Below, piece after piece: positions 1 to 64,000 of a stretch of DNA of 64,000 bases (positions within the stretch are counted from its first letter, which is position 1; each line of letters opens with the position of its first letter). The DNA is from Sebaldella termitidis ATCC 33386 (GTDB lineage Bacteria; Fusobacteriota; Fusobacteriia; Fusobacteriales; Leptotrichiaceae). The DNA lies in the NCBI RefSeq assembly GCF_000024405.1, contig NC_013517.1, positions 1,984,001-2,048,000 on the forward strand, written 5' to 3'. A program made the position numbers and the translations under genes. The notes under the pieces are model-generated. The model was not told the origin of the DNA. It saw only the letters and a program-made list of their open reading frames with translations, and ran no database searches.

Positions 1-11
1 TAAAATAAAAG

Positions 12-52
12 GGCTTTATGGGAATAATTATTTTAATAATTCCTATAAAGCC
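12..52 (-). terminator. Intrinsic terminator of the ABC-F gene
   Basis: An imperfect inverted repeat pairs GGCTTTATGGGAAT with ATTCCTATAAAGCC. Read on the minus strand it is followed by a CTTTTATTTTA tract, just after the stop codon of the minus-strand ABC-F gene. Confidence 0.7.
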
Positions 53-71
53 GGATCTTTTTTAGTATGTT

Positions 72-1697
72 CTAATTTTCGCCGTATAATTCTTCAAGTC
101 TTTTTTGCACATTTTCATCGTCTATATATTCGTCATATTCCATCATTTTATCTACAAGTCCGTTTGGCGTGATCTCTATGATTCTGTTTGCCACTGTCTG
201 TATAAACTCATGGTCATGAGTAGTAAATAATATAGTTCCCGGAAATTTGATAAGAGATTTATTCAGTGAAGTAATAGATTCCAAATCCAGATGATCAGTA
301 GGATTATCCAGTAATAACACATTGGAATTGGAAAGCATCATTTTGGAAAGCATACATCTTACTTTTTCTCCACCGGAAAGTACTTTGGCTTTTTTCGTAG
401 CTTCTTCGCCTGAGAAAAGCATTCTTCCAAGAAATCCTCTCAGATACTGTTCGTGCTGATCTTCTGAAAACTGTCCCAGCCATTCTATAAGGGTCAGATC
501 AGAGTTTTCAAAAAATTCTGTATTATCTTTCGGAAAATAACTCTGTGATGTAGTAACTCCCCATTCATATGTACCGGAATCAGGCTCAAGTTCACCTGCA
601 AGTATCTGGAAAAGAGTAGTTTTAGCTATATCGTTTCTAGATAAAATAACCACTTTATCATTGGTATTTACAGTAAAAGTAAGGTTATCCAGTACTTTTA
701 CGCCGTCGATTGATTTGGTAAGTCCTTCTACTTTCAGCAGATTATTTCCTGCTTCCCTTTCAGGCTTAAATTCAATAAACGGATATTTTCTGTTAGAAAT
801 CTGCATATCCTCAAACTGTAATTTTTCCAGCTGTTTCTTTCTGCTGGTAGCCTGCTTCGACTTAGAGGCATTGGCACTGAAACGTGCGATAAATTCCTGT
901 AATTCTTTTCTTTTCTGATCTATTTTTTTATTCTGGTTTCTTGTAAGCTCCAGCATTAACTGGTTAGACTCATACCAGAAATCATAGTTTCCTACGTACA
1001 TTTTTATTTTACCAAAGTCAATATCTGCTATATGTGTACATACCTTATTCAAAAAGTGTCTGTCATGGGAAACTACTAAAACTGTAGTTTCGTCAAGCTC
1101 CATAAGAAAGTTTTCCAGCCACTCCACAGCTTTTATGTCAAGACCGTTAGTAGGCTCATCCAGAAGCAGGATATCGGGATTACCGAAAAGTGCCTGTGCC
1201 AGAAGAACTTTTACTTTATCCGGTTCTGTGAGCTCTTTCATAAGCTTGTGGTGGTATTCCGCACTAAGACCTAATCCGATAAGCATTTTTTCTGCATTTG
1301 TTTCTGCTTCCCATCCGTCAAGCTCGGCAAATTCTCCTTCGAGTTCTGCGGCTTTCATACCGTCCTCATCTGTAAATTCCGTCTTAGAATATATAGCATC
1401 CTTTTCCTGCATTATTTCATAAAGTTTTTGATGTCCCATCATAACTACATTCAGAACACTTTCTTCCTCATATGCAAAGTGATCCTGTTTCAGAAAAGAC
1501 ATTCTTTTATTTGGTGCTGATATAACTTCACCTTCGGTAGAGTCTATTTCTCCTGATAATATTTTCAAAAATGTAGACTTACCTGCACCGTTCGCTCCTA
1601 TTATACCGTAACAGTTACTGGGTGTGAATTTTATGTTTACATCTTCAAATAATTTTCTTCCTCCAAATCTGAGTGATAAATTGCTTGTTGAAATCAA
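72..1697 (-). CDS. ABC-F family ATPase (YkpA/YbiT-like), second ATP site degenerate
   Basis: This soluble protein of 541 aa has two ABC ATPase domains and no membrane segments, the layout of ABC-F translation factors that act on the ribosome. NBD1 has a complete P-loop (GANGAGKST, residues 34-42) and LLLDEPT (Glu181). The linker has the ARFSANASKSKQATSR signature (about 271-286). NBD2 has an intact LSGGEKVR signature (440-447), but its P-loop reads SRNDIAKTT (353-361) and its Walker B ends LLLDNPTDHLD, placing Asn465 where the catalytic Glu is expected. The start is TTG at 1697 behind an AGGAGGG ribosome site. The family call is secure. The cellular role, resistance or general translation, cannot be told from sequence. 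Confidence 0.93.
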   Translation of the reverse strand: MISTSNLSLRFGGRKLFEDVNIKFTPSNCYGIIGANGAGKSTFLKILSGEIDSTEGEVISAPNKRMSFLKQDHFAYEEESVLNVVMMGHQKLYEIMQEKDAIYSKTEFTDEDGMKAAELEGEFAELDGWEAETNAEKMLIGLGLSAEYHHKLMKELTEPDKVKVLLAQALFGNPDILLLDEPTNGLDIKAVEWLENFLMELDETTVLVVSHDRHFLNKVCTHIADIDFGKIKMYVGNYDFWYESNQLMLELTRNQNKKIDQKRKELQEFIARFSANASKSKQATSRKKQLEKLQFEDMQISNRKYPFIEFKPEREAGNNLLKVEGLTKSIDGVKVLDNLTFTVNTNDKVVILSRNDIAKTTLFQILAGELEPDSGTYEWGVTTSQSYFPKDNTEFFENSDLTLIEWLGQFSEDQHEQYLRGFLGRMLFSGEEATKKAKVLSGGEKVRCMLSKMMLSNSNVLLLDNPTDHLDLESITSLNKSLIKFPGTILFTTHDHEFIQTVANRIIEITPNGLVDKMMEYDEYIDDENVQKRLEELYGEN

Positions 1698-1924
1698 TGA
1701 AAGCCCTCCTAAAAATTAAAATATTCATTCCTATTATAGCAGAGATTTCTGCCATAAACAAGTTATTGTTACTGTAAATACATTTCTTTCAAATAATGCA
1801 GAGATAATTAAAATTTTTTATTATATTATTTTTCAATACTTTGACTGGTAAAGAAAAAAAAATTTATACTTTCCTTTCTTTTTTTGAAAATAATTGATAG
1901 AATATGGGAGAAGAGGTGATATCA

Positions 1925-2689
1925 GTGAGAGCAAATTTTCATACACATAATTACAGGTGCGGTCATGCAGAAGGGGATGTGGAGGATTATGTAAAGGAAG
2001 CAATAAAAGAAGGCTACTCAGAAATAGGAATTTCCGATCACTCACCATTGCCGAAATATCATTTTGACAGAATGGGAATGAACGAACTGGAAGGTTATCT
2101 GGGGGAAATACGCGAGGCACAGAGAAAATATAACGGTAAAATAACTATTTATAAATCTTTGGAAATAGAGTATTTTGAAGATTTGGAAGATTATTACAGA
2201 GAGCTTGCCCAAAAACTGGATTATCTGCTTTTAGGGCTTCATACATACGTGGTAAACGGAAAACTGCGTGATTCTTGGATAATAAATACAGATGAGGATA
2301 TGATAAATTATGCATTACATATGGAAAAAGCCATGAAATCAAAGCTGTTTCAGATAGCGGCGCATCCTGATTTATATATGTCAAGGCGCATGACATGGAG
2401 CAGAGCGGCGGAAGATGCAGCACATATAATATGCAGAGCAGCAGCCGAAACAGGTACGGTTTTGGAAATAAATGCTAATGGTATAAGAAAAAACCTTATT
2501 TATGATAAAAATCCGAGAAGATATATGTATCCGTATAAGGAATTCTGGGAAGTGGCAAAACAGTATAATGCCGGAATCATAGCAAGTTCTGACTGTCATG
2601 AGCCGGAATCTCTGAATGACGAGGCAATGGAGCTTGCCAGAAAATTTTCGGAAGAACTGGGACTAAAAGTAATAGAAACTATATTTTAA
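1925..2689 (+). CDS. Histidinol-phosphatase-like PHP family hydrolase
   Basis: This PHP-domain metal-dependent phosphoesterase has metal-binding motifs in family order: HTHNYRCGHAEG near the N terminus, SDHSP about 25 residues later, a central AAHPDL and a C-terminal SDCHEP. The length, 254 aa, fits HisJ/HisK-type histidinol-phosphate phosphatases. No other his genes are nearby, so the substrate is not settled. I chose GTG at 1925 because AGAGGTGAT sits six bases upstream. An in-frame ATG at 1904 would add seven residues but has no ribosome site. It is transcribed away from the ABC-F gene. Confidence 0.85.
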   Translation: MRANFHTHNYRCGHAEGDVEDYVKEAIKEGYSEIGISDHSPLPKYHFDRMGMNELEGYLGEIREAQRKYNGKITIYKSLEIEYFEDLEDYYRELAQKLDYLLLGLHTYVVNGKLRDSWIINTDEDMINYALHMEKAMKSKLFQIAAHPDLYMSRRMTWSRAAEDAAHIICRAAAETGTVLEINANGIRKNLIYDKNPRRYMYPYKEFWEVAKQYNAGIIASSDCHEPESLNDEAMELARKFSEELGLKVIETIF

Positions 2690-2817
2690 TTTATAAAGAT
2701 TTTTTGTATTCTGTTCTGTTTTATATTTATATAATGTAAAAACGGGTACAGGTGTTTTGGCATTTGCAGACGGCAGCAGCTGATACACCGGGGAAATACA
2801 CAAAGAAGGAGATTGTA

Positions 2818-3309
2818 ATGGAGGAATTTAGATTTTTAAAACCAAGAAAAATGAAGCATCCGACTACAGGAATAGATCTGGAATATCTGGATAAATCAAA
2901 TGCAGTATGTATAGCTTTATTTAATGAAGAAAAAGACAAAATTTTACTTGTAGAACAATATAGACCGGGAAATAAAGGGCTTATGCTGGAAGTACCGGCA
3001 GGACTTATAGACAGCGGAGAAGATCCAAAAACAGCAGTTTTGAGAGAGATGAGAGAAGAAACAGGCTACTCTGAAGAGGATATAGCTGATTTCAGAGGTC
3101 TTGACGAGGGGCTTTATGCTTCACCGGGATATACAACAGAAAAGCTTTACTTTTTTTCTGCAAGACTAAAAGATAATAATATAAAACCAAAAGAACTGAA
3201 TCTTGACCATGGTGAAGATCTGGAAAATGAGTGGGTGGATGTAAAAGATATATTAAAGAAATCTGGTGATTTGAAGACTATTCTGGCTGTCTCCCTTTTT
3301 AAAGATTGA
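2818..3309 (+). CDS. Nudix hydrolase, ADP-ribose pyrophosphatase type
   Basis: The 163-aa protein carries a complete Nudix box starting GLIDSGED and ending REMREETGY, matching GX5EX7REUXEEXGU. A Gly-Tyr-rich SPGYTTEK segment follows, as in ADP-ribose pyrophosphatases (NudF type), which split ADP-ribose to AMP and ribose-5-phosphate. An open frame extends upstream to 2752, but ATG 2818 has the AGAAGGAGA ribosome site and is the likely start. The next gene, mgtE, starts 38 bases downstream and is probably cotranscribed. The exact substrate is inferred from family only. Confidence 0.88.
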   Translation: MEEFRFLKPRKMKHPTTGIDLEYLDKSNAVCIALFNEEKDKILLVEQYRPGNKGLMLEVPAGLIDSGEDPKTAVLREMREETGYSEEDIADFRGLDEGLYASPGYTTEKLYFFSARLKDNNIKPKELNLDHGEDLENEWVDVKDILKKSGDLKTILAVSLFKD

Positions 3310-3347
3310 TAAAAGACAGTAGATTTTTTTTATTGGGAGGTATGGCA

Positions 3348-4700
3348 ATGGATGAAAATGAAGAAGTTGTTGAGGAAATAACAGAAGAAATAGTGAAAAT
3401 ACGGACTAAACACGAGCTGGAAAATTATCTGAAAGAAAATCACTTTATAGATATAGCAGAGAGCTTTGAAGAGCTGGATGACAGCGAGCTAAAAAGAATA
3501 CTAAGCTTAATGAGTGATGAGAATAAAGCCAAAGTAATAGAACAGGCGGATGAAGAGCTTCAGGAAAAAATACTGGAATTATTTTCTGATGAAGAAATAA
3601 TACAGATTTTTTCACATATGTCACCTGATGATATTACAGATATATTAGGGTATATAGAATTTCAAAAGAGAAAATCGATACTTGATAATATGAAAAGATC
3701 AGAAGCCAATAAGCTTCGTGAACTGCTGGGATATGAGGAAGACAGTGCCGGAGGGATAATGACGACAAGATACATTGCCTTCAAAGAAGAGCTTCTGATA
3801 AAAGATATTATGGCTAAAATAAAAATAATCGCCCCAAAAACCGAGGTAATAGAAAAGATTTTTGTACTGAATAATAAGCGTGAGCTTGTAGGTGAAGCTG
3901 ATCTGAGGGATATACTGATTTCTCCCGATGATATGCAGCTGAAGGAAATAAAAAATGAAAATATTATTTCCGTTCATCCTGATGTGGATCAGGAGGATGT
4001 TGCCAGAACAGTTTCTAAGTATGACTTGAAGGTTATACCTGTGGTGAGCCGGCGTAATCAGCTGCTGGGGATAATAACAATAGATGATATTATTGATGTA
4101 ATTCTGGAGGAGGGAACTGAGGATATTCTGAAATTAGGAGGAGTTTCCGAAGAGGAAAATATAAATTCAAAGCTTCTGATTTCTATAAGAAAGAGACTGC
4201 CATGGCTGGTAGTGAATCTTGGTACTGCTTTTCTCGCATCATTTGTAGTGGGATCGTTTCAGGGAACCATTTCCAGAGCTGTAATTCTCGCTACTGCAAT
4301 GCCTATTGTAGCAGGTATGGGAGGAAATGCCGGCACACAGTCGCTGACTGTTACTATAAGAGGGATAGCGCTTGGCGAGCTGAGCATGGTAGATAACAGC
4401 AAAATGGTATTAAAGCAGATATTCGTAGGATTTATAAATGGTGCAGTTCTGGGATCCATAACAGGCTTTATCATGTTTTTGGTAAACAAAAATGTATTTT
4501 TAGGGCTTATAATTTTTCTTGCAATGATAGGCAATCTCACGATAGCCTGTCTGACCGGTTTTTTGATTCCTGTAACATTAAAGCGTTTGAAAATAGATCC
4601 GGCTCTGGCATCAGCAGTTCTGCTTACTACATTTACAGATGTCTGCGGCTTCTTTCTGTTTTTGGGACTGGCACAGATATTTATTCAAAAGCTTATTTAG
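3348..4700 (+). CDS. mgtE: MgtE-type magnesium transporter
   Basis: The 450-aa protein has the MgtE layout: an acidic N-terminal helical domain (about 1-130), two CBS domains (about 130-250, with EDSAGGIMTTRYIA at the start of the pair), a connecting helix and five C-terminal membrane helices. The membrane part contains the pore-family motif GNAGTQS and the stretch PALASAVLLTTFTD. It mediates Mg2+ uptake, and the cytoplasmic domains close the pore when Mg2+ is high (known for the family). ATG 3348 is preferred over ATG 3342 because GGGAGG lies seven bases upstream. It follows the Nudix gene closely and is probably in one transcript. Confidence 0.95.
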   Translation: MDENEEVVEEITEEIVKIRTKHELENYLKENHFIDIAESFEELDDSELKRILSLMSDENKAKVIEQADEELQEKILELFSDEEIIQIFSHMSPDDITDILGYIEFQKRKSILDNMKRSEANKLRELLGYEEDSAGGIMTTRYIAFKEELLIKDIMAKIKIIAPKTEVIEKIFVLNNKRELVGEADLRDILISPDDMQLKEIKNENIISVHPDVDQEDVARTVSKYDLKVIPVVSRRNQLLGIITIDDIIDVILEEGTEDILKLGGVSEEENINSKLLISIRKRLPWLVVNLGTAFLASFVVGSFQGTISRAVILATAMPIVAGMGGNAGTQSLTVTIRGIALGELSMVDNSKMVLKQIFVGFINGAVLGSITGFIMFLVNKNVFLGLIIFLAMIGNLTIACLTGFLIPVTLKRLKIDPALASAVLLTTFTDVCGFFLFLGLAQIFIQKLI

Positions 4701-4758
4701 TCCTTCAGAACATGTATAAAAAAGGGAGTAATCCCATAATTTCGGGTGTGGTGATATA

Positions 4759-5208
4759 ATGGATTTGTTTTTAAGGCTTATACTGGTTTTTCTGGCATAT
4801 TATCTTTATGTATCTTATTATAAGTCAGTAAAGATAAAGACCGAAAAACTGGAAGAGATGAACGGCGAGTTTATCTTTACATATTTATCTTATATTATGA
4901 AAAAAGAGATGTATTTTGATATATATGAAGTGGAAACTGTGAGTTTTTCTAAAATGATAATAAAAAATAAAGAGTTTTCCAGGCTTACACTGGTAATAAC
5001 TTTGGAAAATAATGATATAATAAGGCTTTTTAATAAAAGAAACGCAATAATATTCTTTAAGAGCTGTAAGGAGAATTCTCCGGTTTTATATGAGGAAATT
5101 TTTGTGAAATCCGATATTTTCGGGGGAATGCCCGGCTTTTTTGGTCTTACATCATTAAGAGATATAGTAGAAAACGAAATAAAAAGACTGGAAGAAGAGG
5201 AGAGATAA
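4759..5208 (+). CDS. Membrane-anchored protein of unknown function
   Basis: This is a 149-aa protein with one N-terminal membrane helix (about residues 3-22, LRLILVFLAYYLYVSYY) and a soluble domain of alternating hydrophobic strands and charged turns. I recognise no enzyme motif. The ATG is preceded only by a weak GGTGATAT ribosome site. It lies 58 bases after mgtE and may be read from the same transcript. Codon use matches its neighbours. Confidence 0.7.
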   Translation: MDLFLRLILVFLAYYLYVSYYKSVKIKTEKLEEMNGEFIFTYLSYIMKKEMYFDIYEVETVSFSKMIIKNKEFSRLTLVITLENNDIIRLFNKRNAIIFFKSCKENSPVLYEEIFVKSDIFGGMPGFFGLTSLRDIVENEIKRLEEEER

Positions 5209-5323
5209 TAAGTAGGGTGGATTATCAGCAGAGATGGTATAAAAGTTATGGAGATATTATAAAGAAATATTGAAGTATTCATCTCCTTGATATAAGAATA
5301 AAAATAATAGGTGTTGGGGAAAA

Positions 5324-5878
5324 ATGATAGAATATGCTAAATATACATTAAACATAAGAAAAATGAAAGTGAACGATTTGAAATTTGAAAAAAAGATGAA
5401 TAATATTTTAATGTTCATAACAGTGTCAGCAACACTGATTTTTATTGTTTTCTTGGATTTTTTTGAAAATCCAAGTCTGTGGATGGATATTTTAGGATTA
5501 TCTTTTGTTGTTATAGTTCTGTTTGTAGAAAAGTTATTTGAACGAAAAAAAATTCTTTTCGATGGCGAGAGTGATTTGGAAGTGAAAAGGGATAATTTTT
5601 ATTTTTATAAAGATGGAGAAATGAAATTGGAATTACTGTATAAAAATACAGACATAAAATATAGGAAAACCATACAAAAAGATATGAAAATGATTATACA
5701 TGATTGTGGAGAAATATATTATTTTTATATAAAGAAAGATTATAATATTTCAGGATATGAGAAACTGTATTTTGATCTTGAGGAAACAGATTATCATGAA
5801 AAAATTCCTATATTAAAAGAAATCATATTTAAAATAGTTATTCTTGGAATTACGGCAGCAATCATTTTAATGCAGTGA
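5324..5878 (+). CDS. Membrane protein of unknown function
   Basis: The 184-aa protein has two membrane helices near the N terminus (about 27-46 and 52-69), a charged soluble domain (about 75-160) and a hydrophobic C-terminal tail (about 165-183). The soluble part is rich in short beta-like stretches and resembles in layout the PH-like domains of YcxB-type membrane proteins. That resemblance is only a visual impression. No catalytic motif is visible. The upstream ribosome site is weak (TTGGGGA). Confidence 0.7.
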   Translation: MIEYAKYTLNIRKMKVNDLKFEKKMNNILMFITVSATLIFIVFLDFFENPSLWMDILGLSFVVIVLFVEKLFERKKILFDGESDLEVKRDNFYFYKDGEMKLELLYKNTDIKYRKTIQKDMKMIIHDCGEIYYFYIKKDYNISGYEKLYFDLEETDYHEKIPILKEIIFKIVILGITAAIILMQ

Positions 5879-6026
5879 TGTAAATATTGCTTGGATAAAC
5901 ATAAATCCTGAATAAAAGCACTATAGAACAGGAGCAGACGGGAAAAAAGAATAATTTACATATCCGTTAAAAAATGATATATTAATTTTTATAGAAATGA
6001 AATATTTATGATAAAGAGGAAACATA

Positions 6027-6707
6027 ATGAAAAAAGAAATAATACTCGGATATGAAGTAGAGAGAAAGAAAATAAAAAATATAAATTTACGGATTTATCC
6101 TGACAGGAGAATTTACATATCAGCACCGTTGAATCTTCATACTGACTATATAGAAAATTTTATAAGATCAAAAAAAGGATGGATTGACGAAGTTCAGAAA
6201 AGGCTTGATAATCTTCCTAAAAGTACAGAGCTGCAGTATGTAACAGGAGAAAAGCTGAGTTATCTCGGGAGGCTCTATGAGCTCGAGGTAAATAACGGGA
6301 ATGAGAACAGGATTTATTTTAATAATGAAAAATTTATAATGATTATAAAAGAAGATATACATGAATTAAAGAAAAAAATAGTGGAAAAATGGTATTTTGA
6401 GAAGGCGAAAGTCCTGTTTCCGAAGATTATGGACAAATATTTGAATCTACTGGGGGAGAGAACAGAGCATCTTTCAATAAAAAAAATGAAAACAAGATGG
6501 GGTTCGTGCAATCACAGAAAAAAATATATAAACCTTAATCTAGAACTGGTAAAAAAACCAATACCCTGTATAGAATACGTAGTTCTCCATGAAATAGCAC
6601 ATTTGAGACACCCTAATCACAGCAGGGATTTTTATCATCATATAGAAAAATACATGCCTGACTACAGGCAGAGAGAAAAACTTCTGAAGGAGTACAGAAT
6701 ATATTAA
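6027..6707 (+). CDS. YgjP-type zinc metallopeptidase (M48/DUF45)
   Basis: The 226-aa protein ends with the motif LHEIAHLRHPNHSRDFY, which gives the HExxH zinc site plus the downstream conserved His and Asp of the YgjP/DUF45 family. The upstream TRWGSCNHRKKYINLNLEL stretch is also typical of this family. There is no signal peptide, so it should be cytoplasmic. The start is ATG 6027 behind AGAGGAAA. It is followed after 32 bases by the cyclophilin gene. Its physiological substrate is unknown. Confidence 0.88.
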   Translation: MKKEIILGYEVERKKIKNINLRIYPDRRIYISAPLNLHTDYIENFIRSKKGWIDEVQKRLDNLPKSTELQYVTGEKLSYLGRLYELEVNNGNENRIYFNNEKFIMIIKEDIHELKKKIVEKWYFEKAKVLFPKIMDKYLNLLGERTEHLSIKKMKTRWGSCNHRKKYINLNLELVKKPIPCIEYVVLHEIAHLRHPNHSRDFYHHIEKYMPDYRQREKLLKEYRIY

Positions 6708-6739
6708 TATAAAAACAGCAAAAACAGAAAGGAATAAAA

Positions 6740-7333
6740 ATGAAAAAAATCACAATAATTTTATTGATTTTTATGTTATCATTATTATCAACAGCTAACA
6801 AAATAAATAAGGAGGAGAAAGAGATGTCTGGTATTACAGCAGTAATAAAAACTAATAAGGGAACTATGAATCTGGTGCTGTTTCCTGAAAAGGCACCTGT
6901 AACAGTTGCCAGCTTTGTGAATCTGGCAAAACACGGTTATTATAACGGGTTAAAATTTCACAGGGTAATAGAGGACTTTATGGCACAGGGAGGAGACCCT
7001 ACAGGAACAGGTTCGGGAGGACCCGGATATAAATTTGAGGATGAGGTATATAACGGACTGGACTTTTCCGAGCCCGGGAAACTGGCTATGGCTAATGCAG
7101 GACCCGGAACAAACGGCAGTCAGTTCTTTATAACAACTGTGCAGACAACATGGCTGAACAATAAGCATACTATCTTCGGAGAATTAAAATCAGAGGAAGA
7201 TATGAATATCCTAAAATCAATCACACAGGGAGATATAATAGAACAGATTACTATAAGCGGAGACGGTACGGAAAAGCTTCTTGAAGAAAAGAAAGCAAGA
7301 ATAGAGGAATGGAATAAAATACTCGGATATTAA
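6740..7333 (+). CDS. Peptidyl-prolyl isomerase, cyclophilin type, possible dual start
   Basis: Residues from about 32 onward form a compact cyclophilin with FHRVIEDFMAQGGDPTGTG, GTNGSQFFI and NNKHTIFGE, the active-site segments that catalyse proline cis-trans isomerisation. The full frame (197 aa) begins with a 20-residue hydrophobic leader that looks like a signal peptide (KITIILLIFMLSLLSTA). Within the frame, ATG 6824 (Met29) is preceded by a very strong GGAGGAGA ribosome site and would give a 169-aa cytoplasmic form. Both products may be made. The full frame is given here because its own start has AGAAAGGAA upstream. Confidence 0.9.
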   Translation: MKKITIILLIFMLSLLSTANKINKEEKEMSGITAVIKTNKGTMNLVLFPEKAPVTVASFVNLAKHGYYNGLKFHRVIEDFMAQGGDPTGTGSGGPGYKFEDEVYNGLDFSEPGKLAMANAGPGTNGSQFFITTVQTTWLNNKHTIFGELKSEEDMNILKSITQGDIIEQITISGDGTEKLLEEKKARIEEWNKILGY

Positions 7334-7346
7334 CAAACCGTTTGTT
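7332..7346. promoter_or_regulatory. Palindrome overlapping the lipoprotein promoter (possible operator)
   Basis: AACAAAC-C-GTTTGTT is a perfect 7+7 palindrome with a one-base centre. Its right half covers the -35 box of the promoter at 7342-7370, the position expected for a repressor site. No regulator gene adjoins it. Confidence 0.4.
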
Positions 7347-7370
7347 TGATAAAGAGATATATGGTATAAT
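7342..7370 (+). promoter_or_regulatory. Promoter of the small lipoprotein gene
   Basis: TTGTTT and TATAAT are separated by 17 bases, and TGG directly precedes the -10 box (extended -10). Confidence 0.65.
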
Positions 7371-7397
7371 TAATTAACAAATTTTGGAGGTAGACAA

Positions 7398-7547
7398 ATG
7401 AAAAAGTTATTTTTAATAATAATATCTGCTGTTTTGCTGACATCATGTGCAAGTGTACATCACAGCTGCAATTCCAGCAAAAAGAACCCAAAATGTAATA
7501 CCAGTATTGATCTTTCGGCACCGAATGTAGATATAAATATAAAATAA
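7398..7547 (+). CDS. Small lipoprotein of 49 aa
   Basis: An ATG behind TTTTGGAGG opens a 49-codon frame. The protein has a short charged start (MKK), a hydrophobic core and the lipobox LLTSC (Cys17), so the mature lipoprotein is only about 33 residues. The mature part has two further cysteines (HHSCNSSKKNPKC) and ends in a polar tail. It has its own extended -10 promoter and a strong terminator, so it is a separate transcription unit. The function is unknown. The layout is reminiscent of entericidin-like and other tiny lipoproteins but does not match them specifically. Confidence 0.75.
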   Translation: MKKLFLIIISAVLLTSCASVHHSCNSSKKNPKCNTSIDLSAPNVDINIK

Positions 7548-7554
7548 ATTAGAG

Positions 7555-7590
7555 AAATATACTCTGGCATTTTGTCAGAGTATATTTTTT
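7555..7590 (+). terminator. Intrinsic terminator after the small lipoprotein gene
   Basis: A perfect 12-bp stem AAATATACTCTG / CAGAGTATATTT with a 9-base loop runs into a T tract. Confidence 0.85.
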
Positions 7591-7708
7591 AGGTAATAAA
7601 TACAGGGGATTTTAAAGAAATATACATATGAATATAAAATGAAACAGCAGTTTGTCCGAGCTAAAATAATTTTATAGTCTGCAAAATATAAAAGTAAAGA
7701 AAAAATAC

Positions 7709-7737
7709 TTGACAATGAAACTGTGATTAGATATAAT
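7709..7737 (+). promoter_or_regulatory. Promoter of ylxM-ffh-rpsP
   Basis: Consensus TTGACA (7709-7714) and TATAAT (7732-7737) are separated by exactly 17 bases. The predicted +1 is about 7743-7745, only three to five bases before the ylxM ATG at 7748, so the transcript would be nearly leaderless. Confidence 0.85.
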
Positions 7738-7747
7738 AGTCTGTGTT

Positions 7748-8077
7748 ATGGATAAATTAGCCGATTTTTTAAAGTATTCAAATTTATTTTTTTATTATAA
7801 AAATTTATTTAGCAAAAAACAGAAGATATATCTGGAGCTGTATTTTGAAGAGGATTATTCCTTCAGTGAAATAGCCGAGGAATACGGAGTTACCAGACAG
7901 GCCGTTTTTGATAATATAAAACGGGGCATGAAGCAGCTGGATGATTATGAAAATAAATTAAACATATACAAAAGAGATCTGGATCTGAAAGACAGACTTC
8001 TGGAACTGAGGAGCAGCTTTACCAGTGAAGAACTCGAAAGAATAATAACAGAGCTCGGATTTGACGAGGAAGAATAG
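7748..8077 (+). CDS. ylxM: YlxM/p13-like helix-turn-helix protein linked to SRP
   Basis: The 109-aa protein has a sigma-70 region-4-like helix-turn-helix (FSEIAEEYGVTRQAVFDNIK, about residues 37-56) followed by a charged helical tail, the layout of YlxM proteins. The gene stands directly before ffh, as in many Firmicutes and Mollicutes, where YlxM is a signal recognition particle component or regulator. There is no ribosome binding site before the ATG, and the promoter -10 box ends 11 bases upstream, suggesting leaderless translation. Confidence 0.9.
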   Translation: MDKLADFLKYSNLFFYYKNLFSKKQKIYLELYFEEDYSFSEIAEEYGVTRQAVFDNIKRGMKQLDDYENKLNIYKRDLDLKDRLLELRSSFTSEELERIITELGFDEEE

Positions 8078-8121
8078 TCGTTTTTGAGTGAATAATAATG
8101 TGATAATTATGAGGTGTTTTA

Positions 8122-9456
8122 ATGTTTAATAGTTTAGGAGACAGATTTCAGGACATCTTCAAGAAAGTAAGCGGTCAGGGGAGACTGACAGAAAGCAATA
8201 TAAAAGATGCTTTAAGAGAGGTAAGACTGGCGCTGCTTGAAGCAGATGTCAATTATGGCGTGGCTAAGAATTTTGTAGCCAAAATAAGAGATAAGGCTGT
8301 GGGTGAAGAAGTAATTAAAGGTGTCAATCCTGCCCAGCAGTTTGTAAAAATAGTAAATGACGAGCTTGTGGAAGTACTCGGCGGAACTAATGTAACTATA
8401 GCAAAATCAGCAAAGCCGCCCACAGTAGTAATGCTTACAGGATTACAGGGAGCAGGAAAGACTACTTTTTCTGCGAAGCTTGGTAAATATCTTAAGAAAA
8501 AGGGAGAAAAGCCTTTTTTAATAGGTGCTGATGTTTACAGACCGGCAGCAAAGAAGCAGATAAAAGTTCTCGGGGAACAGACTGGAATTTCTGCTTTTAC
8601 AATAGATGAGAGTACAAATGTACTGGAAATATGCAAAGCCGGAATGGAAAAGGCTAAGGAAGAAAATGCTACCTATGTAATATTTGATACGGCAGGAAGA
8701 CTTCACATAGACGAACAGCTTATGAATGAACTGAAAGAAATAAAAGAAAATTTTCATCCTGACGAGATACTTCTGGTGGTAGACGGAATGACCGGACAGG
8801 ATGCAGTAAATGTAGCGAAAACATTTAATGAGGATCTGGATATAAGCGGAGTGGTACTTACTAAGCTGGACGGAGATACAAGAGGCGGAGCTGCTCTGTC
8901 TATAAAAGAGGTTTCCGGAAAGCCGATAAAATTTATCAGTGACGGGGAAAAGCTTGATGATGTATCGGCCTTTCATCCGGACAGACTGGCATCAAGAATT
9001 CTTGGGATGGGTGATGTAGTTTCGCTGGTAGAAAAAGCTCAGGAAGTAATTGATGAAGATGAAGCAAAGAAAATGGAAGAAAAGTTTCGTAAAAATCAGT
9101 TTGATTTTGAAGATTTTCTGAAGCAGTTTAAGATGATAAAAAAGATGGGTTCTCTGGGAAATATTATGAAGCTTATACCTGGCGTGGATACAAGTGCAAT
9201 AGATATGGCAATGGCTGAAAAAGAAATGAAAAAGGTAGAGGCAATAATATACTCCATGACAGTACAGGAAAGAAGAGATCCGAAGCTTCTTAAGAACGGC
9301 GGCAGAAAAAAGAGAATTGCCGGCGGAAGCGGTACAGAAGTAACAGAAGTAAATAAACTGATAAAACAGTACGAGCAGATGAAGCAAGTAATGAAAATGT
9401 TTAACAGCGGAGGATTTCCGGGAATGCCGGGAGGATTCAGAGGTAAAAAGAGATAA
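8122..9456 (+). CDS. ffh: Signal recognition particle protein Ffh (SRP54)
   Basis: The 444-aa protein has the N domain (1-90), the GTPase G domain with GLQGAGKTT (107-115), DTAGR and TKLDGD motifs, and a C-terminal M domain with many Met residues ending GGFPGMPGGFRGKKR. It binds 4.5S RNA and signal sequences and docks with FtsY. The length matches the family. It is cotranscribed with ylxM (45-base gap) and followed by rpsP. Confidence 0.98.
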   Translation: MFNSLGDRFQDIFKKVSGQGRLTESNIKDALREVRLALLEADVNYGVAKNFVAKIRDKAVGEEVIKGVNPAQQFVKIVNDELVEVLGGTNVTIAKSAKPPTVVMLTGLQGAGKTTFSAKLGKYLKKKGEKPFLIGADVYRPAAKKQIKVLGEQTGISAFTIDESTNVLEICKAGMEKAKEENATYVIFDTAGRLHIDEQLMNELKEIKENFHPDEILLVVDGMTGQDAVNVAKTFNEDLDISGVVLTKLDGDTRGGAALSIKEVSGKPIKFISDGEKLDDVSAFHPDRLASRILGMGDVVSLVEKAQEVIDEDEAKKMEEKFRKNQFDFEDFLKQFKMIKKMGSLGNIMKLIPGVDTSAIDMAMAEKEMKKVEAIIYSMTVQERRDPKLLKNGGRKKRIAGGSGTEVTEVNKLIKQYEQMKQVMKMFNSGGFPGMPGGFRGKKR

Positions 9457-9496
9457 TTAATAAAAATAATTAAATATATTTTGGAGGTAAAATAAA

Positions 9497-9766
9497 ATGG
9501 TAAAATTAAGATTAACAAGATTAGGGAGAAGAAAAAAGCCTGTATATAGAATTGCAGCTATGGAAGAATTAAGCCAAAGAGACGGTAAAGCTATAGCTTA
9601 CTTAGGAACTTACAATCCGCTTGTTGAAGAAGGAAAACAAATAGACATCAAAGAAGAGGAAGTTTTAAGATTCTTACAAAACGGAGCACAGCCAACAAGA
9701 ACTGTAAAGAGTATCCTTACTAAAGAAGGTATATGGGAAAAATTTCAAGCAACAAAAAAGAAATAA
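9497..9766 (+). CDS. rpsP: 30S ribosomal protein S16
   Basis: The 89-aa protein starts VKLRLTRLGRRKKPVYRI, the diagnostic S16 N terminus, and contains the YLGTYNPL segment. S16 is an assembly protein of the 30S subunit. It has a strong TTTTGGAGG ribosome site and follows ffh by 40 bases. The ylxM-ffh-rpsP order is conserved in many low-GC bacteria. A terminator follows 26 bases later. Confidence 0.98.
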   Translation: MVKLRLTRLGRRKKPVYRIAAMEELSQRDGKAIAYLGTYNPLVEEGKQIDIKEEEVLRFLQNGAQPTRTVKSILTKEGIWEKFQATKKK

Positions 9767-9792
9767 TATAATAATTTTATTTTAACATATTT

Positions 9793-9824
9793 TCACCGAT
9801 GAATGATTTTGTCGGTGATTTTTT
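9793..9824 (+). terminator. Intrinsic terminator after rpsP
   Basis: TCACCGA and TCGGTGA pair across a 12-base loop and are followed by six T. Confidence 0.85.
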
Positions 9825-9970
9825 GATATGAAAAAATAAGTGAACTAATAAAATTATTAAGGATCAAAAAATAACATCATTATAAATTAACTAAAAAATA
9901 AAGAATTTTGTATACAAAAATAAATAGATATGATAGAATATTTGTATATAGAATTAAAGGAGGCTTTTAA

Positions 9971-10228
9971 ATGAACCAGCTGGATGAAATATGTAAATTT
10001 TACGAATATGAATTAATGAAAATCATTTCCAGAAATATGATTGAGATTAAGAAAGAAGACAAATTTATTTCAATAGTAGCATATTACAACAATATGAAAA
10101 AAGTTAATTTTAAGAGTTTTTCCTATAATGAAAGTAATAAAATTATTCCGCAGAATATAAGCGGTGACTTAATTATGGAACTAAAGAAATTTTATTTTAA
10201 GCATGACAAAAGCTTTATGATTAATTAG
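9971..10228 (+). CDS. Small protein of unknown function
   Basis: This is an 85-aa soluble, charged protein with no signal peptide or membrane helix. It has an excellent AAAGGAGG ribosome site and codon use like its neighbours, which supports a real gene. I recognise no domain. It lies 33 bases before a zinc-ribbon microprotein and may form a small operon with it. Confidence 0.65.
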   Translation: MNQLDEICKFYEYELMKIISRNMIEIKKEDKFISIVAYYNNMKKVNFKSFSYNESNKIIPQNISGDLIMELKKFYFKHDKSFMIN

Positions 10229-10261
10229 GGATTATTGATATTGGACAAAGGCGGTGAAAAT

Positions 10262-10435
10262 ATGGAAAATCATTTTGAAAATTACAGTATAAAAAAGCTT
10301 GGATGCCTGAATTGTAAAAAAGTACAGGATATGAAAGTATTTGTAAGTGAAAAAAATGACAGTAAATATGAAACAGCAGTATGTCCGGATTGTGCATCAC
10401 CGGAGGATTCAAATGAAGGAATAAACATGAAATAA
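10262..10435 (+). CDS. Zinc-ribbon microprotein (57 aa)
   Basis: The protein has two CxxC knuckles, GCLNCKK near residue 15 and CPDCASP near residue 42, typical of a small zinc ribbon. No other domain is present. The start is ATG 10262 behind AAAGGCGGTG. An in-frame TTG at 10235 is less likely. The role is unknown; small zinc ribbons often contact nucleic acid or act as adaptors, but nothing here shows which. Confidence 0.7.
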   Translation: MENHFENYSIKKLGCLNCKKVQDMKVFVSEKNDSKYETAVCPDCASPEDSNEGINMK

Positions 10436-10445
10436 ATTACATAGT

Positions 10446-10475
10446 CAGTATCGGGCGTTTCCGGTGCTGTTTTTA
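10446..10475 (+). terminator. Intrinsic terminator after the zinc-ribbon gene
   Basis: CAGTATCGG pairs with CCGGTGCTG (nine pairs, two of them G-U) across a six-base loop and runs into TTTTTATTTT. Confidence 0.75.
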
Positions 10476-10579
10476 TTTTAGCAGAATAAAAATCATGGTT
10501 TGAAAAAAACATATGATATGGTAAAATCTGATAATGAAAATATTTGAATAAAAATAATAAATTAATAAGGGAAGTCATT

Positions 10580-11365
10580 ATGAGAAAAAATAGAGAAAAA
10601 GATTTTGAATTTTTTATAAAACGGGGTATAACCGGAATTATTTTATCAGTAGTAATAATGCTGGCATTAGAACTGGCAATAGTATATTATTACCTGCTGA
10701 TAGGCAGGGAAGAGAATTTTTATGATGCATTTAGAAATCATACTTCAGGTATGATAATACTTCCTGTGCTTCCGTTATACTTTATGCTTTTGGAAATCTC
10801 AAAATTCAAGGAAGGGAAAAAGCTCAGAAAAGATTTTCTAGACAGCGGTGATAAAATCAGCAGCAGAAAAAAGCTTTATTATCATGGAAATGTAAATGGT
10901 AAAAGTGATGATGAATTTGGAAATATATTGTTCATAATAAGAAAAAGAAGTTTTTTTAATTATTTTTTTCTTCCAAATCTTATGATTCCAGTATTATTAT
11001 TTTCAGCTTTTGCATTTTTTAATGAAGTACCTGTATTGAAGACAATATTGGTTGTTTTTTCTGTATTACTGATATTTAATATAATAAGAAATTTCTTTTC
11101 AGCTGTGAAATTTTATGAATACGGATTGATAGTATATAAGCTATCAGGTAAAATAAGACTGGAATATAAGGATATTATTAATTTTGGGAGTCTGTTTCAG
11201 GATAATAAATCTGAAAGCAGGTTTAAAATTGGGACTGATTCTACTAAGATAGATATAGATACAATGAAGCATGCGGTAAGATTTTCAGTTTCCACTTCCA
11301 GAACCGGTGATAAAATTCATCAAGAAATAATGGAATTTATTCCGGAAATAGAGAAGCTATTTTGA
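10580..11365 (+). CDS. Membrane protein of unknown function, YcxB-like layout
   Basis: The 261-aa protein has four hydrophobic segments in two pairs (about residues 16-38 and 52-69, then 133-152 and 156-175) and a C-terminal soluble domain containing YGLIVYKLSGKIRLEYKDI. A gene-product strand pattern of this kind, followed by a short acidic tail, resembles PH-like domains of YcxB-type proteins. ATG 10580 has AAGGGAAG upstream and is preferred to an in-frame TTG at 10544. No catalytic residues are visible, and it stands alone between two terminators. Confidence 0.7.
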   Translation: MRKNREKDFEFFIKRGITGIILSVVIMLALELAIVYYYLLIGREENFYDAFRNHTSGMIILPVLPLYFMLLEISKFKEGKKLRKDFLDSGDKISSRKKLYYHGNVNGKSDDEFGNILFIIRKRSFFNYFFLPNLMIPVLLFSAFAFFNEVPVLKTILVVFSVLLIFNIIRNFFSAVKFYEYGLIVYKLSGKIRLEYKDIINFGSLFQDNKSESRFKIGTDSTKIDIDTMKHAVRFSVSTSRTGDKIHQEIMEFIPEIEKLF

Positions 11366-11423
11366 TAGAAAACTATATATAAGGGGTTTTGGCTAAAAAC
11401 AGAAATATAATATCCTAAATATA

Positions 11424-11465
11424 AAAACTGTCTGAAATTATGCATTGCAGATTCAGACAGTTTTT
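11424..11465. terminator. Bidirectional terminator between convergent genes
   Basis: AAAACTGTCTGAA and TTCAGACAGTTTT pair across a 15-base loop, with A and T tracts on the two sides. It can serve both the + strand membrane protein gene and the minus-strand methyltransferase gene. Confidence 0.85.
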
Positions 11466-11482
11466 ATATATGAGATGCTATG

Positions 11483-12043
11483 CTATTTTTTGTATAAACG
11501 AAAAACTCCGTTATTTTTTACCATATTTTTGAACTGTTTATTATACTGTACGGTTTTTGGTTTCCAAAATGGCATTTTTGTCCAGATTGCATAAATTCCT
11601 CCGGATTTTAACAGCCTGAAAATCTCATCTGAAATATCTTCCATAGGGATAACCGGAGACGGAACAACACCATATAAAAGAACCACATCAAAAAATGAAT
11701 CTTCAAATGAAGAATTCAGGGCATTATCCATTGTTACAGCAACATTTTTCAGTCCCAGACTGTTAACCTTTTTTCGGGTTTCTTCTATAGCTGCTGGATG
11801 TATGTCTGTAGAATATAGTTTTCCGCTGCTGCCGAGTATTTTTGATATTTCGGCAGTAAAATAACCGGAACCGCATCCGATTTCAAGAACAGTCTGTCCT
11901 TCCATTATCCCAGAGGCTTTTATCAGTTTTTCCGGATTATCAAATATTTTTCTGTTCGGGCTGTCTAATAATTTTAAAATTTTGGTATAAACCCATCTGC
12001 CTCTTTCTGATTCAGTATCAAGCATTAACTCTTTAATACCCAT
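11483..12043 (-). CDS. Class I SAM-dependent methyltransferase
   Basis: The 186-aa protein carries the AdoMet-binding motif I LEIGCGSGYFTAEI (about residues 55-68), an acidic motif II with YSTDIHP and the motif DVVLLYGVVPS. A Rossmann methyltransferase fold is clear, but the acceptor is not. It resembles the arsenite/ubiquinone-type Methyltransf_11/25 groups. Its ATG directly follows the stop codon of the AbrB-like gene with no gap, and its ribosome site (AAGGAGGA) lies inside that gene, so the two are translationally coupled. Confidence 0.85.
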   Translation of the reverse strand: MGIKELMLDTESERGRWVYTKILKLLDSPNRKIFDNPEKLIKASGIMEGQTVLEIGCGSGYFTAEISKILGSSGKLYSTDIHPAAIEETRKKVNSLGLKNVAVTMDNALNSSFEDSFFDVVLLYGVVPSPVIPMEDISDEIFRLLKSGGIYAIWTKMPFWKPKTVQYNKQFKNMVKNNGVFRLYKK

Positions 12044-12271
12044 CTAATCCTCCTTATCATCTCCGGCAGTATTTTCATCAAAAATATCTGAAAAAATATG
12101 TTTTAACTTTTCATCATTTACAATAGCAATACCGCGTTTTATATCACCAAGCAATAATAATGTATCGCCAGGTTTAATATTAAATATTTCACGTGCTTCT
12201 TTCGGAATTACGATCTGACCTTTTTCACCTACTTTAGCCGACCATGCGTATTTACCTTCCGGTGCCTTCAT
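12044..12271 (-). CDS. AbrB/MazE-like DNA-binding protein
   Basis: The 75-aa protein contains a SpoVT-AbrB swapped-hairpin domain: EKGQIVIPKEAREIFNIKPG (about residues 16-35) followed by TLLLLGD. Such proteins bind DNA as dimers, either as transition-state regulators or as antitoxins. No toxin gene is adjacent, so regulation of the coupled methyltransferase gene is more likely. A consensus promoter lies upstream with a small inverted repeat between -10 and start (ACTAA at 12290, TTAGT at 12302) that might be its own operator. Confidence 0.88.
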   Translation of the reverse strand: MKAPEGKYAWSAKVGEKGQIVIPKEAREIFNIKPGDTLLLLGDIKRGIAIVNDEKLKHIFSDIFDENTAGDDKED

Positions 12272-12313
12272 AAATTTTTACTCCTTCCCACTAAGTATGA
12301 TTAGTTGGAAAAA

Positions 12314-12342
12314 TCATACCATTTTCTTTTATCACTGTCAAT
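12314..12342 (-). promoter_or_regulatory. Promoter of the AbrB-methyltransferase operon
   Basis: On the minus strand TTGACA (12337-12342) and TATGAT (12314-12319) are spaced by 17 bases, with TGG before the -10 box. The rest of the 315-base gap 12272-12587 holds this promoter, the divergent importer promoter and AT-rich sequence without genes. Confidence 0.8.
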
Positions 12343-12514
12343 GAAAATAATTAAGAAAAGAAGGAAAACGGAAAAAAATTAAAATAGATACAGTAGTATA
12401 GTATTTTGCATGATATAAGATATTTTGTATATTTTTAGCCATATACAATAAAAAGTAAACATTAAACAATGAAATAAAATAATGAATTGATATATATCTT
12501 ATATATTTAATGTT

Positions 12515-12543
12515 TTGACAGTTGTTGGCGTATGTGATAAAAT
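12515..12543 (+). promoter_or_regulatory. Promoter of the amino-acid importer operon
   Basis: TTGACA (12515-12520) and TAAAAT (12538-12543) are spaced by 17 bases with TGA before the -10 box. Confidence 0.8.
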
Positions 12544-12587
12544 TACTTTATAATATAGTTTGGATAGAAAGATTTAGGAGGTAATTT

Positions 12588-13406
12588 ATGAAAGGTAAAA
12601 TATTGAAATTAGTTACAATATTATCATTATTTATGTTAATGCTGTCTTGCGGTTCAGATAAAAAAGAAGAAGCAAAGCAGGAAGGTGCAGCAACAGAAGC
12701 TAAAGCGGATAATAAAGAAGTAAAAAAATATGTTATAGGGTCGGATGTGGCTTTTGCTCCTTTTGAATTTAAGAAAGACGGAAAATATGAAGGAATAGAT
12801 ATAGACATAGTAAATGAAATAGCGAAAATCGAAGGATTTGAAGTAGAATGGAAGCATATGGATTTTAGCGGTATTATAGGAGCAGTTCAGTCGGGACAGC
12901 TTGATGGTGCTATAGCCGGTATGACAATTAATGACGAGAGAAGAAAAACAGTGGATTTTTCTGATCCTTATTATGATACAGGAATTGTAGGTATAGTAAA
13001 AGCAGATAATACTGATATAAATTCACCGGATGATTTCAAAGATAAAAGATTAGCAGTGAAAAAAGGTACAACAGGTGCTGAATATGCAGAATCTGTAAAG
13101 GAAAAATATAATACTAAAATTACAGTATTTGAGGATACATCAACAATGATACAATCAGTAATAAACGGGCAGGCAGATGTGGCATTTGATGATTTTCCTG
13201 TAATAGCATATGCGATTACACAGCAGGATCCTGTACAGTTAAGAATAGCAACAGAAAGACTGAATACTGCACAGTTTGGTTTTGCAGTGAAAAAAGGAGC
13301 TAATCAGGAGCTATTGGAAAAATTCAACAGCGGTCTTAAAAAGCTGAAAGAAAGTGGAAAATATCAGGAAATATTAGAAAAATATACAGGGAAGGCAGAA
13401 AAATAA
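12588..13406 (+). CDS. Polar amino-acid ABC transporter substrate-binding lipoprotein
   Basis: The 272-aa protein begins with a signal peptide and lipobox LMLSC (Cys21). It then shows the family-3 solute-binding fold: VIGSDVAFAPFEF, an internal LDGAIAGMTIN segment and VAFDDFPV. These proteins capture glutamine, arginine or similar amino acids and deliver them to a GlnP/GlnQ-type complex. The downstream permease and ATPase genes complete the transporter. The ligand is not decided by sequence. Proximity to arginine genes 30 kb away is not evidence. Confidence 0.93.
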   Translation: MKGKILKLVTILSLFMLMLSCGSDKKEEAKQEGAATEAKADNKEVKKYVIGSDVAFAPFEFKKDGKYEGIDIDIVNEIAKIEGFEVEWKHMDFSGIIGAVQSGQLDGAIAGMTINDERRKTVDFSDPYYDTGIVGIVKADNTDINSPDDFKDKRLAVKKGTTGAEYAESVKEKYNTKITVFEDTSTMIQSVINGQADVAFDDFPVIAYAITQQDPVQLRIATERLNTAQFGFAVKKGANQELLEKFNSGLKKLKESGKYQEILEKYTGKAEK

Positions 13407-14126
13407 ATGAGTTTTATACAGAATGTAATAGAAATAATAGCAAGTTCGCATAAGGAGCTTTTGGACGGTCTTCGTCTGACGTTAATAATTACATTTTTTT
13501 CATTGATTTTTTCTACTTTAATAGGAATAGGTATAGGATATCTGAGATCACTTACCACAAAGCAAAAGAATCTTTATAACACGGTAATAAAAGTTTTACA
13601 GTTTCTGGCTAAGGAATATATAGATATAATAAGAGGAACGCCTTTGATCGTACAGGCTTTCTTCTTTTATCTCGCTTTAGTTCCTCTTATTGTAAATCCT
13701 CTTATAAAAATATGGTTTCCTACAGGTATGAGTGCTGAGATAGCCGGGGTTATCATTATCAGTCTGAATGCAGGAGCTTACATGGCCGAGATATTCAGAG
13801 GAGGAATTCAGGCAATAGACAAAGGACAGATGGAAGCAGCAAGAAGTCTGGGACTTCCTTATAAGCACGCCATGAGAAAGGTTGTTCTTCCTCAGGCGGT
13901 AAAGAATATGATTCCGGCAATATTAAATCAGTTTATAATTTCACTGAAAGATACATCGCTTCTGACAATTATAGGTGTACCGGAACTAACAGGAAATGGA
14001 AAAACAATATCGGCAGCAAATTATAAGTATTTTGAAACATATCTGATTATAGGTATAATGTATTATGTTATAATAAAGGTACTTTCTTTTGTATTCAGCA
14101 AAATTGAGGAGAAATTAAATGTATGA
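13407..14126 (+). CDS. Polar amino-acid ABC transporter permease
   Basis: The 239-aa protein has five to six membrane helices and the EAA loop with [20 protein letters not shown], which docks to the ATPase. The earlier stretch [17 protein letters not shown] is typical of the His/Glu/Gln/Arg permease family. Its ATG directly follows the stop codon of the binding protein, and it overlaps the ATPase gene by four bases, so all three are translationally coupled. Confidence 0.95.
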
Positions 14127-14845
14127 TAAAAACAGTTGATTTGACGAAAAAATTTGGTGATAATGAAGTTTTGACCAAGCTTAATGTAAATGTGGAACAG
14201 GGAGAAGTAATAAGTATCATCGGGCCGTCAGGTTCAGGAAAAAGTACATTTTTAAGATGTCTGAACGGACTGGAAACTATCACAGACGGACATGTATATA
14301 TTGATGACTTTGATATAGCAGGAAATGAACTTAATATAGATAAATTAAGAGAAAGAATAGGAATGGTTTTTCAGTCTTTTAATTTATTTCCGCACTTAAA
14401 GGTGATAGATAATATAACTCTTGCCCCTGTTACATTAAGAAAAATGAAAAGGGACGAGGCAAAGAGAGTAGCAAGGGAACTGCTTGATAAAGTAGGACTC
14501 CTTGATAAACAGGATGTTTATCCGTCAAGTCTTTCAGGAGGACAGAAGCAGAGAGTAGCCATAGCAAGAGCTCTTGCCATGAATCCTGAAGTAATGCTTT
14601 TTGATGAACCTACCTCGGCACTTGATCCGGAAATGGTCGGGGAAGTTCTGCAGGTTATGAAAGATCTGGCAAAAGACGGAATGACCATGGTAGTGGTTAC
14701 GCATGAGATGGGATTTGCCAAGGAGGTATGCAAAAGAGTAATATTTATGGCAGAAGGTAAAATAGTGGAAGAAGGAGCTCCCGATGATATATTTACCAAC
14801 CCAAAGCATGAAAGAACAAGAAATTTTCTTGAAAGTGTATTATAA
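14123..14845 (+). CDS. glnQ: Polar amino-acid ABC transporter ATP-binding protein
   Basis: The 240-aa ATPase has a Walker [10 protein letters not shown] (about 34-42), Q-loop [11 protein letters not shown], signature LSGGQKQR and Walker [16 protein letters not shown], all canonical. It powers the importer with the two preceding gene products. The length and the FNLFPHLKV segment match GlnQ/ArtP-type proteins. A terminator follows the stop codon. Confidence 0.95.
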
Positions 14846-14867
14846 AAATAATTTTTATATAAAGATG

Positions 14868-14895
14868 AAAACCGCTGAAAATTCAGCGGTTTTAT
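14868..14895 (+). terminator. Intrinsic terminator after the importer operon
   Basis: AAAACCGCTGAA and TTCAGCGGTTTT form a perfect stem; the tail TTTTATTG follows. Confidence 0.85.
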
Positions 14896-14902
14896 TGTGG
14901 AT

Positions 14903-15028
14903 TTAAATTGATGGAATATCTAAAGCACGTGAAAAATAATATTTAAATTTATAAGTCACTTCTGAAAAAGGGTCTTTATTACCAACAGATGTTTTAGTAA
15001 AGCTTCTGTAGTCAATCAATTTTGACTT
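14903..15028 (-). pseudogene. Coding-like remnant, C-terminal fragment of an unknown protein
   Basis: On the minus strand, in a frame different from the pentapeptide gene, an open stretch reads about 41 codons to a TAA at 14903. It contains DYRSFTKTSVGNKDPFSEV and ends FSRALDIPSI. The composition is protein-like, but there is no ATG, only a TTG at 15019 without a ribosome site. It begins inside the 3' end of the pentapeptide gene. It may be the tail of a deleted gene. I do not recognise its family. Confidence 0.35.
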
Positions 15029-15596
15029 TTAAAACATTAAGTAAATTAATTGCTTCAGGAAATGAAAATCTGGCTCCCTTCAAGTTACATGTCATAATAT
15101 CGATCTTATATTCAGTGGCGTTTCTGAAATCTGCCTTTTGCAGATTACTTTCCAAAAATTCAGTTTCTTCCAGTTTACATTGATTAAACAGACATTCTGT
15201 AAGCTGGCATTTTGCAAACATGGAGTTAGAGAAAGTATTTCCTGAAAATGAAAATTTTTTGAAAGCCATATCTGAAAAAGTATTATATTTTAAATAACAA
15301 TTTTCCAGTCTGCTGATCGGATCGGCAAATTTGAAATCGGGAAGCAGCTCATTCCAGTATATACCCGTCAATTGACACTCTGTAATTTCTGTATCTTCTA
15401 TATGTGAGTTTCCTGGTGTTTTAATATTTGAAATTACGCATTTATAAAAACTGCAGTCAGAAAACGAAGTCCTGATAAGCTTACAGTCTTCAAAGGTGCA
15501 ATTAACAAAACTACAGTTAATAAAGCTGAGATTTTCAAGGGTTTCATTTTTGAGCTTCAAATTTTTGAACTCTTTATCCTCATATTCTTTTTTCAC
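15012..15596 (-). CDS. Pentapeptide-repeat protein, Qnr/McbG-like
   Basis: The 194-aa protein consists of five-residue repeats with a central Phe or Leu every fifth position (FINCSFVNCTFEDCKL and SFSDCSFYKC early, ATEYKIDIMTCNLKG later), predicting a right-handed quadrilateral beta helix. A non-repeat break near residues 63-100 and the C-terminal ARFSFPEAINLL motif resemble the Qnr-like proteins that mimic DNA and protect gyrase. That role is inferred. Many repeats carry Cys. The next gene upstream on the same strand is a SUKH protein 68 bases away. Confidence 0.82.
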   Translation of the reverse strand: MKKEYEDKEFKNLKLKNETLENLSFINCSFVNCTFEDCKLIRTSFSDCSFYKCVISNIKTPGNSHIEDTEITECQLTGIYWNELLPDFKFADPISRLENCYLKYNTFSDMAFKKFSFSGNTFSNSMFAKCQLTECLFNQCKLEETEFLESNLQKADFRNATEYKIDIMTCNLKGARFSFPEAINLLNVLKVKID

Positions 15597-15664
15597 GTAT
15601 TTAGACCTCCTGAATTATATTTTAAAATTATTGTGTGTATTAATTTTATAAGCAGATTCTGTTT

Positions 15665-16801
15665 TTACCCAAACAGTTTTTGAAACAGGTTCTTTTTTCT
15701 GTATTTTTTCAGAACGAAGAAACTTAGTATACCACTTACATATATTTCGCTTCCTGTTTCAAGCTCAAAATCCTTTCTTGATTCAATAAAAATATTCTTT
15801 TTTATACTTGCAGCATAACAAATATAATAATATTTATAATTAAGGCTGTTCCATATAATATCTGTAATGATGCCGGTAAATTCAGTTTTGGCATTGTCCT
15901 GCATCTGTTTAATATCATTTTTATCAGGAGAGTTTTTATTAAGCTGTCTGAATTCTTTTCTTACTTCCTGCTTTATAATTTTTGTCTCAAAGCTGTCCTG
16001 AATAATTAAAGCTGCTTTTATTTCCTGATTAACCCTGAAAAGATCAGTCTTTTTTCCGTCTTTTAAAAATTCGCTGTCTTCATAATAATAGATTTTATTT
16101 ATTTCTTTTAACCCGGAGCATGAAACAGAAAATCCTCTTGCTCTCCCCAAGCCTGTAATATTGGTTATTTTGAAAACATCTGCTGATTTCTTCAGCTCTG
16201 ATGTCAGTTTATTTCTGGTTTCCAGAGAAGCAATACTGTAATCCAGCCATTTGCTGTACCATTCATAAAAAGATACGGAAACTCTGCTCAAGCCGTTATC
16301 GTTACATCTGTCATCTACCCATATTTTTCCTTTTTCTTCTCCGGAAACAATAAGAATATTTAATATACCGCAGCCGTGATGGCAGATTACCATTGACCCG
16401 GCAGTGTCATTGAAATAATCAGCCGGATCATACTCAGGATCATCTTCATTCCCGTATTGTGATTCAGTATAAGGAGCATTTATTGAAAATTTAAAATTAT
16501 CGGAAAGGAAATTATCATGAACAGTGTAGTTTGTTTCAGCATAAGAATTATCAAAATAATCTTCCAGCTTAAACATGCCGTAAGACGGTCCCGCACCTCC
16601 GTTGCCTACATGCAGCAGAAAGCTTCTGTAGTCCGCAGGCAGGGAAATCCCGTGTTGTTTTTCAAAGCTTTGTATTTCTTTTTCTGTTTTACAGGGGTGA
16701 AGTTGATATTTATGCTTTGATGAACCGAATATTTCAAAATCTTTATCCATTTCTTTGAGGATTTCAATTTTTTGTTTTATTTCATCGATATTAAAATCCA
16801 T
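15665..16801 (-). CDS. SUKH-domain (SMI1/KNR4) protein with extra C-terminal domain
   Basis: The N-terminal half of this 378-aa protein is a SUKH domain: KEIQSFEKQHGISLPADYRS (41-60), FLLHVGNGGAGPSYGMFKL (61-79), then VICHHGCGILNILIVSG and IWVDDR. SUKH proteins are commonly immunity proteins against toxin nucleases. The C-terminal part (about 300-365) contains FTGIITDIIWN and a KDF motif, shared with the protein encoded at 39448-40344. No toxin gene adjoins it. The protein is longer than a simple SUKH immunity protein. Confidence 0.82.
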   Translation of the reverse strand: MDFNIDEIKQKIEILKEMDKDFEIFGSSKHKYQLHPCKTEKEIQSFEKQHGISLPADYRSFLLHVGNGGAGPSYGMFKLEDYFDNSYAETNYTVHDNFLSDNFKFSINAPYTESQYGNEDDPEYDPADYFNDTAGSMVICHHGCGILNILIVSGEEKGKIWVDDRCNDNGLSRVSVSFYEWYSKWLDYSIASLETRNKLTSELKKSADVFKITNITGLGRARGFSVSCSGLKEINKIYYYEDSEFLKDGKKTDLFRVNQEIKAALIIQDSFETKIIKQEVRKEFRQLNKNSPDKNDIKQMQDNAKTEFTGIITDIIWNSLNYKYYYICYAASIKKNIFIESRKDFELETGSEIYVSGILSFFVLKKYRKKNLFQKLFG

Positions 16802-17006
16802 AATGTATTCCTCTTTCTCATCTTTTATACTTTTTTAGAAATTATAGCATATATTTCATATAATTTGAAAAAAGACTTTTAAATATGATTGTGAAAATAA
16901 AGACAATTTATAAAAGAATATGATATAATAATATAAAATTAACTGCTGATATGATGTGCGGATATAAAGCATCATTATACAAGGTAAAAGAAAGAGGTCT
17001 AAGTGA

Positions 17007-17627
17007 ATGGAAGAAAGAAAATGGCTCGATATTGCCAAGAAACTACAGTCGATAGCACAGGCCGGTCTGGAATATTCAAAGGATAAATATGATCTGGAGA
17101 GATTTGAGGAAATAAGAAAAGTAAGCATTGATATTATGGAATGCTATACAGACATAGAGAGAGAAAAAATAAAAAATCTTTTTGCCGGGGAAACAGGATA
17201 CCAGACTCCTAAAATAGATATAAGAGCTGCTGTTTTTCACGAAAATAAAATACTTATGGTTAAGGAAAAGCTGGATAACAGATGGTCGCTTCCCGGAGGA
17301 TGGGCAGATATAGATCTTTCCTTAAAGGAAAATCTGATTAAAGAGGCCATGGAGGAAGCCGGAGCAAAAATTATTCCCGAGAGAATACTGGCTGTGTATG
17401 ACAGAAACAGAAATACCAATATATTATTTCCGCATAGTGTATATAAAATATTTGTACAGTGTAAATATCTGGAGAGCAAATTTGTCGAAAACATTGAAAC
17501 GGAAGAAACAGGCTTTTTTTCTGTTGATCAGCTTCCGGAGCTTTCGGAAACAAGAAATACAGCGTCACAGATAAAAATGTGTTTTAGATATAAAGACAGA
17601 CCGTTTCATGAACCATACTTTGATTAA
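17007..17627 (+). CDS. Nudix hydrolase with N-terminal helical domain
   Basis: The 206-aa protein has a helical N-terminal domain of about 65 residues (Nudix_hydro_N type) followed by a Nudix fold with SLPGGWADI and the box end KEAMEEAG. The box differs from the strict consensus in having Leu for the first Glu and Lys for Arg, which occurs in this subgroup. Members act on ADP-ribose or CDP-choline. It is the first gene of a two-gene unit with the YukJ-like gene, 20 bases downstream. Confidence 0.88.
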   Translation: MEERKWLDIAKKLQSIAQAGLEYSKDKYDLERFEEIRKVSIDIMECYTDIEREKIKNLFAGETGYQTPKIDIRAAVFHENKILMVKEKLDNRWSLPGGWADIDLSLKENLIKEAMEEAGAKIIPERILAVYDRNRNTNILFPHSVYKIFVQCKYLESKFVENIETEETGFFSVDQLPELSETRNTASQIKMCFRYKDRPFHEPYFD

Positions 17628-17647
17628 AGACAAAAGGGGATAATAAC

Positions 17648-18241
17648 ATGGAAGATTATGTACTGTTAAAAGGGAAGATAACAGGAAAGTGGTATGATCT
17701 TGACAAAACTGCGCATTATCATATTATGGCAGAGACCATGGGAGTCGAATATGATATTGCAGTAAATGTAGGCTCTGTAGTAAGAGAATGGGGCAGTAAT
17801 GAGTTCAAATCTTCGGAGCTTCTGGTTTATCATGATGAAAGCTATAATAACAAAATTCTGGACAAAATCGTAGAAAAAGAATATGGTGTTCATGTAGTAA
17901 AACCGGATTTTGCACTTGATTATGTAAAAATGAATCTGTTTAATCACAAAAAAATGGTTCTGATGCCGACATTAGATACTAAAGAAACTTATCTCATTGA
18001 GATTCTGGAAAAATATGTAGTCCGTTCAATGGAAGAACGAATTTATGATATATATGTATATGGGATGCTGTATGAAAACGGTCTGGGAATTCATGATGTT
18101 CATATGAATCAGGGAAGCAAGGGCAGATACAGGCACAGAGACAGAGAATGGAGTGACGGGGCAATATTTTTCCATAATCGCAGGGATCTTAGCTGGACTG
18201 CTGTTTTTTTAGCGTTTAAAAATCAGAGCTTTAAGAAATAA
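17648..18241 (+). CDS. YukJ-like protein (DUF2278)
   Basis: The 197-aa protein shows the DUF2278 pattern: YVLLKGKITGKWYDLDKTAHYHI at the N terminus, and further on LGIHDVHMNQGSKG followed by DGAIFFHNR. Its biochemical function is unknown in the family. It is soluble, without a signal peptide. It follows the Nudix gene in an operon and is followed by the promoter of the metal ATPase. Confidence 0.85.
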   Translation: MEDYVLLKGKITGKWYDLDKTAHYHIMAETMGVEYDIAVNVGSVVREWGSNEFKSSELLVYHDESYNNKILDKIVEKEYGVHVVKPDFALDYVKMNLFNHKKMVLMPTLDTKETYLIEILEKYVVRSMEERIYDIYVYGMLYENGLGIHDVHMNQGSKGRYRHRDREWSDGAIFFHNRRDLSWTAVFLAFKNQSFKK

Positions 18242-18254
18242 TAATAAAAAATAA

Positions 18255-18283
18255 TTGACAAATTGATTTATATATATTATACT
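18255..18283 (+). promoter_or_regulatory. Promoter of the Zn/Cd ATPase gene
   Basis: TTGACA (18255-18260) and TATACT (18278-18283) are spaced by 17 bases. Confidence 0.8.
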
Positions 18284-18290
18284 TACGATA

Positions 18291-18308
18291 TATGAACATG
18301 TATTCATA
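18291..18308. promoter_or_regulatory. SmtB/ArsR-like operator candidate
   Basis: TATGAA-CATGTA-TTCATA is a perfect 6+6 inverted repeat starting seven bases after the -10 box. The TGAA-N6-TTCA pattern is the known core of SmtB/CzrA/ZiaR metal-sensor sites, which fits control of a metal-export ATPase. No ArsR-family gene lies in this window. Confidence 0.55.
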
Positions 18309-18335
18309 CATAGGGATATGAAAGGCGTGAGTTTA

Positions 18336-19040
18336 ATGAAGAAGTATATATTGAAAAATTTAGATTGTGCTAACTGTGCTGCCAAGCTGGAAAGAGAGAT
18401 AAAAAAGTCATCTACGGTAAAGTCAGTCAGTGTAGACTTTGGAACTTTAACTATGCTGATAGACAGCACAGATCTTGAAAATGATTTGTCAATAGTGAAT
18501 AAAATAGAACCGGGTGTGGAACTGATAGAAGCAGTAAAAGGAATTCTGCCGAAAAAGCAAAACAGTGCGAATTGCTGCAGCGAAGACGGACATAGTCATG
18601 ATCATGACCATGAACATGGTGAAAGCGGCGGGGATGAGCTGAAAAAAGAGAAAATTAAAATAGCAGCTGCAATTGTTTTGATGATAGCCGGTTTTATAAC
18701 AAAAGACAATATGATGATATCGAATATATTATTTGTTTTTTCTTATGTAATAGTAGGATATTCGGTAATACTGAAAGCAATAAAAAATCTTTTGAAGGGC
18801 AATCCCTTTGATGAATTCTTTCTTATGAGTTTTGCCACGCTTGCTGCATTTTTTATAAATCAGTTTTCAGAAGCAGCGGGAGTAATGATTTTTTACAGTG
18901 TGGGTGAATTACTGCAGGAAATATCAGTAAATAATTCGAGAAAATCAATAAAATCACTGCTGGAATTAAAACCGGAATACGCTAATCTTGAAACTGCCGA
19001 CGGATTAAAAAACAGTAAATCCGGAAACAGTAGAACTTAA
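18336..19040 (+). pseudogene. zntA: Zn/Cd P-type ATPase, N-terminal part (frameshifted)
   Basis: This frame encodes a heavy-metal-associated domain with DCANCAAK (Cys11, Cys14), a His-rich linker (GHSHDHDHEHG) and the first membrane helices (about residues 104-200), then runs out of frame after ADGLK and stops at 19040. The remainder of the transporter continues in the +1 frame. The break lies at a run of six A (19007-19012), and loss of one A would restore a single protein of about 713 aa. ATG 18336 is preferred; an in-frame ATG at 18318 would add six residues. Frameshift mutation, sequencing error and recoding cannot be told apart here. Confidence 0.8.
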
Positions 19041-20478
19041 TAATATTATAGTAGTAAAGCCAGGGGAAAAAATACCTTTGGACGGGGAAATAACAGAAGG
19101 GAAAACACAGCTTGACACCTCGGCACTTACAGGGGAATCAGTACCAAGAACGTATGCTGCAGGAGATAATGTAATGGCAGGAATGATAAATACTTCAGGG
19201 CTTATAAAAATAAAAGTAACAAAGCTGTTCAGCGAGTCTTCTGTATTTAAAATTCTGGAAATGGTAGAAAATGCTTCACATAAAAAGGCGGAGACAGAAA
19301 AATTTATTACAAAATTCGCAAGATATTATACTCCGGCAGTAGTAATACTGGCAGTTTTAGTAGCAGCAATACCGCCGTTATTCTTTGGACAGTTATTTTC
19401 TGAGTGGCTGTACAGGGCAATCGTGCTTCTTGTTATATCGTGTCCGTGTGCATTGGTATTAAGCATACCTTTGGGATATTTTGCAGGTATAGGGAGAGCT
19501 GCCAAAAACGGGATTCTGGTAAAAGGCTCTACATTCTTTGATGTAATTAATGACATGAAAATAATAATGCTTGATAAAACAGGAACTATTACAAAAGGTG
19601 TTTTTGAAGTAGCGGATGTGGATACAGCAGAGGGTATGAACAGAGAAACGTTTTTGGAATATGCTGCACTTGGTGAGGCACAGTCAAATCACCCTATAGC
19701 AAAATCAATAACAGCTTATTATAATAATAAACCGGACTTAAACAGAATAACAAATTATGAAGAAATAAGCGGAAACGGAATAAGAGCAGAAATAGACGGA
19801 AAAAAGATATTGCTGGGCAATTCAAAGCTTATGAAGTCTCATGATATAGAGTTTACCGAAAAACAGGACTATGGTACAGTAGTGTATATGAGTATAGATG
19901 GAAAATATGCCGGAAATTTATTAATAAAAGACATGATAAAAGAAGATTCCAAAGATGCTGTAAAAAAGCTGCATGATGCAGGAATAGAAAAACTCGTAAT
20001 GCTTACAGGCGATAATGAGATAGTTGCAGAAAATGTAGCAAAAACTGTAGGAATAGATTCTTATTATGCCAATCTTCTCCCAGAGGGAAAGGTAGAAAAA
20101 CTGGAAGAAGAGATGAGAAAGGCAGGAGCCGGTAAGAAACTGGCATTTGTAGGTGACGGAATAAATGACGCTCCTGTACTGGCAAGGGCAGATGTAGGTA
20201 TAGCCATGGGAGGACTCGGTTCTGACGCGGCGATAGAAACAGCAGATGTAGTGCTTATAGATGATAAAATTTCTAAAATATCCGATTTAATAAAAATATC
20301 CAAGAAAACGAGAAGAATACTAATAGAAAATATAATATTTATACTTTTGATAAAGGGAATATTCATAGTTTTAGGAATATTCGGTCTTGCCAATATGTGG
20401 GAAGCAGTTTTTGCCGATGTAGGTACTGCACTTCTTGCAGTGTTTAATGCAATGAGAATTTTGAAGGGGAAATATTAA
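19009..20478 (+). pseudogene. zntA: Zn/Cd P-type ATPase, C-terminal part (frameshifted)
   Basis: From about 19009 the frame reads KTVNPETVELNN and continues through the actuator domain (DTSALTGESVPR), the metal-site helix CPCALVLSIPLGYF, the phosphorylation motif LDKTGTITKG and the hinge VGDGINDAPVLARADVGIAMG. The CPC-SIP pattern and the Asp/His-rich N terminus indicate the Zn/Cd/Pb P1B group, which exports these metals. The first usable start in this frame (TTG 19078) has no ribosome site. Separate translation is therefore unlikely, and the two parts are best seen as one broken gene. Confidence 0.85.
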
Positions 20479-20527
20479 ACAGCCAGAGCAGCAAGGCAGA
20501 CGAGTATAATTTTTGATAGTAAAATGT

Positions 20528-20565
20528 AACCTGGGAATTTAATAATTTTCCCGGGTTATTTTATA
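20528..20565 (+). terminator. Intrinsic terminator after the metal ATPase gene
   Basis: AACCTGGGAA pairs with TTCCCGGGTT (one G-U pair) across a 10-base loop, followed by ATTTTAT. Confidence 0.75.
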
Positions 20566-20591
20566 AAAAAGAGAAATTTTGGAGGTTATAT

Positions 20592-21086
20592 ATGGAAAAT
20601 GGATATCCAGAAGTGATACGAATGTTTCAGAATAATATTTTAAAACTAAAGGGAGTAAAATCTATAGAAAGTGGTGTAGAGAGTCTGGGCGGAATAACTA
20701 ATGAAACACTCGGTCTTTATGGCTATGCTCATATGCCGCATGCAGCATTAGCCAGAACTAACGGCGGTCTGGAAAATGAAATATTATGTCAGTTTGAATT
20801 TTTCATTGAAAAATCTGAAACTGGCCTTGATTCTTTAGAATTTATCGCATGGTTTTTTAGGGATCAGGCAAGAAGCGGGAAAAAAATACAGGTAAGACCG
20901 TTTGCACTGCCGCCTGATACTGCTTATGGAAGACAGTTCGGCAGCAGCTTAAGGTTTCACATTGATATATTTCTGGATAATATTACTGATACATTGGATC
21001 CTTTGTTTGAAGAGATAGGAGAAATTAATAAGCTTTTTGAATTCGCTGTTCAGATGTACAAAATTCCAGTGAAAAATCAAAACTGA
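20592..21086 (+). CDS. Protein of unknown function
   Basis: The 164-aa soluble protein has no signal peptide, no membrane helix and no motif I recognise. A good TTTTGGAGG ribosome site and normal codon use support it. It has a conserved-looking core (LGLYGYAHMPHAALAR, FIAWFFRDQARSGK) and an acidic C-terminal helix. It stands alone downstream of a terminator, near a lipoprotein gene. It could belong to the accessory protein families scattered through this window, but nothing links it to a named function. Confidence 0.7.
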   Translation: MENGYPEVIRMFQNNILKLKGVKSIESGVESLGGITNETLGLYGYAHMPHAALARTNGGLENEILCQFEFFIEKSETGLDSLEFIAWFFRDQARSGKKIQVRPFALPPDTAYGRQFGSSLRFHIDIFLDNITDTLDPLFEEIGEINKLFEFAVQMYKIPVKNQN

Positions 21087-21258
21087 TACAGCAGGCAAAA
21101 ATAATAGAAGATATACGTTTTATAAAAAGAAGGATATCAAAAAAATTATAGTCTGAAATAAAAGAAGTATAAAATATTTAATTAACCATTGTTTTTTATA
21201 CAGGCTTATAGTAGAATAAAATATGTAAGTAAATATTCCAAAAATTTTAGGAGGAACA

Positions 21259-21909
21259 ATGAAAAAGTATAGAAATATTATTTTGGCATTAAGTGTGGTT
21301 CTGCTTCTGAATTCATGCCTTGTAAGTACTGCTGTAGGAACTGTGGCCGGAGCTGCTGTAGAAGTAGTAAAACTTCCGTTCAAATTAATCGGCGGAATCA
21401 TTAATATAATAAACGGAAGCAACAGAGATAAAGAAATAGAAAAAGTAGGAATGTCCAAATATGAGAAAAAAGTTTCGGAAATACTGGAAAGAAAAAAAGA
21501 AACACTGACTTTTGGGAATTTTAGTGTATACAGCTATAAAGATTTGGAATTTCAGACAGTGAAATCATCAGGAACTGAAAAGCCTATGCAGCTTGTAGAT
21601 AAAAAATCCAATATAAAATTTTCGTTTACAATGACTTTGATAGACGGTACAAATGTAGCATCAAAGCTGAGCCAGCTGGAAAGCACAGAAGGAGTTACAA
21701 AAATTTCCGAGAGACAGTCAGGCGGAATGATAGTGAGAGAATATACTATGAAAGTAAATAATACGAAAGATAAGAAAATAGAAAATTACAGACTGACAGG
21801 CTATGAGAAAAACGGTCAGGTTCTTTTATATCAGTATCTGGAGTCAAATGATTCGGCATATGATGTAGAGGAAGCATTATATAATGACTTGGTAAATAAT
21901 ACATTTTAA
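21259..21909 (+). CDS. Lipoprotein of unknown function
   Basis: The 216-aa protein starts with a signal peptide and lipobox LLNSC (Cys21), followed by a Gly/Ala/Val-rich amphipathic segment (about 22-55: STAVGTVAGAAVEVVKLPFK) and a polar domain. The small-residue segment after the Cys is unusual and might associate with membrane. The rest shows no known motif. It has an AGGAGG ribosome site and lies 15 bases before folE, so it may share its promoter with the folate genes. Confidence 0.75.
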   Translation: MKKYRNIILALSVVLLLNSCLVSTAVGTVAGAAVEVVKLPFKLIGGIINIINGSNRDKEIEKVGMSKYEKKVSEILERKKETLTFGNFSVYSYKDLEFQTVKSSGTEKPMQLVDKKSNIKFSFTMTLIDGTNVASKLSQLESTEGVTKISERQSGGMIVREYTMKVNNTKDKKIENYRLTGYEKNGQVLLYQYLESNDSAYDVEEALYNDLVNNTF

Positions 21910-21923
21910 TTATCGGAGAATTT

Positions 21924-22478
21924 ATGGATAAAAAAAATCTGGAAAAGCTGACATATGAAATGCTTGAGGCAATAGGCGAGGATGCAGACAGAGAAGGTCT
22001 TAAGGATACACCTAAGAGAATACCGGTAGTATACGGGGAAATTTTTTCCGGTGTTGGCAAGAAGCCTGAGGATATCATAAAAAAAGTTTTTACTGTGGAG
22101 AAAAATAATATAGTAATAGAAAAAAATATAGATTTTTACTCAATGTGCGAGCATGATCTGCTTCCGTTTTTTGGTCAGATACATGTGGCATATATACCTG
22201 ACGGAAAGGTTCTCGGCTTTGGCGATATTATCAAAATAACGGAAATATATTCCAGAAGGCTGCAGATTCAGGAACGGCTCACAAATGAAATATGTGACGC
22301 AGTTATTGATATGACAAAATGTCAGGGAGTAATGGTAATAGTAAAGGCAAGACATTTGTGCATAGAGATGAAAGGAAGCAGAAAAACTAATTCGGAAATA
22401 GTCACAAGTGCAGTAAGAGGTATTTTTGAAAAAGAAGAATCAAAGAAGAATGAGATTTTGGCATTATTAAGTATTTAG
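21924..22478 (+). CDS. folE: GTP cyclohydrolase I
   Basis: The 184-aa protein carries the type I signature: MCEHDLLPFFGQIHVAYIP with the zinc Cys and catalytic His, QERLTNEI, and RHLCIEMKG with the second zinc Cys. It converts GTP to dihydroneopterin triphosphate, the first step of folate synthesis. It is followed by folBK after 10 bases. Together with folP and folC downstream it gives most of the folate pathway. Confidence 0.97.
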   Translation: MDKKNLEKLTYEMLEAIGEDADREGLKDTPKRIPVVYGEIFSGVGKKPEDIIKKVFTVEKNNIVIEKNIDFYSMCEHDLLPFFGQIHVAYIPDGKVLGFGDIIKITEIYSRRLQIQERLTNEICDAVIDMTKCQGVMVIVKARHLCIEMKGSRKTNSEIVTSAVRGIFEKEESKKNEILALLSI

Positions 22479-22488
22479 GAGGAAAAAA

Positions 22489-23319
22489 TTGGCTGTAAAA
22501 GATAGAATATATATAAAGGATCTGGAAATAATAGCATATCACGGAGTATTAAAAGAAGAAAAAGAGCTGGGACAAAGGTTCTTTATATCTCTTGAGATAC
22601 AGACTGACTTCAGGGAAGCCGGAAAAAATGATGATCTGACTAAGACAATCAGCTATGCAGAGGTATGTGACGATATAGAAAAAATATTTCTGACAGCCAA
22701 GTATAACCTTATAGAGAAGTGTGCAGAAGAAATAGCAGAGTTTTTACTGGAAAAATACAGCAGAATTTCTGAATTAAAAGTAAAAATAAAAAAACCCTGG
22801 GCACCTATAAGAAAAGCCATAGATCATGTAGCTGTAGAAATAGTCAGAAAAAGACATAAAGCATATATTTCTTTAGGATCAAATATAGGTGATAAGGAAA
22901 AGAACCTTAACATGGCACTGGAAGAAATAAAGAAGATTTCAGGAACACAAATTAAGAAAGTATCAGGATTTTTGATAACAAAGCCTTTCGGCTATACTGA
23001 ACAGGATGATTTTTTGAATGCCGCAGCAGAGCTGGAAACTCTTCTTATGCCTGAGGAGCTTCTGAAAGAGCTTCTTGCTGTGGAACAAAAGCTGGGAAGA
23101 GTCAGGGAAATAAAGTGGGGACCTCGTCTGATTGATCTGGATATATTGATATTTGATGATGAGGTAATAGATGAGGAGAATCTTACGATTCCTCATCCGT
23201 GGATGAGTGAGAGAATGTTTGTGCTGGAGCCTTTTGCGGAAATAGCACCTAATGTAGTTCATCCGCTCAGCCGTAAAAGGATCAGAGAATTAAAGAATGA
23301 ACTTGAGAAAAATATATAA
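22489..23319 (+). CDS. folBK: Bifunctional dihydroneopterin aldolase / HPPK (FolBK)
   Basis: This 276-aa fusion has an aldolase domain (about 1-120: LEIIAYHGVLKEEKELGQRF) that cleaves dihydroneopterin, and a pyrophosphokinase domain (about 122-276) with ISLGSNIGDKEKNL and GPRLIDLDILIFDD, which transfers pyrophosphate to hydroxymethyl-dihydropterin. Fused folB-folK genes are known from several bacteria. The start is TTG 22489 behind TTAGGAGGAA. No ATG lies at a suitable position. Confidence 0.95.
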   Translation: MAVKDRIYIKDLEIIAYHGVLKEEKELGQRFFISLEIQTDFREAGKNDDLTKTISYAEVCDDIEKIFLTAKYNLIEKCAEEIAEFLLEKYSRISELKVKIKKPWAPIRKAIDHVAVEIVRKRHKAYISLGSNIGDKEKNLNMALEEIKKISGTQIKKVSGFLITKPFGYTEQDDFLNAAAELETLLMPEELLKELLAVEQKLGRVREIKWGPRLIDLDILIFDDEVIDEENLTIPHPWMSERMFVLEPFAEIAPNVVHPLSRKRIRELKNELEKNI

Positions 23320-23344
23320 AAAACAGAGAGCTGATATTCTAATG

Positions 23345-23372
23345 GAGACTTTGAATACCGTCTCTCTTTTTC
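23345..23372 (+). terminator. Intrinsic terminator after folBK
   Basis: GAGAC and GTCTC pair across a 10-base loop and are followed by TCTTTTTC. The outer AGAGAG/CTCTCT may offer an alternative fold. Confidence 0.6.
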
Positions 23373-23455
23373 ATATAGAATTATTATAAAAGCAGTATTT
23401 GGAATATGAGAAAAAAATTGTTATAATATAAAATATTAATTTAAAGGAGTTTGGA

Positions 23456-23944
23456 ATGGAAATGGAATTTAAAGCAATGTCAGTTGATGAATTAAAAGAT
23501 TTTCTTATGGAAAAAGCAATAAAATTTTCACCATATTCACAGGAGGAAATTGATAAAGTTAAAAATAAGCTTGGAGGAATGCCGAGACTGCTGGAAGAAT
23601 ATTATTTGAAAATAGGATGGTTTGCAGATATACGAAAGCAGGGCTACGGCTGTCATATTGATCCTCTGGAAGACATCTATATTATGTCTGCGGAAGAGAT
23701 ACAGGAAGATTTTGAAGATGTGGAGAATGAAACAGATGATTATCTGGTATTTGGAAGAGAAGCGGTAAGCGTAGATGAATTTGCCGTAAAAGTGAAAGAT
23801 TTCGGGGAAAATGATCCTGAGCTTTATATTTTCGGCGACAGTACTTCCGAGGAAGCTATGGAACAGGGACTACTGTTTGGAAAGCTTGAAGAAGAACCTA
23901 ATTTAAGCTCTATGTTTAATATTATTGTTACATCACTTGAATAA
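23456..23944 (+). CDS. SUKH-like (SMI1/KNR4) protein
   Basis: The 162-aa acidic protein has the SUKH layout: SQEEIDKVKNKLGGMPRLLE followed by EYYLKIGWFADI, then an acidic middle and a C-terminal helix. SUKH proteins are often immunity proteins of contact-dependent toxins. Here it stands alone with its own terminator, between the folBK and folP genes, with no toxin gene. The family call rests on visual pattern only. Confidence 0.65.
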   Translation: MEMEFKAMSVDELKDFLMEKAIKFSPYSQEEIDKVKNKLGGMPRLLEEYYLKIGWFADIRKQGYGCHIDPLEDIYIMSAEEIQEDFEDVENETDDYLVFGREAVSVDEFAVKVKDFGENDPELYIFGDSTSEEAMEQGLLFGKLEEEPNLSSMFNIIVTSLE

Positions 23945-23953
23945 ATTATTTTA

Positions 23954-23982
23954 AAATCTGGATAAAAATTCAGATTTTTTTT
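23954..23982 (+). terminator. Intrinsic terminator after the SUKH-like gene
   Basis: AAATCTG and CAGATTT pair across a 10-base loop and are followed by eight T. Confidence 0.8.
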
Positions 23983-24124
23983 GTAAATTAAATATAGAAA
24001 CAGAAATATTTTTATTATTTTCAAAAAAATTTGTCATTAAAAATATTTTGGAAACATAGTTTTATAAAAATACAAGATATGGTAGAATATAAAAAGATTT
24101 ATGGTAATATTAAGGAGCAGATTT

Positions 24125-24949
24125 ATGGTATTAAAATTCAGGGAAAAAGAACTGGAATTAGGAAAAAGAACATTAATAATGGGGATTCTGAATATTACTC
24201 CCGATTCATTCTCTGACGGCGGAGATAATTTTAATATTCAAAGGGCGGTAGAGCATGCACTGCTGATGATAAAAGACGGTGCTGATATTATAGACATAGG
24301 CGGAGAATCTACAAGACCGGGAAGTAAATTTGTCAGTGCGGAAGAGGAGCTGAAAAGAGTGGTTCCCGTTATAAAAGAGCTGTCAAAAATAACAGACATA
24401 CCAATATCAATAGATACATACAAGGCAGCAACAGCAGAAGGAGCAATTCTTGCAGGGGCAGATATAATAAATGATATCTGGGGATTGCAGAAGGATCCTA
24501 AAATGGCGGAAACAGCAGCAAAATATAATGTACCAGTAATAGCAATGCATAATAACGACGGGCATGAATACAGCAGGGACATAATGGAGGAGCTGAAGCT
24601 TTTCTTTGACAAAACTTTTGAGATAGCAGAAAATGCAGGTATTCCTAAAGAAAATATAATACTCGATCCGGGAATAGGCTTTGGAAAGGTTTATGAGCAG
24701 AACATAGAGGTACTTGGAAGGCTTGAAGAATTAACTGTACTTGGAAGAGTTCTTCTGGGAACTTCAAGAAAATCAACACTTGGGAAAATACTGGATCTTC
24801 CCCCGAAAGAAAGAATGGAAGGGACACTTGCCACTACAGTAATAGGGATACAAAAGGGAGCGGATATAGTGAGAGTTCATGATGTTCTTGAAAATAAGAG
24901 ATGTGCAATGGTAGCGGATGCCATATTAAGGAAGCAGAACATTGGATAA
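24125..24949 (+). CDS. folP: Dihydropteroate synthase
   Basis: The 274-aa TIM-barrel protein has the family signatures GILNITPDSFSDGG and GGESTRPG near the N terminus, IDTYKA, and LDPGIGFGK. It condenses hydroxymethyl-dihydropterin pyrophosphate with p-aminobenzoate and is the target of sulfonamides. ATG 24125 behind TAAGGAGCA is the likely start; an in-frame upstream start at 24101 is less likely. It overlaps folC by eight bases. Confidence 0.97.
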   Translation: MVLKFREKELELGKRTLIMGILNITPDSFSDGGDNFNIQRAVEHALLMIKDGADIIDIGGESTRPGSKFVSAEEELKRVVPVIKELSKITDIPISIDTYKAATAEGAILAGADIINDIWGLQKDPKMAETAAKYNVPVIAMHNNDGHEYSRDIMEELKLFFDKTFEIAENAGIPKENIILDPGIGFGKVYEQNIEVLGRLEELTVLGRVLLGTSRKSTLGKILDLPPKERMEGTLATTVIGIQKGADIVRVHDVLENKRCAMVADAILRKQNIG

Positions 24950-26165
24950 AAATAAAAAGCTGGATTCTATAGATAAAAACAAAATAAAACTCGGACTTGA
25001 GACTATGGAAAAGTCTCTGAAGATTCTCGGAAATCCCGAAAGGAATTATAAGATAATTCATATAGCAGGAACAAATGGAAAGGGGTCGGCAGCGGCATTT
25101 TTGGAAGCTGGACTGATAGAGGCAGGTTATAAGACAGGAAAGTACACCTCGCCTGAAATATACCGTTTTAACGAGAGAATAACAATAAACCGGGAAGAAA
25201 TAAGTGACGGAGATGTGGAGCTTTATTATGAAAAGGTAAATAAGGCTTTGGAGCTCTCGGATATTAAGCTGACATACTTTGAGATAACAACGGCAATGAT
25301 GTTTCTTTATATGAAAGATAAAAATATAGACTATCTAGTACTGGAAACAGGACTCGGCGGGAGAACAGACGCTACAAATACAGTGACTCCCGTTATCTCG
25401 CTTATTACGAATGTTTCATTTGACCATATGGAATTTTTAGGAAATACTTTAAGAGAAATAGCACATGAGAAAGCAGGAATTATAAAAAAGGATATCCCTG
25501 TTTTTTTTGCAGATGACAATCCCGAGCTGCTTGAGGAAATAAAAGCAAAAACAGAAAACTATATAAATGTTCTGAAAAAATATGAGTTTAATGAAAACAG
25601 CACAAAACTGGATAAAGAAAAATTAAATACTTTGGTAAAAATAAACAATAAGGAATTCAGACTGTCGTTATTCGGAAAATTTCAGGGTAAAAATTTTTTA
25701 CTGGCATATGAAGCTTTGAAATATCTGGGAATAGATGATGAAGTAATTAAAAGAGCATGCTCTGAAACTGTCTGGAACGGAAGATTTCAGATAGCAGCGG
25801 AAAATCCTTTCATAATACTCGACGGGGCACATAATAAGGATTCAGCAGCTGTGCTTTCTGAGAGCCTGAGAGAAGTTTTTCCCAACAAAGAGCTAGTATA
25901 TATTATTTCTATTTTAAGAGATAAGGATAATGAGTCTATTCTAGAGGAACTGGCAAAAGCTTCGGATTATGCTGTTTTTACCGGAATAAACAATAACCGC
26001 GGTCAGAGCTGTGACGAGATGTACAATAAAGGTAAGAAGTATTTTAAACATTCGTATGCAGAAAATACTCCGGAATCTGCATTAAAAAAAGCAGTAAGCC
26101 TTAATAAAAAAGCTACGGTAATCTGCGGCTCTTTTTTACTTCTGAAAGAATATAAAAAGCCGTGA
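24942..26165 (+). CDS. folC: Dihydrofolate/folylpolyglutamate synthase
   Basis: The 407-aa ATP-dependent ligase shows the P-loop AGTNGKGSAAAFLEA, the TGKYTSPEIYRFNERI segment and, toward the end, LDGAHNKDS, all typical of FolC. It adds glutamate to dihydropteroate and to folates. The TTG start at 24942 lies inside the end of folP with AAGGAAG upstream, so translation is coupled. Seven codons further in, no better start is visible. Confidence 0.95.
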   Translation: MDKNKKLDSIDKNKIKLGLETMEKSLKILGNPERNYKIIHIAGTNGKGSAAAFLEAGLIEAGYKTGKYTSPEIYRFNERITINREEISDGDVELYYEKVNKALELSDIKLTYFEITTAMMFLYMKDKNIDYLVLETGLGGRTDATNTVTPVISLITNVSFDHMEFLGNTLREIAHEKAGIIKKDIPVFFADDNPELLEEIKAKTENYINVLKKYEFNENSTKLDKEKLNTLVKINNKEFRLSLFGKFQGKNFLLAYEALKYLGIDDEVIKRACSETVWNGRFQIAAENPFIILDGAHNKDSAAVLSESLREVFPNKELVYIISILRDKDNESILEELAKASDYAVFTGINNNRGQSCDEMYNKGKKYFKHSYAENTPESALKKAVSLNKKATVICGSFLLLKEYKKP

Positions 26166-26254
26166 GCTTGGTGTAATGCTTTGATTGTCTGACTAAAAGA
26201 GAAATGAAATATCAGATAAAAAACGGGGAAATTGTGTGTAGAGAAAGGAAAACT

Positions 26255-27991
26255 ATGAAAGAATTGCTAAAATACATAAAGCCTTATAAAAAAGAGATTT
26301 TACTGGCAGTATCTCTGGTCTTTCTTGAGGTAATAGCAGAGGTAACGATGCCAAAGCTGATGTCAAAAATCGTAAATATATATCTGCCGGAAAAAAATAT
26401 GAATAAAATTATTCAGATGGGTCTTATTATGATACTCATAACAGTAATAAGCTCAGCAGGGGGAATATTGAGTACATGGTTTGCAAGTAAGGTTTCACAG
26501 TGGTTTTGTGCTGATGTAAAAGAAGCGGCCTATAAAAAGATAATGGGATTTTCTGCGGGAAATATCGATCATTTTACTACTCCGTCGCTTATTACAAGGC
26601 TTACCTCGGACATAAATACACTGCAGACTATTATCCAGACATTTTTGAGGCTTGTAGTAAGAGCTCCGATATTATTTTTAGGGAGTATATTTTTTGCTGT
26701 AACAATAAATAAAGAACTTACTATGGTTTTTGTGGTTATCTTCCCCATACTTGTAATTGCACTGGCAGTTATTATAATAAAAAGCATACCCATGTTCAGC
26801 CAGATACAGCTCAGACTTGATAAGCTGAACGGAATACTCAGGGAAAGTCTGATAGGAGCAAGAGTAATCAGGGCTTTTGTAAGGGAAGACTATGAAAATG
26901 AAAAATTTCAGGGAGCAAATAAGGAATACATGGATATTTCCGTAAAGGCAAACAGACGAACAGGTCTGGTAATGCCTGTAATGATGTTCCTTATAAATAC
27001 TGCCATTATTATGATACTCTGGATAGGCGGAAACGGAGTATACAAAGGAAGTATACAGGTGGGAGATATTATAGCCTTTATTACTTATTCTTTTCAGATA
27101 TTATTTTCGCTTCTTCTTGTGGCTTTTTTACTGATGATGACTTCAAGGGCAAAAGTATCAGGAACACGTCTTAATGAGATACTGACAAGGGAAGAAAGTA
27201 TAAACAGTACCGATAAAAGCTCGGAATATACAGAACTTCAGAATGGAATAGAGTTTGAGAAGGTATATTTCAGCTATAAAAAGGATGATAAAGAATCTCT
27301 GAAGGATATAAACTTTTATATAAAAAGCGGGGAAAGTGTAGGAATAATAGGGAGTACCGGCTCTGGTAAAACCACTGTAATAAGTCTTTTGATGCGTTAT
27401 TATGATGTCAGTAAGGGCAGCATAAAATTTGACGGTACTGATATAAGGGAAATTCCGCTGGAAAGGCTGAGAGGGAGCATAGGTCTGGTAAGACAGCAGG
27501 ATACGCTTCTTGCCGGAACCATAGAGGAGAATATCAGATTCGGAAATGAAAAAGCAAATTTCGAGGACATAAAAAAAGCTGCAGGAGCAGCACAGGCAGA
27601 AGAATTTATAGAGAAAATGCCCGAAAAATATCAGACACGGATAGGACAGAAAGGTGCGGGTCTTTCCGGGGGACAGAAGCAGAGAATATATATAGCGAGA
27701 GCTTTGATAAAAAAGCCCTCTGTTCTTCTTCTGGATGATTCATCCTCTGCACTGGACATGAAAACAGAGGCCAGATTACAGAATGAGCTGAACCATCTTG
27801 ATTTTAAATGTACGAAAATAATAGTAGCGCAGAGAATAAGTTCTGTACGGGAACTGGATAAGATAATCGTACTGGAAAAGGGAAAAATAGCCGGAATAGG
27901 GACTCATGACGAGCTTCTTCACAGTAATACTGTCTACAGAGAGATATATGATTCACAGATAGAGACAGGGAAGGGAGAGAATAATGAGTGA
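26255..27991 (+). CDS. ABC exporter half-transporter A (degenerate Walker B)
   Basis: The 578-aa protein has six membrane helices (about 1-310) and an ATPase domain with [17 protein letters not shown] and Walker B VLLLDDSSSALD. Asp replaces the catalytic Glu, as in one half of heterodimeric exporters such as TM287/288 or LmrCD. It should pair with the next gene product, which it overlaps by eight bases. ATG 26255 has AGAAAGGAAA upstream; an in-frame ATG at 26204 is less likely. Multidrug or lipid-like export is the family role. Confidence 0.92.
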   Translation: MKELLKYIKPYKKEILLAVSLVFLEVIAEVTMPKLMSKIVNIYLPEKNMNKIIQMGLIMILITVISSAGGILSTWFASKVSQWFCADVKEAAYKKIMGFSAGNIDHFTTPSLITRLTSDINTLQTIIQTFLRLVVRAPILFLGSIFFAVTINKELTMVFVVIFPILVIALAVIIIKSIPMFSQIQLRLDKLNGILRESLIGARVIRAFVREDYENEKFQGANKEYMDISVKANRRTGLVMPVMMFLINTAIIMILWIGGNGVYKGSIQVGDIIAFITYSFQILFSLLLVAFLLMMTSRAKVSGTRLNEILTREESINSTDKSSEYTELQNGIEFEKVYFSYKKDDKESLKDINFYIKSGESVGIIGSTGSGKTTVISLLMRYYDVSKGSIKFDGTDIREIPLERLRGSIGLVRQQDTLLAGTIEENIRFGNEKANFEDIKKAAGAAQAEEFIEKMPEKYQTRIGQKGAGLSGGQKQRIYIARALIKKPSVLLLDDSSSALDMKTEARLQNELNHLDFKCTKIIVAQRISSVRELDKIIVLEKGKIAGIGTHDELLHSNTVYREIYDSQIETGKGENNE

Positions 27992-29840
27992 CAATAATAA
28001 TTCCAGACCATCATCGGGAGCCGGGCCTGCCGGACCGGGTTTCGGAAGAAGGTCGAGAAATATGGTGCTTCCAGCAGAAAAATTAAGCAGGGAAGAAGTA
28101 AAAATAAACATAAAAAGAATAGTATCTCTCCTTATACCATATAAAACAAAGCTTGTATTCTTAGTGCTGTTTATTCTGGGAAGTACGGCAGCGACAATAG
28201 TGGCACCGATATTTATAGGGAAAATAATAGATAAAGGTATAGTTCAGAGAAATCCCGGAGAACTCATTAAGTATCTTGCCATTCTGGCTTCGGTTTATCT
28301 TGTGGGAGTGATTTCGTCATGGTTTCAGATGTATACTGTAGCTGCAGTTTCACAGGCAGCAATAAAAGATCTTAGAAACAGACTTTTTGATAAAATGACA
28401 AAGCTTTCGCCGAGATTTTTTGACACGCATACTTCCGGAGAATTAATGAGCCGTCTTACTAATGATATAGATCAGATAGGAAATACACTTTCACAGAGTA
28501 TAACACAGGTAATAACAGGGACACTGACACTCATCGGAGTGCTTATTTCCATGATAAGCCTTAATATATTTCTTACTGTGGTTACTGTAATAACAGTACC
28601 GCTCAGTATGATTTCAATAAGAAAAATAACAAAAAAAAGCCAGAATTATTTTCTCGTCCAGCAAAAAAGTCTCGGGGAGCTGAATAGTCTTATAGAAGAA
28701 AGTATTACGGCACAGGCTACCATAAAATCAAATCTCCGTGAAGAAAGTATGCTTGAAAAATTTTCTGAAACAAATAAAAAGCTTCGTGATGTGGGTCGGC
28801 TGGCACAGATGTTATCAGGAATGATAATGCCTTTGATGACAATGATAAATAATCTGTCCTATGTGCTTATAGCGGTTTTTGGCGGGTTAATGTCACTGGC
28901 AGGATTTATAAGCGTGGGAATGATAGGTACCTTTGTAAGTTATTCAAGACAGTTCGGGCAGCCGATAAATCAGCTGTCATCACAGCTGAATCAGCTTCAG
29001 GTGGCTATAGCAAGTTCCAGCAGGGTTTTTGAAATATTAAATACCGAAATTGAAATTACTGACGAATCCGGAGCAGAAGCACTGACAGATGAAATAGAAA
29101 GTATAGAATTTGAAAACGTCTCATTTTCTTATGTCAGCGGAAAACAAGTGCTGGATAATATTTCCTTTAGTGTGAAAAAAGGTGAAACTGTGGCTCTGGT
29201 AGGACCTACAGGCGTGGGAAAGACCACTATAATAAATCTTATTATGCGTTTTTATGATATAAAAGACGGAGAAATAAAGATTAACGGGAAAAACAGCAAA
29301 ACTATAAAATTAGACAGCCTTCGCAAAAAAATAGGAATAGTTTTACAGGAAACAGTTTTGTTTATGGGAACTGTAAGTGATAATATAAGATTCGGGAAGC
29401 TTGATGCAGATGATCATGAGATAAGGGAAGCGGCACATAAGGCTAATGCTGATGATTTTATAAATCTTCTGAAGGAAGAATATGATACAGAATTAAGAGA
29501 TGACGGCGAGAATCTGAGTTCCGGACAGAGGCAGCTTCTATCCATAGCAAGAACTATTCTTTCAGATCCTGATGTACTTATATTGGATGAGGCTACAAGC
29601 AATGTAGATACGAGAACGGAAAAGAAAATACAGCAGGCAATGAAGAATCTTATGGCAGGAAGAATAAATATTGTTATTGCCCACAGACTGAGTACTATAC
29701 GGGAGGCAACAAGAATACTCGTGCTGAAAGAGGGAAGGATAGCAGAAACAGGAACACACAGCGAGCTTCTTGAAAAAAAGGGAGAATACTATAATATTTA
29801 TAATTCTCAGTTTGCCGGTGAGCTGGAAGAGGAAATCTGA
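27984..29840 (+). CDS. ABC exporter half-transporter B (catalytic half)
   Basis: The 618-aa protein has a Gly/Pro-rich N-terminal tail (PSSGAGPAGPGFGRRSR), six membrane helices and an ATPase domain with GPTGVGKTT, Walker B VLILDEATSNVD (intact Glu) and the altered signature NLSSGQRQ. The altered signature and the partner's Asp fall in the same composite ATP site, exactly as in asymmetric heterodimeric exporters. It overlaps the partner gene and is followed by a coupled AraC regulator. Confidence 0.94.
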   Translation: MSDNNNSRPSSGAGPAGPGFGRRSRNMVLPAEKLSREEVKINIKRIVSLLIPYKTKLVFLVLFILGSTAATIVAPIFIGKIIDKGIVQRNPGELIKYLAILASVYLVGVISSWFQMYTVAAVSQAAIKDLRNRLFDKMTKLSPRFFDTHTSGELMSRLTNDIDQIGNTLSQSITQVITGTLTLIGVLISMISLNIFLTVVTVITVPLSMISIRKITKKSQNYFLVQQKSLGELNSLIEESITAQATIKSNLREESMLEKFSETNKKLRDVGRLAQMLSGMIMPLMTMINNLSYVLIAVFGGLMSLAGFISVGMIGTFVSYSRQFGQPINQLSSQLNQLQVAIASSSRVFEILNTEIEITDESGAEALTDEIESIEFENVSFSYVSGKQVLDNISFSVKKGETVALVGPTGVGKTTIINLIMRFYDIKDGEIKINGKNSKTIKLDSLRKKIGIVLQETVLFMGTVSDNIRFGKLDADDHEIREAAHKANADDFINLLKEEYDTELRDDGENLSSGQRQLLSIARTILSDPDVLILDEATSNVDTRTEKKIQQAMKNLMAGRINIVIAHRLSTIREATRILVLKEGRIAETGTHSELLEKKGEYYNIYNSQFAGELEEEI

Positions 29841-30682
29841 TGATACAGGAAGGAGTGAGTTTATTTATGAGCCTGATTAAAAGATATAATGTAGAAAACA
29901 ATATACTTAAACATTTTATAAAGTTTTACTGGTTTATGGAAAGTGATTCTGAAATCAGTATAGATAATAAGCTTCTTCCCGTGAATAATACCGATATAAT
30001 TATTAATTATTCCAGTCCTGTTACATATGAAAAAAACGGAAAGCCCGTTATTCCTGACAGGGTTCATTTTAATGGGATCAGAAGCAGTACAGAGATTATA
30101 AGGCAGAGCGGAAAAGTAATGGTTTTCGGTATTTCTTTTTATCCTCACGGGATATATCCTCTGCTGAAAATACCTATGAGGGAGTTCGCGGGGAAAATAG
30201 AGAATTTAGACAATATTCTCGGAAATTTTTCCGGCTTTATTGCTGATATAATGGCAGATAATAATATTTCCGCAAAAGAGCGAATCAGGGTGATGGAAAA
30301 GATTATACTTGAAAAAATGGATTGTGACTGTCTGGATAACAGGGAAAAAAAGATATTCAGCGACTTTTATGTTAATAATAAAGGTGTGAAGGATTTTTGC
30401 GTCAAGTCCGGAGTTAATATAAAATATCTGGAGCGTTTATTTTTCAAATATACAGGAGTAAGCCCGAAAGTTTTCAGCCGTATTACGAGATTTCAGAGAA
30501 TAAGCAGAGAAATGCTGTATTACAGGAATTATAATAATCTTACCGAACTGGCTTATGACGGTGAATATTATGATCAGACGCATTTTATAAAGGAATTCAG
30601 GAAGTTCAGCGGAGTTACGCCGGGAAAATTTCTGAATGACAGGGAAACTGTGAAGCATTTATTATCAGAGGGAGAATATTAA
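29840..30682 (+). CDS. AraC-family transcriptional regulator
   Basis: The 280-aa protein has an N-terminal DUF6597-type domain (KRYNVENNILKHFIKFYWFM, then FGISFYPHGIYPLL) and a C-terminal AraC helix-turn-helix pair ending YDQTHFIKEFRKFSGVTPGKF. Its ATG overlaps the stop codon of the exporter gene (TGATG), so it is translationally coupled and may regulate the exporter. An internal ATG at 29867 with AAGGAG upstream is an alternative start. Confidence 0.88.
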   Translation: MIQEGVSLFMSLIKRYNVENNILKHFIKFYWFMESDSEISIDNKLLPVNNTDIIINYSSPVTYEKNGKPVIPDRVHFNGIRSSTEIIRQSGKVMVFGISFYPHGIYPLLKIPMREFAGKIENLDNILGNFSGFIADIMADNNISAKERIRVMEKIILEKMDCDCLDNREKKIFSDFYVNNKGVKDFCVKSGVNIKYLERLFFKYTGVSPKVFSRITRFQRISREMLYYRNYNNLTELAYDGEYYDQTHFIKEFRKFSGVTPGKFLNDRETVKHLLSEGEY

Positions 30683-30710
30683 AAAAATGATAATAATTCA
30701 TATTATATAA

Positions 30711-30745
30711 AAAGACATAAAATAAATCGGCTTATGTCTTTTTTT
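30711..30745 (+). terminator. Intrinsic terminator after the exporter-AraC operon
   Basis: AAAGACATAA and TTATGTCTTT pair across an 11-base loop and run into a T tract. Confidence 0.85.
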
Positions 30746-30841
30746 ATTATTATATTTCATAGTATTTATATTTTGTCTATTTTTTACTATTTCAAAAAAA
30801 AATTTACCTGTATACTATAATCAAAAAACAGGAGGAAAAAA

Positions 30842-31150
30842 ATGATAATAACTGAAATAGTATATTTGGAATCAAAAACAGAGATAGTGGAGAGTGATTT
30901 TACGGAGATAATCAACAGACTGGAAAAGAATTTTCATTCGGTTCAGGAAGGGTTTATTGATACAGAGTTACTTCATACACTGGGGACAAACTGCTGGATA
31001 ATGATACAGCACTGGAATTCTTTGGAAAATATGAAAAAATCTTCTTCCGGCATGTTTAAGAATGCCGCAACAGAAGAATTCCGAAATTCTATAAATCCTG
31101 AAAAGGTACAGATAAAAACATACGAGCAAAAAGGAATATGGAAAAAATAA
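30842..31150 (+). CDS. Dimeric alpha-beta barrel (ABM-type) protein
   Basis: The 102-aa protein has the size and strand pattern of antibiotic-biosynthesis-monooxygenase-like ferredoxin-fold proteins: an N-terminal strand MIITEIVYLE, a helix, the GFIDTELLHT segment, then WIMIQHWNSLENMKKS and a C-terminal strand. Members are oxygenases, haem-degrading enzymes or have no known activity. The AGGAGG ribosome site is strong. It stands alone between two terminators. Confidence 0.7.
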   Translation: MIITEIVYLESKTEIVESDFTEIINRLEKNFHSVQEGFIDTELLHTLGTNCWIMIQHWNSLENMKKSSSGMFKNAATEEFRNSINPEKVQIKTYEQKGIWKK

Positions 31151-31206
31151 AGAAATTTTATGAAAGCAAAAAACACAAAGAATTATTAGTATAAAAGCAG
31201 TAATAT

Positions 31207-31252
31207 AAAAACTGTCCCGGCAAACAGAGTTTTATTCACAGGACAGTTTTTT
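31207..31252. terminator. Bidirectional terminator between convergent genes
   Basis: AAAACTGTCC and GGACAGTTTT pair across a 24-base loop, with A and T tracts on opposite sides. Confidence 0.8.
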
Positions 31253-31264
31253 AATTTAAAGATA

Positions 31265-31843
31265 TTAGCCGGAAATTAGATTTTTTAAAACAAATACAAG
31301 CTTTGTTACTACATTTTTGATATATAAAAAATTAGCTTTTCTGTATATTAAAAAGAATAAATAAGCTGTTCCCATTCCTAAAAGCATGCCGCCGATAATA
31401 TCCCAGAAATAATGAACATTTAAATATATTCTGGAGACGGCTATTCCTAAAGAAAGAATAAATATGAAAAATCTGTAAGGGAGCTTAAAAAATAAAAAAA
31501 TTCCAAATACCACAAAGGCAGCTGATGTATGGGACGACGGGAACGAATGGGTACCCGAAGTCTCTATCAGAACTCTCAGATCCGGGAAAGTGTGAAACGG
31601 TCTTGGTCTGTCAAATAAGTTTTTCATCATTTTATTTCCGATAAACATAACTGTAGGAAGTGCTAATATAAGGATACCGCCGTATTTTCTGGAATCTGAA
31701 AACAGAAGCATAACCGAAATAACAGCAATCCATATAAGACCGTCATTTCCAAGGAAAGAGAATAATAACATAATAATATCCAAAAAAGGATTCTGTATGC
31801 TGTTCATTATTTCTAAAATATATAAATCAATTATATAAAACAT
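31265..31843 (-). CDS. PAP2-family membrane phosphatase
   Basis: The 192-aa protein has about five to six membrane helices and the three PAP2 motifs in order: KNLFDRPRP, FPSSHTS and SRIYLNVHYFWD. The His and Arg residues form the phosphatase site. Such enzymes dephosphorylate lipid phosphates such as undecaprenyl pyrophosphate or phosphatidate. The start is a Met at 31843 on the minus strand, and two secreted-protein genes lie upstream on the same strand. Confidence 0.9.
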   Translation of the reverse strand: MFYIIDLYILEIMNSIQNPFLDIIMLLFSFLGNDGLIWIAVISVMLLFSDSRKYGGILILALPTVMFIGNKMMKNLFDRPRPFHTFPDLRVLIETSGTHSFPSSHTSAAFVVFGIFLFFKLPYRFFIFILSLGIAVSRIYLNVHYFWDIIGGMLLGMGTAYLFFLIYRKANFLYIKNVVTKLVFVLKNLISG

Positions 31844-31861
31844 ATTTTCTCCCCGAAAATC

Positions 31862-32179
31862 TTAAAAATAACTGTTAACTATTACATTTTTCCCCTTAGC
31901 TTCACTTTTGACTGTTTTCTCGATCTGTTTTACGTAATTATTAAAAACATTTCTGCTGAAACTGCTTTTTTCTCTGTAAGAATCGTCATCTACTTTTACT
32001 TTCACATAGATAGTATTTCCTTGTTCATGGACATCAAAATCCAGCTCCAGATATTTGGAATTGTCAGAAATGTAGCCGTATTTTGCTTCAAGCATATCTT
32101 CGATATGATCCTCAAGGTATGTGTCTGCAAAGGCAAAAGCCCCGACAATAACAAGTAAACATAAAATCATTTTTTTCAT
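31862..32179 (-). CDS. Secreted protein of unknown function, paralogue 1
   Basis: This 105-aa protein has a signal peptide (KKMILCLLVIVGAFAFA) and a mature part nearly identical in pattern to the product of 32298-32636: MLEAKYGYISDNSKYLELDF, then VKVDDDSY and NVIVNSYF at the end. No metal site or enzyme motif is visible. It probably acts in the periplasm or at the cell surface. It ends 18 bases before the PAP2 gene. Confidence 0.78.
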   Translation of the reverse strand: MKKMILCLLVIVGAFAFADTYLEDHIEDMLEAKYGYISDNSKYLELDFDVHEQGNTIYVKVKVDDDSYREKSSFSRNVFNNYVKQIEKTVKSEAKGKNVIVNSYF

Positions 32180-32297
32180 TTTATTACCTCCGTTATAATA
32201 TATAAATAAAGTTTAAGTATTACTATTATAATTTATTCATGTGTTCTTTTTATATCCACTTATAAAATTTTTAAATTTATATTTTTAGTGCAAATAT

Positions 32298-32636
32298 TTA
32301 AAAGTAACTGTTAACAATTATATTTTCACCCTTTGATTTACTTCGTGCCGTTTCTTTGATCTGCTTTACATAATTATCAAAAATACTTTTGTTAAAATCA
32401 ATCTTTGCTATATAAAAATCATCATCCACAGTTACATTTATATAAATATCTTTTCCATCCTTATGAACATCAAAATCCAGTTCCAGATATTTTGAATTAT
32501 CTGAAATATAACCATATTTTGCTTCCAGAAGATCCTCGATTTTTTCTTCACGTATAGAATCGGAAAACAGTAAATAAGCAAAAGCCGCTGTCAAACATGC
32601 ACATGTACATATAAAGGCAATGATAAGTTTTTTCAT
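32298..32636 (-). CDS. Secreted protein of unknown function, paralogue 2
   Basis: The 112-aa protein has a signal peptide or membrane anchor (KKLIIAFICTCACLTAAFAY) and the same core as paralogue 1, including LLEAKYGYISDNSKYLELDF, a DDD turn and NIIVNSYF at the end. The two genes are in tandem on the minus strand, a recent duplication with divergence concentrated in the N terminus and the middle. The upstream AGGTAAAAA gives a ribosome site. Confidence 0.78.
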   Translation of the reverse strand: MKKLIIAFICTCACLTAAFAYLLFSDSIREEKIEDLLEAKYGYISDNSKYLELDFDVHKDGKDIYINVTVDDDFYIAKIDFNKSIFDNYVKQIKETARSKSKGENIIVNSYF

Positions 32637-32817
32637 GTTTTTACCTCCATTATAAATATACTCATCAGCTTATTATAGTTCAGAGGTGTATCCATTATGT
32701 ATCCATTTTATAAAAAAAAATAAGAAAAAGGATATATAAAGAACATGTAGGAAATATATAATTTTTTTGATAACAAAAGTTCAAAAAATTTAAATAATAA
32801 AATTACAGGAGGGAAAT

Positions 32818-33501
32818 ATGAAAAAATTAATATTAGCTGGAATGATACTAGCCGGAATAAGCTCTTTTGCAGATGAGGTAAATATCAGGGCAGGACTTAA
32901 TGCAGGAAACTGGTATAATGAAATAGGAGAATTTAATACAGGGAATTCTGATGATTTAGGATTTGAGTTTACTGTGGAATATATGAAGGAAGTAGCACCA
33001 AATTTTAAATTAGGGATAGGAACAGGTTATCAGGCTAACCCAAAAGCAGAAGGAAAGAATACGGAAACTGAATATTATGTAAGCCCCGGGGTGGAATATG
33101 AAGCTAAAAGAGGATTTGAAGATAAAAAATATTATGACAGTATACCAATATATGTAACAGGTAAATATGAATTCCCCATAAACGACAGCTGGGGTGCTTA
33201 TGCCAAAGTAAATGTAGGGTATTCGTTTAATCTGGAAAAAGATGATGCCGTGTGGGAGGACTATGCAAGATATGAAATAAATGATGTGGAACAGCCGCCG
33301 ATTTATTCTAATTCAAAGAGCTATGACACAAAAGTAAAAGACGGATTTTATTATGCAGTGGGCGGAGGAGTAAAATATAAAAGTTTTTTTGCAGATATTA
33401 TGTATCAGACTACATTCGCAGATATAGAAGTTAACGGAGAAAAGGATAATCTTGATTATTCGAGAATAACACTAGGAGTCGGGTATTCTTTCGGCTTTTA
33501 G
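32818..33501 (+). CDS. Outer-membrane beta-barrel protein
   Basis: The 227-aa protein has a signal peptide (KLILAGMILAGISSFA) and a mature part of alternating polar/hydrophobic strands with many Tyr and Gly and a C-terminal strand ending GVGYSFGF, the terminal Phe expected for outer-membrane barrels. A small porin-like or OmpW/OmpA-N-type barrel of eight to ten strands is likely. It shows that the organism has an outer membrane. Its ribosome site is AGGAGGG, and a terminator follows. Confidence 0.8.
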   Translation: MKKLILAGMILAGISSFADEVNIRAGLNAGNWYNEIGEFNTGNSDDLGFEFTVEYMKEVAPNFKLGIGTGYQANPKAEGKNTETEYYVSPGVEYEAKRGFEDKKYYDSIPIYVTGKYEFPINDSWGAYAKVNVGYSFNLEKDDAVWEDYARYEINDVEQPPIYSNSKSYDTKVKDGFYYAVGGGVKYKSFFADIMYQTTFADIEVNGEKDNLDYSRITLGVGYSFGF

Positions 33502-33542
33502 ATTGTCGGTGTTATGGCCGGTTCTCTGTATAAGGGATGACA

Positions 33543-33577
33543 AAAGGAAGGACAAATGACTTCCTTTCTTTTGTTTT
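33543..33577 (+). terminator. Intrinsic terminator after the barrel gene
   Basis: AAAGGAAG and CTTCCTTT pair across a nine-base loop, followed by a T-rich tract. Confidence 0.75.
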
Positions 33578-33606
33578 TTAGTATATAATTTATTCGGAGG
33601 AAGAAA

Positions 33607-34266
33607 ATGTTAAAATTATTAATAGTAGAAGATGAGAAAAAAATAAGAGAGCTCTTGAAGATATATTTTTTAAGAGAAAATTATAAAGTAAGCGAAGCTG
33701 AAAACGGCAGGATAGCTTTGGAAATGATGAAGGAAGAGACATTCGATATAGTCCTGCTGGATATATATATGCCTGAGCTGGACGGTTTTGATACCTGCCG
33801 TGAAATAAGAAAAACAAGCAATGTACCGGTAGTAATACTTACAGCTCTTTCGGATGATGAGAGTCAGCTTCTGGCTTATGAAATAGGAGCTGATGATTTT
33901 ATAATAAAGCCTTTTAAAAAGGATATACTTCTTGCCAAAATAAGAAGAATCTCCGAAAGAATAAGTGTAAACCAGCACAGCTATAAATTCGGCGGTTTAG
34001 AAATAGATAAAGACAGCTACAGAATTCTGGTAGACAGCAGGGAAGTAAAATTTGCACCGAAAGAATTTGAAATATTGCTGTATCTTATAGAAAACAAAGG
34101 GGTAATAAAAAGTCGGGATGATATTCTTATCCATATATGGGGATATGATTCTGAAGTTTTTGACAGAGTAGTGGATAATCATATAAAAAAAATCAGAAAA
34201 AAACTGGGAGATTACTCAGATTATGTGAAAACAGTGGTTTCCATAGGATATAAATTTGAAGTCTGA
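33607..34266 (+). CDS. OmpR-family response regulator
   Basis: The 219-aa protein has a receiver domain (about 1-120) with phosphoacceptor Asp52 in LLDIYMPELDG, the conserved Thr in VVILTALSDD and Lys in IIKPFKKD, followed by a winged-helix DNA-binding domain ending VVSIGYKFEV. It is paired with the histidine kinase gene 44 bases downstream. The regulated genes are not evident; the outer-membrane barrel gene lies just upstream. Confidence 0.96.
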   Translation: MLKLLIVEDEKKIRELLKIYFLRENYKVSEAENGRIALEMMKEETFDIVLLDIYMPELDGFDTCREIRKTSNVPVVILTALSDDESQLLAYEIGADDFIIKPFKKDILLAKIRRISERISVNQHSYKFGGLEIDKDSYRILVDSREVKFAPKEFEILLYLIENKGVIKSRDDILIHIWGYDSEVFDRVVDNHIKKIRKKLGDYSDYVKTVVSIGYKFEV

Positions 34267-34310
34267 AACCGGATAATATTATTAAATCACTGCACTGAAG
34301 AGAGGATATT

Positions 34311-35948
34311 ATGAATATAAATAAAAAGATATTTTTTGGTTATATGATAATATTTATAATTACCATATTAATCGGATATCTGCTGGGAAAATATATTTTT
34401 CAGGAAATTTATGAATTCGGGAAAAGAACTGAATTAAGAACACAGATAAATAATCTGACACCGGATAATATAACAACCGGAAATCTGAAGAATATGGAAA
34501 AAAAGCTGAAAGCTGATATTATAGCCTATGATGATAATTCTGAGTATAATATAAAAAGTAAATTTGAGAATATTACAGTAAAAAAAGACGGTAAAGAGTA
34601 TATAGTAATACTGGATAATCTTTCTGATGATCTGAACGAAAAAATAACCTTTAACATGACAAAAGAAATCACAATAATAGGTTATGAAATTTTTGGAGAG
34701 GGCTATATCATTCCGATAAGAATATTATATAACGGGAAAACGTATATTGATTATGAAATAAATCAGGAAATAGAAAAAAAGCATTATGACGGATTAATAA
34801 CTCTGGAGAATGCTGAATTAGAAACAGTTTCATTAAGGAATACGCTGAAAGAGGATTTTCTTGAAATGGTGCTGGAAACTTATGTGAAATATAACGGATT
34901 TAACGAAAGTTTTCAGTTTACACATAAAGATCCCCACGATGAAAAGGAAAGATATGAGGTAATAATAAAAAAATCCGGACTAAAAACTGTAATTCTGGTA
35001 TATTCGTATAAAAATGTGACAGTGCTGTTTGATGAGCTGAAAAGTTATTTTTTATATCTGATTATAATAGGCTTATGCCTTATATCTGTCTTGACAATGC
35101 TTTTTACGAGAATTATAACAAGCCCGATATTAAAGATATCAAAGATAACAAATAAAATTACAAAACTGAATTTTGAAGAAAAACTGGATATAAAAAATAA
35201 GGATGAAATAGGAGAGCTTGCTTCCAATATAAATAATCTCGCGGATACTCTGGGGAAAACTCTCAAACAGCTGGAAGAGGATAAAAAAAATACAAAAGAG
35301 CTTATGGGTAATCTTTCTCATGAATTTAAGACACCTCTTACTGTAATTTCAGGTTATGCTGATCTGCTGGCAGAAGATTATGATCAGAAATATATTGAAA
35401 TAATCACTGAGGAGGCTGACAGACTTGCTGTATTAATAGAGGAAACTACAAGAGCAATGAGTCTTGACAGCAAAATAGTAAATCTTACTATGGAAATATT
35501 TGATCTGAAGGAGCTGGTGCTGAATATAACAGAAAAGCTCAGTATCAGTGTAAAAGAAGGCATAAATATAAAACATAAACTGGAATCAAGCTTTGTAAGG
35601 GCAGATAAGAATAAACTGGAACAGGTAATCTATAATTTTATATCCAATGCTTTGAGACATGCCAAAACTTATGTGAAAATAGAATTGAAAAAAATAGATA
35701 AAAAAGTAATTTTTTATGTGAGAAACGACGGACAAAAACTAACTGACGAAGAAAAAGAAAAAATATGGCTGAAATTTTTTAAAAGAGACAGGGAAAATAA
35801 AGGAAATTCGCACAGATCAGGTCTCGGGCTTTATATATCCAGAAGTATTCTTGTACTTCATAATTCAAAGCACGGAGTGGAAAATACAAATGACGGGGTT
35901 ATATTTTTCTTTTCGCTGGAAGAATATCAGGATAAAAAAGATATTTAA
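34311..35948 (+). CDS. Membrane sensor histidine kinase
   Basis: The 545-aa kinase has two membrane helices (about 7-29 and 246-267) enclosing a periplasmic sensor of about 215 residues, a HAMP domain (about 268-320), a phosphoacceptor His337 in NLSHEFKTPLTVISGYADLL, and an ATPase domain with NFISNALRHA and SGLGLYISRS. It pairs with the upstream regulator. The periplasmic sensor has no recognisable ligand motif. Confidence 0.95.
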   Translation: MNINKKIFFGYMIIFIITILIGYLLGKYIFQEIYEFGKRTELRTQINNLTPDNITTGNLKNMEKKLKADIIAYDDNSEYNIKSKFENITVKKDGKEYIVILDNLSDDLNEKITFNMTKEITIIGYEIFGEGYIIPIRILYNGKTYIDYEINQEIEKKHYDGLITLENAELETVSLRNTLKEDFLEMVLETYVKYNGFNESFQFTHKDPHDEKERYEVIIKKSGLKTVILVYSYKNVTVLFDELKSYFLYLIIIGLCLISVLTMLFTRIITSPILKISKITNKITKLNFEEKLDIKNKDEIGELASNINNLADTLGKTLKQLEEDKKNTKELMGNLSHEFKTPLTVISGYADLLAEDYDQKYIEIITEEADRLAVLIEETTRAMSLDSKIVNLTMEIFDLKELVLNITEKLSISVKEGINIKHKLESSFVRADKNKLEQVIYNFISNALRHAKTYVKIELKKIDKKVIFYVRNDGQKLTDEEKEKIWLKFFKRDRENKGNSHRSGLGLYISRSILVLHNSKHGVENTNDGVIFFFSLEEYQDKKDI

Positions 35949-36047
35949 TAAAAATTTTTATTTGAGAGAAGTTTTATATATGTTAGAATAATATCCGGAG
36001 AGAAGAAAAATTCTATCTTTCAAAGATCTTAACAAGTGGAGGAATTT

Positions 36048-36797
36048 ATGAAAAAGCTATTACTGGTAATTTTTACATTCTTTTCATTTTCTGTATTTTC
36101 AGGGCCTGTGGGAATAATAGGAGCTATGGATAAGGAAGTAGCGGGACTGAAGAATGAAATTAAGGTAAAAGAAATAAAGAATATCGGGGGAATTGAATTT
36201 TACAGCGGGACTTTACAGGGGAAAGATGTAGTTTTATTAAAGTCAGGAGTGGGTAAAGTAAATTCGGCTATGGCTACAGATATTCTGATAAGAGAATTTA
36301 AAGCAGATAAAATAATTTTTACAGGAGTAGCAGGAGCCGTAAATAATAAGCTGAATGTCGGAGATGTAGTAATCTCTGTTGATCTTGTAGAGCATGACTT
36401 CGATACAACTGCTTTTGGCGAGAAGCCGGGGAATGTACCGGGATCAGATAACGGGAAATTTTATGCCGATCAGTCTCTGATATCGCTTGCAGAGACATCA
36501 GCTCAGAAGGTTCTTGGAAAAACACATGTATTCAAAGGAACTATAGCAACAGGGGATCAGTTTATAGCTGATAAAGCCAAGGTTAAGGTTCTGGAAGAGA
36601 CATTCGGTGCATGGGCTGTGGAAATGGAAGGTGCTTCTGTTGCACATGTAGCTGCACTTTATAAGGTTCCTTTCGTGGTTATCAGGGCAATATCTGATAA
36701 GGCAGACGGTTCGGCACATGTGACTTATGACGAGTTCTCAAATAAGGCAGCAGAAAACTCAATAAAAATAGTAAATGAGATGTTGAAAAAAATGTAA
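36048..36797 (+). CDS. mtnN: MTA/SAH nucleosidase with signal peptide
   Basis: The enzyme part has the nucleoside phosphorylase fold: VGIIGAMDKEVAGL, GVGKVNSAMA, GVAGAVN, AVEMEGASVAHVA and the catalytic Asp in AISDKADG. It cleaves methylthioadenosine and S-adenosylhomocysteine to adenine plus the thio-ribose. Unlike usual cytoplasmic forms it begins with MKKLLLVIFTFFSFSVFSG, a clear signal peptide, so export to the periplasm is predicted. ATG 36048 follows TGGAGGAAT; an in-frame GTG at 36036 overlaps the ribosome site itself. Confidence 0.92.
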   Translation: MKKLLLVIFTFFSFSVFSGPVGIIGAMDKEVAGLKNEIKVKEIKNIGGIEFYSGTLQGKDVVLLKSGVGKVNSAMATDILIREFKADKIIFTGVAGAVNNKLNVGDVVISVDLVEHDFDTTAFGEKPGNVPGSDNGKFYADQSLISLAETSAQKVLGKTHVFKGTIATGDQFIADKAKVKVLEETFGAWAVEMEGASVAHVAALYKVPFVVIRAISDKADGSAHVTYDEFSNKAAENSIKIVNEMLKKM

Positions 36798-36808
36798 TTT
36801 ATATTATG

Positions 36809-36840
36809 AAAAGACAGAGATTTTGGTTTCTGTCTTTTTT
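36809..36840 (+). terminator. Intrinsic terminator after mtnN
   Basis: AAAAGACAGA and TCTGTCTTTT pair across a 10-base loop, with further T after the stem. Confidence 0.85.
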
Positions 36841-36972
36841 ATATTTTCGTAATTTTCCGGGGATAAAATTAAATTATTTGATTATTTTTTATTGTTAAAT
36901 TATAATAAAGCTATATTTTTATTTTATAAAGGAAAAAATTATGGAATGATATGAGAGAACGGCAGGTATGAA

Positions 36973-37482
36973 ATGAAGAGACAAAGCTGGACAGAGTTCA
37001 GAAAAAATATAGAAAAAGTAATAAAAGAATTTGGCCTTTCAGATAAATTAAAAAGCGTAAATATTACACAAATAGAGAATATAGACAGAAAATTTATGCA
37101 GTCCTTCGTAGAGGGCGGAAAACAGAGTGCGAAGTTTTACGGCTGGATATGGGAGTATCTGAAAGATGAGATAAGCTGGGGGAAGCATTCGCCTGATTAT
37201 AAAAAAACCTCGGAAATTATCAGATATACAGCCGGCAGTACTGATGAAGATTTATATATTATATTTACCCAGACATACAGGGAAAAAGAAAAATTCTGGT
37301 ATTATGAAGGCAGAACAGATGCAATGATTACTGTAATTGAGGAAACTCCGGGAATAGACGAGTTTTATATTTTTGATAAAAAGTTTACATGGCTCCTTGG
37401 TCAGAATCATCATGATGTAATATTTGCCACAGGAAATGAGAAAACCGAAAGATTAAAAAAAGGCTTTGAAATTTACGGATAA
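36973..37482 (+). CDS. Protein of unknown function
   Basis: The 169-aa soluble protein has no signal peptide. It is rich in aromatic residues and contains KFYGWIWEYLKDEISWG, YIIFTQTYREKEKFWYYEG and GIDEFYIFDKKFTWLLGQNH. This pattern recalls small proteins found in immunity and accessory loci, though I cannot name the family. It lies in the region 37-42 kb that also holds SUKH-like genes. The ribosome site is weak (GGCAGG). Confidence 0.7.
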   Translation: MKRQSWTEFRKNIEKVIKEFGLSDKLKSVNITQIENIDRKFMQSFVEGGKQSAKFYGWIWEYLKDEISWGKHSPDYKKTSEIIRYTAGSTDEDLYIIFTQTYREKEKFWYYEGRTDAMITVIEETPGIDEFYIFDKKFTWLLGQNHHDVIFATGNEKTERLKKGFEIYG

Positions 37483-37644
37483 AGTGATAAAGTATATATA
37501 ATCAGTAATTATAAATATTGCTGTAAAAATATTTGAAGATAAAATTTTAACGGTATATATTCTGGTACAGTGTCCTTACTTGCAGTTTTTATTTAGAGAG
37601 GGACAAGATACTGTACTAAGATTAAAGAGCATTGGAGAGATAAA

Positions 37645-38124
37645 ATGAAAAAAATACTGTTGGTTTTCCTGTTTATGTCACTGGCAGCTTTTAGCAGAGG
37701 AACATTTACTGATCTGAAATGGGGAGATAATCCTGATGCAGTGGTCGGAGTACTCGGGAAGGCAGATGAAATAGACGGAAATGAGATGGTTTATAATCAG
37801 CTGAAATTTTTAGATATTACCTTTGATAAATTATTTTTGGGATTTTCAGGGAATAAGCTTGTTTACTGGGGCGGGGTCAGTAATGTAAATCTTGAGGAGT
37901 TCAAAGGTCTGGCATATTATTTCAGGGATAAGTATACTGCTAATTTTGATACTGTGGAAAGTGACAGTCTGATAGTATTTAAGTCTGTAAGTAAAAATAA
38001 TACTGTTTTATTTATGATTGATAAAAGTACTGTAAATAACGACAGTTTCAATATTGTCATTTCTGATATGACTGAAGACGGGATGAAATTCATAGACAGC
38101 GTGGCAAAGAGCAGAGGGCAGTAA
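37645..38124 (+). CDS. Secreted protein of unknown function
   Basis: The 159-aa protein has a signal peptide (KKILLVFLFMSLAAFSRG) and a mature domain beginning FTDLKWGDNPDAVVGVLGKA, a pattern like the 'folded small repeat' proteins in which W-G-D/S and a following helix recur. It is probably periplasmic. The 162 bases upstream contain an interrupted inverted repeat (GTACAGT / ACTGTAC) about 30-80 bases before the start. A terminator follows. Confidence 0.72.
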   Translation: MKKILLVFLFMSLAAFSRGTFTDLKWGDNPDAVVGVLGKADEIDGNEMVYNQLKFLDITFDKLFLGFSGNKLVYWGGVSNVNLEEFKGLAYYFRDKYTANFDTVESDSLIVFKSVSKNNTVLFMIDKSTVNNDSFNIVISDMTEDGMKFIDSVAKSRGQ

Positions 38125-38143
38125 AAAAACATGATTTTGATAC

Positions 38144-38186
38144 AGCACCCAAAGGTCGGCATAAAGCTGACAAGGGTGCTTTTTTA
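38144..38186 (+). terminator. Intrinsic terminator after the secreted protein gene
   Basis: AGCACCC and GGGTGCT form the outer stem, an inner GTC/GAC stem continues it, and six T follow. Confidence 0.8.
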
Positions 38187-38274
38187 TTGGAGTAAGATTT
38201 TGATATTTGTGAATTCATATTAACTGTGCTAAGATAAAATAAAAAATCAAAAGCAGAAGAAAAGAGATGAAAAT

Positions 38275-38916
38275 ATGGAATACATTGATATTATCAAGGA
38301 ATTATTTGCAGTTTCCTGTCCTAAAGGATATACGGCGGAAGAAATCAGTGCCGTTAGAAAATTATACGGAGGAATTCCTTTGTTTCTTGAACAGTTTTAT
38401 CTGGAACTGGGACAGTCTGACGAGCTGCTGTACTTACAGGACGAATTAATACTGCCCGGAAAATATCCCGTTTTTCTTGATTATGAATATATGATTTTTT
38501 TTAATGAGAATCAGGGAGTATGTCAGGCTGGCATTGTCAAAAGTGATGTTAAAATGGAGAATCCCCCGGTTTATGTAGGTTATGATAATAAAAACTGGGT
38601 AAAAACAGCAGAGACTCTGTCTGATTTTCTCACAGCAATGTACGGATATCAGGCAAGTCTGTGTCTGGAATATTCGTCAGAGGCTTTTTACTGGGTTTCT
38701 GATCAGGAGATACAGTTAATAGAACAAAGCTTCTCCAAAAGGCAGGAGGGATTATCAAACTGGCTGAATTTCAGAGTTGATTTATACGAAAAAGGAGAAG
38801 GAAGAATTGCATTAATGCATACAGGCGGAGATGTACAGATGATGTATGCTGCAAATAACGAAAAGGATTTTAAAAAAATACAGGCTGTTTTGGAAAATAT
38901 CGGGGAAATAATCTAA
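38275..38916 (+). CDS. SUKH-like (SMI1/KNR4) protein
   Basis: The 213-aa protein begins IDIIKELFAVSCPKGYTAEE followed by RKLYGGIPLFLEQFYLELG, the helix-strand start of SUKH domains, and then LDYEYMIFFNENQGVCQAG and PVYVGYDNKNWVKTAETL, which fit the later strands and helix. No signal peptide is present. SUKH proteins are typically immunity proteins. No toxin gene adjoins it; the next gene is a small unknown 44 bases downstream. The family call is by pattern. Confidence 0.7.
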   Translation: MEYIDIIKELFAVSCPKGYTAEEISAVRKLYGGIPLFLEQFYLELGQSDELLYLQDELILPGKYPVFLDYEYMIFFNENQGVCQAGIVKSDVKMENPPVYVGYDNKNWVKTAETLSDFLTAMYGYQASLCLEYSSEAFYWVSDQEIQLIEQSFSKRQEGLSNWLNFRVDLYEKGEGRIALMHTGGDVQMMYAANNEKDFKKIQAVLENIGEII

Positions 38917-38959
38917 ATGTAAGAAAATTGATTATTTTATAAACAGTTAAGGAGATAGA

Positions 38960-39424
38960 ATGACATATATTTTTGTAGATTTTGAAGGATATAAATACTG
39001 GATTGAAGTTAATGATGAGGGAACTGCTTTACGGCAGGTAACAATAGATGAGAATAATATAACTTCCATATCCTGCTTGGAGCCTTGTCTGGCAGATCAG
39101 TATGTTGATACTGAAAACGATTGTGAAATAATAAGTAAAGATGAATTTGAGAAGGTATGGGAAAATGCTGTTCTGCCTTATCGTAAGATATGGAATACTG
39201 AAAAGCTGAAATATAAAAAAGGGCAGAATATATCAGGCATAATAAAATATTTTTATCCGCAGGGAGCTGTTTTAGATTTGAATAATGGTTACGGATGTAT
39301 GAATATTGAAAATTGCAGAGAAAAGCCATTATATCCGGGTTATAGTGTCAGCGGGATTATTTCAGGATATGATGAAAAAAATATGTGGATTCTAATCGAA
39401 AATTGTGAATTGGAACAATCATAA
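38960..39424 (+). CDS. Protein of unknown function with S1/OB-like C terminus
   Basis: The 154-aa protein starts with an antiparallel-strand module (IFVDFEGYKYWIEVNDEG) and ends with a region resembling an OB fold: GQNISGIIKYFYPQGAVLDL, then a Gly-Tyr turn and PGYSVSGIISGYDEKNMWIL. It may bind nucleic acid or be a structural accessory protein. No signal peptide is present. It is cotranscribed with the SUKH-like gene. I do not recognise a named family. Confidence 0.65.
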   Translation: MTYIFVDFEGYKYWIEVNDEGTALRQVTIDENNITSISCLEPCLADQYVDTENDCEIISKDEFEKVWENAVLPYRKIWNTEKLKYKKGQNISGIIKYFYPQGAVLDLNNGYGCMNIENCREKPLYPGYSVSGIISGYDEKNMWILIENCELEQS

Positions 39425-39450
39425 AAAGGCTGGTGTTTATCAGCCTTTTA
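39424..39450. terminator. Bidirectional terminator between convergent genes
   Basis: AAAAGGCTG and CAGCCTTTT pair across an eight-base loop between the stop codons of the two convergent genes. Confidence 0.8.
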
Positions 39451-40344
39451 TATAAAATCTTTCATTAAAAATTTTTTTGTTCTTTTCTTTCCATTTATTG
39501 TAAGAATATAGATATATTCTCTGCATGGATAATTCCAATACATATCAGTAATAATCCCTTTGATTTCAGGGTTTTTTGTCAAAGTAACAATGTTACCAAA
39601 AGATAACGGTGCAGGTATGACTCTGAAAAGTTTCGGTTCAACTTTTAATATATATTCATAATATTTCAGTAATAGAAAGTTATCTTCTTTTCCAATACAT
39701 TGTAGTATTTTACCATTTTTGAGAAAAAAATCTTTTTTATGCTGTTCTAACAAAGAAAAATTTTCAAAAATATCATTTTTACTGCCAAGATAATGTCCCC
39801 ATAAATTAACAGGGTTACTTATTTTCTTTTCAAAATTTTTAGAAAAAATTAAATTATATTTCTCACTTATTAATTCATGATTATTTATAATTTTATATAA
39901 CTCTTTTTTGACATTAAATGTCATTTTTTTATGTTGAAGAGTAATATATTCATCAGTATCATCTATGCAATTAAAAATTTTGCCATAGGGTATTATATTT
40001 TTGAAATTTTCCAGATCACATGGGCTTATAAAATGATCCCCATCTTCAGGAAACCAGGGATAATATCCCCAACTTCCTTTTAAATCCAGTATGAAATCAT
40101 CCTTTATATATCTTTTAGTTTTGCTCTTTCCGTTAATATGAATAAAATACATTTGTTTTTTATCTTTAGAGTGAAATATAGAAGAAGAAATAATTCCCCC
40201 AATAGCAGGATATTTTTTTAATATTACACTGCTTCCATATGGAAGTATACTTTCTTTTTGAATATCAATTTCTATATTAAGATTTTTAGTAACAGGAAAT
40301 TTACTCTTTTTATCTTTAGATAGAATTTTTTCCAATATCTTCAT
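39448..40344 (-). CDS. Internally duplicated protein of unknown function
   Basis: The 298-aa soluble protein contains two copies of a module. Copy A (37-84) ends HINGKSKTKRYIKDDF; copy A' (250-297) ends TINGKKRTKKFLMKDF. A second pair, B (121-153, GKIFNCIDDTDEYITL) and B' (211-243, GKILQCIGKEDNFLLL), lies between them. A' also has KGIITDMYWN, matching the C-terminal domain of the SUKH protein at 15665-16801. The enzyme function is unknown, and an accessory or immunity role is only suggested by that link. It lies 23 bases downstream of the radical SAM gene on the same strand. Confidence 0.72.
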   Translation of the reverse strand: MKILEKILSKDKKSKFPVTKNLNIEIDIQKESILPYGSSVILKKYPAIGGIISSSIFHSKDKKQMYFIHINGKSKTKRYIKDDFILDLKGSWGYYPWFPEDGDHFISPCDLENFKNIIPYGKIFNCIDDTDEYITLQHKKMTFNVKKELYKIINNHELISEKYNLIFSKNFEKKISNPVNLWGHYLGSKNDIFENFSLLEQHKKDFFLKNGKILQCIGKEDNFLLLKYYEYILKVEPKLFRVIPAPLSFGNIVTLTKNPEIKGIITDMYWNYPCREYIYILTINGKKRTKKFLMKDFI

Positions 40345-40367
40345 GAAAATCCTTTCATTTTTGTAAA

Positions 40368-41279
40368 CTAAAACAGCTTTAACTGCGGATCATACTTTCT
40401 TTCTTTTTTCATTTTTTCCCTCATAGGATTCGTATAACTGAAAGAAATAGAGTATTTTTCTTTCAGGAAATTTATATTTTGATAAAGACTGTATTTATAT
40501 TCTTTTCTTTTTTCAGTATTATTGTAAAGCATATAAATATTTTTATACAGCTGGGGATAATTACGAAGAACAAAATTAAAAAATGATTTTCTTGTTTCTC
40601 CTCTCAGGTAAAGGATTCCCGGCAGTACATAGTGGACATCGCTTTCTTTTGCATGAGAAAACAGTGATTCTATATTTTCAATGCTGTCAGTAATATAAGG
40701 AATAATAGGCATAGAATGCATTCCCACAGAGGCATTGGTTTTCCGCATGGCTTTCAGTATTCGGAATCTCTCCATGGGCGGTGAAGCGTTGGTTTCAATC
40801 ATAGCAGCTGTTTTTCTGTCAGTAACGGTAATAGTGGAAGCAATATTTATATAAGTAAGTCTGGATAATTCATCTATCAAATCAATATCTCTCAGTATAA
40901 GTGTAGATTTGGTGGAAATAATAGCAGGATTTTTATGTTTAATAAGAAGTTTCAGTATTTCAGGCATAATTTTGTTATTCTTTTCTACAGCCTGATAACT
41001 GTCTGTGACACCGCCTATATTTATTACTTCATGTTTCCATGATTTGGAGCTGAGCTGTCTGTCCAGCTCTTCCACAATATTGGTTTTTACATATATTTCA
41101 TTAAAAAAATCATCTGAATTGGAATTTATATATTTGTGCGAATAAAGGGCATAGCAGTATTTACAGTTATGAATACAGCCTCTGTATATATTCAGATCCC
41201 ATTTATATGGAAAACCGCCGCTGACTTTGTTCAGTGCAGATTTGCATGTGATATTTTTATATCGGACAGTATTCTTCAT
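40368..41279 (-). CDS. Radical SAM protein, SplB-like
   Basis: The 303-aa protein has the radical SAM cysteine motif GCIHNCKYCYA (CxxxCxxC, about residues 35-45), INIGGVTDSYQ and a downstream TITVTDRKTAAMIE segment, as in the SplB/COG1533 group related to spore photoproduct lyase. Such proteins bind a 4Fe-4S cluster and cleave AdoMet. The substrate is unknown, and the organism is not expected to sporulate, so DNA photoproduct repair should not be assumed. Confidence 0.88.
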   Translation of the reverse strand: MKNTVRYKNITCKSALNKVSGGFPYKWDLNIYRGCIHNCKYCYALYSHKYINSNSDDFFNEIYVKTNIVEELDRQLSSKSWKHEVINIGGVTDSYQAVEKNNKIMPEILKLLIKHKNPAIISTKSTLILRDIDLIDELSRLTYINIASTITVTDRKTAAMIETNASPPMERFRILKAMRKTNASVGMHSMPIIPYITDSIENIESLFSHAKESDVHYVLPGILYLRGETRKSFFNFVLRNYPQLYKNIYMLYNNTEKRKEYKYSLYQNINFLKEKYSISFSYTNPMREKMKKERKYDPQLKLF

Positions 41280-41314
41280 ACTAAAACCGCCTTTTTAATT
41301 AATTTCTTAATTTT

Positions 41315-41343
41315 AGTATATCATTTCAAATAGAGTTTGTAAA
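41315..41343 (-). promoter_or_regulatory. Promoter of the radical SAM gene
   Basis: On the minus strand TTTACA (41338-41343) and TATACT (41315-41320) are spaced by 17 bases with TGA before the -10 box. Confidence 0.75.
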
Positions 41344-41370
41344 TTTAATAAAATAACCTTTTTAAAATGA

Positions 41371-41399
41371 TTGACAAAGTATAGAAATAATTATATATT
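41371..41399 (+). promoter_or_regulatory. Promoter of the 41.4-kb membrane protein gene
   Basis: TTGACA (41371-41376) and TATATT (41394-41399) are spaced by 17 bases. Confidence 0.75.
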
Positions 41400-41432
41400 T
41401 TTAATAAGTTTATTGTAGAAAGGGAGAATTAA

Positions 41433-42176
41433 ATGGTATTTCTTTTTATACCAATGTTGATTATACTGATGTTGGTGCTTTTCATACTTGTACTTACGTT
41501 ATTTATTGCTAAATCTAAAAACAGGGGAAATTATGCAGAAGATGAATATATACCGGGGGAGATATATAATTATTCTATACAGGAGCGTTATTTTACAATA
41601 GAGGCATTAAATATGAAACTTATTATACTTCCTTTGATAGTGTCTTTTGTAACTGTTTCTCTTTTATTCGGAATAATTATTATGGCAGAAACAGAAATAC
41701 CTGTTTTATCTGATACGGGAAAAGAAATTATGAACGGTTACGCAGTGTGGTTTATACAGTTTATAGTTATACAGCTGATGGTTTTTATGCTTTTTGCATT
41801 ATATAAAAAAATACGGATAACGGCAGAGAACGGAACCTTGTATATTAACGGCGTGATACAGGATATAAGATATTATCAGATCAGGAAAATATTCGCGGAA
41901 AATAGTCTGCTTTACCTGAAAACGGAAAGAAAGCTGTGGATTTTGCTTCCTGCCGCAGCAGAAGGGCTGAAAAAATATCCGAAAAGAGATATCTTAAAAA
42001 AGCAAACAGAAGAGATAAATAATAAGCTTAGAACAATAGAAAAAATTCTCTCGGGCAGTGATGCGGAATATAAAAATTTCAGCTGGATAAGAAATCGGCT
42101 TCTTGGTTTTGGGGGAATATTTGTACTTTTGGCGTTGGTTTCAATAGGAATGCTTATAACTAAATATTACATATAA
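41433..42176 (+). CDS. Membrane protein with PH-like domain, unknown function
   Basis: The 247-aa protein has an N-terminal membrane helix (about 2-25), two further helices (about 64-85 and 107-127), a soluble domain with GTLYINGVIQDIRYYQIRKI and ERKLWILLP, and a C-terminal helix (about 221-243). The strand pattern of the soluble part resembles the bacterial PH-like domain of YcxB-type proteins. The function is unknown. It has its own promoter and an AAAGGGAG ribosome site. Confidence 0.7.
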   Translation: MVFLFIPMLIILMLVLFILVLTLFIAKSKNRGNYAEDEYIPGEIYNYSIQERYFTIEALNMKLIILPLIVSFVTVSLLFGIIIMAETEIPVLSDTGKEIMNGYAVWFIQFIVIQLMVFMLFALYKKIRITAENGTLYINGVIQDIRYYQIRKIFAENSLLYLKTERKLWILLPAAAEGLKKYPKRDILKKQTEEINNKLRTIEKILSGSDAEYKNFSWIRNRLLGFGGIFVLLALVSIGMLITKYYI

Positions 42177-42283
42177 GAATGTATGAAGCAGTCTGATATT
42201 TTTAAAATATAAAATAATAATAATTTATAAAATTTATTTAGTAAAAAAATATGTTATAAAAAATAAAAGGCAGGTGATACCAT

Positions 42284-42652
42284 CTGAACAGTATAATATG
42301 TGAAAGAGTTTATGATTCTGAAATAAAGGCAGGCTACAGAATTTTAGCAGACCGTTTATGGCCCAGAGGAGTAAAGAAAACAGATCTCCAATATGATGTA
42401 TGGTTTAAGGATATTACACCGACACCGGAAATACGAAAAGAATTCGGACATAAAGAAGAAAATTTTGATATATTTAAAGTCCGTTATCTGAATGAACTGA
42501 ATACTAATCCTAAAAGCGGTGAATTTATACAGTTAGTGTCGGATAAGCTGAAAAAAGAAAATGTGATTTTACTGTATGCAGCAAAGGATACTGTTTATAA
42601 TCATGCAGTAATTTTAAAAGAGTGGCTGGAAGAAAAATTAAATGGAAAATAA
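42284..42652 (+). CDS. DUF488-family protein, apparent CTG start
   Basis: The 122-aa protein matches DUF488 throughout: ERVYDSEIKAGYRILADRLW, PRGVKKTDLQYDVWFKDITP, EFGHKEENFDIFKVRYLNEL and LLYAAKDTVYNHAVILKEWL. There is no in-frame ATG, GTG or TTG at the N terminus. An in-frame TGA lies at 42275, and the best start is CTG 42284, six bases after CAGGTGA. The region upstream of the conserved part is only a few codons, so the gene looks complete. Its function is unknown in the family. Confidence 0.75.
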   Translation: MNSIICERVYDSEIKAGYRILADRLWPRGVKKTDLQYDVWFKDITPTPEIRKEFGHKEENFDIFKVRYLNELNTNPKSGEFIQLVSDKLKKENVILLYAAKDTVYNHAVILKEWLEEKLNGK

Positions 42653-42671
42653 GCTTATATAATAAGAATTA

Positions 42672-42710
42672 GTTTTGTATATGTTTTCATTAAAAATCGA
42701 TATACAAAAC
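42672..42710. repeat. Perfect 11-bp inverted repeat upstream of the arg promoter
   Basis: GTTTTGTATAT and ATATACAAAAC flank a 17-base spacer, ending three bases before the -35 box of the arg leader promoter. It may be an operator for a regulator, or a weak terminator for the DUF488 gene, but no T tract follows directly. Confidence 0.6.
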
Positions 42711-42713
42711 ATA

Positions 42714-42742
42714 TTGATTTTTCAAAAAAAATCTGATATACT
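42714..42742 (+). promoter_or_regulatory. Promoter of the arginine operon leader
   Basis: TTGATT (42714-42719) and TATACT (42737-42742) are spaced by 17 bases with TGA before the -10 box. The predicted +1 is near 42749, 30 bases before the leader-peptide ATG and about 260 bases before argC. Confidence 0.7.
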
Positions 42743-42778
42743 TTTCATATAATAAAAAAAGAAAGAGTGGTGAGAGCA

Positions 42779-42844
42779 ATGATTAAATTTATAAGAAGGA
42801 TAAGGGAAAGAAATTTTAGAATTAAATACCCTTGTCATGACTAA
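42779..42844 (+). CDS. argL: Arginine-rich leader peptide of the arg operon
   Basis: An ATG behind AGTGGTGAG opens a 21-codon frame. Its residues 6-14 read RRIRERNFR, with five arginine codons in nine positions (AGA and AGG); the stop codon is at 42842. No function as a protein is expected. The position, just after a promoter and before competing RNA stems and a terminator upstream of argC, is that of an attenuator leader peptide in which arginine-tRNA shortage stalls the ribosome. The name argL is my label. Confidence 0.7.
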   Translation: MIKFIRRIRERNFRIKYPCHD

Positions 42845-42977
42845 TTTAATCATTGTATATATAGATAGATAATAATGTTAGTCAATGGCCTTCAAGCTGT
42901 TGACTTTTATTATAAATGCTAGATGAAGTAAATATATGCGGAATCTTATGATGAATTGTCATAAGGTTCCTTTTTTT
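42838..42977 (+). promoter_or_regulatory. Putative arginine attenuator: competing RNA stems and terminator
   Basis: By eye, four pairings are possible. (1) TGACTAA (42838-42844, covering the leader stop codon) with TTAGTCA (42878-42884). (2) AGTCAATGGC (42880-42889) with GCTGTTGACT (42896-42905), which excludes (1). (3) TTTATTATAA (42906-42915) with TTATGATGAA (42946-42955), which would break the terminator. (4) the terminator GGAATCTTATGA (42940-42951) with TCATAAGGTTCC (42959-42970), followed by seven T. This is the layout of a ribosome-controlled attenuator. The stabilities were not computed. Confidence 0.65.
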
Positions 42978-43009
42978 ATAAAAATAAAAATAAATCAGGA
43001 GGAAATAAA

Positions 43010-44047
43010 ATGATAAAAGTAGGACTGGTAGGAGCTACAGGATATGCTGGACAGCAGCTTTTGTGGATTCTGAACATGCATAAGGAAACAGAAATAAAAT
43101 TTATATCTTCAAACAGCTATGAAGGAAAGGAAATCTCAGAGGTATACGGGAATTATAAAAAATATTTCGACAAAAAGCTGATATCACAGGAGGAGGCGGG
43201 AACAAAATTAGATGAAATAGATGTTCTGTTTATGGCTCTTCCGCACGGGATGTCTGAAAAGCTTGCAGGACAGGCATTGAAATCAGGTGTAAAGGTAATA
43301 GACCTTGGGGCGGATTTCCGTCTTGATGATTCTGAAACATATGAGAAATGGTACAAAGTAAAGCATGAAAACCCTGAAATAAACAAACAGGCAGTTTACG
43401 GACTTCCCGAGCTTTACAGGGAAAAAATAAAGGAAAGCAGCATAGTAGCAGCACCGGGATGTTATCCCACATCGGCAATACTTGCAGCGGCACCCTTATT
43501 AAAGAAAAATCTGGTAAAAACTGAAAATATAATTGTTGATTCCAAGTCTGGAGTTTCGGGAGCAGGCAGAGGTCTAAAAACAGAATCGCTTTTTACAGAG
43601 GTAAATGAAAACTTTAAGGCATATAATCTGTTTATGCACAGACATACCCCCGAAATAGAACAGGAGATGGGAAAAGCGGCAGGGAAAGAAGCAGGAGTGA
43701 TATTTACCCCTCATCTGCTTCCGATAAACAGAGGAATACTTTCTACGCTCTATCTGGATATGACAGAGGAAATAACTGAGGAAGAAATTTATAAAATATA
43801 TGAGGAGTTTTATAAAGATGATTATTTTGTGAGAATAAGCAGAGAGCTTCCCGAGATAAAAAATATAAAAAATACAAATATCTGTGAGATCGGAATAAGA
43901 GCGGATATAAAGAAGAAGAAAATCATAGTGGTATCTGTAATAGATAATCTTATAAAAGGTGCAGGAGGTCAGGCCGTACAGGCTATGAACATAATGTTCG
44001 GACTTCCCGAAACAGAAGGACTTGATTATCTGTCTATGTATGTATAA
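43010..44047 (+). CDS. argC: N-acetyl-gamma-glutamyl-phosphate reductase
   Basis: The 345-aa NADPH-dependent reductase has an N-terminal Rossmann motif VGATGYAGQQLL and the catalytic Cys in AAPGCYPTSAILA, plus HRHTPEIEQE in the C-terminal domain. It makes N-acetylglutamate semialdehyde, the third step of arginine synthesis. It has an excellent AGGAGG ribosome site, begins 33 bases after the attenuator T tract, and heads the cluster argC-GNAT-argJ-argB-argD-argF. Confidence 0.97.
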   Translation: MIKVGLVGATGYAGQQLLWILNMHKETEIKFISSNSYEGKEISEVYGNYKKYFDKKLISQEEAGTKLDEIDVLFMALPHGMSEKLAGQALKSGVKVIDLGADFRLDDSETYEKWYKVKHENPEINKQAVYGLPELYREKIKESSIVAAPGCYPTSAILAAAPLLKKNLVKTENIIVDSKSGVSGAGRGLKTESLFTEVNENFKAYNLFMHRHTPEIEQEMGKAAGKEAGVIFTPHLLPINRGILSTLYLDMTEEITEEEIYKIYEEFYKDDYFVRISRELPEIKNIKNTNICEIGIRADIKKKKIIVVSVIDNLIKGAGGQAVQAMNIMFGLPETEGLDYLSMYV

Positions 44048-44073
44048 AATAAAATTCAAAAGGCGGGATAAAA

Positions 44074-44571
44074 ATGATTAGAAGTGTAAGATTGAGCGAT
44101 GCTGAGGCAATAGCAAAAATATATAATTATTATGTAAAAGAAACAACAGTTACATTTGAAACAGAGGAAATAGACATAACGGAAATGGAAAAAAGAATAA
44201 AGAAAACGCTGGAATACGGCTATCCTTTTATTGTTCATGAAGAGGAGGGAATTGTAACAGGTTATGCCTATGTAAGAAAATGGAGAGAAAGAATATCCTA
44301 TAATAATACTTTGGAAACAAGCATATATGTGGATAAGGACAAAAAAACAAAAGGTACGGGAAAAAAACTGTATAATTCATTAATAGAAAAGTGTAAAAAA
44401 TCAGGCGTGCATGTATTAATAGGAGTTTTATCCCATACAAATACAGCAAGCAAAAAGCTCCATAAAAATACGGGATTTGAGAAAACAGGACATTTTAAAG
44501 AGGCGGCAAATAAATTCGGGAAGTTTATAGATGTAGAATTCTGGTCTTTGATATTAAAGGCAGCAGGATAG
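44074..44571 (+). CDS. GNAT acetyltransferase, PAT/YncA-like, inside the arg operon
   Basis: The 165-aa protein has the GNAT fold with IRSVRLSDAEAIAKIYNYYV at the N terminus, ETSIYVDKDKKTKGTGKKLY (acetyl-CoA loop) and FEKTGHFKEAANKFGKFIDV near the end, as in phosphinothricin and methionine-sulfoximine acetyltransferases. It is closely related to the product of 61806-62303. Its place between argC and argJ suggests work on an amino acid or on acetylglutamate, but this is inference. The gaps are 26 and 48 bases. Confidence 0.9.
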   Translation: MIRSVRLSDAEAIAKIYNYYVKETTVTFETEEIDITEMEKRIKKTLEYGYPFIVHEEEGIVTGYAYVRKWRERISYNNTLETSIYVDKDKKTKGTGKKLYNSLIEKCKKSGVHVLIGVLSHTNTASKKLHKNTGFEKTGHFKEAANKFGKFIDVEFWSLILKAAG

Positions 44572-44619
44572 ATTAAAAGAATAAATCAGAGAATATTATA
44601 TAAATTAGGAGGATTAGGA

Positions 44620-45840
44620 ATGAATGTAATTAAGAACGGGACAATTACAGATGTAAAAGGTTTCAAAGCTGCGGGAATAACCGCCGGTCTGAAAAAAAGC
44701 GGGAAAAAAGATCTGGCATTAATCTATAGTGAATATAAAGCTGTATCTGCTGCCGTATTTACAAAAAATCTGGTAAAAGCAGCTCCGATACTGGTAGATA
44801 TGGAAAATATAAAATCGGAAAATACTCAGGCAATTATAGTAAACAGCGGGAATGCCAATGCATGTACAGGGGAAGACGGCTATAAAAATGCAAAGAAAAT
44901 GACAGAAATAATAGCAGAAAAGCTAAACCTGCATCCGACAGAGGTTTTGGTAGAGTCTACCGGAATTATTGGTGTTCAGATGGATATGGAAAAAGTAGCT
45001 TCCGGTCTTGAAAAAATAGTACCAGAGCTTAGTGAAGAAGGAGGACATAATGCAGGAGAAGCAATAATGACTACAGATACATTCCCTAAGAATTTAGCCG
45101 TAAAGATAGAAATCGGCGGTAAAGAAGTGACAATAGCCGGAATAGCCAAGGGATCAGGAATGATACATCCTGATATGGCAACGATGCTTGCATTTCTCGT
45201 AACAGATATAAGTATTGATAAAAAACTGCTTCAGAAAGTATTTTCAAAAAGTACTGATGATTCATATAATATGGTTTCCGTGGACGGAGATACCAGCACT
45301 AATGATATGGCGGGAATACTGGCAAACGGTGCAGCCGGCAATACAAAGATAACTGATGAAAACAGTGAGGAATTTAAGATTTTTAAAGAGGCTCTGAATT
45401 TTGTCAATAAAGAGCTTGCGAAGTCCATAGCAAAAGACGGTGAAGGAGCTACAAAGCTTATAGAGGTAACAACAAAAAATGCCAGAACAATGGAAGATGC
45501 AAAAAAAGTATCAAAATCTGTTATTACTTCAAGTCTTTTTAAAGCAGCGGTATTCGGCTCAGATGCGAATTGGGGAAGAATATTATGCGCCGTGGGATAT
45601 TCAGGAGCAGAGCTGATTGTGGATAAAATTGAGATATTTATAAAAGGTGAGGATAAAATAATTCAGGTAGCGAAAAACGGAATGGGTATAGACTTTGGCG
45701 AGGAAGAAGTAGAAAAAATACTGAAAGAAGAAAAGGTAGGGGTTATTGTCAATCTGAATGACGGGAATTATGATGCGACAGCCTGGGGCTGCGATCTGAC
45801 TTATGACTATGTAAAGATAAATGCAGATTACAGAACATAA
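44620..45840 (+). CDS. argJ: Bifunctional ornithine acetyltransferase / N-acetylglutamate synthase
   Basis: The 406-aa protein has the ArgJ signatures: VNSGNANACTGEDG near residue 70, EAIMTTDTFPK, and the self-cleavage motif KGSGMIHPDMATMLAFL, where cleavage before Thr makes the alpha and beta chains. It moves the acetyl group from acetylornithine to glutamate and, in bifunctional forms, also makes acetylglutamate from acetyl-CoA. The absence of argA nearby fits a bifunctional ArgJ. Confidence 0.97.
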   Translation: MNVIKNGTITDVKGFKAAGITAGLKKSGKKDLALIYSEYKAVSAAVFTKNLVKAAPILVDMENIKSENTQAIIVNSGNANACTGEDGYKNAKKMTEIIAEKLNLHPTEVLVESTGIIGVQMDMEKVASGLEKIVPELSEEGGHNAGEAIMTTDTFPKNLAVKIEIGGKEVTIAGIAKGSGMIHPDMATMLAFLVTDISIDKKLLQKVFSKSTDDSYNMVSVDGDTSTNDMAGILANGAAGNTKITDENSEEFKIFKEALNFVNKELAKSIAKDGEGATKLIEVTTKNARTMEDAKKVSKSVITSSLFKAAVFGSDANWGRILCAVGYSGAELIVDKIEIFIKGEDKIIQVAKNGMGIDFGEEEVEKILKEEKVGVIVNLNDGNYDATAWGCDLTYDYVKINADYRT

Positions 45841-45941
45841 AAAAATTTATGACTAAAAAGAGTTTTACAGTAATTAAAAACTGTTCCTGTTTGTCAGCAG
45901 ATATAAACAGGTCACTACAAAAAACTAAAAAAGGAGAAAAA

Positions 45942-46817
45942 ATGTTAAACAATCATGAGAAAGCAGATACACTTGTAGAAGCTCTGCCGTTTATACGGAA
46001 ATATTACGGGAAAACTGTGGTAATAAAATACGGCGGAAGTGCAATGGCAGATGAGGAAATAAGAGAGGAATTTATAAAAGACGTTGTGCTTATGAAGTAT
46101 GTAGGGATAAATCCTGTTATTATCCACGGCGGAGGTCCTGAAATAAATCTTATGCTGAAAAAACTCGGGAAAGAAACAGAGTTTGTGGAAGGGAACAGAG
46201 TAAGTGACACTGAAACAGTAGAAGTCGCAGAGATGATACTTTCTGCAAAGCTGAATAAGGGTATAGTAGCAGATATTAATAAGCACGGCGGGAAAGCTGT
46301 GGGCTTAAGCGGAAAAGACGGAAATCTTATATTGGCCAAGAAAAAATATATAGAAAAGGATAATCAGAAACTGGATATAGGCTTTGTCGGCGAGGTAGTA
46401 AAAATAAATCCTGAGATAATAGAGATACTCGCGGAAAAAGATTATATTCCTGTGATATCATCAATAGGACAGGATCTTGAAGGAAATACCTATAATATAA
46501 ATGCAGATTATGTAGCAGGCGAGATAGCCGGAGTACTTAATGCATTCAGACTCCTGTTTCTTACAGATGTGGACGGAATACTGACTGATCATAATGATAA
46601 GGCAACCCTGATTCCTGAAATAAGCAGTTCAGAAGTGATAAAGCTCATAAATGACGGCATTATAACCGGAGGAATGCTTCCTAAGGTAAATACATGTCTA
46701 AATGCTGTCAATAAGGGTGTAAAAAATGTTATAATACTAAATGGAAAAGTAAAGCATTCGATACTTTTGGAATTGTTTACCTATGAAGGATTCGGTACCA
46801 TGATAAAAAGCGACTGA
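45942..46817 (+). CDS. argB: Acetylglutamate kinase
   Basis: The 291-aa amino-acid kinase has VIKYGGSAM, VIIHGGGPEINLM, GKDGNL and, late, GGMLPKVNTCLNAV. It phosphorylates N-acetylglutamate, the committed step, often under arginine feedback. The start is ATG 45942 behind AAAAGGAG. The open frame reaches back to 45849, but that segment has no ribosome site and contains a hairpin (CCTGTTT at 45886 with AAACAGG at 45905), so the 101-base gap after argJ is probably untranslated. Confidence 0.96.
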   Translation: MLNNHEKADTLVEALPFIRKYYGKTVVIKYGGSAMADEEIREEFIKDVVLMKYVGINPVIIHGGGPEINLMLKKLGKETEFVEGNRVSDTETVEVAEMILSAKLNKGIVADINKHGGKAVGLSGKDGNLILAKKKYIEKDNQKLDIGFVGEVVKINPEIIEILAEKDYIPVISSIGQDLEGNTYNINADYVAGEIAGVLNAFRLLFLTDVDGILTDHNDKATLIPEISSSEVIKLINDGIITGGMLPKVNTCLNAVNKGVKNVIILNGKVKHSILLELFTYEGFGTMIKSD

Positions 46818-46893
46818 TATTTTGTATAATTACAGATATGGATTACCATATTCAGGGGGACGGTGAAATATTAATAAATTATAAGGAGGAAAT

Positions 46894-48057
46894 ATGTTAC
46901 TAAATGTATATAACAGGTTCAATGTAAGTTTTGTAAAAGGAAAAGGTGTGTATCTCTATGATGATCAGGGAAATGAATATCTGGACTTTGTATCGGGTAT
47001 AGCTGTAAACTGCCTTGGACATGCCCATCCTGTCATAGCAAATGCACTGAAAAAACAGGGAGAAACACTTATTCATATATCAAACCTGTATCACAGCAAT
47101 GCTCAGACAAAGCTGGTAGATAAGTTAACAGGTTTGAGCGAGCATGAAAGAGTATTTTTCAGCAACAGCGGAACAGAAGCTATAGAGCTGGCAATAAAAA
47201 TAGCGAGAAAATATGGAAATAATATAGATAAAAATAAAACAGAAATAATATATATGAAAGATTCATTTCATGGGAGAAGTACCGGTTCACTTGCGATTAC
47301 AGGTCAGAAAAAATATCAGGAGCCTTTTGAACCGCTTATGCCTAATGTGACGGAATGCTTATTTAATAATATAGAAGACCTGAAATCAAAGGTAAATCAG
47401 AATACATGCGCGGTAATACTGGAGCCTGTTCAGGGAGAAAGCGGGATACAGACAGCAAGTCCGGAATTTTTGAAAGCTCTGAAAGAACTTTGCAGTGAAA
47501 ATAATGCTCTTTTGATATTTGACGAAATACAGTGCGGAATGGGAAGAATGGGAACATTATTTGCATATGAACAGCTGGGTGTAGTACCTGATATTGTGAC
47601 TATAGCAAAGGCACTCGGAGGAGGAGTACCTATAGGTGCATGTCTGACTAAGGGGAAAGCTAATGATGTAATGGTTCCCGGGGATCATGGCTCTACATAC
47701 GGAGGAAATCCTCTGGTATGTGCAGTCGCATATGATGTTCTTACAGAGCTCGTGGATAACAAGGTTATCGCTGGAGTAAAGGCAAAAGGGGAATATGCTA
47801 TAGAAAAGCTTAATAAATTAAAAGAAAAATATAAGCTGATAGAGGAAATAAGAGGAACAGGTCTTCTGATAGGTATAAAACTGGATGAAAGTGTGGCAGC
47901 AAGAGATTTTGCAAATACTGCATTTGAAAATAAATTCCTTCTTGTACCCGCAGGAAATAATGTTTTGAGATACTTTCCGCCGTTAAATGTAACTTTGGAA
48001 GAAATAGATAAATCTATAGAAAAAATGGAAGAAATATTGAATATATTTGAAAAATAA
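46894..48057 (+). CDS. argD: Acetylornithine aminotransferase
   Basis: The 387-aa PLP-dependent enzyme shows NSGTEAIELAIKIARK, FHGRSTGSLAITGQKKYQ, LLIFDEIQCGMGRMG and the PLP Lys in VTIAKALGGGVPIGA. It converts acetylglutamate semialdehyde to acetylornithine. It has an AAGGAGG ribosome site and follows argB by 76 bases, with argF 27 bases downstream. Confidence 0.96.
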   Translation: MLLNVYNRFNVSFVKGKGVYLYDDQGNEYLDFVSGIAVNCLGHAHPVIANALKKQGETLIHISNLYHSNAQTKLVDKLTGLSEHERVFFSNSGTEAIELAIKIARKYGNNIDKNKTEIIYMKDSFHGRSTGSLAITGQKKYQEPFEPLMPNVTECLFNNIEDLKSKVNQNTCAVILEPVQGESGIQTASPEFLKALKELCSENNALLIFDEIQCGMGRMGTLFAYEQLGVVPDIVTIAKALGGGVPIGACLTKGKANDVMVPGDHGSTYGGNPLVCAVAYDVLTELVDNKVIAGVKAKGEYAIEKLNKLKEKYKLIEEIRGTGLLIGIKLDESVAARDFANTAFENKFLLVPAGNNVLRYFPPLNVTLEEIDKSIEKMEEILNIFEK

Positions 48058-48084
48058 AATTTTGAGAAAAGAAGAGGTGAAATT

Positions 48085-49080
48085 ATGCTGAAAAAAAAGT
48101 CATTTTTAAAACTGCTGGATTTTACAAAAGAGGAATTGGAGTTTCTTTTGAATCTGTCAAAAAAACTAAAAGAAGATAAGAAGAATAACGCCGAAATGAA
48201 AAAACTGAGCGGGAAAAATATAGCGCTGATATTTGAAAAGACATCTACAAGAACAAGATGTGCATTTGAAGTAGCGGCTTTTGATCAGGGAGCAAATGTA
48301 ACTTATATAGGACCTTCTACATCACAGATAGGTGATAAAGAATCTATAGAGGATACTGCAAGAGTGCTGGGCAGATTTTATGACGGTCTGGAATACAGAG
48401 GGTACGGACAGGAAATAGTCGAGACACTGGCTGAATATGCGGGTGTACCTGTGTGGAACGGTCTGACTACAGAATCGCATCCTACACAGGTGCTGGCAGA
48501 TTTTATGACTATACTTGAACATAAGGGAGATCTTTCAGGAATAAAATTCGCATTTATGGGAGACGGAAGAAATAATGTGGCAAATTCTCTGATGATAGGA
48601 GCGGCAAAATTCGGAATGGATTTTAGAATTGTAGCGCCAAAAGAGCTTTTTCCAAATGAAGAGCTGGTAAAAAAAGCCAAGGAGCTGGCTGCCGAATCTG
48701 GTGGAAAAATAACACTTACGGAGAATCCAGCAGAAGGAGTAGATGACTGTGATGTCATATATACTGATGTATGGGTATCAATGGGAGAAGATGAGAGTAT
48801 ATGGAAAAACAGAATCGAGCAGTTAAAGCCGTATCAGGTAAACAGTACTCTTGTAAAAAATGCAAAGCCTGATTATTTATTTATGCATTGTCTTCCAGCT
48901 TTTCATGATCTGAAAACAAAAACTGGCGAAAAAATGCATGAGAAATTTGGAATTACAGAAATGGAAGTTACAGATGAGGTTTTTGAAAGTGAAAATTCTG
49001 TTGTTTTTGATGAGGCGGAAAACAGAATGCATACCATAAAAGCTGTTATGGTAGCAACTCTTGGAGAAATAAATATCTAA
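48085..49080 (+). CDS. argF: Ornithine carbamoyltransferase
   Basis: The 331-aa enzyme carries the carbamoyl-phosphate motif [12 protein letters not shown], the [11 protein letters not shown] motif, DVWVSMGED and the ornithine-binding HCLPAFHD. It makes citrulline from ornithine and carbamoyl phosphate. It could act in synthesis or in the reverse arginine-deiminase route. Its place at the end of the argCJBD cluster argues for synthesis. argG and argH are not in the window. A strong terminator follows. Confidence 0.97.
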
Positions 49081-49126
49081 TAATATTGTAAATGATAATA
49101 TACAGGATACTGTGTTGTTTTTATAC

Positions 49127-49155
49127 AGAAGCTGTCAGAAATGACAGCTTCTTTT
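49127..49155 (+). terminator. Intrinsic terminator of the arg operon
   Basis: A perfect 11-bp stem AGAAGCTGTCA / TGACAGCTTCT with a GAAA loop, followed by a T tract. Confidence 0.92.
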
Positions 49156-49241
49156 AATATTTGCTGATATAAAAAAACATTATTTGTATTCACTCAAAAT
49201 TCACATAAAAATGTTATAATATAAAAAAAGGAGCGGAAACT

Positions 49242-50030
49242 ATGAAAAATATATTGGTTTTCCTGATGCTCGGAGTAATGCTGAGTGCACTTCAGGAATT
49301 AAGATATCCTTCTGGATACAGGGTGAACGGCAGCAGAGTATTTTATACATATATAGAGCTGACAGAAATAGATATGACTACATTTGAAATTTTGAATGAA
49401 AGATACGCCAAGGATAAGAATGCAGTTTACTATGAAGGAAAAGTCATAGTAAATGTTGATCCCGAAGATTTTGAGCTTTTGGGGGATTTTTTCGGAAAGA
49501 CTAAGAATAATATATACATAGGGAATACGATAATAAAAGATGCAGATATTAACAGTTTTGAATTATTGGGACACAGCCGCAGCAGGGATAAAAACCATGT
49601 GTTTTTTGCTGATAAAATATTGAAAAATGCTGATCCTGCTACTTATATAGTTTTTAACAATAAATATGCCAAAGATAAAAATCATGTTTATTTTTGGGAT
49701 AAGGAGATAGAAAATGCAGATGCTCCGACATTTGAAGTATTAAACGGAGAATACGGCAAGGATAAAAACAGGGTTTATTATAACAGCAGAGTGGTCAGAA
49801 AAGCTGATCCTGCTACTTTTCGAATATTAGAAGGGCCTTTTTCAAAAGATAAAAACTATGTATATGTTACAGGAGAAATATTCGAAAAAGCTGACGTAAA
49901 AACATTTCAGACACTGGGTGATTATGGATATGCCAAGGATAAAAGATATGTGTACAGATACAATAAGATACTGGAGGGTGAAAAACCGGCAGATTTTCTT
50001 CCTCCTCCCCAGCCTGTAATTATGTATTAA
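49242..50030 (+). CDS. DKNYY-repeat secreted protein 1
   Basis: The 262-aa protein has a short hydrophobic leader (about 1-15) and about six repeats of the DKNYY type, each with a pattern like AKDKNAVYYEGKVI then DPEDFELLG, about 35 residues apart (for example DKNHVYFWDKEI and DKNRVYYNSRVV). The repeat is probably a beta-rich surface or periplasmic module. The function of the family is unknown. It ends with PPPQPVIMY. It opens a four-gene array with two paralogues and a second DKNYY protein. Confidence 0.82.
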   Translation: MKNILVFLMLGVMLSALQELRYPSGYRVNGSRVFYTYIELTEIDMTTFEILNERYAKDKNAVYYEGKVIVNVDPEDFELLGDFFGKTKNNIYIGNTIIKDADINSFELLGHSRSRDKNHVFFADKILKNADPATYIVFNNKYAKDKNHVYFWDKEIENADAPTFEVLNGEYGKDKNRVYYNSRVVRKADPATFRILEGPFSKDKNYVYVTGEIFEKADVKTFQTLGDYGYAKDKRYVYRYNKILEGEKPADFLPPPQPVIMY

Positions 50031-50047
50031 TTTATTAAAGAAAATAC

Positions 50048-50084
50048 AGCCGGAAAAGTCTTTTTTCTATGTGATTTTCCGGCT
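50048..50084. terminator. Inverted repeat, terminator or operator, before the X1 promoter
   Basis: AGCCGGAAAA and TTTTCCGGCT form a perfect 10-bp stem with a 17-base loop. No T tract follows on the + strand, and the last T is also the first base of the -35 box TTGACA, so a regulatory role is possible. Confidence 0.55.
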
Positions 50085-50112
50085 TGACACAGTTTTAATA
50101 AAATGTTAGACT
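50084..50112 (+). promoter_or_regulatory. Promoter of the X1-X2 pair
   Basis: TTGACA (50084-50089) and TAGACT (50107-50112) are spaced by 17 bases with TGT before the -10 box. Confidence 0.7.
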
Positions 50113-50157
50113 TAATTATTAATTAAAGATAATATCTTATTAGAAAGTGGGTGTTTT

Positions 50158-50709
50158 ATGAGAAAAATATTGTTTCTTTTACTTTTGGTTTTTAGCATGC
50201 AGATCTATTCGAGCCCTTTTACCGAGGCTGATAAAAAAGAAGTTTTGAAACAGTTTTCGGAACTTCAGAATGCATTAAAAAGGAAAAATGCCAGTGCACT
50301 TTCTACATATGTATCATATCCGCTTAAAGACGGAAATATAAAAACAGTAATCTGGAAAAGCAGCAGTGATTTTATTAAAGATTTTAGAGATCCTGAAAAT
50401 TATGTATTTTCACATCTGGATGAGCTGAAAGTAAATTCTGCATCCGGTCAGATAGATAATGTGGAAGAAAAGCTGCTTGAAAGGGGAGGAGAAGGCGGAG
50501 ATAAATTTATGGAAATAACGGGGAAATTCATTACTTCCAGTGATGATGAAGCCGAATTTTATTACGGTGCTTCGGGTATTTCCAAGAATGATGATCTTTT
50601 TGTGGTAACAGTCTCAGTTTATGATGATATGTTTGACGGATCAAGCTATTATATTTTTATATTATCGGGAAATAAGCTGAAACTGGTTTCTTATCTTCAG
50701 CTTCCGTAA
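50158..50709 (+). CDS. Secreted protein of unknown function, X1
   Basis: The 183-aa protein has a signal peptide (RKILFLLLLVFSMQIYSS) and a mature part with ADKKEVLKQFSELQNALKRK, YPLKDGN, VIWKSSSDF and VVTVSVYDDMFDG, ending in LVSYLQLP. The next gene product is a clear paralogue with the same blocks. This layout recalls NTF2-like or DUF4878-type periplasmic folds, which I could not confirm. It has an extended -10 promoter and stands between two DKNYY genes. Confidence 0.78.
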   Translation: MRKILFLLLLVFSMQIYSSPFTEADKKEVLKQFSELQNALKRKNASALSTYVSYPLKDGNIKTVIWKSSSDFIKDFRDPENYVFSHLDELKVNSASGQIDNVEEKLLERGGEGGDKFMEITGKFITSSDDEAEFYYGASGISKNDDLFVVTVSVYDDMFDGSSYYIFILSGNKLKLVSYLQLP

Positions 50710-50756
50710 CAGACGGTTTTATACAATTAAAATAAATTATAAGAAAGCGGTGTTTT

Positions 50757-51293
50757 ATGAAAAAAGTTTTATTTTTGTTATTTTTAGTTTTTAGTTTCGG
50801 AGTTTATTCGGCGACTTTCAGTGATTCTGATAAAAAAGAGATTTTGAAACAATTTTCTGAATTTCAGAAAGCAGTAAAAAAGAAGGATGCGGCAGCGGTT
50901 TCTAGGTATATTTCTTACCCACTGAAAGAGGGGAATACAAAAGAAGTAATCTGGAAAAACAGCAGTGAGCTTGCGAAAGATCTAAAAGATAAGGAGACAT
51001 ATACTTTTTATTCCATAAATGAACTAAAAATAGATTCTAATGCAAACAAGATAATCAATGTAGAGGAAAGGCTTCTTGAAAAAAACGGGGAATTCGGGGA
51101 TGAATTTTTAAGCGTGACCGGAAGATTTCTGGATACTGATGATGTAGAGGGAACTATCTATACAGGAATAGATAAACCGCATTTTGTAGTAGCGGTAAGT
51201 GTCTATGACGATATGTTCGAGGGAGGAACTTATTATCTCTTTAGCTTTGAGAACAAAAAATTAGAGCTGGTTTCTATTTTCAGACTTCCATAA
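50757..51293 (+). CDS. Secreted protein of unknown function, X2 (paralogue of X1)
   Basis: The 178-aa protein has a signal peptide (KKVLFLLFLVFSFGVYSA) and shares blocks with X1: SDKKEILKQFSEFQKAVKKK, YPLKEGN, VIWKNSSEL and VAVSVYDDMFEG, ending LVSIFRLP. The 47-base gap and similar start sequences show a tandem duplication. The ribosome site is AAAGCGGTG-like in both. The function is unknown. Confidence 0.78.
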   Translation: MKKVLFLLFLVFSFGVYSATFSDSDKKEILKQFSEFQKAVKKKDAAAVSRYISYPLKEGNTKEVIWKNSSELAKDLKDKETYTFYSINELKIDSNANKIINVEERLLEKNGEFGDEFLSVTGRFLDTDDVEGTIYTGIDKPHFVVAVSVYDDMFEGGTYYLFSFENKKLELVSIFRLP

Positions 51294-51304
51294 ATATAAA
51301 AAAG

Positions 51305-51351
51305 TCATTGTATTGCTTTACAGACACGGCATAAGAGTACAGTGATTTTTT
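51305..51351 (+). terminator. Possible intrinsic terminator after X2
   Basis: TCATTGTA and TACAGTGA pair (one G-U) across a long loop of about 25 bases and run into TTTTTTAT. The long loop makes it less certain. Confidence 0.5.
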
Positions 51352-51413
51352 ATTTGGAGTAAAAGAGTAATTTATAAAAAAGCAAAACTTTTTAATTTGA
51401 TAAGGAGATGGTT

Positions 51414-52052
51414 ATGAGAAAAATCATATTATTTATATTGATAAGTATATCAGTATTCAGTGAATATAAAATTGAGAATGGAAAAGTATATTATGAGGAT
51501 AAATTAATAGCTGAGGCAGATGCAGTGACTTTTGACAGCAGTACTGACTATGCACAGGATAAAAATTATATTTATTATACGGAAAAGAAAATTGAAGGTG
51601 CTGATCTAAAGACATTTGAGATACTTTATTCAGGTTATTCAAAAGATAAAAATCATGTTTATTATAAAAATAATATATTAAAGGGAGCAGATTCAAAAAC
51701 CTTTGATATGGTACATTTCGGACATGCCAAAGATAAGAATAATGCTTATTATTACGGAAAAAAAATAGAGGGAGCAGAAGCTAAAACCTTCGATATAATA
51801 GAACCTTGTGCTTTTGGATTTTCGAGAGATAATATTTCGGTATATTATGAAGATAAAAAAATACCGGGTTCAGATCCTGAAACCTTTGAAATATTGGGAG
51901 AAAACGGATATTCAAAAGATAAGAATAATGTTTATTTTGAAAATCATATTATAGATGGTGCTGATATCAAGACTTTTAGGGCTTTAGCTGGAAAAATAGC
52001 AGAGGACAAAAATAATTATTATAAATCCGAGAAAATATCAGGCAAGAAATAA
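51414..52052 (+). CDS. DKNYY-repeat secreted protein 2
   Basis: The 212-aa protein has a short signal peptide (RKIILFILISISVFSE) followed by about five DKNYY repeats such as QDKNYIYYTEKKIEGADLK and KDKNHVYYKNNILKGADSK. It is related in repeat type to the product of 49242-50030. ATG 51414 follows AAGGAGATGG; an in-frame ATG at 51408 adds two residues. It is likely periplasmic or surface exposed. It closes the four-gene array. Confidence 0.8.
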   Translation: MRKIILFILISISVFSEYKIENGKVYYEDKLIAEADAVTFDSSTDYAQDKNYIYYTEKKIEGADLKTFEILYSGYSKDKNHVYYKNNILKGADSKTFDMVHFGHAKDKNNAYYYGKKIEGAEAKTFDIIEPCAFGFSRDNISVYYEDKKIPGSDPETFEILGENGYSKDKNNVYFENHIIDGADIKTFRALAGKIAEDKNNYYKSEKISGKK

Positions 52053-52095
52053 AAAAATCAATAAATATAATACTTTAAATTGAGTACTAAAATAT

Positions 52096-52135
52096 AATCA
52101 CTGTAAGAGTCACAAAAACACAGTGATTTTTTTAT
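52096..52135 (+). terminator. Intrinsic terminator after DKNYY protein 2
   Basis: AATCACTG and CAGTGATT pair across a 17-base loop, followed by a T tract. Confidence 0.75.
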
Positions 52136-52148
52136 TTGAAAAAAATTC

Positions 52149-52177
52149 TTGACATAATAATAAAAAAATGATATTCT
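52149..52177 (+). promoter_or_regulatory. Promoter of psuK-psuG
   Basis: TTGACA (52149-52154) and TATTCT (52172-52177) are spaced by 17 bases with TGA before the -10 box. Confidence 0.75.
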
Positions 52178-52219
52178 AAATATAAGTTTAAAAAACTAAT
52201 TTATGTTTAGGTGATGAAG

Positions 52220-53311
52220 ATGACAGAAAGAGAAAGGGAGATATTGCATCTCATAAGGGAAAATCCTATGATATCTCAGGAAGAGATAGCAAAAAAAATA
52301 GGAATAACGAGGACTTCGGTAGCTGTACATATAAGTAATATCATGAAAAAAGGAATTATACTCGGAAAAGGGTATATAATTAATGAAAGCCCTTATATTA
52401 TGGTTATCGGCGGAACCAATGTAGACATACAGGGGTTTTCCAGAAGCGAGCTTAGAGCACATGACTCTAATCCGGGATATGTGGGAGTTTCATTCGGAGG
52501 TGTCGGGAAAAATATAGCAGAAAACATAGCCAGACTTGACATCAATACAAAATTTATAACAGTATTCGGCAATGACCTTTACGGGGAAAAAATAAAGGAT
52601 CATTTGAATAAGCTGGATATAGACGTAAGTGATTCGCTGATTCTGGAAAATGAAGAAACATCTATTTATCTTTCAATTCTGGATTCGAACGGTGAAATGA
52701 ATGTAGCCATATCATCAATGGAGATATTCAAAAAGCTGAAGCCTGAATATCTGAAAGCCAGAAACAAAAAAATAGAGGGCGCAGAAATAATAATAGTGGA
52801 CACAAACCTGGAAAAAGAAGCCATTAATTACATAATGGGCTATAATACAAAAACAAAAATAATGCTTGATACAGTATCTACAAAAAAATCCGAAAAGGTA
52901 AAAGACATAATAGGGAAATTTCATACAATAAAGCCTAATAAAATAGAGGCAGAGCTTCTTTCGGGAATAAAGATAAATTCTGATTCCGATCTTGACAGAG
53001 CCGGGAAATTTTTTCTGGAAGCAGGTATAAAAAATATCTTTATTACTCTCGGGAGTGACGGGGTATATTACATAAACGACAAGAAAAAAGGAATAATAAA
53101 GAATCCTAAAGTAACACCCGTAAATGTAACAGGCGGAGGGGATGCCTTCGTAGCGGGAATAGCACATGCGGAATTTATGGGAAAAGACATAGATGAAGCT
53201 GCAAAATTCGGAATAGGAGCAAGTATACTCACTATTCTTGATGAAAATACAATAAGTGATAAAATATCAGTAGAAAACATAGAGAATAAAATTAAGGAGA
53301 TGAAATTATGA
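52220..53311 (+). CDS. psuK: Pseudouridine kinase with N-terminal winged helix-turn-helix
   Basis: The 363-aa protein has a DNA-binding domain at the start (TEREREILHLIRENPMISQE, ITRTSVAVHISNIMKKG) fused to a PfkB sugar kinase with GGTNVDIQGFS and the ATP-site motif NVTGGGDAFVAG. It phosphorylates pseudouridine. Fused HTH-PfkB forms are common in this family and may self-regulate. ATG 52220 is six bases after TAGGTGA. It overlaps psuG by four bases. Confidence 0.92.
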   Translation: MTEREREILHLIRENPMISQEEIAKKIGITRTSVAVHISNIMKKGIILGKGYIINESPYIMVIGGTNVDIQGFSRSELRAHDSNPGYVGVSFGGVGKNIAENIARLDINTKFITVFGNDLYGEKIKDHLNKLDIDVSDSLILENEETSIYLSILDSNGEMNVAISSMEIFKKLKPEYLKARNKKIEGAEIIIVDTNLEKEAINYIMGYNTKTKIMLDTVSTKKSEKVKDIIGKFHTIKPNKIEAELLSGIKINSDSDLDRAGKFFLEAGIKNIFITLGSDGVYYINDKKKGIIKNPKVTPVNVTGGGDAFVAGIAHAEFMGKDIDEAAKFGIGASILTILDENTISDKISVENIENKIKEMKL

Positions 53312-54225
53312 AAAACTTTATGAAGTATCTTGAAGTAAGCAAAGAGGTAAAAGAAGCACTGGAAAACAACAAACCTGTGGTAGCACTGGAATCAACAATT
53401 ATATCACACGGAATGCCTTTTCCGCAGAATTATGAAACAGCACTAAAAGTAGAAAAAGTAATAAGAGAAGCAGGAGCAATACCAGCTACCATTGCAATAC
53501 TGGACGGGAAATTAAAAGTGGGATTGTCTGCTGAAGAGATAGAGTTTTTAGGAAAAGAAGGAAGTAAAATAATAAAAGTAAGCAGAAGAGATCTTCCTTA
53601 TATTGTAGCAAATAAATTAAACGGAGCAACAACAGTGGCAACTACAATGATAGTGGCAGAAATGGCAGGAGTAAAAGTATTCGCTACAGGAGGAATAGGA
53701 GGAGTACACAGAGGAGCAGAAACAACTATGGATATTTCCGCTGACCTTGAAGAATTGTCAAATACAAATGTAGCAGTAATATGTGCAGGGGCAAAATCTA
53801 TTCTTGATCTTGGTCTGACTTTGGAATATCTTGAAACTCACGGAGTACCTGTATTAGGATACCAGACTAAAAAACTTCCGGCATTTTTCACTAGAGAGAG
53901 CGAATTTGATCTTGATTATAAAATAGATACTCCAAAAGAACTGGCAGATATAATAACAGCAAAATGGGAAATGGGATTAAACGGTGGAGTAGTAATAGCA
54001 AATCCGATTCCTGTGGAATATTCAATGGATTATGATGAAATAAGCAAATCAATAGAAGAGGCTGTAAAAGAAGCAGAAGCAAAAGGAATAAAAGGAAAAG
54101 AAAGCACACCTTTCCTTCTTGCTAAAATAAAAGAAATCACTAAAGGAAAAAGTCTAGAGGCTAATATCCAGCTGGTTTATAATAATGCGAAGCTGGCATC
54201 TGAAATAGCAGGAAACATGAAATAA
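53308..54225 (+). CDS. psuG: Pseudouridine-5'-phosphate glycosidase
   Basis: The 305-aa protein has the PsuG signatures ALESTIISHGMPFPQN, GATTVATTMIVAEMAG and FATGGIGGVHRG. It splits the C-C glycosidic bond of pseudouridine phosphate to uracil and ribose-5-phosphate. With PsuK it forms a complete two-step salvage route. It overlaps psuK and is followed by a strong terminator. Confidence 0.97.
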   Translation: MKNFMKYLEVSKEVKEALENNKPVVALESTIISHGMPFPQNYETALKVEKVIREAGAIPATIAILDGKLKVGLSAEEIEFLGKEGSKIIKVSRRDLPYIVANKLNGATTVATTMIVAEMAGVKVFATGGIGGVHRGAETTMDISADLEELSNTNVAVICAGAKSILDLGLTLEYLETHGVPVLGYQTKKLPAFFTRESEFDLDYKIDTPKELADIITAKWEMGLNGGVVIANPIPVEYSMDYDEISKSIEEAVKEAEAKGIKGKESTPFLLAKIKEITKGKSLEANIQLVYNNAKLASEIAGNMK

Positions 54226-54244
54226 TAAAATATTGAAATATTAC

Positions 54245-54285
54245 AGAGCAGATATATTAAAAATAAATATATCTGCTCTTTTTTA
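54245..54285 (+). terminator. Intrinsic terminator after psuG
   Basis: AGAGCAGATATATT and AATATATCTGCTCT form a perfect 14-bp stem and are followed by TTTTT. Confidence 0.9.
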
Positions 54286-54650
54286 TGTGATAATACCGGC
54301 AGCTGCAAAAAAATATACAGGAACTGAGAAATATAATAAAATGACTGCAAAAAATAAAAATAAAAAGCTGGAAAAATATTTGTAAAATTTCCGGCAAAGT
54401 CTTTAAATAAAAGAGAAAATTAAAAATATTATTATAATCAAAGTAAAAAAAATGAAACTGAAATATGGACATTTGTAAAAGTATGAGGTAAAATTTAGTT
54501 AGTACCTTATTTCATTTATATTTTGTTTTTATATTTTATATAGGGTACAGGTATTTTGTATGTATTTAAAAAAGCTGTTTTGAATATACAAAGACAAAAT
54601 ACCGGTGGATAAAAAAATTCAAATACGGAGGATAAAGAGTAGGTGATAAG
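54286..54650. other. Gene-free AT-rich region with structured leader of pduS-like gene
   Basis: No convincing ORF is present on either strand. Two inverted repeats stand out: GTACCTTAT (54503) with ATAGGGTAC (54541), and the stronger pair at 54550-54603. No T tract follows either of them. They lie in the probable 5' untranslated part of the pduS-like gene. Confidence 0.6.
54550..54603 (+). repeat. Inverted repeat in the pduS-like leader
   Basis: GGTATTTTGT (54550-54559) and ACAAAATACC (54594-54603) are perfect complements, with further inner pairing (TATGTATT with AATATACA). It lies about 50 bases before the pduS-like start and could be an operator pair or RNA hairpin. Confidence 0.65.
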
Positions 54651-55985
54651 ATGAATTTTTTAGATGCTGTTTACAATGCAGGAGTGGTAGGAGCCGGAGG
54701 TGCCGGATTTCCCACGCATTTGAAAATGACAAAAGAGGTAGGGACTTTTATTGTAAATGGTGCGGAATGTGAACCGTTACTGGAAGTGGACAAGTTTTTG
54801 ATGAGGGAAAAAACTTATGAACTGATCAAGGGTATGGAAATAATTGCCGGAAATCTAAAGGCTGCCAGAGTGGTTCTGGGTTTAAAAAAGAAATATAAAG
54901 TCGAAATTAAAAAACTTAGCGAAACAATAAAAGAACTGGATTCAAATGTAGAATTATTTCTGATGGATAATTTTTATCCTGCAGGAGATGAACAGATAAT
55001 GGTAAAAGATATTACAGGAAAGTCTATACCTGCAGGGGGAATCCCGCTTGATGTGGATACCGTCGTTTCCAATGTAGGAACTGTGATAAATGTCTATGAA
55101 GCCATAGAAGAAAAACCTGTGACAAAAAAATATGTATCTGTTTTGGGAGAAGTTAATAATCCTGTTATGCTTGAAGTACCGATAGGAACTTCTTTTGAAG
55201 AGTGCATAAAAAGAGCCGGCGGTGTGAAAATAAAGAACTATGCAGTAATAGAGGGCGGACCAATGATGGGGAAAATAGTCCACAGGGATGAGCTGGCAGA
55301 GAAGGCAGTGATAAAAACAACAGGTGCCCTGATAATCCTTCCGGAAGATCACTATGTGATAAAAAGAAAAGAGAGACCTGAGGCACATATTCTTAATGAA
55401 AGCCGTGCAGCCTGCATTCAGTGCAGAATGTGTACGGATATGTGTCCGAGATATCTGATAGGACATAAATTAAGACCTCACAGAGTAATGAGAGCAATGG
55501 GAATGGGCGAACAGGATGAAGAGATCCTGAAGGAAGCTCTGATATGCTGCGAGTGTAATGTATGTGAATTATTTGCCTGTCCTATGGGAATTTCCCCAAA
55601 ATCTACTAATACATATCTGAAAGGTGTATTCAGGGAGAAAGGTGTACGTTATGACGGTAATAAAGAGATACCTTCTGAACATGAAATGAGGGATTATAGA
55701 AAAATTCCCGTAAACAGACTTATAGCAAGACTGAATTTAAGCAGATACTACAATAATAAAGTAGCTGACCTTCAGGAACTGAAAGCGGATAAGGTAAAAA
55801 TATTTCTGTCACAGCACATAGGAAAGCCGGCTGTACCTCTGGTAAAAGAAGGAGACAGAGTAATAGAGGGGCAGAGAATAGCGGAAGTAGGAAGGGAAGA
55901 ATTCGGAGCAAATATACATGCCAGTATAAACGGAGTTGTAACTAAGGTAGAGAAATCGTATATAGAAATTGACGGAATGGTATAG
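54651..55985 (+). CDS. pduS: PduS-like flavin/iron-sulfur reductase (RnfC family)
   Basis: The 444-aa protein has an N-terminal GVVGAGGAGFPTHLK (nucleotide/flavin-binding loop), NGAECEPLL, a SLBB-like domain, and two 4Fe-4S clusters at CIQCRMCTDMC (255-265) and CCECNVCELFAC (299-310), then a C-terminal barrel-sandwich domain. PduS is the cobalamin reductase or electron carrier of propanediol microcompartments. It is followed after 14 bases by pduT. No other microcompartment gene is in the window. Confidence 0.88.
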   Translation: MNFLDAVYNAGVVGAGGAGFPTHLKMTKEVGTFIVNGAECEPLLEVDKFLMREKTYELIKGMEIIAGNLKAARVVLGLKKKYKVEIKKLSETIKELDSNVELFLMDNFYPAGDEQIMVKDITGKSIPAGGIPLDVDTVVSNVGTVINVYEAIEEKPVTKKYVSVLGEVNNPVMLEVPIGTSFEECIKRAGGVKIKNYAVIEGGPMMGKIVHRDELAEKAVIKTTGALIILPEDHYVIKRKERPEAHILNESRAACIQCRMCTDMCPRYLIGHKLRPHRVMRAMGMGEQDEEILKEALICCECNVCELFACPMGISPKSTNTYLKGVFREKGVRYDGNKEIPSEHEMRDYRKIPVNRLIARLNLSRYYNNKVADLQELKADKVKIFLSQHIGKPAVPLVKEGDRVIEGQRIAEVGREEFGANIHASINGVVTKVEKSYIEIDGMV

Positions 55986-55999
55986 AGAGGTGAAAAATA

Positions 56000-56545
56000 G
56001 TGTTGACAATCGGTATGATAGAGTTTAACAGCATAGCCAAAGGTATAGAGGCATCGGATATTATGATGAAAGCAGGAGAAGTAGAGCTAATGAGGGCTAA
56101 TACTATATGTCCCGGAAAATTTATAGCAATGGTTTCAGGGGATATTGCCGCAGTGGAATCTTCCGTTAAAGCCGGCGTAGAAGCAGGTGAGGAAACAGTA
56201 GTAAATGAACTGGTGATTTCAAGGGTTCATCCCGAAGTAATAAGAGCAATCAGCGGTACTACAGAGCTGGATGAATTGGGAGCTCTCGGGGTTCTGGAAT
56301 ATTATGATGTGACTACAGCTGTAAACGGGGCAGATGCGGCAGTGAAGGCTGCAAATGTACAGCTGATAGAAGTAAGGCTGGGATTCGCTATAGGCGGAAA
56401 GTCTTTTGTGACACTTACAGGCGATGTAGGTGCAGTAAACGAAGCGGTAAAGGCCGGGAATGATCTCGGGAAAGAGATGGGTATCCTTGTATACTCCACT
56501 GTAATTCCAAGTCCAAGAAAAGAATTATATGAAAAGTTATTATAA
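56000..56545 (+). CDS. pduT: PduT-like shell protein with two BMC domains
   Basis: The 181-aa protein has tandem bacterial-microcompartment domains: IGMIEFNSIAKGIEASDIMM in the first and a second beginning LGVLEYYDVTTAV. Cys37 in ANTICPGKF matches the cluster-binding Cys38 of PduT, which places a 4Fe-4S cluster in the trimer pore. The start is GTG 56000. It is paired with pduS, and the pair likely moves electrons across a shell encoded elsewhere. Confidence 0.9.
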   Translation: MLTIGMIEFNSIAKGIEASDIMMKAGEVELMRANTICPGKFIAMVSGDIAAVESSVKAGVEAGEETVVNELVISRVHPEVIRAISGTTELDELGALGVLEYYDVTTAVNGADAAVKAANVQLIEVRLGFAIGGKSFVTLTGDVGAVNEAVKAGNDLGKEMGILVYSTVIPSPRKELYEKLL

Positions 56546-56574
56546 AATACAAAAAGCGAAATATTTGGAAAAGG

Positions 56575-56601
56575 GCTGTGTCAAAGGAGATACAGCTTTT
56601 T
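56575..56601 (+). terminator. Intrinsic terminator after pduT
   Basis: GCTGTGTC pairs with GATACAGC (one G-U) across a six-base loop and runs into five T. The remaining 235 bases before the TetR gene are AT-rich with no gene seen. Confidence 0.8.
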
Positions 56602-56764
56602 AATTTAAAATTATATTTGAGGCTTTTAAATAATAATTTTCCTGTTATCAGATTATATGGTTATAAATAACACTTATAAAATAGGAGAAAAAAATTATCA
56701 GCTAGTAATTACAATGTTTATAGGGTATAGTTGTATATGAAATGTTACATTAATAAAAATTAAT

Positions 56765-56793
56765 TTGAATAAATGATATTTTTTTGTTAAAAT
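56765..56793 (+). promoter_or_regulatory. Promoter of the tetR-P-ATPase operon
   Basis: TTGAAT (56765-56770) and TAAAAT (56788-56793) are spaced by 17 bases with TGT before the -10 box. Confidence 0.75.
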
Positions 56794-56799
56794 AAAAAA

Positions 56800-56819
56800 A
56801 CAAGTAAGTACTTGCTTGT
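56800..56819. promoter_or_regulatory. TetR-type operator candidate
   Basis: ACAAGTAAGT and ACTTGCTTGT form a near-perfect 20-bp palindrome with one mismatched pair, starting seven bases after the -10 box. The gene 18 bases downstream encodes a TetR-family repressor, so autoregulation of the operon is likely. Confidence 0.7.
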
Positions 56820-56836
56820 AAACGGAGGAGAAGAAA

Positions 56837-57415
56837 ATGAGTTCAAAAGATAAGATAATTAAAGCTACACTGCATTTGGCAGCTATTTTAGGAATAAAAG
56901 GAACAACTACAAAAAAAATAGCAGAATCAGCAGAGGTGAATGAGACTACCATATTTAAAAATTTTAAATGTAAGGATACACTGGTACATGAGGCGCTGCA
57001 AGCAGAAACTGATAAAATAAAAGATGAGATTGACTGTTTTTTCAGCGGCACAATAAAGACCAACAAAGAACTGATACATAAAACAAGTGAATTTATAATG
57101 GAAATATATGACAAATATGAAGATTACATGATGGTCACTATTAAAGAGATGGGAAGTAAAGAACTGGAATCAGTCAAGCCTAATATTCAGGATTATCTGA
57201 CAGAGTCGGTAGAAAAGAAATTAGACAGTTTTCTGACACCAAAGATGACTCATAAAGACTCGGAAGCTATTTCGTACATAATGAACAGTGTAATTTTATT
57301 TCTGGCAGCCGACAAGGTTAAAAACAATATATACGGACATCCTAAGAAAGACGAGGTGGAAATAGATTATCTTGCAGACGTATTAGAAAGATTATTAATT
57401 ATAGATGAGAGGTGA
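56837..57415 (+). CDS. TetR-family transcriptional regulator
   Basis: The 192-aa protein has the TetR N-terminal helix-turn-helix: DKIIKATLHLAAILGIKGTT, then KKIAESAEVNETTIFKNFK (about residues 20-45), and a helical ligand domain. It is the first gene of an operon with the P-type ATPase three bases downstream and probably represses it. A palindrome in the promoter fits its binding site. The inducer is unknown. Confidence 0.93.
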   Translation: MSSKDKIIKATLHLAAILGIKGTTTKKIAESAEVNETTIFKNFKCKDTLVHEALQAETDKIKDEIDCFFSGTIKTNKELIHKTSEFIMEIYDKYEDYMMVTIKEMGSKELESVKPNIQDYLTESVEKKLDSFLTPKMTHKDSEAISYIMNSVILFLAADKVKNNIYGHPKKDEVEIDYLADVLERLLIIDER

Positions 57416-57418
57416 AAT

Positions 57419-60070
57419 ATGAAATACGTAAAAGAAAACAGAGAAAACGTGGTAAAATTGCTTGGATCAAATGTAAGAACCGGATTATCAAGCGGAAAAG
57501 TAAAGGAAATACAGGCTGAAATCGGTTTAAACCAATTTGATGAAGAGAGGAAAGAAACTGTTTTTGAAAAAATAATTCATCAGTTAAAAGAGGTTACGAC
57601 AATAATATTATTGTTCGCAGCGGTAATTTCACTTTATCTTGCAGTTACGTCAGGGCATGGATATGCAGAACCGGCAGTAATAATAGCAATAGTGGTATTA
57701 AATGCTGTTTTAGGAATAAAACAGGAAAGTAATGCCGAAAAAGCTTTGGAAGCTTTGAAAAAAATGAATAATCATACAACAAAAATAATAAGAGACGGGA
57801 AAATTGATGAGATAGATGCAGTAAATCTAGTGCCCGGTGATATCCTGATGCTGGAAGCAGGAGACAAAATTCCTGCTGATGCAAGGATACTGGAAAGCAG
57901 TGCATTAAAGGTAGAGGAATCTATGCTTACAGGCGAAAGCGTACCTGTGGAAAAAGATCCTGATGCAGTAATTGAGGAGGATGCATCTGTAGGTGACAGA
58001 TTAAATATGCTTTTCTCAGGTTCGCTGATAACAAACGGAAGAGCAAAAGCGATAGTTGTAAGTACAGGTATGAAGACTGAAATGGGAAAAATAGCAGGAC
58101 TGCTGAATAATACCAGTAAATTAAAGACACCAATGCAGATAAGACTTGCAGAGCTTGGGAAAAAACTCAGTCTTATTGCTATAGGAGCAGGTGTACTGGT
58201 ATTCATAATAGGACTTTTATATGGAGATACTCCCATGGCGATGTTACTGACATCAGTTTCTTTGGCAGTAGCAGCTGTACCTGAAACACTTCCTGTCATA
58301 GTAACAATAACACTTGCAGGCGGAGTACAGAATATGGTAAAGAAAAATGCAATTATACGGCGTATACCTGCTGTGGAAACACTGGGAAATGCATCTGTAA
58401 TATGCTCGGATAAGACGGGGACATTAACACAAAACCGTATGACTATAAAGAAAATATGGACAATAAATACAAAGGCAAAAAATGCCGAGGAAAAGTTTTT
58501 GGATGAGGAAATGAAGATTCTGGAAATGATGAGCCTGGCAAGTAATGCTGTAATAGAAGAAGCAGAGGGCGAAACAAAGGTAGTGGGAGATCCCACAGAA
58601 ACTGCAATAATAAGACTGCTTGAGAAAAAAGGAATAAAAAAATCAGAGCTGTCTGAGGAATGGCCGAGAATATTTGAGATACCTTTTGATTCTGACAGAA
58701 AACTAATGACAACTGTTCATAAATATGAAAATAAATATTTCACTATTACAAAAGGAGCATTTGACAGAATCTCCGGGGATTGTACAACTGAATCATGCGA
58801 GCTGGCACAAAAAATACATGATGATTTTGCGAAAGATGCTTTAAGGGTAATAGCAGTAGGATATAAGACTTATGACGAGCTTCCGGAAAATCTTACTGCG
58901 GAAGAGATGGAGAAAGATTTGATTCTTGCAGGTCTGGTAGGAATGATAGATCCTCCGAGACCTGAAAGCAAAGCAGCAGTAGCAGCGGCAAAAAGGGCAG
59001 GTATAAGAACAGTAATGATAACAGGAGACCATATAGTAACTGCATCTGCTATAGCCCGTGAGCTGGGAATACTTTCAGACGGCGAGAAGTCAATTACAGG
59101 ACGTGAATTATCTAAAATGACAGAAGAAGAGCTGATAAAAAATGTAAGGGATTATTCAGTTTATGCCAGAGTAAGTCCGGAAGATAAAATACGTATAGTA
59201 AAAGCATGGCAGGCAAACGGTGAGGTTGTAGCGATGACCGGGGATGGCGTAAATGATGCACCGGCACTGAAAGCAGCAGATGTAGGAGCTGCAATGGGAA
59301 TAACAGGTACTGATGTAGCGAAAAGTGCTGCTGATATAATACTTACAGATGATAATTTTGCAACTATTGTAGATACAATTGCAGAAGGAAGAAGAGTCTA
59401 TGAAAATATCAGAAAAACAATATACTTTTTGTTGAGCTGTAATATTTCGGAAATATTCATAATGCTTATAGCGATATCACTCGGCTGGGGAACGCCGGTA
59501 ATAGCAATACAGCTGTTATTAATTAACGTAGTAGCTGATGGTATACCAGGCTTCTCATTAAGCAGGGAGAAAATAGAGGAAGATGCTATGACTAATGATC
59601 CTGTTCCTAAGAATGCCAGTATATTTTCAAACGGTCTGGCATGGAAGATAGGCGGACAGGCTGTTGTATTCACTATTATTACACTTTTAGGTTTTTATAT
59701 AGGACGTGAAGTAGAAATCGGCGGTATGATACCATCATATGAAATAGGACAGACAATGGCATTTGTTATACTGGGATGGTCATCGGTAGTTCATATATTT
59801 AATGTAAGAAGCAGTGAATCAATATTTAAAATAGGATTCACATCAAACAAGCTGCTTTTCTGGTGTGCGATGCTTTCGATCGGAATAGTATTTGCAACAG
59901 CTGTTATACCTGTACTTGCCAGTATATTCAGTCTTGAAAGTATGAGTACAGTTCACTGGGCAATAGCGGCAGGATTGTCAATAGTACCGCTTTTAACAGT
60001 GGAATTAAGAAAATATTATGTTAACAGCATACTTAGAAAAAAAACACAGACAAAGCTGGATACATATTAA
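57419..60070 (+). CDS. Cation-transporting P-type ATPase, Ca2+ type (P2)
   Basis: The 883-aa pump has about ten membrane helices, the actuator motif MLTGESVPVEK, the phosphorylation motif CSDKTGTLTQN and TGDGVNDAPALKAADVG. Ion-site helices show AVPETLP (M4), NISE (M5) and NVVADGIPGFS (M6), close to SERCA-type Ca2+ pumps, but with Ala where SERCA has Thr799 in M6. Ca2+ export is most likely, and Na+ or Mn2+ cannot be excluded. Control by the upstream TetR protein is unusual for this family. Confidence 0.93.
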   Translation: MKYVKENRENVVKLLGSNVRTGLSSGKVKEIQAEIGLNQFDEERKETVFEKIIHQLKEVTTIILLFAAVISLYLAVTSGHGYAEPAVIIAIVVLNAVLGIKQESNAEKALEALKKMNNHTTKIIRDGKIDEIDAVNLVPGDILMLEAGDKIPADARILESSALKVEESMLTGESVPVEKDPDAVIEEDASVGDRLNMLFSGSLITNGRAKAIVVSTGMKTEMGKIAGLLNNTSKLKTPMQIRLAELGKKLSLIAIGAGVLVFIIGLLYGDTPMAMLLTSVSLAVAAVPETLPVIVTITLAGGVQNMVKKNAIIRRIPAVETLGNASVICSDKTGTLTQNRMTIKKIWTINTKAKNAEEKFLDEEMKILEMMSLASNAVIEEAEGETKVVGDPTETAIIRLLEKKGIKKSELSEEWPRIFEIPFDSDRKLMTTVHKYENKYFTITKGAFDRISGDCTTESCELAQKIHDDFAKDALRVIAVGYKTYDELPENLTAEEMEKDLILAGLVGMIDPPRPESKAAVAAAKRAGIRTVMITGDHIVTASAIARELGILSDGEKSITGRELSKMTEEELIKNVRDYSVYARVSPEDKIRIVKAWQANGEVVAMTGDGVNDAPALKAADVGAAMGITGTDVAKSAADIILTDDNFATIVDTIAEGRRVYENIRKTIYFLLSCNISEIFIMLIAISLGWGTPVIAIQLLLINVVADGIPGFSLSREKIEEDAMTNDPVPKNASIFSNGLAWKIGGQAVVFTIITLLGFYIGREVEIGGMIPSYEIGQTMAFVILGWSSVVHIFNVRSSESIFKIGFTSNKLLFWCAMLSIGIVFATAVIPVLASIFSLESMSTVHWAIAAGLSIVPLLTVELRKYYVNSILRKKTQTKLDTY

Positions 60071-60091
60071 GATAAGATAAAAGGTTTTCAG

Positions 60092-60128
60092 ACAGGCTGT
60101 TTCGTTAATGAAGCAGCCTGTTTTTTTA
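60092..60128 (+). terminator. Intrinsic terminator after the P-ATPase gene
   Basis: ACAGGCTGTTTC pairs with GAAGCAGCCTGT (12 pairs, one G-U) around a GTTAAT loop, followed by a T tract. Confidence 0.9.
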
Positions 60129-60199
60129 AAATAAAAATTTAAATATCCTGTTCCATATGTTATAATGGACAGAAAAACACAAAGAAAAGGGAGAGGAAT

Positions 60200-61093
60200 A
60201 TGAGTCTGTTTTTAGGGATACTGGCGGCGTTCTTTTTTTCAACGACATTTATACTGAACAGGAAAATGGGAATAGAAGGGGGATATTGGCTTTGGAGTGC
60301 CATTCTAAGGCATTTTTTTATTTTTATATTCTTTTTTGTCTGGCTTGGTATAAAAAAAGAAATAAAGCCTGTGATAAAAGAAATAAAATTAAATACCGGT
60401 GCATGGTTTTTGTGGGGAAATGTAGGATTTACAGTTTTTTACAGCTTTATTTGCTTTGCATCACAGTTCGGACCGTCATGGCTTATTGCGTGTTTATGGC
60501 AGATGACCATACTCGCAGGAATACTGCTGACTCCGTTTACATCTGACAGTAAAAAAATTCCTCTAAAGCAGGTTATCTATGCTGCTGTTATATTTATAGG
60601 AGTAATTCTGGTGCAGTTTAGCGGTGAAAAAGAAATTAATATAAAGGTTATATTATTAACTATGGTTCCAATGATAATATCCACGACTGCCTATCCCTTA
60701 GGGAACAGAAAAATGCTTCAAATATGCGGAGACCATCTGAGTACTGTGCAGAGAATATTCGGAATGATACTCTGTACAATGCCTACCTGGATTATTTTAT
60801 CAATTGCAGCATATTTCAGAAGAGGGCTTCCTTCGGCTGGACAGCTTGAAGGATCACTTATAGTAGCAGTTTTTGCAGGAGTTATAGGGACAACATTATT
60901 TTTTAAAGCTACAAAGCTGGCAGGGGGAAACCATAAAAAGCTTGCCGCAGTGGAATCTACACAGGCAGCAGAGTTAATTTTTGCCCTTATAGGAGAGATA
61001 ATTCTTCTGCATGGAAGTTTCCCGTCAACAGCAGGTTTTATAGGGATAGCGATAATAATTTTTGGAATAATTATGCTTAATTTCAGAGAATAA
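60200..61093 (+). CDS. DMT-superfamily transporter, EmrE-like exporter
   Basis: The 297-aa protein has ten hydrophobic segments and the internal similarity of drug/metabolite transporters: a first-half start LFLGILAAFFFSTTFILNRK, and ESTQAAELIFALIGEIILLH in the last third. It matches the 'multidrug resistance efflux transporter' group of long DMT proteins. The substrate is unknown. It is monocistronic, with a strong upstream terminator and an AAAGGGAGAGGA ribosome site. Confidence 0.85.
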   Translation: MSLFLGILAAFFFSTTFILNRKMGIEGGYWLWSAILRHFFIFIFFFVWLGIKKEIKPVIKEIKLNTGAWFLWGNVGFTVFYSFICFASQFGPSWLIACLWQMTILAGILLTPFTSDSKKIPLKQVIYAAVIFIGVILVQFSGEKEINIKVILLTMVPMIISTTAYPLGNRKMLQICGDHLSTVQRIFGMILCTMPTWIILSIAAYFRRGLPSAGQLEGSLIVAVFAGVIGTTLFFKATKLAGGNHKKLAAVESTQAAELIFALIGEIILLHGSFPSTAGFIGIAIIIFGIIMLNFRE

Positions 61094-61114
61094 TCACTGA
61101 TTCAGGTTTATTGA

Positions 61115-61282
61115 AATAATACAGAAAAGCTAAGTGAAGCAGATAAAAGGGATAAGACTAAATTAAGGAAAACCTGGCTTGTGCTTACAGGAGAGCCTGG
61201 AAATATAATAAACAACAAAGAATATTTTTTATTTGATAAAATACTTGAAAAAATAATAAAAAATACGGACAGTTTTTTATAA
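61115..61282 (+). pseudogene. Coding-like remnant before rpsO
   Basis: An open frame of about 55 codons has protein-like composition (KLRKTWLVLTGEPGNIINNK, then EYFLFDKILEKIIKNTDSFL) and ends at a TAA at 61280-61282. It starts immediately after an in-frame TGA at 61112 and has no start codon or ribosome site. It may be the 3' end of a deleted gene. The rest of the 385-base gap holds the rpsO promoter and leader. Confidence 0.35.
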
Positions 61283-61370
61283 TACTAAATTTTCAAAAAA
61301 AAATTATCAGATTTATAAAAATCCGGGAACAGAATCCAGCAGCTTTGAAAATCAAATAGCGATTTAATAC

Positions 61371-61399
61371 TTTACATTTTGTGTTAAATATGATATCAT
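61371..61399 (+). promoter_or_regulatory. Promoter of rpsO
   Basis: TTTACA (61371-61376) and TATCAT (61394-61399) are spaced by 17 bases with TGA before the -10 box. The predicted +1 is near 61406. Confidence 0.7.
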
Positions 61400-61414
61400 T
61401 ATTATGAATTTTTT

Positions 61415-61445
61415 CTAGGAATTTAGGTAGCCTCTAAGTTCTTGG
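61415..61445 (+). promoter_or_regulatory. rpsO leader hairpin (possible S15 autoregulatory site)
   Basis: CTAGGAATTTAGG pairs with CCTCTAAGTTCTTGG (about 12 pairs with G-U pairs and one bulge) around a short loop. It lies at the very 5' end of the predicted rpsO transcript, about 34 bases before the start codon, where S15 binding sites of other bacteria occur. Confidence 0.5.
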
Positions 61446-61478
61446 ATAAGATAATTTATAATTTAGGAGGAAATATTA

Positions 61479-61742
61479 ATGGCTTTAAAAAGTAAACAGG
61501 AAATAGTTGCAGAATTCGGGAAAAATCCACAGGATACAGGTTCTACAGAAGTGCAGATAGCATTACTTAGCGACAGAATAAATCATCTTACTAGTCACTT
61601 AAAAACGCATAAGAAAGATTTTCACTCAAGAGCAGGACTTTTGAAAATGGTAGGTAAAAGAAGAAGACTTCTAAACTATCTAAAAAGTAAAAATGTAGAC
61701 GGATATAGAGGATTAATAGAAAAATTAGGAATAAGAAAATAA
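61479..61742 (+). CDS. rpsO: 30S ribosomal protein S15
   Basis: The 87-aa protein matches S15 along its whole length: [39 protein letters not shown] and [14 protein letters not shown]. It binds 16S rRNA early in assembly and the platform of the 30S subunit. It has a strong TTAGGAGG ribosome site and is monocistronic, with a hairpin in its leader and its own terminator. Confidence 0.98.
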
Positions 61743-61745
61743 TAT

Positions 61746-61770
61746 AAAAGAGCGTTTTGCTCTTTTTATT
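61746..61770 (+). terminator. Intrinsic terminator after rpsO
   Basis: AAAAGAGC and GCTCTTTT pair around a GTTTT loop, with TATTTT after the stem. Confidence 0.85.
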
Positions 61771-61805
61771 TTAAAAACAGCACTAACGCCGGGAGATGAT
61801 AAAAA

Positions 61806-62303
61806 GTGATAAGAGGAGTAGAAATAAGGGATGCAGCAGATATTGCAGCTATATATAATTATTATATAAGAGAAACAATAATAACTTTTGAGACAGAAGA
61901 GATTGATACTGCAGAGATGGAAAACAGAATAAAAAAAATACTTGAGGCAGGGTACCCTTTTATAGTTCATGAGGAAAATAATAAAATAACAGGATATGCT
62001 TATGTGGGAAAATTCAGGGAAAGAAGCGCCTACAGTGAAAGTCTGGAAACAAGCATATATCTGGATATTAACGAAAAGGGCAGAGGAATCGGCAGAAAGC
62101 TTTATAAAAGACTGATTGAGCTGTCACAGGAAGCAGGAGTTCACGTATTAATAGGAGTAGTATCATACCCGAATCTGGCAAGCCAGAGATTACACGAAAG
62201 TGTCGGTTTTGAAAAAGCCGGAGTTATTAAGGAAGCAGGAAAAAAATTTGGTAAATATATAGATGTAGAATTTTGGTCTTATATATTAGGTAAGGATAAG
62301 TAA
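61806..62303 (+). CDS. GNAT acetyltransferase, PAT/YncA-like
   Basis: The 165-aa protein is a paralogue of the product of 44074-44571, sharing AIYNYYIRET, FETEEID, YPFIVHEE and the end KFGKYIDVEFWSYIL. The acetyl-CoA site reads DINEKGRGIGRKLY. Family members acetylate phosphinothricin, methionine sulfoximine or similar amino-acid analogues. Translation starts at GTG 61806. A MATE exporter follows two bases after its stop codon, so both may serve detoxification. Confidence 0.9.
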   Translation: MIRGVEIRDAADIAAIYNYYIRETIITFETEEIDTAEMENRIKKILEAGYPFIVHEENNKITGYAYVGKFRERSAYSESLETSIYLDINEKGRGIGRKLYKRLIELSQEAGVHVLIGVVSYPNLASQRLHESVGFEKAGVIKEAGKKFGKYIDVEFWSYILGKDK

Positions 62304-62305
62304 AA

Positions 62306-63676
62306 ATGAGAAGGAAAGCAAATAAAACAAATATATTGGAGGGTTCTATATCAAAGGGGCTTTTTAAGCTTGCACTTCCGGTTGTACTTACATCTTTGAT
62401 ATCCATAGGATACAGTCTTACAGACACATGGTTCATAGGGAAATACCTTGGAGATAAATATGTTTCTGCAGTAGCAGCAGGTGCATTTTTTATAAATTTC
62501 GGAATGTGTTTTTGCAATATACCGAAAATAGGAGCTCAGGTGCTTGTAGCACAGTCAATAGGAGCACGGAAAATAACAACTGCTAGAAAATATGTGAGAA
62601 CGGCACTTTATCTTTGTGTGGCTTTTGGTCTTATGTATTGTGCATTTGTTATGGTATTTCATAATTATCTTATTAAAGTCATAAAAGTACAGGATCCTGT
62701 AATTGTTAGCGCAGCAAATCAGTTTCTGATGATTTCCGCAGTAGGATTTGTATTTTTATATCTCGTAATTACTGTATCATCAATAATAAATGCCGAGGGC
62801 GATACTCTGGGGCCTTTTATTTTTAATTCTGTCGGTCTTCTACTGAACGTACTTCTGGATTTTATTTTTATAAAATACTTTAAGATGGGTGTAATAGGAG
62901 CGGCAACTGCAACAGTTACAGCACAGATAATAGCATGTATAGGAATACTCTGTTATCTTTTCAGAAAAACGTCAAGATTTCGAAAGCTTCGTATATGGAG
63001 GCTTGATCCTGCACATTATTACAGAAGAATTGTAAAGCTGGGTATTCCGAACGGAGTTAATCAGGCCTTATTTTCGGTATTTGCAATTATACTTGCTGGG
63101 ATGATAGCAAGTATAAACGAGACTGCACTGGGGGTACAGCGTGTGGGAATTCAGTTTGAAGCATTTTCATGGAACATCTCCATAGGTCTGGCAAGTGCAA
63201 TATCAGCTTTTGTTGGACAAAATTACGGTGCAAGAAACCTTGAAAGACTGAAAGCCGGTTATTTCATAGGATTAAAGTGGATAGTATCAATTGGATTCGT
63301 GATCTCGGCTGTATTTATATTCGGAGGAAAATATCTTTATGGATTTTTCTTTGAAAATCCCGAAACAATAGCAATGGGGCAGGATTATCTGCGTATTCTG
63401 GGATTTTCACAAATGTTTATGTGTGCGGAAATCACAACAACTGGTGCATTTAATGGAGTAGGAAGAACATTGCAGCCTACTGTAAACAGTGTGGCAGTAA
63501 CAAGCTTGAGAATACCACTTGCTTATATTCTGACACTGCTTATGGGACTTACGGGAATATGGTGGAGCATAAGCGGAACTAGTATATTAAAAGGTATTAT
63601 TTCTGTCGCATGGTTTTTATGGACTTTGAGAAAGATAAAAAATTCCGGGGAAATGTTAAAAGAGCTGGCAGCTTAA
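62306..63676 (+). CDS. MATE-family multidrug efflux transporter
   Basis: The 456-aa protein has 12 predicted membrane helices in two similar halves, with LPVVLTSLISIGYSLTDTWF at the first helix and QVLVAQSIGARK, as in NorM/DinF-type exporters that use Na+ or H+ gradients. Later segments include GIPNGVNQALFSVFAIIL and AISAFVGQNYGARNLER. It is coupled to the GNAT gene upstream. No terminator with a T tract follows. Confidence 0.92.
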   Translation: MRRKANKTNILEGSISKGLFKLALPVVLTSLISIGYSLTDTWFIGKYLGDKYVSAVAAGAFFINFGMCFCNIPKIGAQVLVAQSIGARKITTARKYVRTALYLCVAFGLMYCAFVMVFHNYLIKVIKVQDPVIVSAANQFLMISAVGFVFLYLVITVSSIINAEGDTLGPFIFNSVGLLLNVLLDFIFIKYFKMGVIGAATATVTAQIIACIGILCYLFRKTSRFRKLRIWRLDPAHYYRRIVKLGIPNGVNQALFSVFAIILAGMIASINETALGVQRVGIQFEAFSWNISIGLASAISAFVGQNYGARNLERLKAGYFIGLKWIVSIGFVISAVFIFGGKYLYGFFFENPETIAMGQDYLRILGFSQMFMCAEITTTGAFNGVGRTLQPTVNSVAVTSLRIPLAYILTLLMGLTGIWWSISGTSILKGIISVAWFLWTLRKIKNSGEMLKELAA

Positions 63677-63766
63677 GAAAGCTGCTACAGCAGGCAGAGT
63701 ATATAACTCAATGAATAATTTTAATTATAAAAATTTATCTTATCATAAAAGCAGAGGAGTGATAAC

Positions 63767-64000
63767 ATGTCAATGATAAGAAAAGCTGAAAAAAAAGATG
63801 TGAACGGTGTCATACCATTGCTTATAACAGCAATGGACGAAATGAAAACAGTTTTTACAGGGCATACTGATGAAAAGAAAATTTTATCCAAATTAGGAGA
63901 ATACTTTCTACTTGATGAAGGAAGATATACATATAAAAATTTTTCTGTATGTGAAATTGATGGTAAAATAGTAGGGATAATAGTAGCATATCACTCGGAC
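63767..64000 (+). CDS. GNAT-family acetyltransferase, truncated by window end
   Basis: The ATG behind GAGGAGTGATA opens a frame of 78 codons that runs off the window. It begins MIRKAEKKDVNGVIPLLITA and continues to VCEIDGKIVGIIVAYHSD, matching the N-terminal half of a GNAT acetyltransferase. The acetyl-CoA loop and C-terminal half lie beyond the window. It may form a unit with the MATE gene 90 bases upstream. Confidence 0.85.
   Translation, partial: MSMIRKAEKKDVNGVIPLLITAMDEMKTVFTGHTDEKKILSKLGEYFLLDEGRYTYKNFSVCEIDGKIVGIIVAYHSD

Follow-up and report, generated by a model that had tools for sequence, protein, structure and literature searches.

We analyzed a 64-kb stretch (hereafter the window) from the 4.49-Mb genome of a bacterium of the genus Sebaldella. 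It carries an arginine biosynthesis operon that begins with argC and is preceded by a structured leader (Table 1). Since argC, argJ, argB, argD, and argF are all found in the operon, arginine precursors can be made up to citrulline. A gene for a GNAT acetyltransferase of the ArsN1/phosphinothricin type sits between argC and argJ, inside the operon. The argG gene of Sebaldella is not part of it and lies elsewhere in the genome.

The leader contains a short ORF with Arg at codons 6, 7, 9, 11, and 14 (AGA AGG AGG AGA AGA). Among the 78 short ORFs of the window that are preceded by a Shine-Dalgarno (SD) sequence, this was the single case of five Arg in nine codons. Because it is the lone case and is also conserved in all argC-bearing relatives, its Arg richness is not due to chance; the ORF had been picked out in an earlier, sequence-only reading of this DNA and is well founded. 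That reading had also placed a promoter upstream. The site TTGATT-17-TATACT is indeed present, and relatives' leaders have similar -35/extended -10 sites at the equivalent position (judged by eye), but by itself the match is at chance level (four promoter-like sites found vs. 4.1 expected). The -35 element is overlapped by CGATAT-N7-ATATTG, an inverted repeat that is AT-rich and imperfect (42690-42730 of the window), and comparable AT-rich repeats occur around the -35 of Leptotrichia leaders; the Sebaldella repeat might serve as an operator or as an UP element. The ribosome-binding sites of relatives' leaders are mostly stronger (AGGAGG) than that of Sebaldella.

Table 1. Features of the argC leader and downstream operon of Sebaldella (positions in the window).
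Feature	Position	Strand	Basis or remark
Promoter-like site TTGATT-17-TATACT, TG 5' of the -10	42714-42742	+	Chance-level match alone
Leader ribosome-binding region GTGGTGAGAG	42765-42776	+	Sequence
Stem 1:2, outer 5' arm, over the leader start codon	42776-42789	+	Pairs with 42843-42856; arm-swap p=0.00002
Leader ORF MIKFIRRIRERNFRIKYPCHD, 21 codons, 5 Arg in 9 codons	42779-42844	+	Sequence, conservation
Arg codon run AGA AGG ATA AGG GAA AGA AAT TTT AGA	42794-42820	+	Conservation
Stem 1:2, inner 5' arm GATAAGGG, inside the Arg codons	42799-42806	+	Pairs with 42829-42836
Stem 1:2, 3' arms CCCTTGTC (42829-42836, ORF end) and AATTTAATCATTGT	42829-42856	+	Fold
Strand 2 GTCATGACTAAT	42834-42845	+	Pairs with strand 3 (42877-42889)
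Strand 3 GTTAGTCAATGGC, overlapping the T1 5' arm	42877-42889	+	Pairing with strand 2
T1, first terminator-like hairpin, 10 bp	42880-42905	+	Fold, -11.4 kcal/mol
Strand proposed as partner of the T2 5' arm (42946-42955)	42906-42915	+	Weak, -6.6 kcal/mol
T2 terminator hairpin, 13 bp (42940-42970), and seven T (42971-42977)	42940-42977	+	Fold, -15.4 kcal/mol
argC, first gene of the operon	43010-44047	+	NCBIfam TIGR01850, 445 bits
GNAT acetyltransferase, ArsN1/PPT (phosphinothricin) type	44074-44571	+	Below family cut-offs
argJ, bifunctional	44620-45840	+	NCBIfam
argB	45849-46817	+	NCBIfam
argD	46894-48057	+	NCBIfam
argF (ornithine carbamoyltransferase)	48085-49080	+	NCBIfam

The leader RNA folds with -60.8 kcal/mol, compared with a mean of -36 for shuffled sequences (z = -6.6). 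In this fold the Arg codons and the leader start codon are paired with the end of the ORF, and the outer and inner helices (42776-42789 with 42843-42856; 42799-42806 with 42829-42836) make up a classical 1:2 stem. This key stem had been missed by the sequence-only reading, while every stem that it listed was found. Its pairing of the leader stop region with 42878-42884 was recovered as TGACTAA (42838-42844) with TTAGTCA, which extends to a 12-bp helix of strands 2 and 3 with one bulge (-12.5 kcal/mol). The hairpin it had drawn between 42880-42889 and 42896-42905 is T1, whose U tract is weak in Sebaldella (42906-42915). The terminator with seven T is T2, but its stem measures 13 bp, not the 12 bp given before. 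Two terminator-like sites were found vs. 0.1 expected. Strand 1 lies over the Arg codons, strand 2 falls within the ribosome cover at the stop codon, and strand 3 is located in the terminator arm. The locus has an ORF with an SD-like site, Arg enrichment, mutually exclusive stems, and terminators before argC, as expected of an attenuator.

To follow the leader in the family Leptotrichiaceae, we surveyed 33 genomes. Seventeen have argC, a count that excludes three partial, weak matches (E about 1e-4 to 1e-6). An Arg-containing leader ORF, each time with a start codon and a ribosome-binding site, precedes argC in all 17, and none of the 16 genomes without argC has the leader; the relatives thus bear out the Arg-rich ORF of the sequence-only reading. 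The Arg-codon core AGGATAAGGG is identical in the 17 members. The motif CCYTTRTY is found 32-45 bases 3' of this core and pairs with it as CCYUURUY. RIR is invariant in the leader peptides of the family. Some leaders have no more than two Arg codons (L016 and, in another family, L133). We also built a covariance model (R1), which holds the inner 8-bp stem only (MAFFT misaligned the outer arm) and served for finding leaders, not for claims on structure. It matched once per genome in 17/17, always before argC, at E = 2e-8 or better; in the 16 argC-less genomes nothing reached significance (E<0.01). One weak match in genome G021 was at chance level, with no arginine gene behind it. In one Leptotrichia-type locus (L006, 1266-1308) the leader ORF stops early, after MKMIRRIRDNKFT and before strand 2; close relatives have CAA.

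Co-variation was assessed by an arm-swap test, in which native partners were compared with partners exchanged among ten lineages, represented by one sequence each. The per-pair table takes its pairs from each sequence's own fold, which leaves the swap test as the fair statistic; taking one sequence per lineage was its only correction for shared ancestry. The outer arms of stem 1:2 gave -17.2 kcal/mol for native vs. -10.5 kcal/mol for swapped partners (p=0.00002). Native pairing was likewise favored for strands 2:3 (p=0.0009), for T1 and T2 (p<0.0001), and for 4:5, the T1 3' side with the T2 5' side (p=0.0006); a control pairing outside the model gave p=0.64. Two-sided exchanges in stem 1:2 were detected at -16 (G-C/U-A/A-U) and -9 (U-A/A-U) from the core. 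At the inner stem, coding and pairing constraints are inseparable within the family because its 5' side is invariant.

We then folded the RNA up to the T1 loop with a stalled ribosome placed on the first core AGG codon. Without a ribosome, the T1 5' arm paired with strand 2 at a probability of 0.00; the stalled ribosome raised this to 0.26-0.89 in 18/18 leaders. The mutual exclusion of the stems, whose arms co-vary, had been described by the sequence-only reading and was reproduced in these folds. Folding with the Arg codons blocked, a check that the reading had called for, freed strand 2 for the T1 5' arm. With the T1 3' arm complete and no stall, T1 formed at equilibrium with a probability of 0.99-1.00. 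The stall lowered this value to about 0.68 in Sebaldella and further, to 0.15-0.25, in several Leptotrichia, with hardly any change elsewhere; T1 was then still favored in many species (0.67-1.00 in several). Since T1 often wins at equilibrium despite the stall, the switch would need folding in the order of synthesis, a dependence that the argC leader shares with classical attenuators. The models support antitermination of T1 by stalling in the 18 leaders.

Two tandem terminator hairpins are found in all 18 leaders, including every leader of the family. The coupling of T1 to T2 was folded with soft constraints. In most Leptotrichia-type genomes, breaking T1 reduced the advantage of T2 by about 2-10 kcal/mol, and at L006, L007, L009, L010, and L015 the chance of T2 dropped from >0.9 to 0.05 or less. 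The relief in these genomes comes from the freed T1 3' arm, which pairs with the T2 5' arm. In Sebaldella (L001-L004) and L133, breaking T1 gave no relief; in the Sebaldella of the window T2 stayed favored. The sequence-only reading had proposed an antiterminator between 42906-42915 and 42946-42955; these strands can pair, and the equivalent pairing is well supported in Leptotrichia and relatives, but in Sebaldella it is too weak at equilibrium (-6.6 vs. -15.4 kcal/mol for T2). Relay control of T2 is thus supported by the models in Leptotrichia and relatives, not in Sebaldella.

ArgR is taken as the rule for arginine control. In other bacteria the arginine-responsive repressor ArgR/AhrC controls these arginine genes; it is a DNA-binding protein, unlike an RNA leader. 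The ArgR N-terminal domain (PF01316) was detected in 0/33 family genomes and in 3 of 98 Fusobacteriota (one above the cut-off), while 9 of 14 control genomes were positive. The Sebaldella genome also gave no match to the ArgR C-terminal domain (PF02863). The protein that ArgR regulation requires is therefore missing in Sebaldella and in the family.

The 40 tRNA matches in the Sebaldella genome include tRNA-Arg with anticodons UCU, UCG, and ACG only. Sensing by tRNA-Arg(CCU) was considered and is ruled out, as CCU is absent from the genome. Without it, tRNA-Arg(UCU) decodes both AGG and AGA. In the genomes, AGG accounts for 3-40% of the Arg codons (codon use and backgrounds were estimated on the window plus 15 stretches, each 16-20 kb long). 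Its share is higher in the leaders, with 35 of the 58 Arg codons in 16 argC leaders and 43 of the 63 in the leaders of a transporter (see below). Pairing partly forces the preference for AGG in the family; elsewhere it does not. Preference for a minor codon that shares tRNA-Arg(UCU) with AGA may be a further design feature of these leaders.

In other Fusobacteriota, argC is preceded by Arg-rich leaders that diverge in sequence: MRRYRRIRSKYNIQY (Propionigenium maris), MLRESFRGSRSYNLIFFL, MLRRNYRQKINKI, MMLLRNFRIMTKHNK, and MMFRISRTRRQI. Several argC leaders outside the family also have tandem terminators; most showed no clear antiterminator in the stall fold. The next-best match of the covariance model in the phylum was in another family (G052, L133; E = 0.006), directly before argC, and weak matches in G055, G070, and G071 lie just before transporter genes. 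Among 335 SD-preceded short ORFs of the control stretches, which were scanned without bias, four had at least 4 Arg within 9 codons. These include a Sebaldella argC leader and two ORFs from P. maris (L158, minus strand, 12172 and 10398): MLKLRSRMRRNRIQNYNSYLISIGLN, which has tandem terminators and lies before an amino-acid ABC permease/ATPase, and MRKNRMRYRKN, directly before argH-argG. Across the phylum, 24 of 30 regions (L246-L275) have an Arg-rich leader 200-420 bases upstream of the amino-acid ABC permease, among them MLRNFRIRTNNKK, MIRRFRIRTSKK, and MKFRNNRIRNLL. The same scan gave 1/30 for argH, which is mostly inside operons, and 11/265 for general upstream regions, five of which are arginine-gene or transporter leaders; the background is about 2%. 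Glutamine, cystine, and arginine systems are the transporter's best family matches, none of them reaching the cut-off; it is likely the Arg-controlled uptake system of the phylum. No convincing Arg leader was found outside Fusobacteriota among 80 ArgC relatives in other phyla. The distribution fits a phylum-wide arginine leader-peptide regulon. On balance, we lean toward the wider proposal that Fusobacteriota, nearly all of them ArgR-less, use an Arg-codon leader regulon for synthesis and transport, and that in Leptotrichia a relay of two antiterminators disarms the tandem terminators successively.

For the argC leader itself we consider it very probable, from sequence comparison and modeled folds, that it is a ribosome-mediated transcription attenuator sensing charged tRNA-Arg. 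The sequence-only reading had arrived at an Arg attenuator, which is supported by the conservation of the ORF, the co-variation, the folding with blocked Arg codons, the lack of ArgR, and like leaders before other arginine genes. RNA polymerase would make a leader of ~260 nt. With ample Arg-tRNA, the ribosome would reach the leader stop codon and cover strand 2, or leave and let stem 1:2 close; T1 and T2 would then form and transcription would stop before argC. With scarce Arg-tRNA, the ribosome would stall on the uncharged Arg codons and occupy strand 1. Strand 2 would be left to pair with strand 3 in the T1 5' arm, T1 would fail, and the polymerase would read through. In Leptotrichia and relatives the freed T1 3' arm would further pair with the T2 5' arm, and T2 would fail too. 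In an untranslated leader, stem 1:2 would close over its own start codon, with termination as the default.

Other readings of the leader were weighed against the same data. The nascent peptide (MIKFIRRIR...) might bind arginine or ornithine in the exit tunnel and arrest the ribosome, as SpeFL does with ornithine. The invariant RIR of the family would agree with this, and Salmonella orf34/speF offers a regulatory Arg-containing leader in the arginine-polyamine pathway. An arrest peptide requires a specific sequence, however, and the leader peptides diverge between genera except for the Arg codons: outside the family these are the only common feature, at variable spacing (MRRYRRIRSKYNIQY, MLRRNYRQKINKI, MKFRNNRIRNLL, MLRSLRMRNSRIQ). 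Induction by excess arginine would also have the wrong sign for a biosynthetic operon, and we regard an arrest peptide as very unlikely. It is highly improbable, too, that the Arg codons only reflect a purine-rich pairing element, AGGATAAGGG, acting untranslated as a protein-binding or constitutive terminator element. The family core is conserved as DNA, third positions included, and pairs with CCYUURUY, as such an element would. But the core differs in other families and the frame still encodes Arg, each ORF has its start codon and ribosome-binding site, and it is arginine genes, not other genes, that follow the leader. In the argC leaders Arg is the most enriched residue (4.9-fold), whereas Gly and Glu, likewise expected from purine-rich DNA, are depleted 4-8-fold.

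A riboswitch or T-box that senses arginine or uncharged tRNA directly, with the ORF incidental, would account for the strong structure of the leader, and T-boxes for tRNA-Arg occur before arg genes in some Firmicutes. No Rfam family reached its gathering score within the window, though, and the T-box core AGGGTGGNACCGCG was not found with up to three mismatches allowed. The conserved parts are the ORF, its ribosome-binding site, and the Arg codons, while the remaining stems drift with compensation, and we give direct sensing next to no credence.

Attenuation by leader peptides is classical for the his, trp, thr, leu, ilv, and phe operons of Enterobacteria and other bacteria; to our knowledge, arginine is not in the usual list. 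The proposed Fusobacteriota attenuator resembles these systems in its short ORF with many codons for the product amino acid, its alternative 1:2, 2:3, and terminator stems, and a terminator just before the first structural gene. It differs in the use of arginine, in the two tandem terminators, in the 1:2 stem over the start codon and, in Leptotrichia, in a second antiterminator pairing that links the terminators. T-boxes for tRNA-Arg respond to the charging of tRNA-Arg as well, and do so by attenuating transcription ahead of arginine genes, but they bind the tRNA directly without a leader ORF. In fungi, the arginine attenuator peptide (arg-2/CPA1 uORF) likewise ties a gene of arginine synthesis to arginine through an upstream ORF; unlike the Fusobacteriota leader, it acts in eukaryotic translation control through arginine-induced stalling of a specific peptide.

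The closest published case that we found is the Salmonella orf34/speF leader, which has two Arg codons and in which ribosome pausing at low arginine alters the downstream RNA structure (Ben-Zvi et al., 2019; PMC6386406). It controls ornithine decarboxylase via Rho, unfolding of the speF ribosome site, and RNase G decay; unlike the Fusobacteriota argC leader, it has no intrinsic terminator switch and does not serve arginine biosynthesis (PMC6386406). In our search of the open literature, no attenuator of arginine biosynthesis with an Arg leader peptide turned up. Arg leaders before argC, argG/argHG, and a transporter would explain how an ArgR-poor phylum, with many oral and gut residents, senses arginine. 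Such a regulon may provide a test case for a lineage replacing a repressor by translation-coupled RNA switches. The tandem terminators and relay of Leptotrichia, if true, would represent an unusual two-step attenuator.

Two further observations concern the arg genes of Sebaldella. The argG gene (L195, G000:C1, about 2397900; L198, L203) has its own SD-preceded leader ORF. The leader-like ORFs MRNNFRIMFSHNFIQ, MKNFFRMTRINKT, and MKKNFRIMNLDNFIQ have 1-2 Arg codons, with AGG in all, and the argG leader has a hairpin ending in T-rich DNA; it is probably a second, weaker Arg attenuator. The ArgC loci of Wohlfahrtiimonas (Gammaproteobacteria; L026-L031) have no evident Arg leader. Sebaldella ArgC is 60-64% identical to these proteins and closer to them than to clostridial ArgC, a likeness that is likely due to gene transfer.
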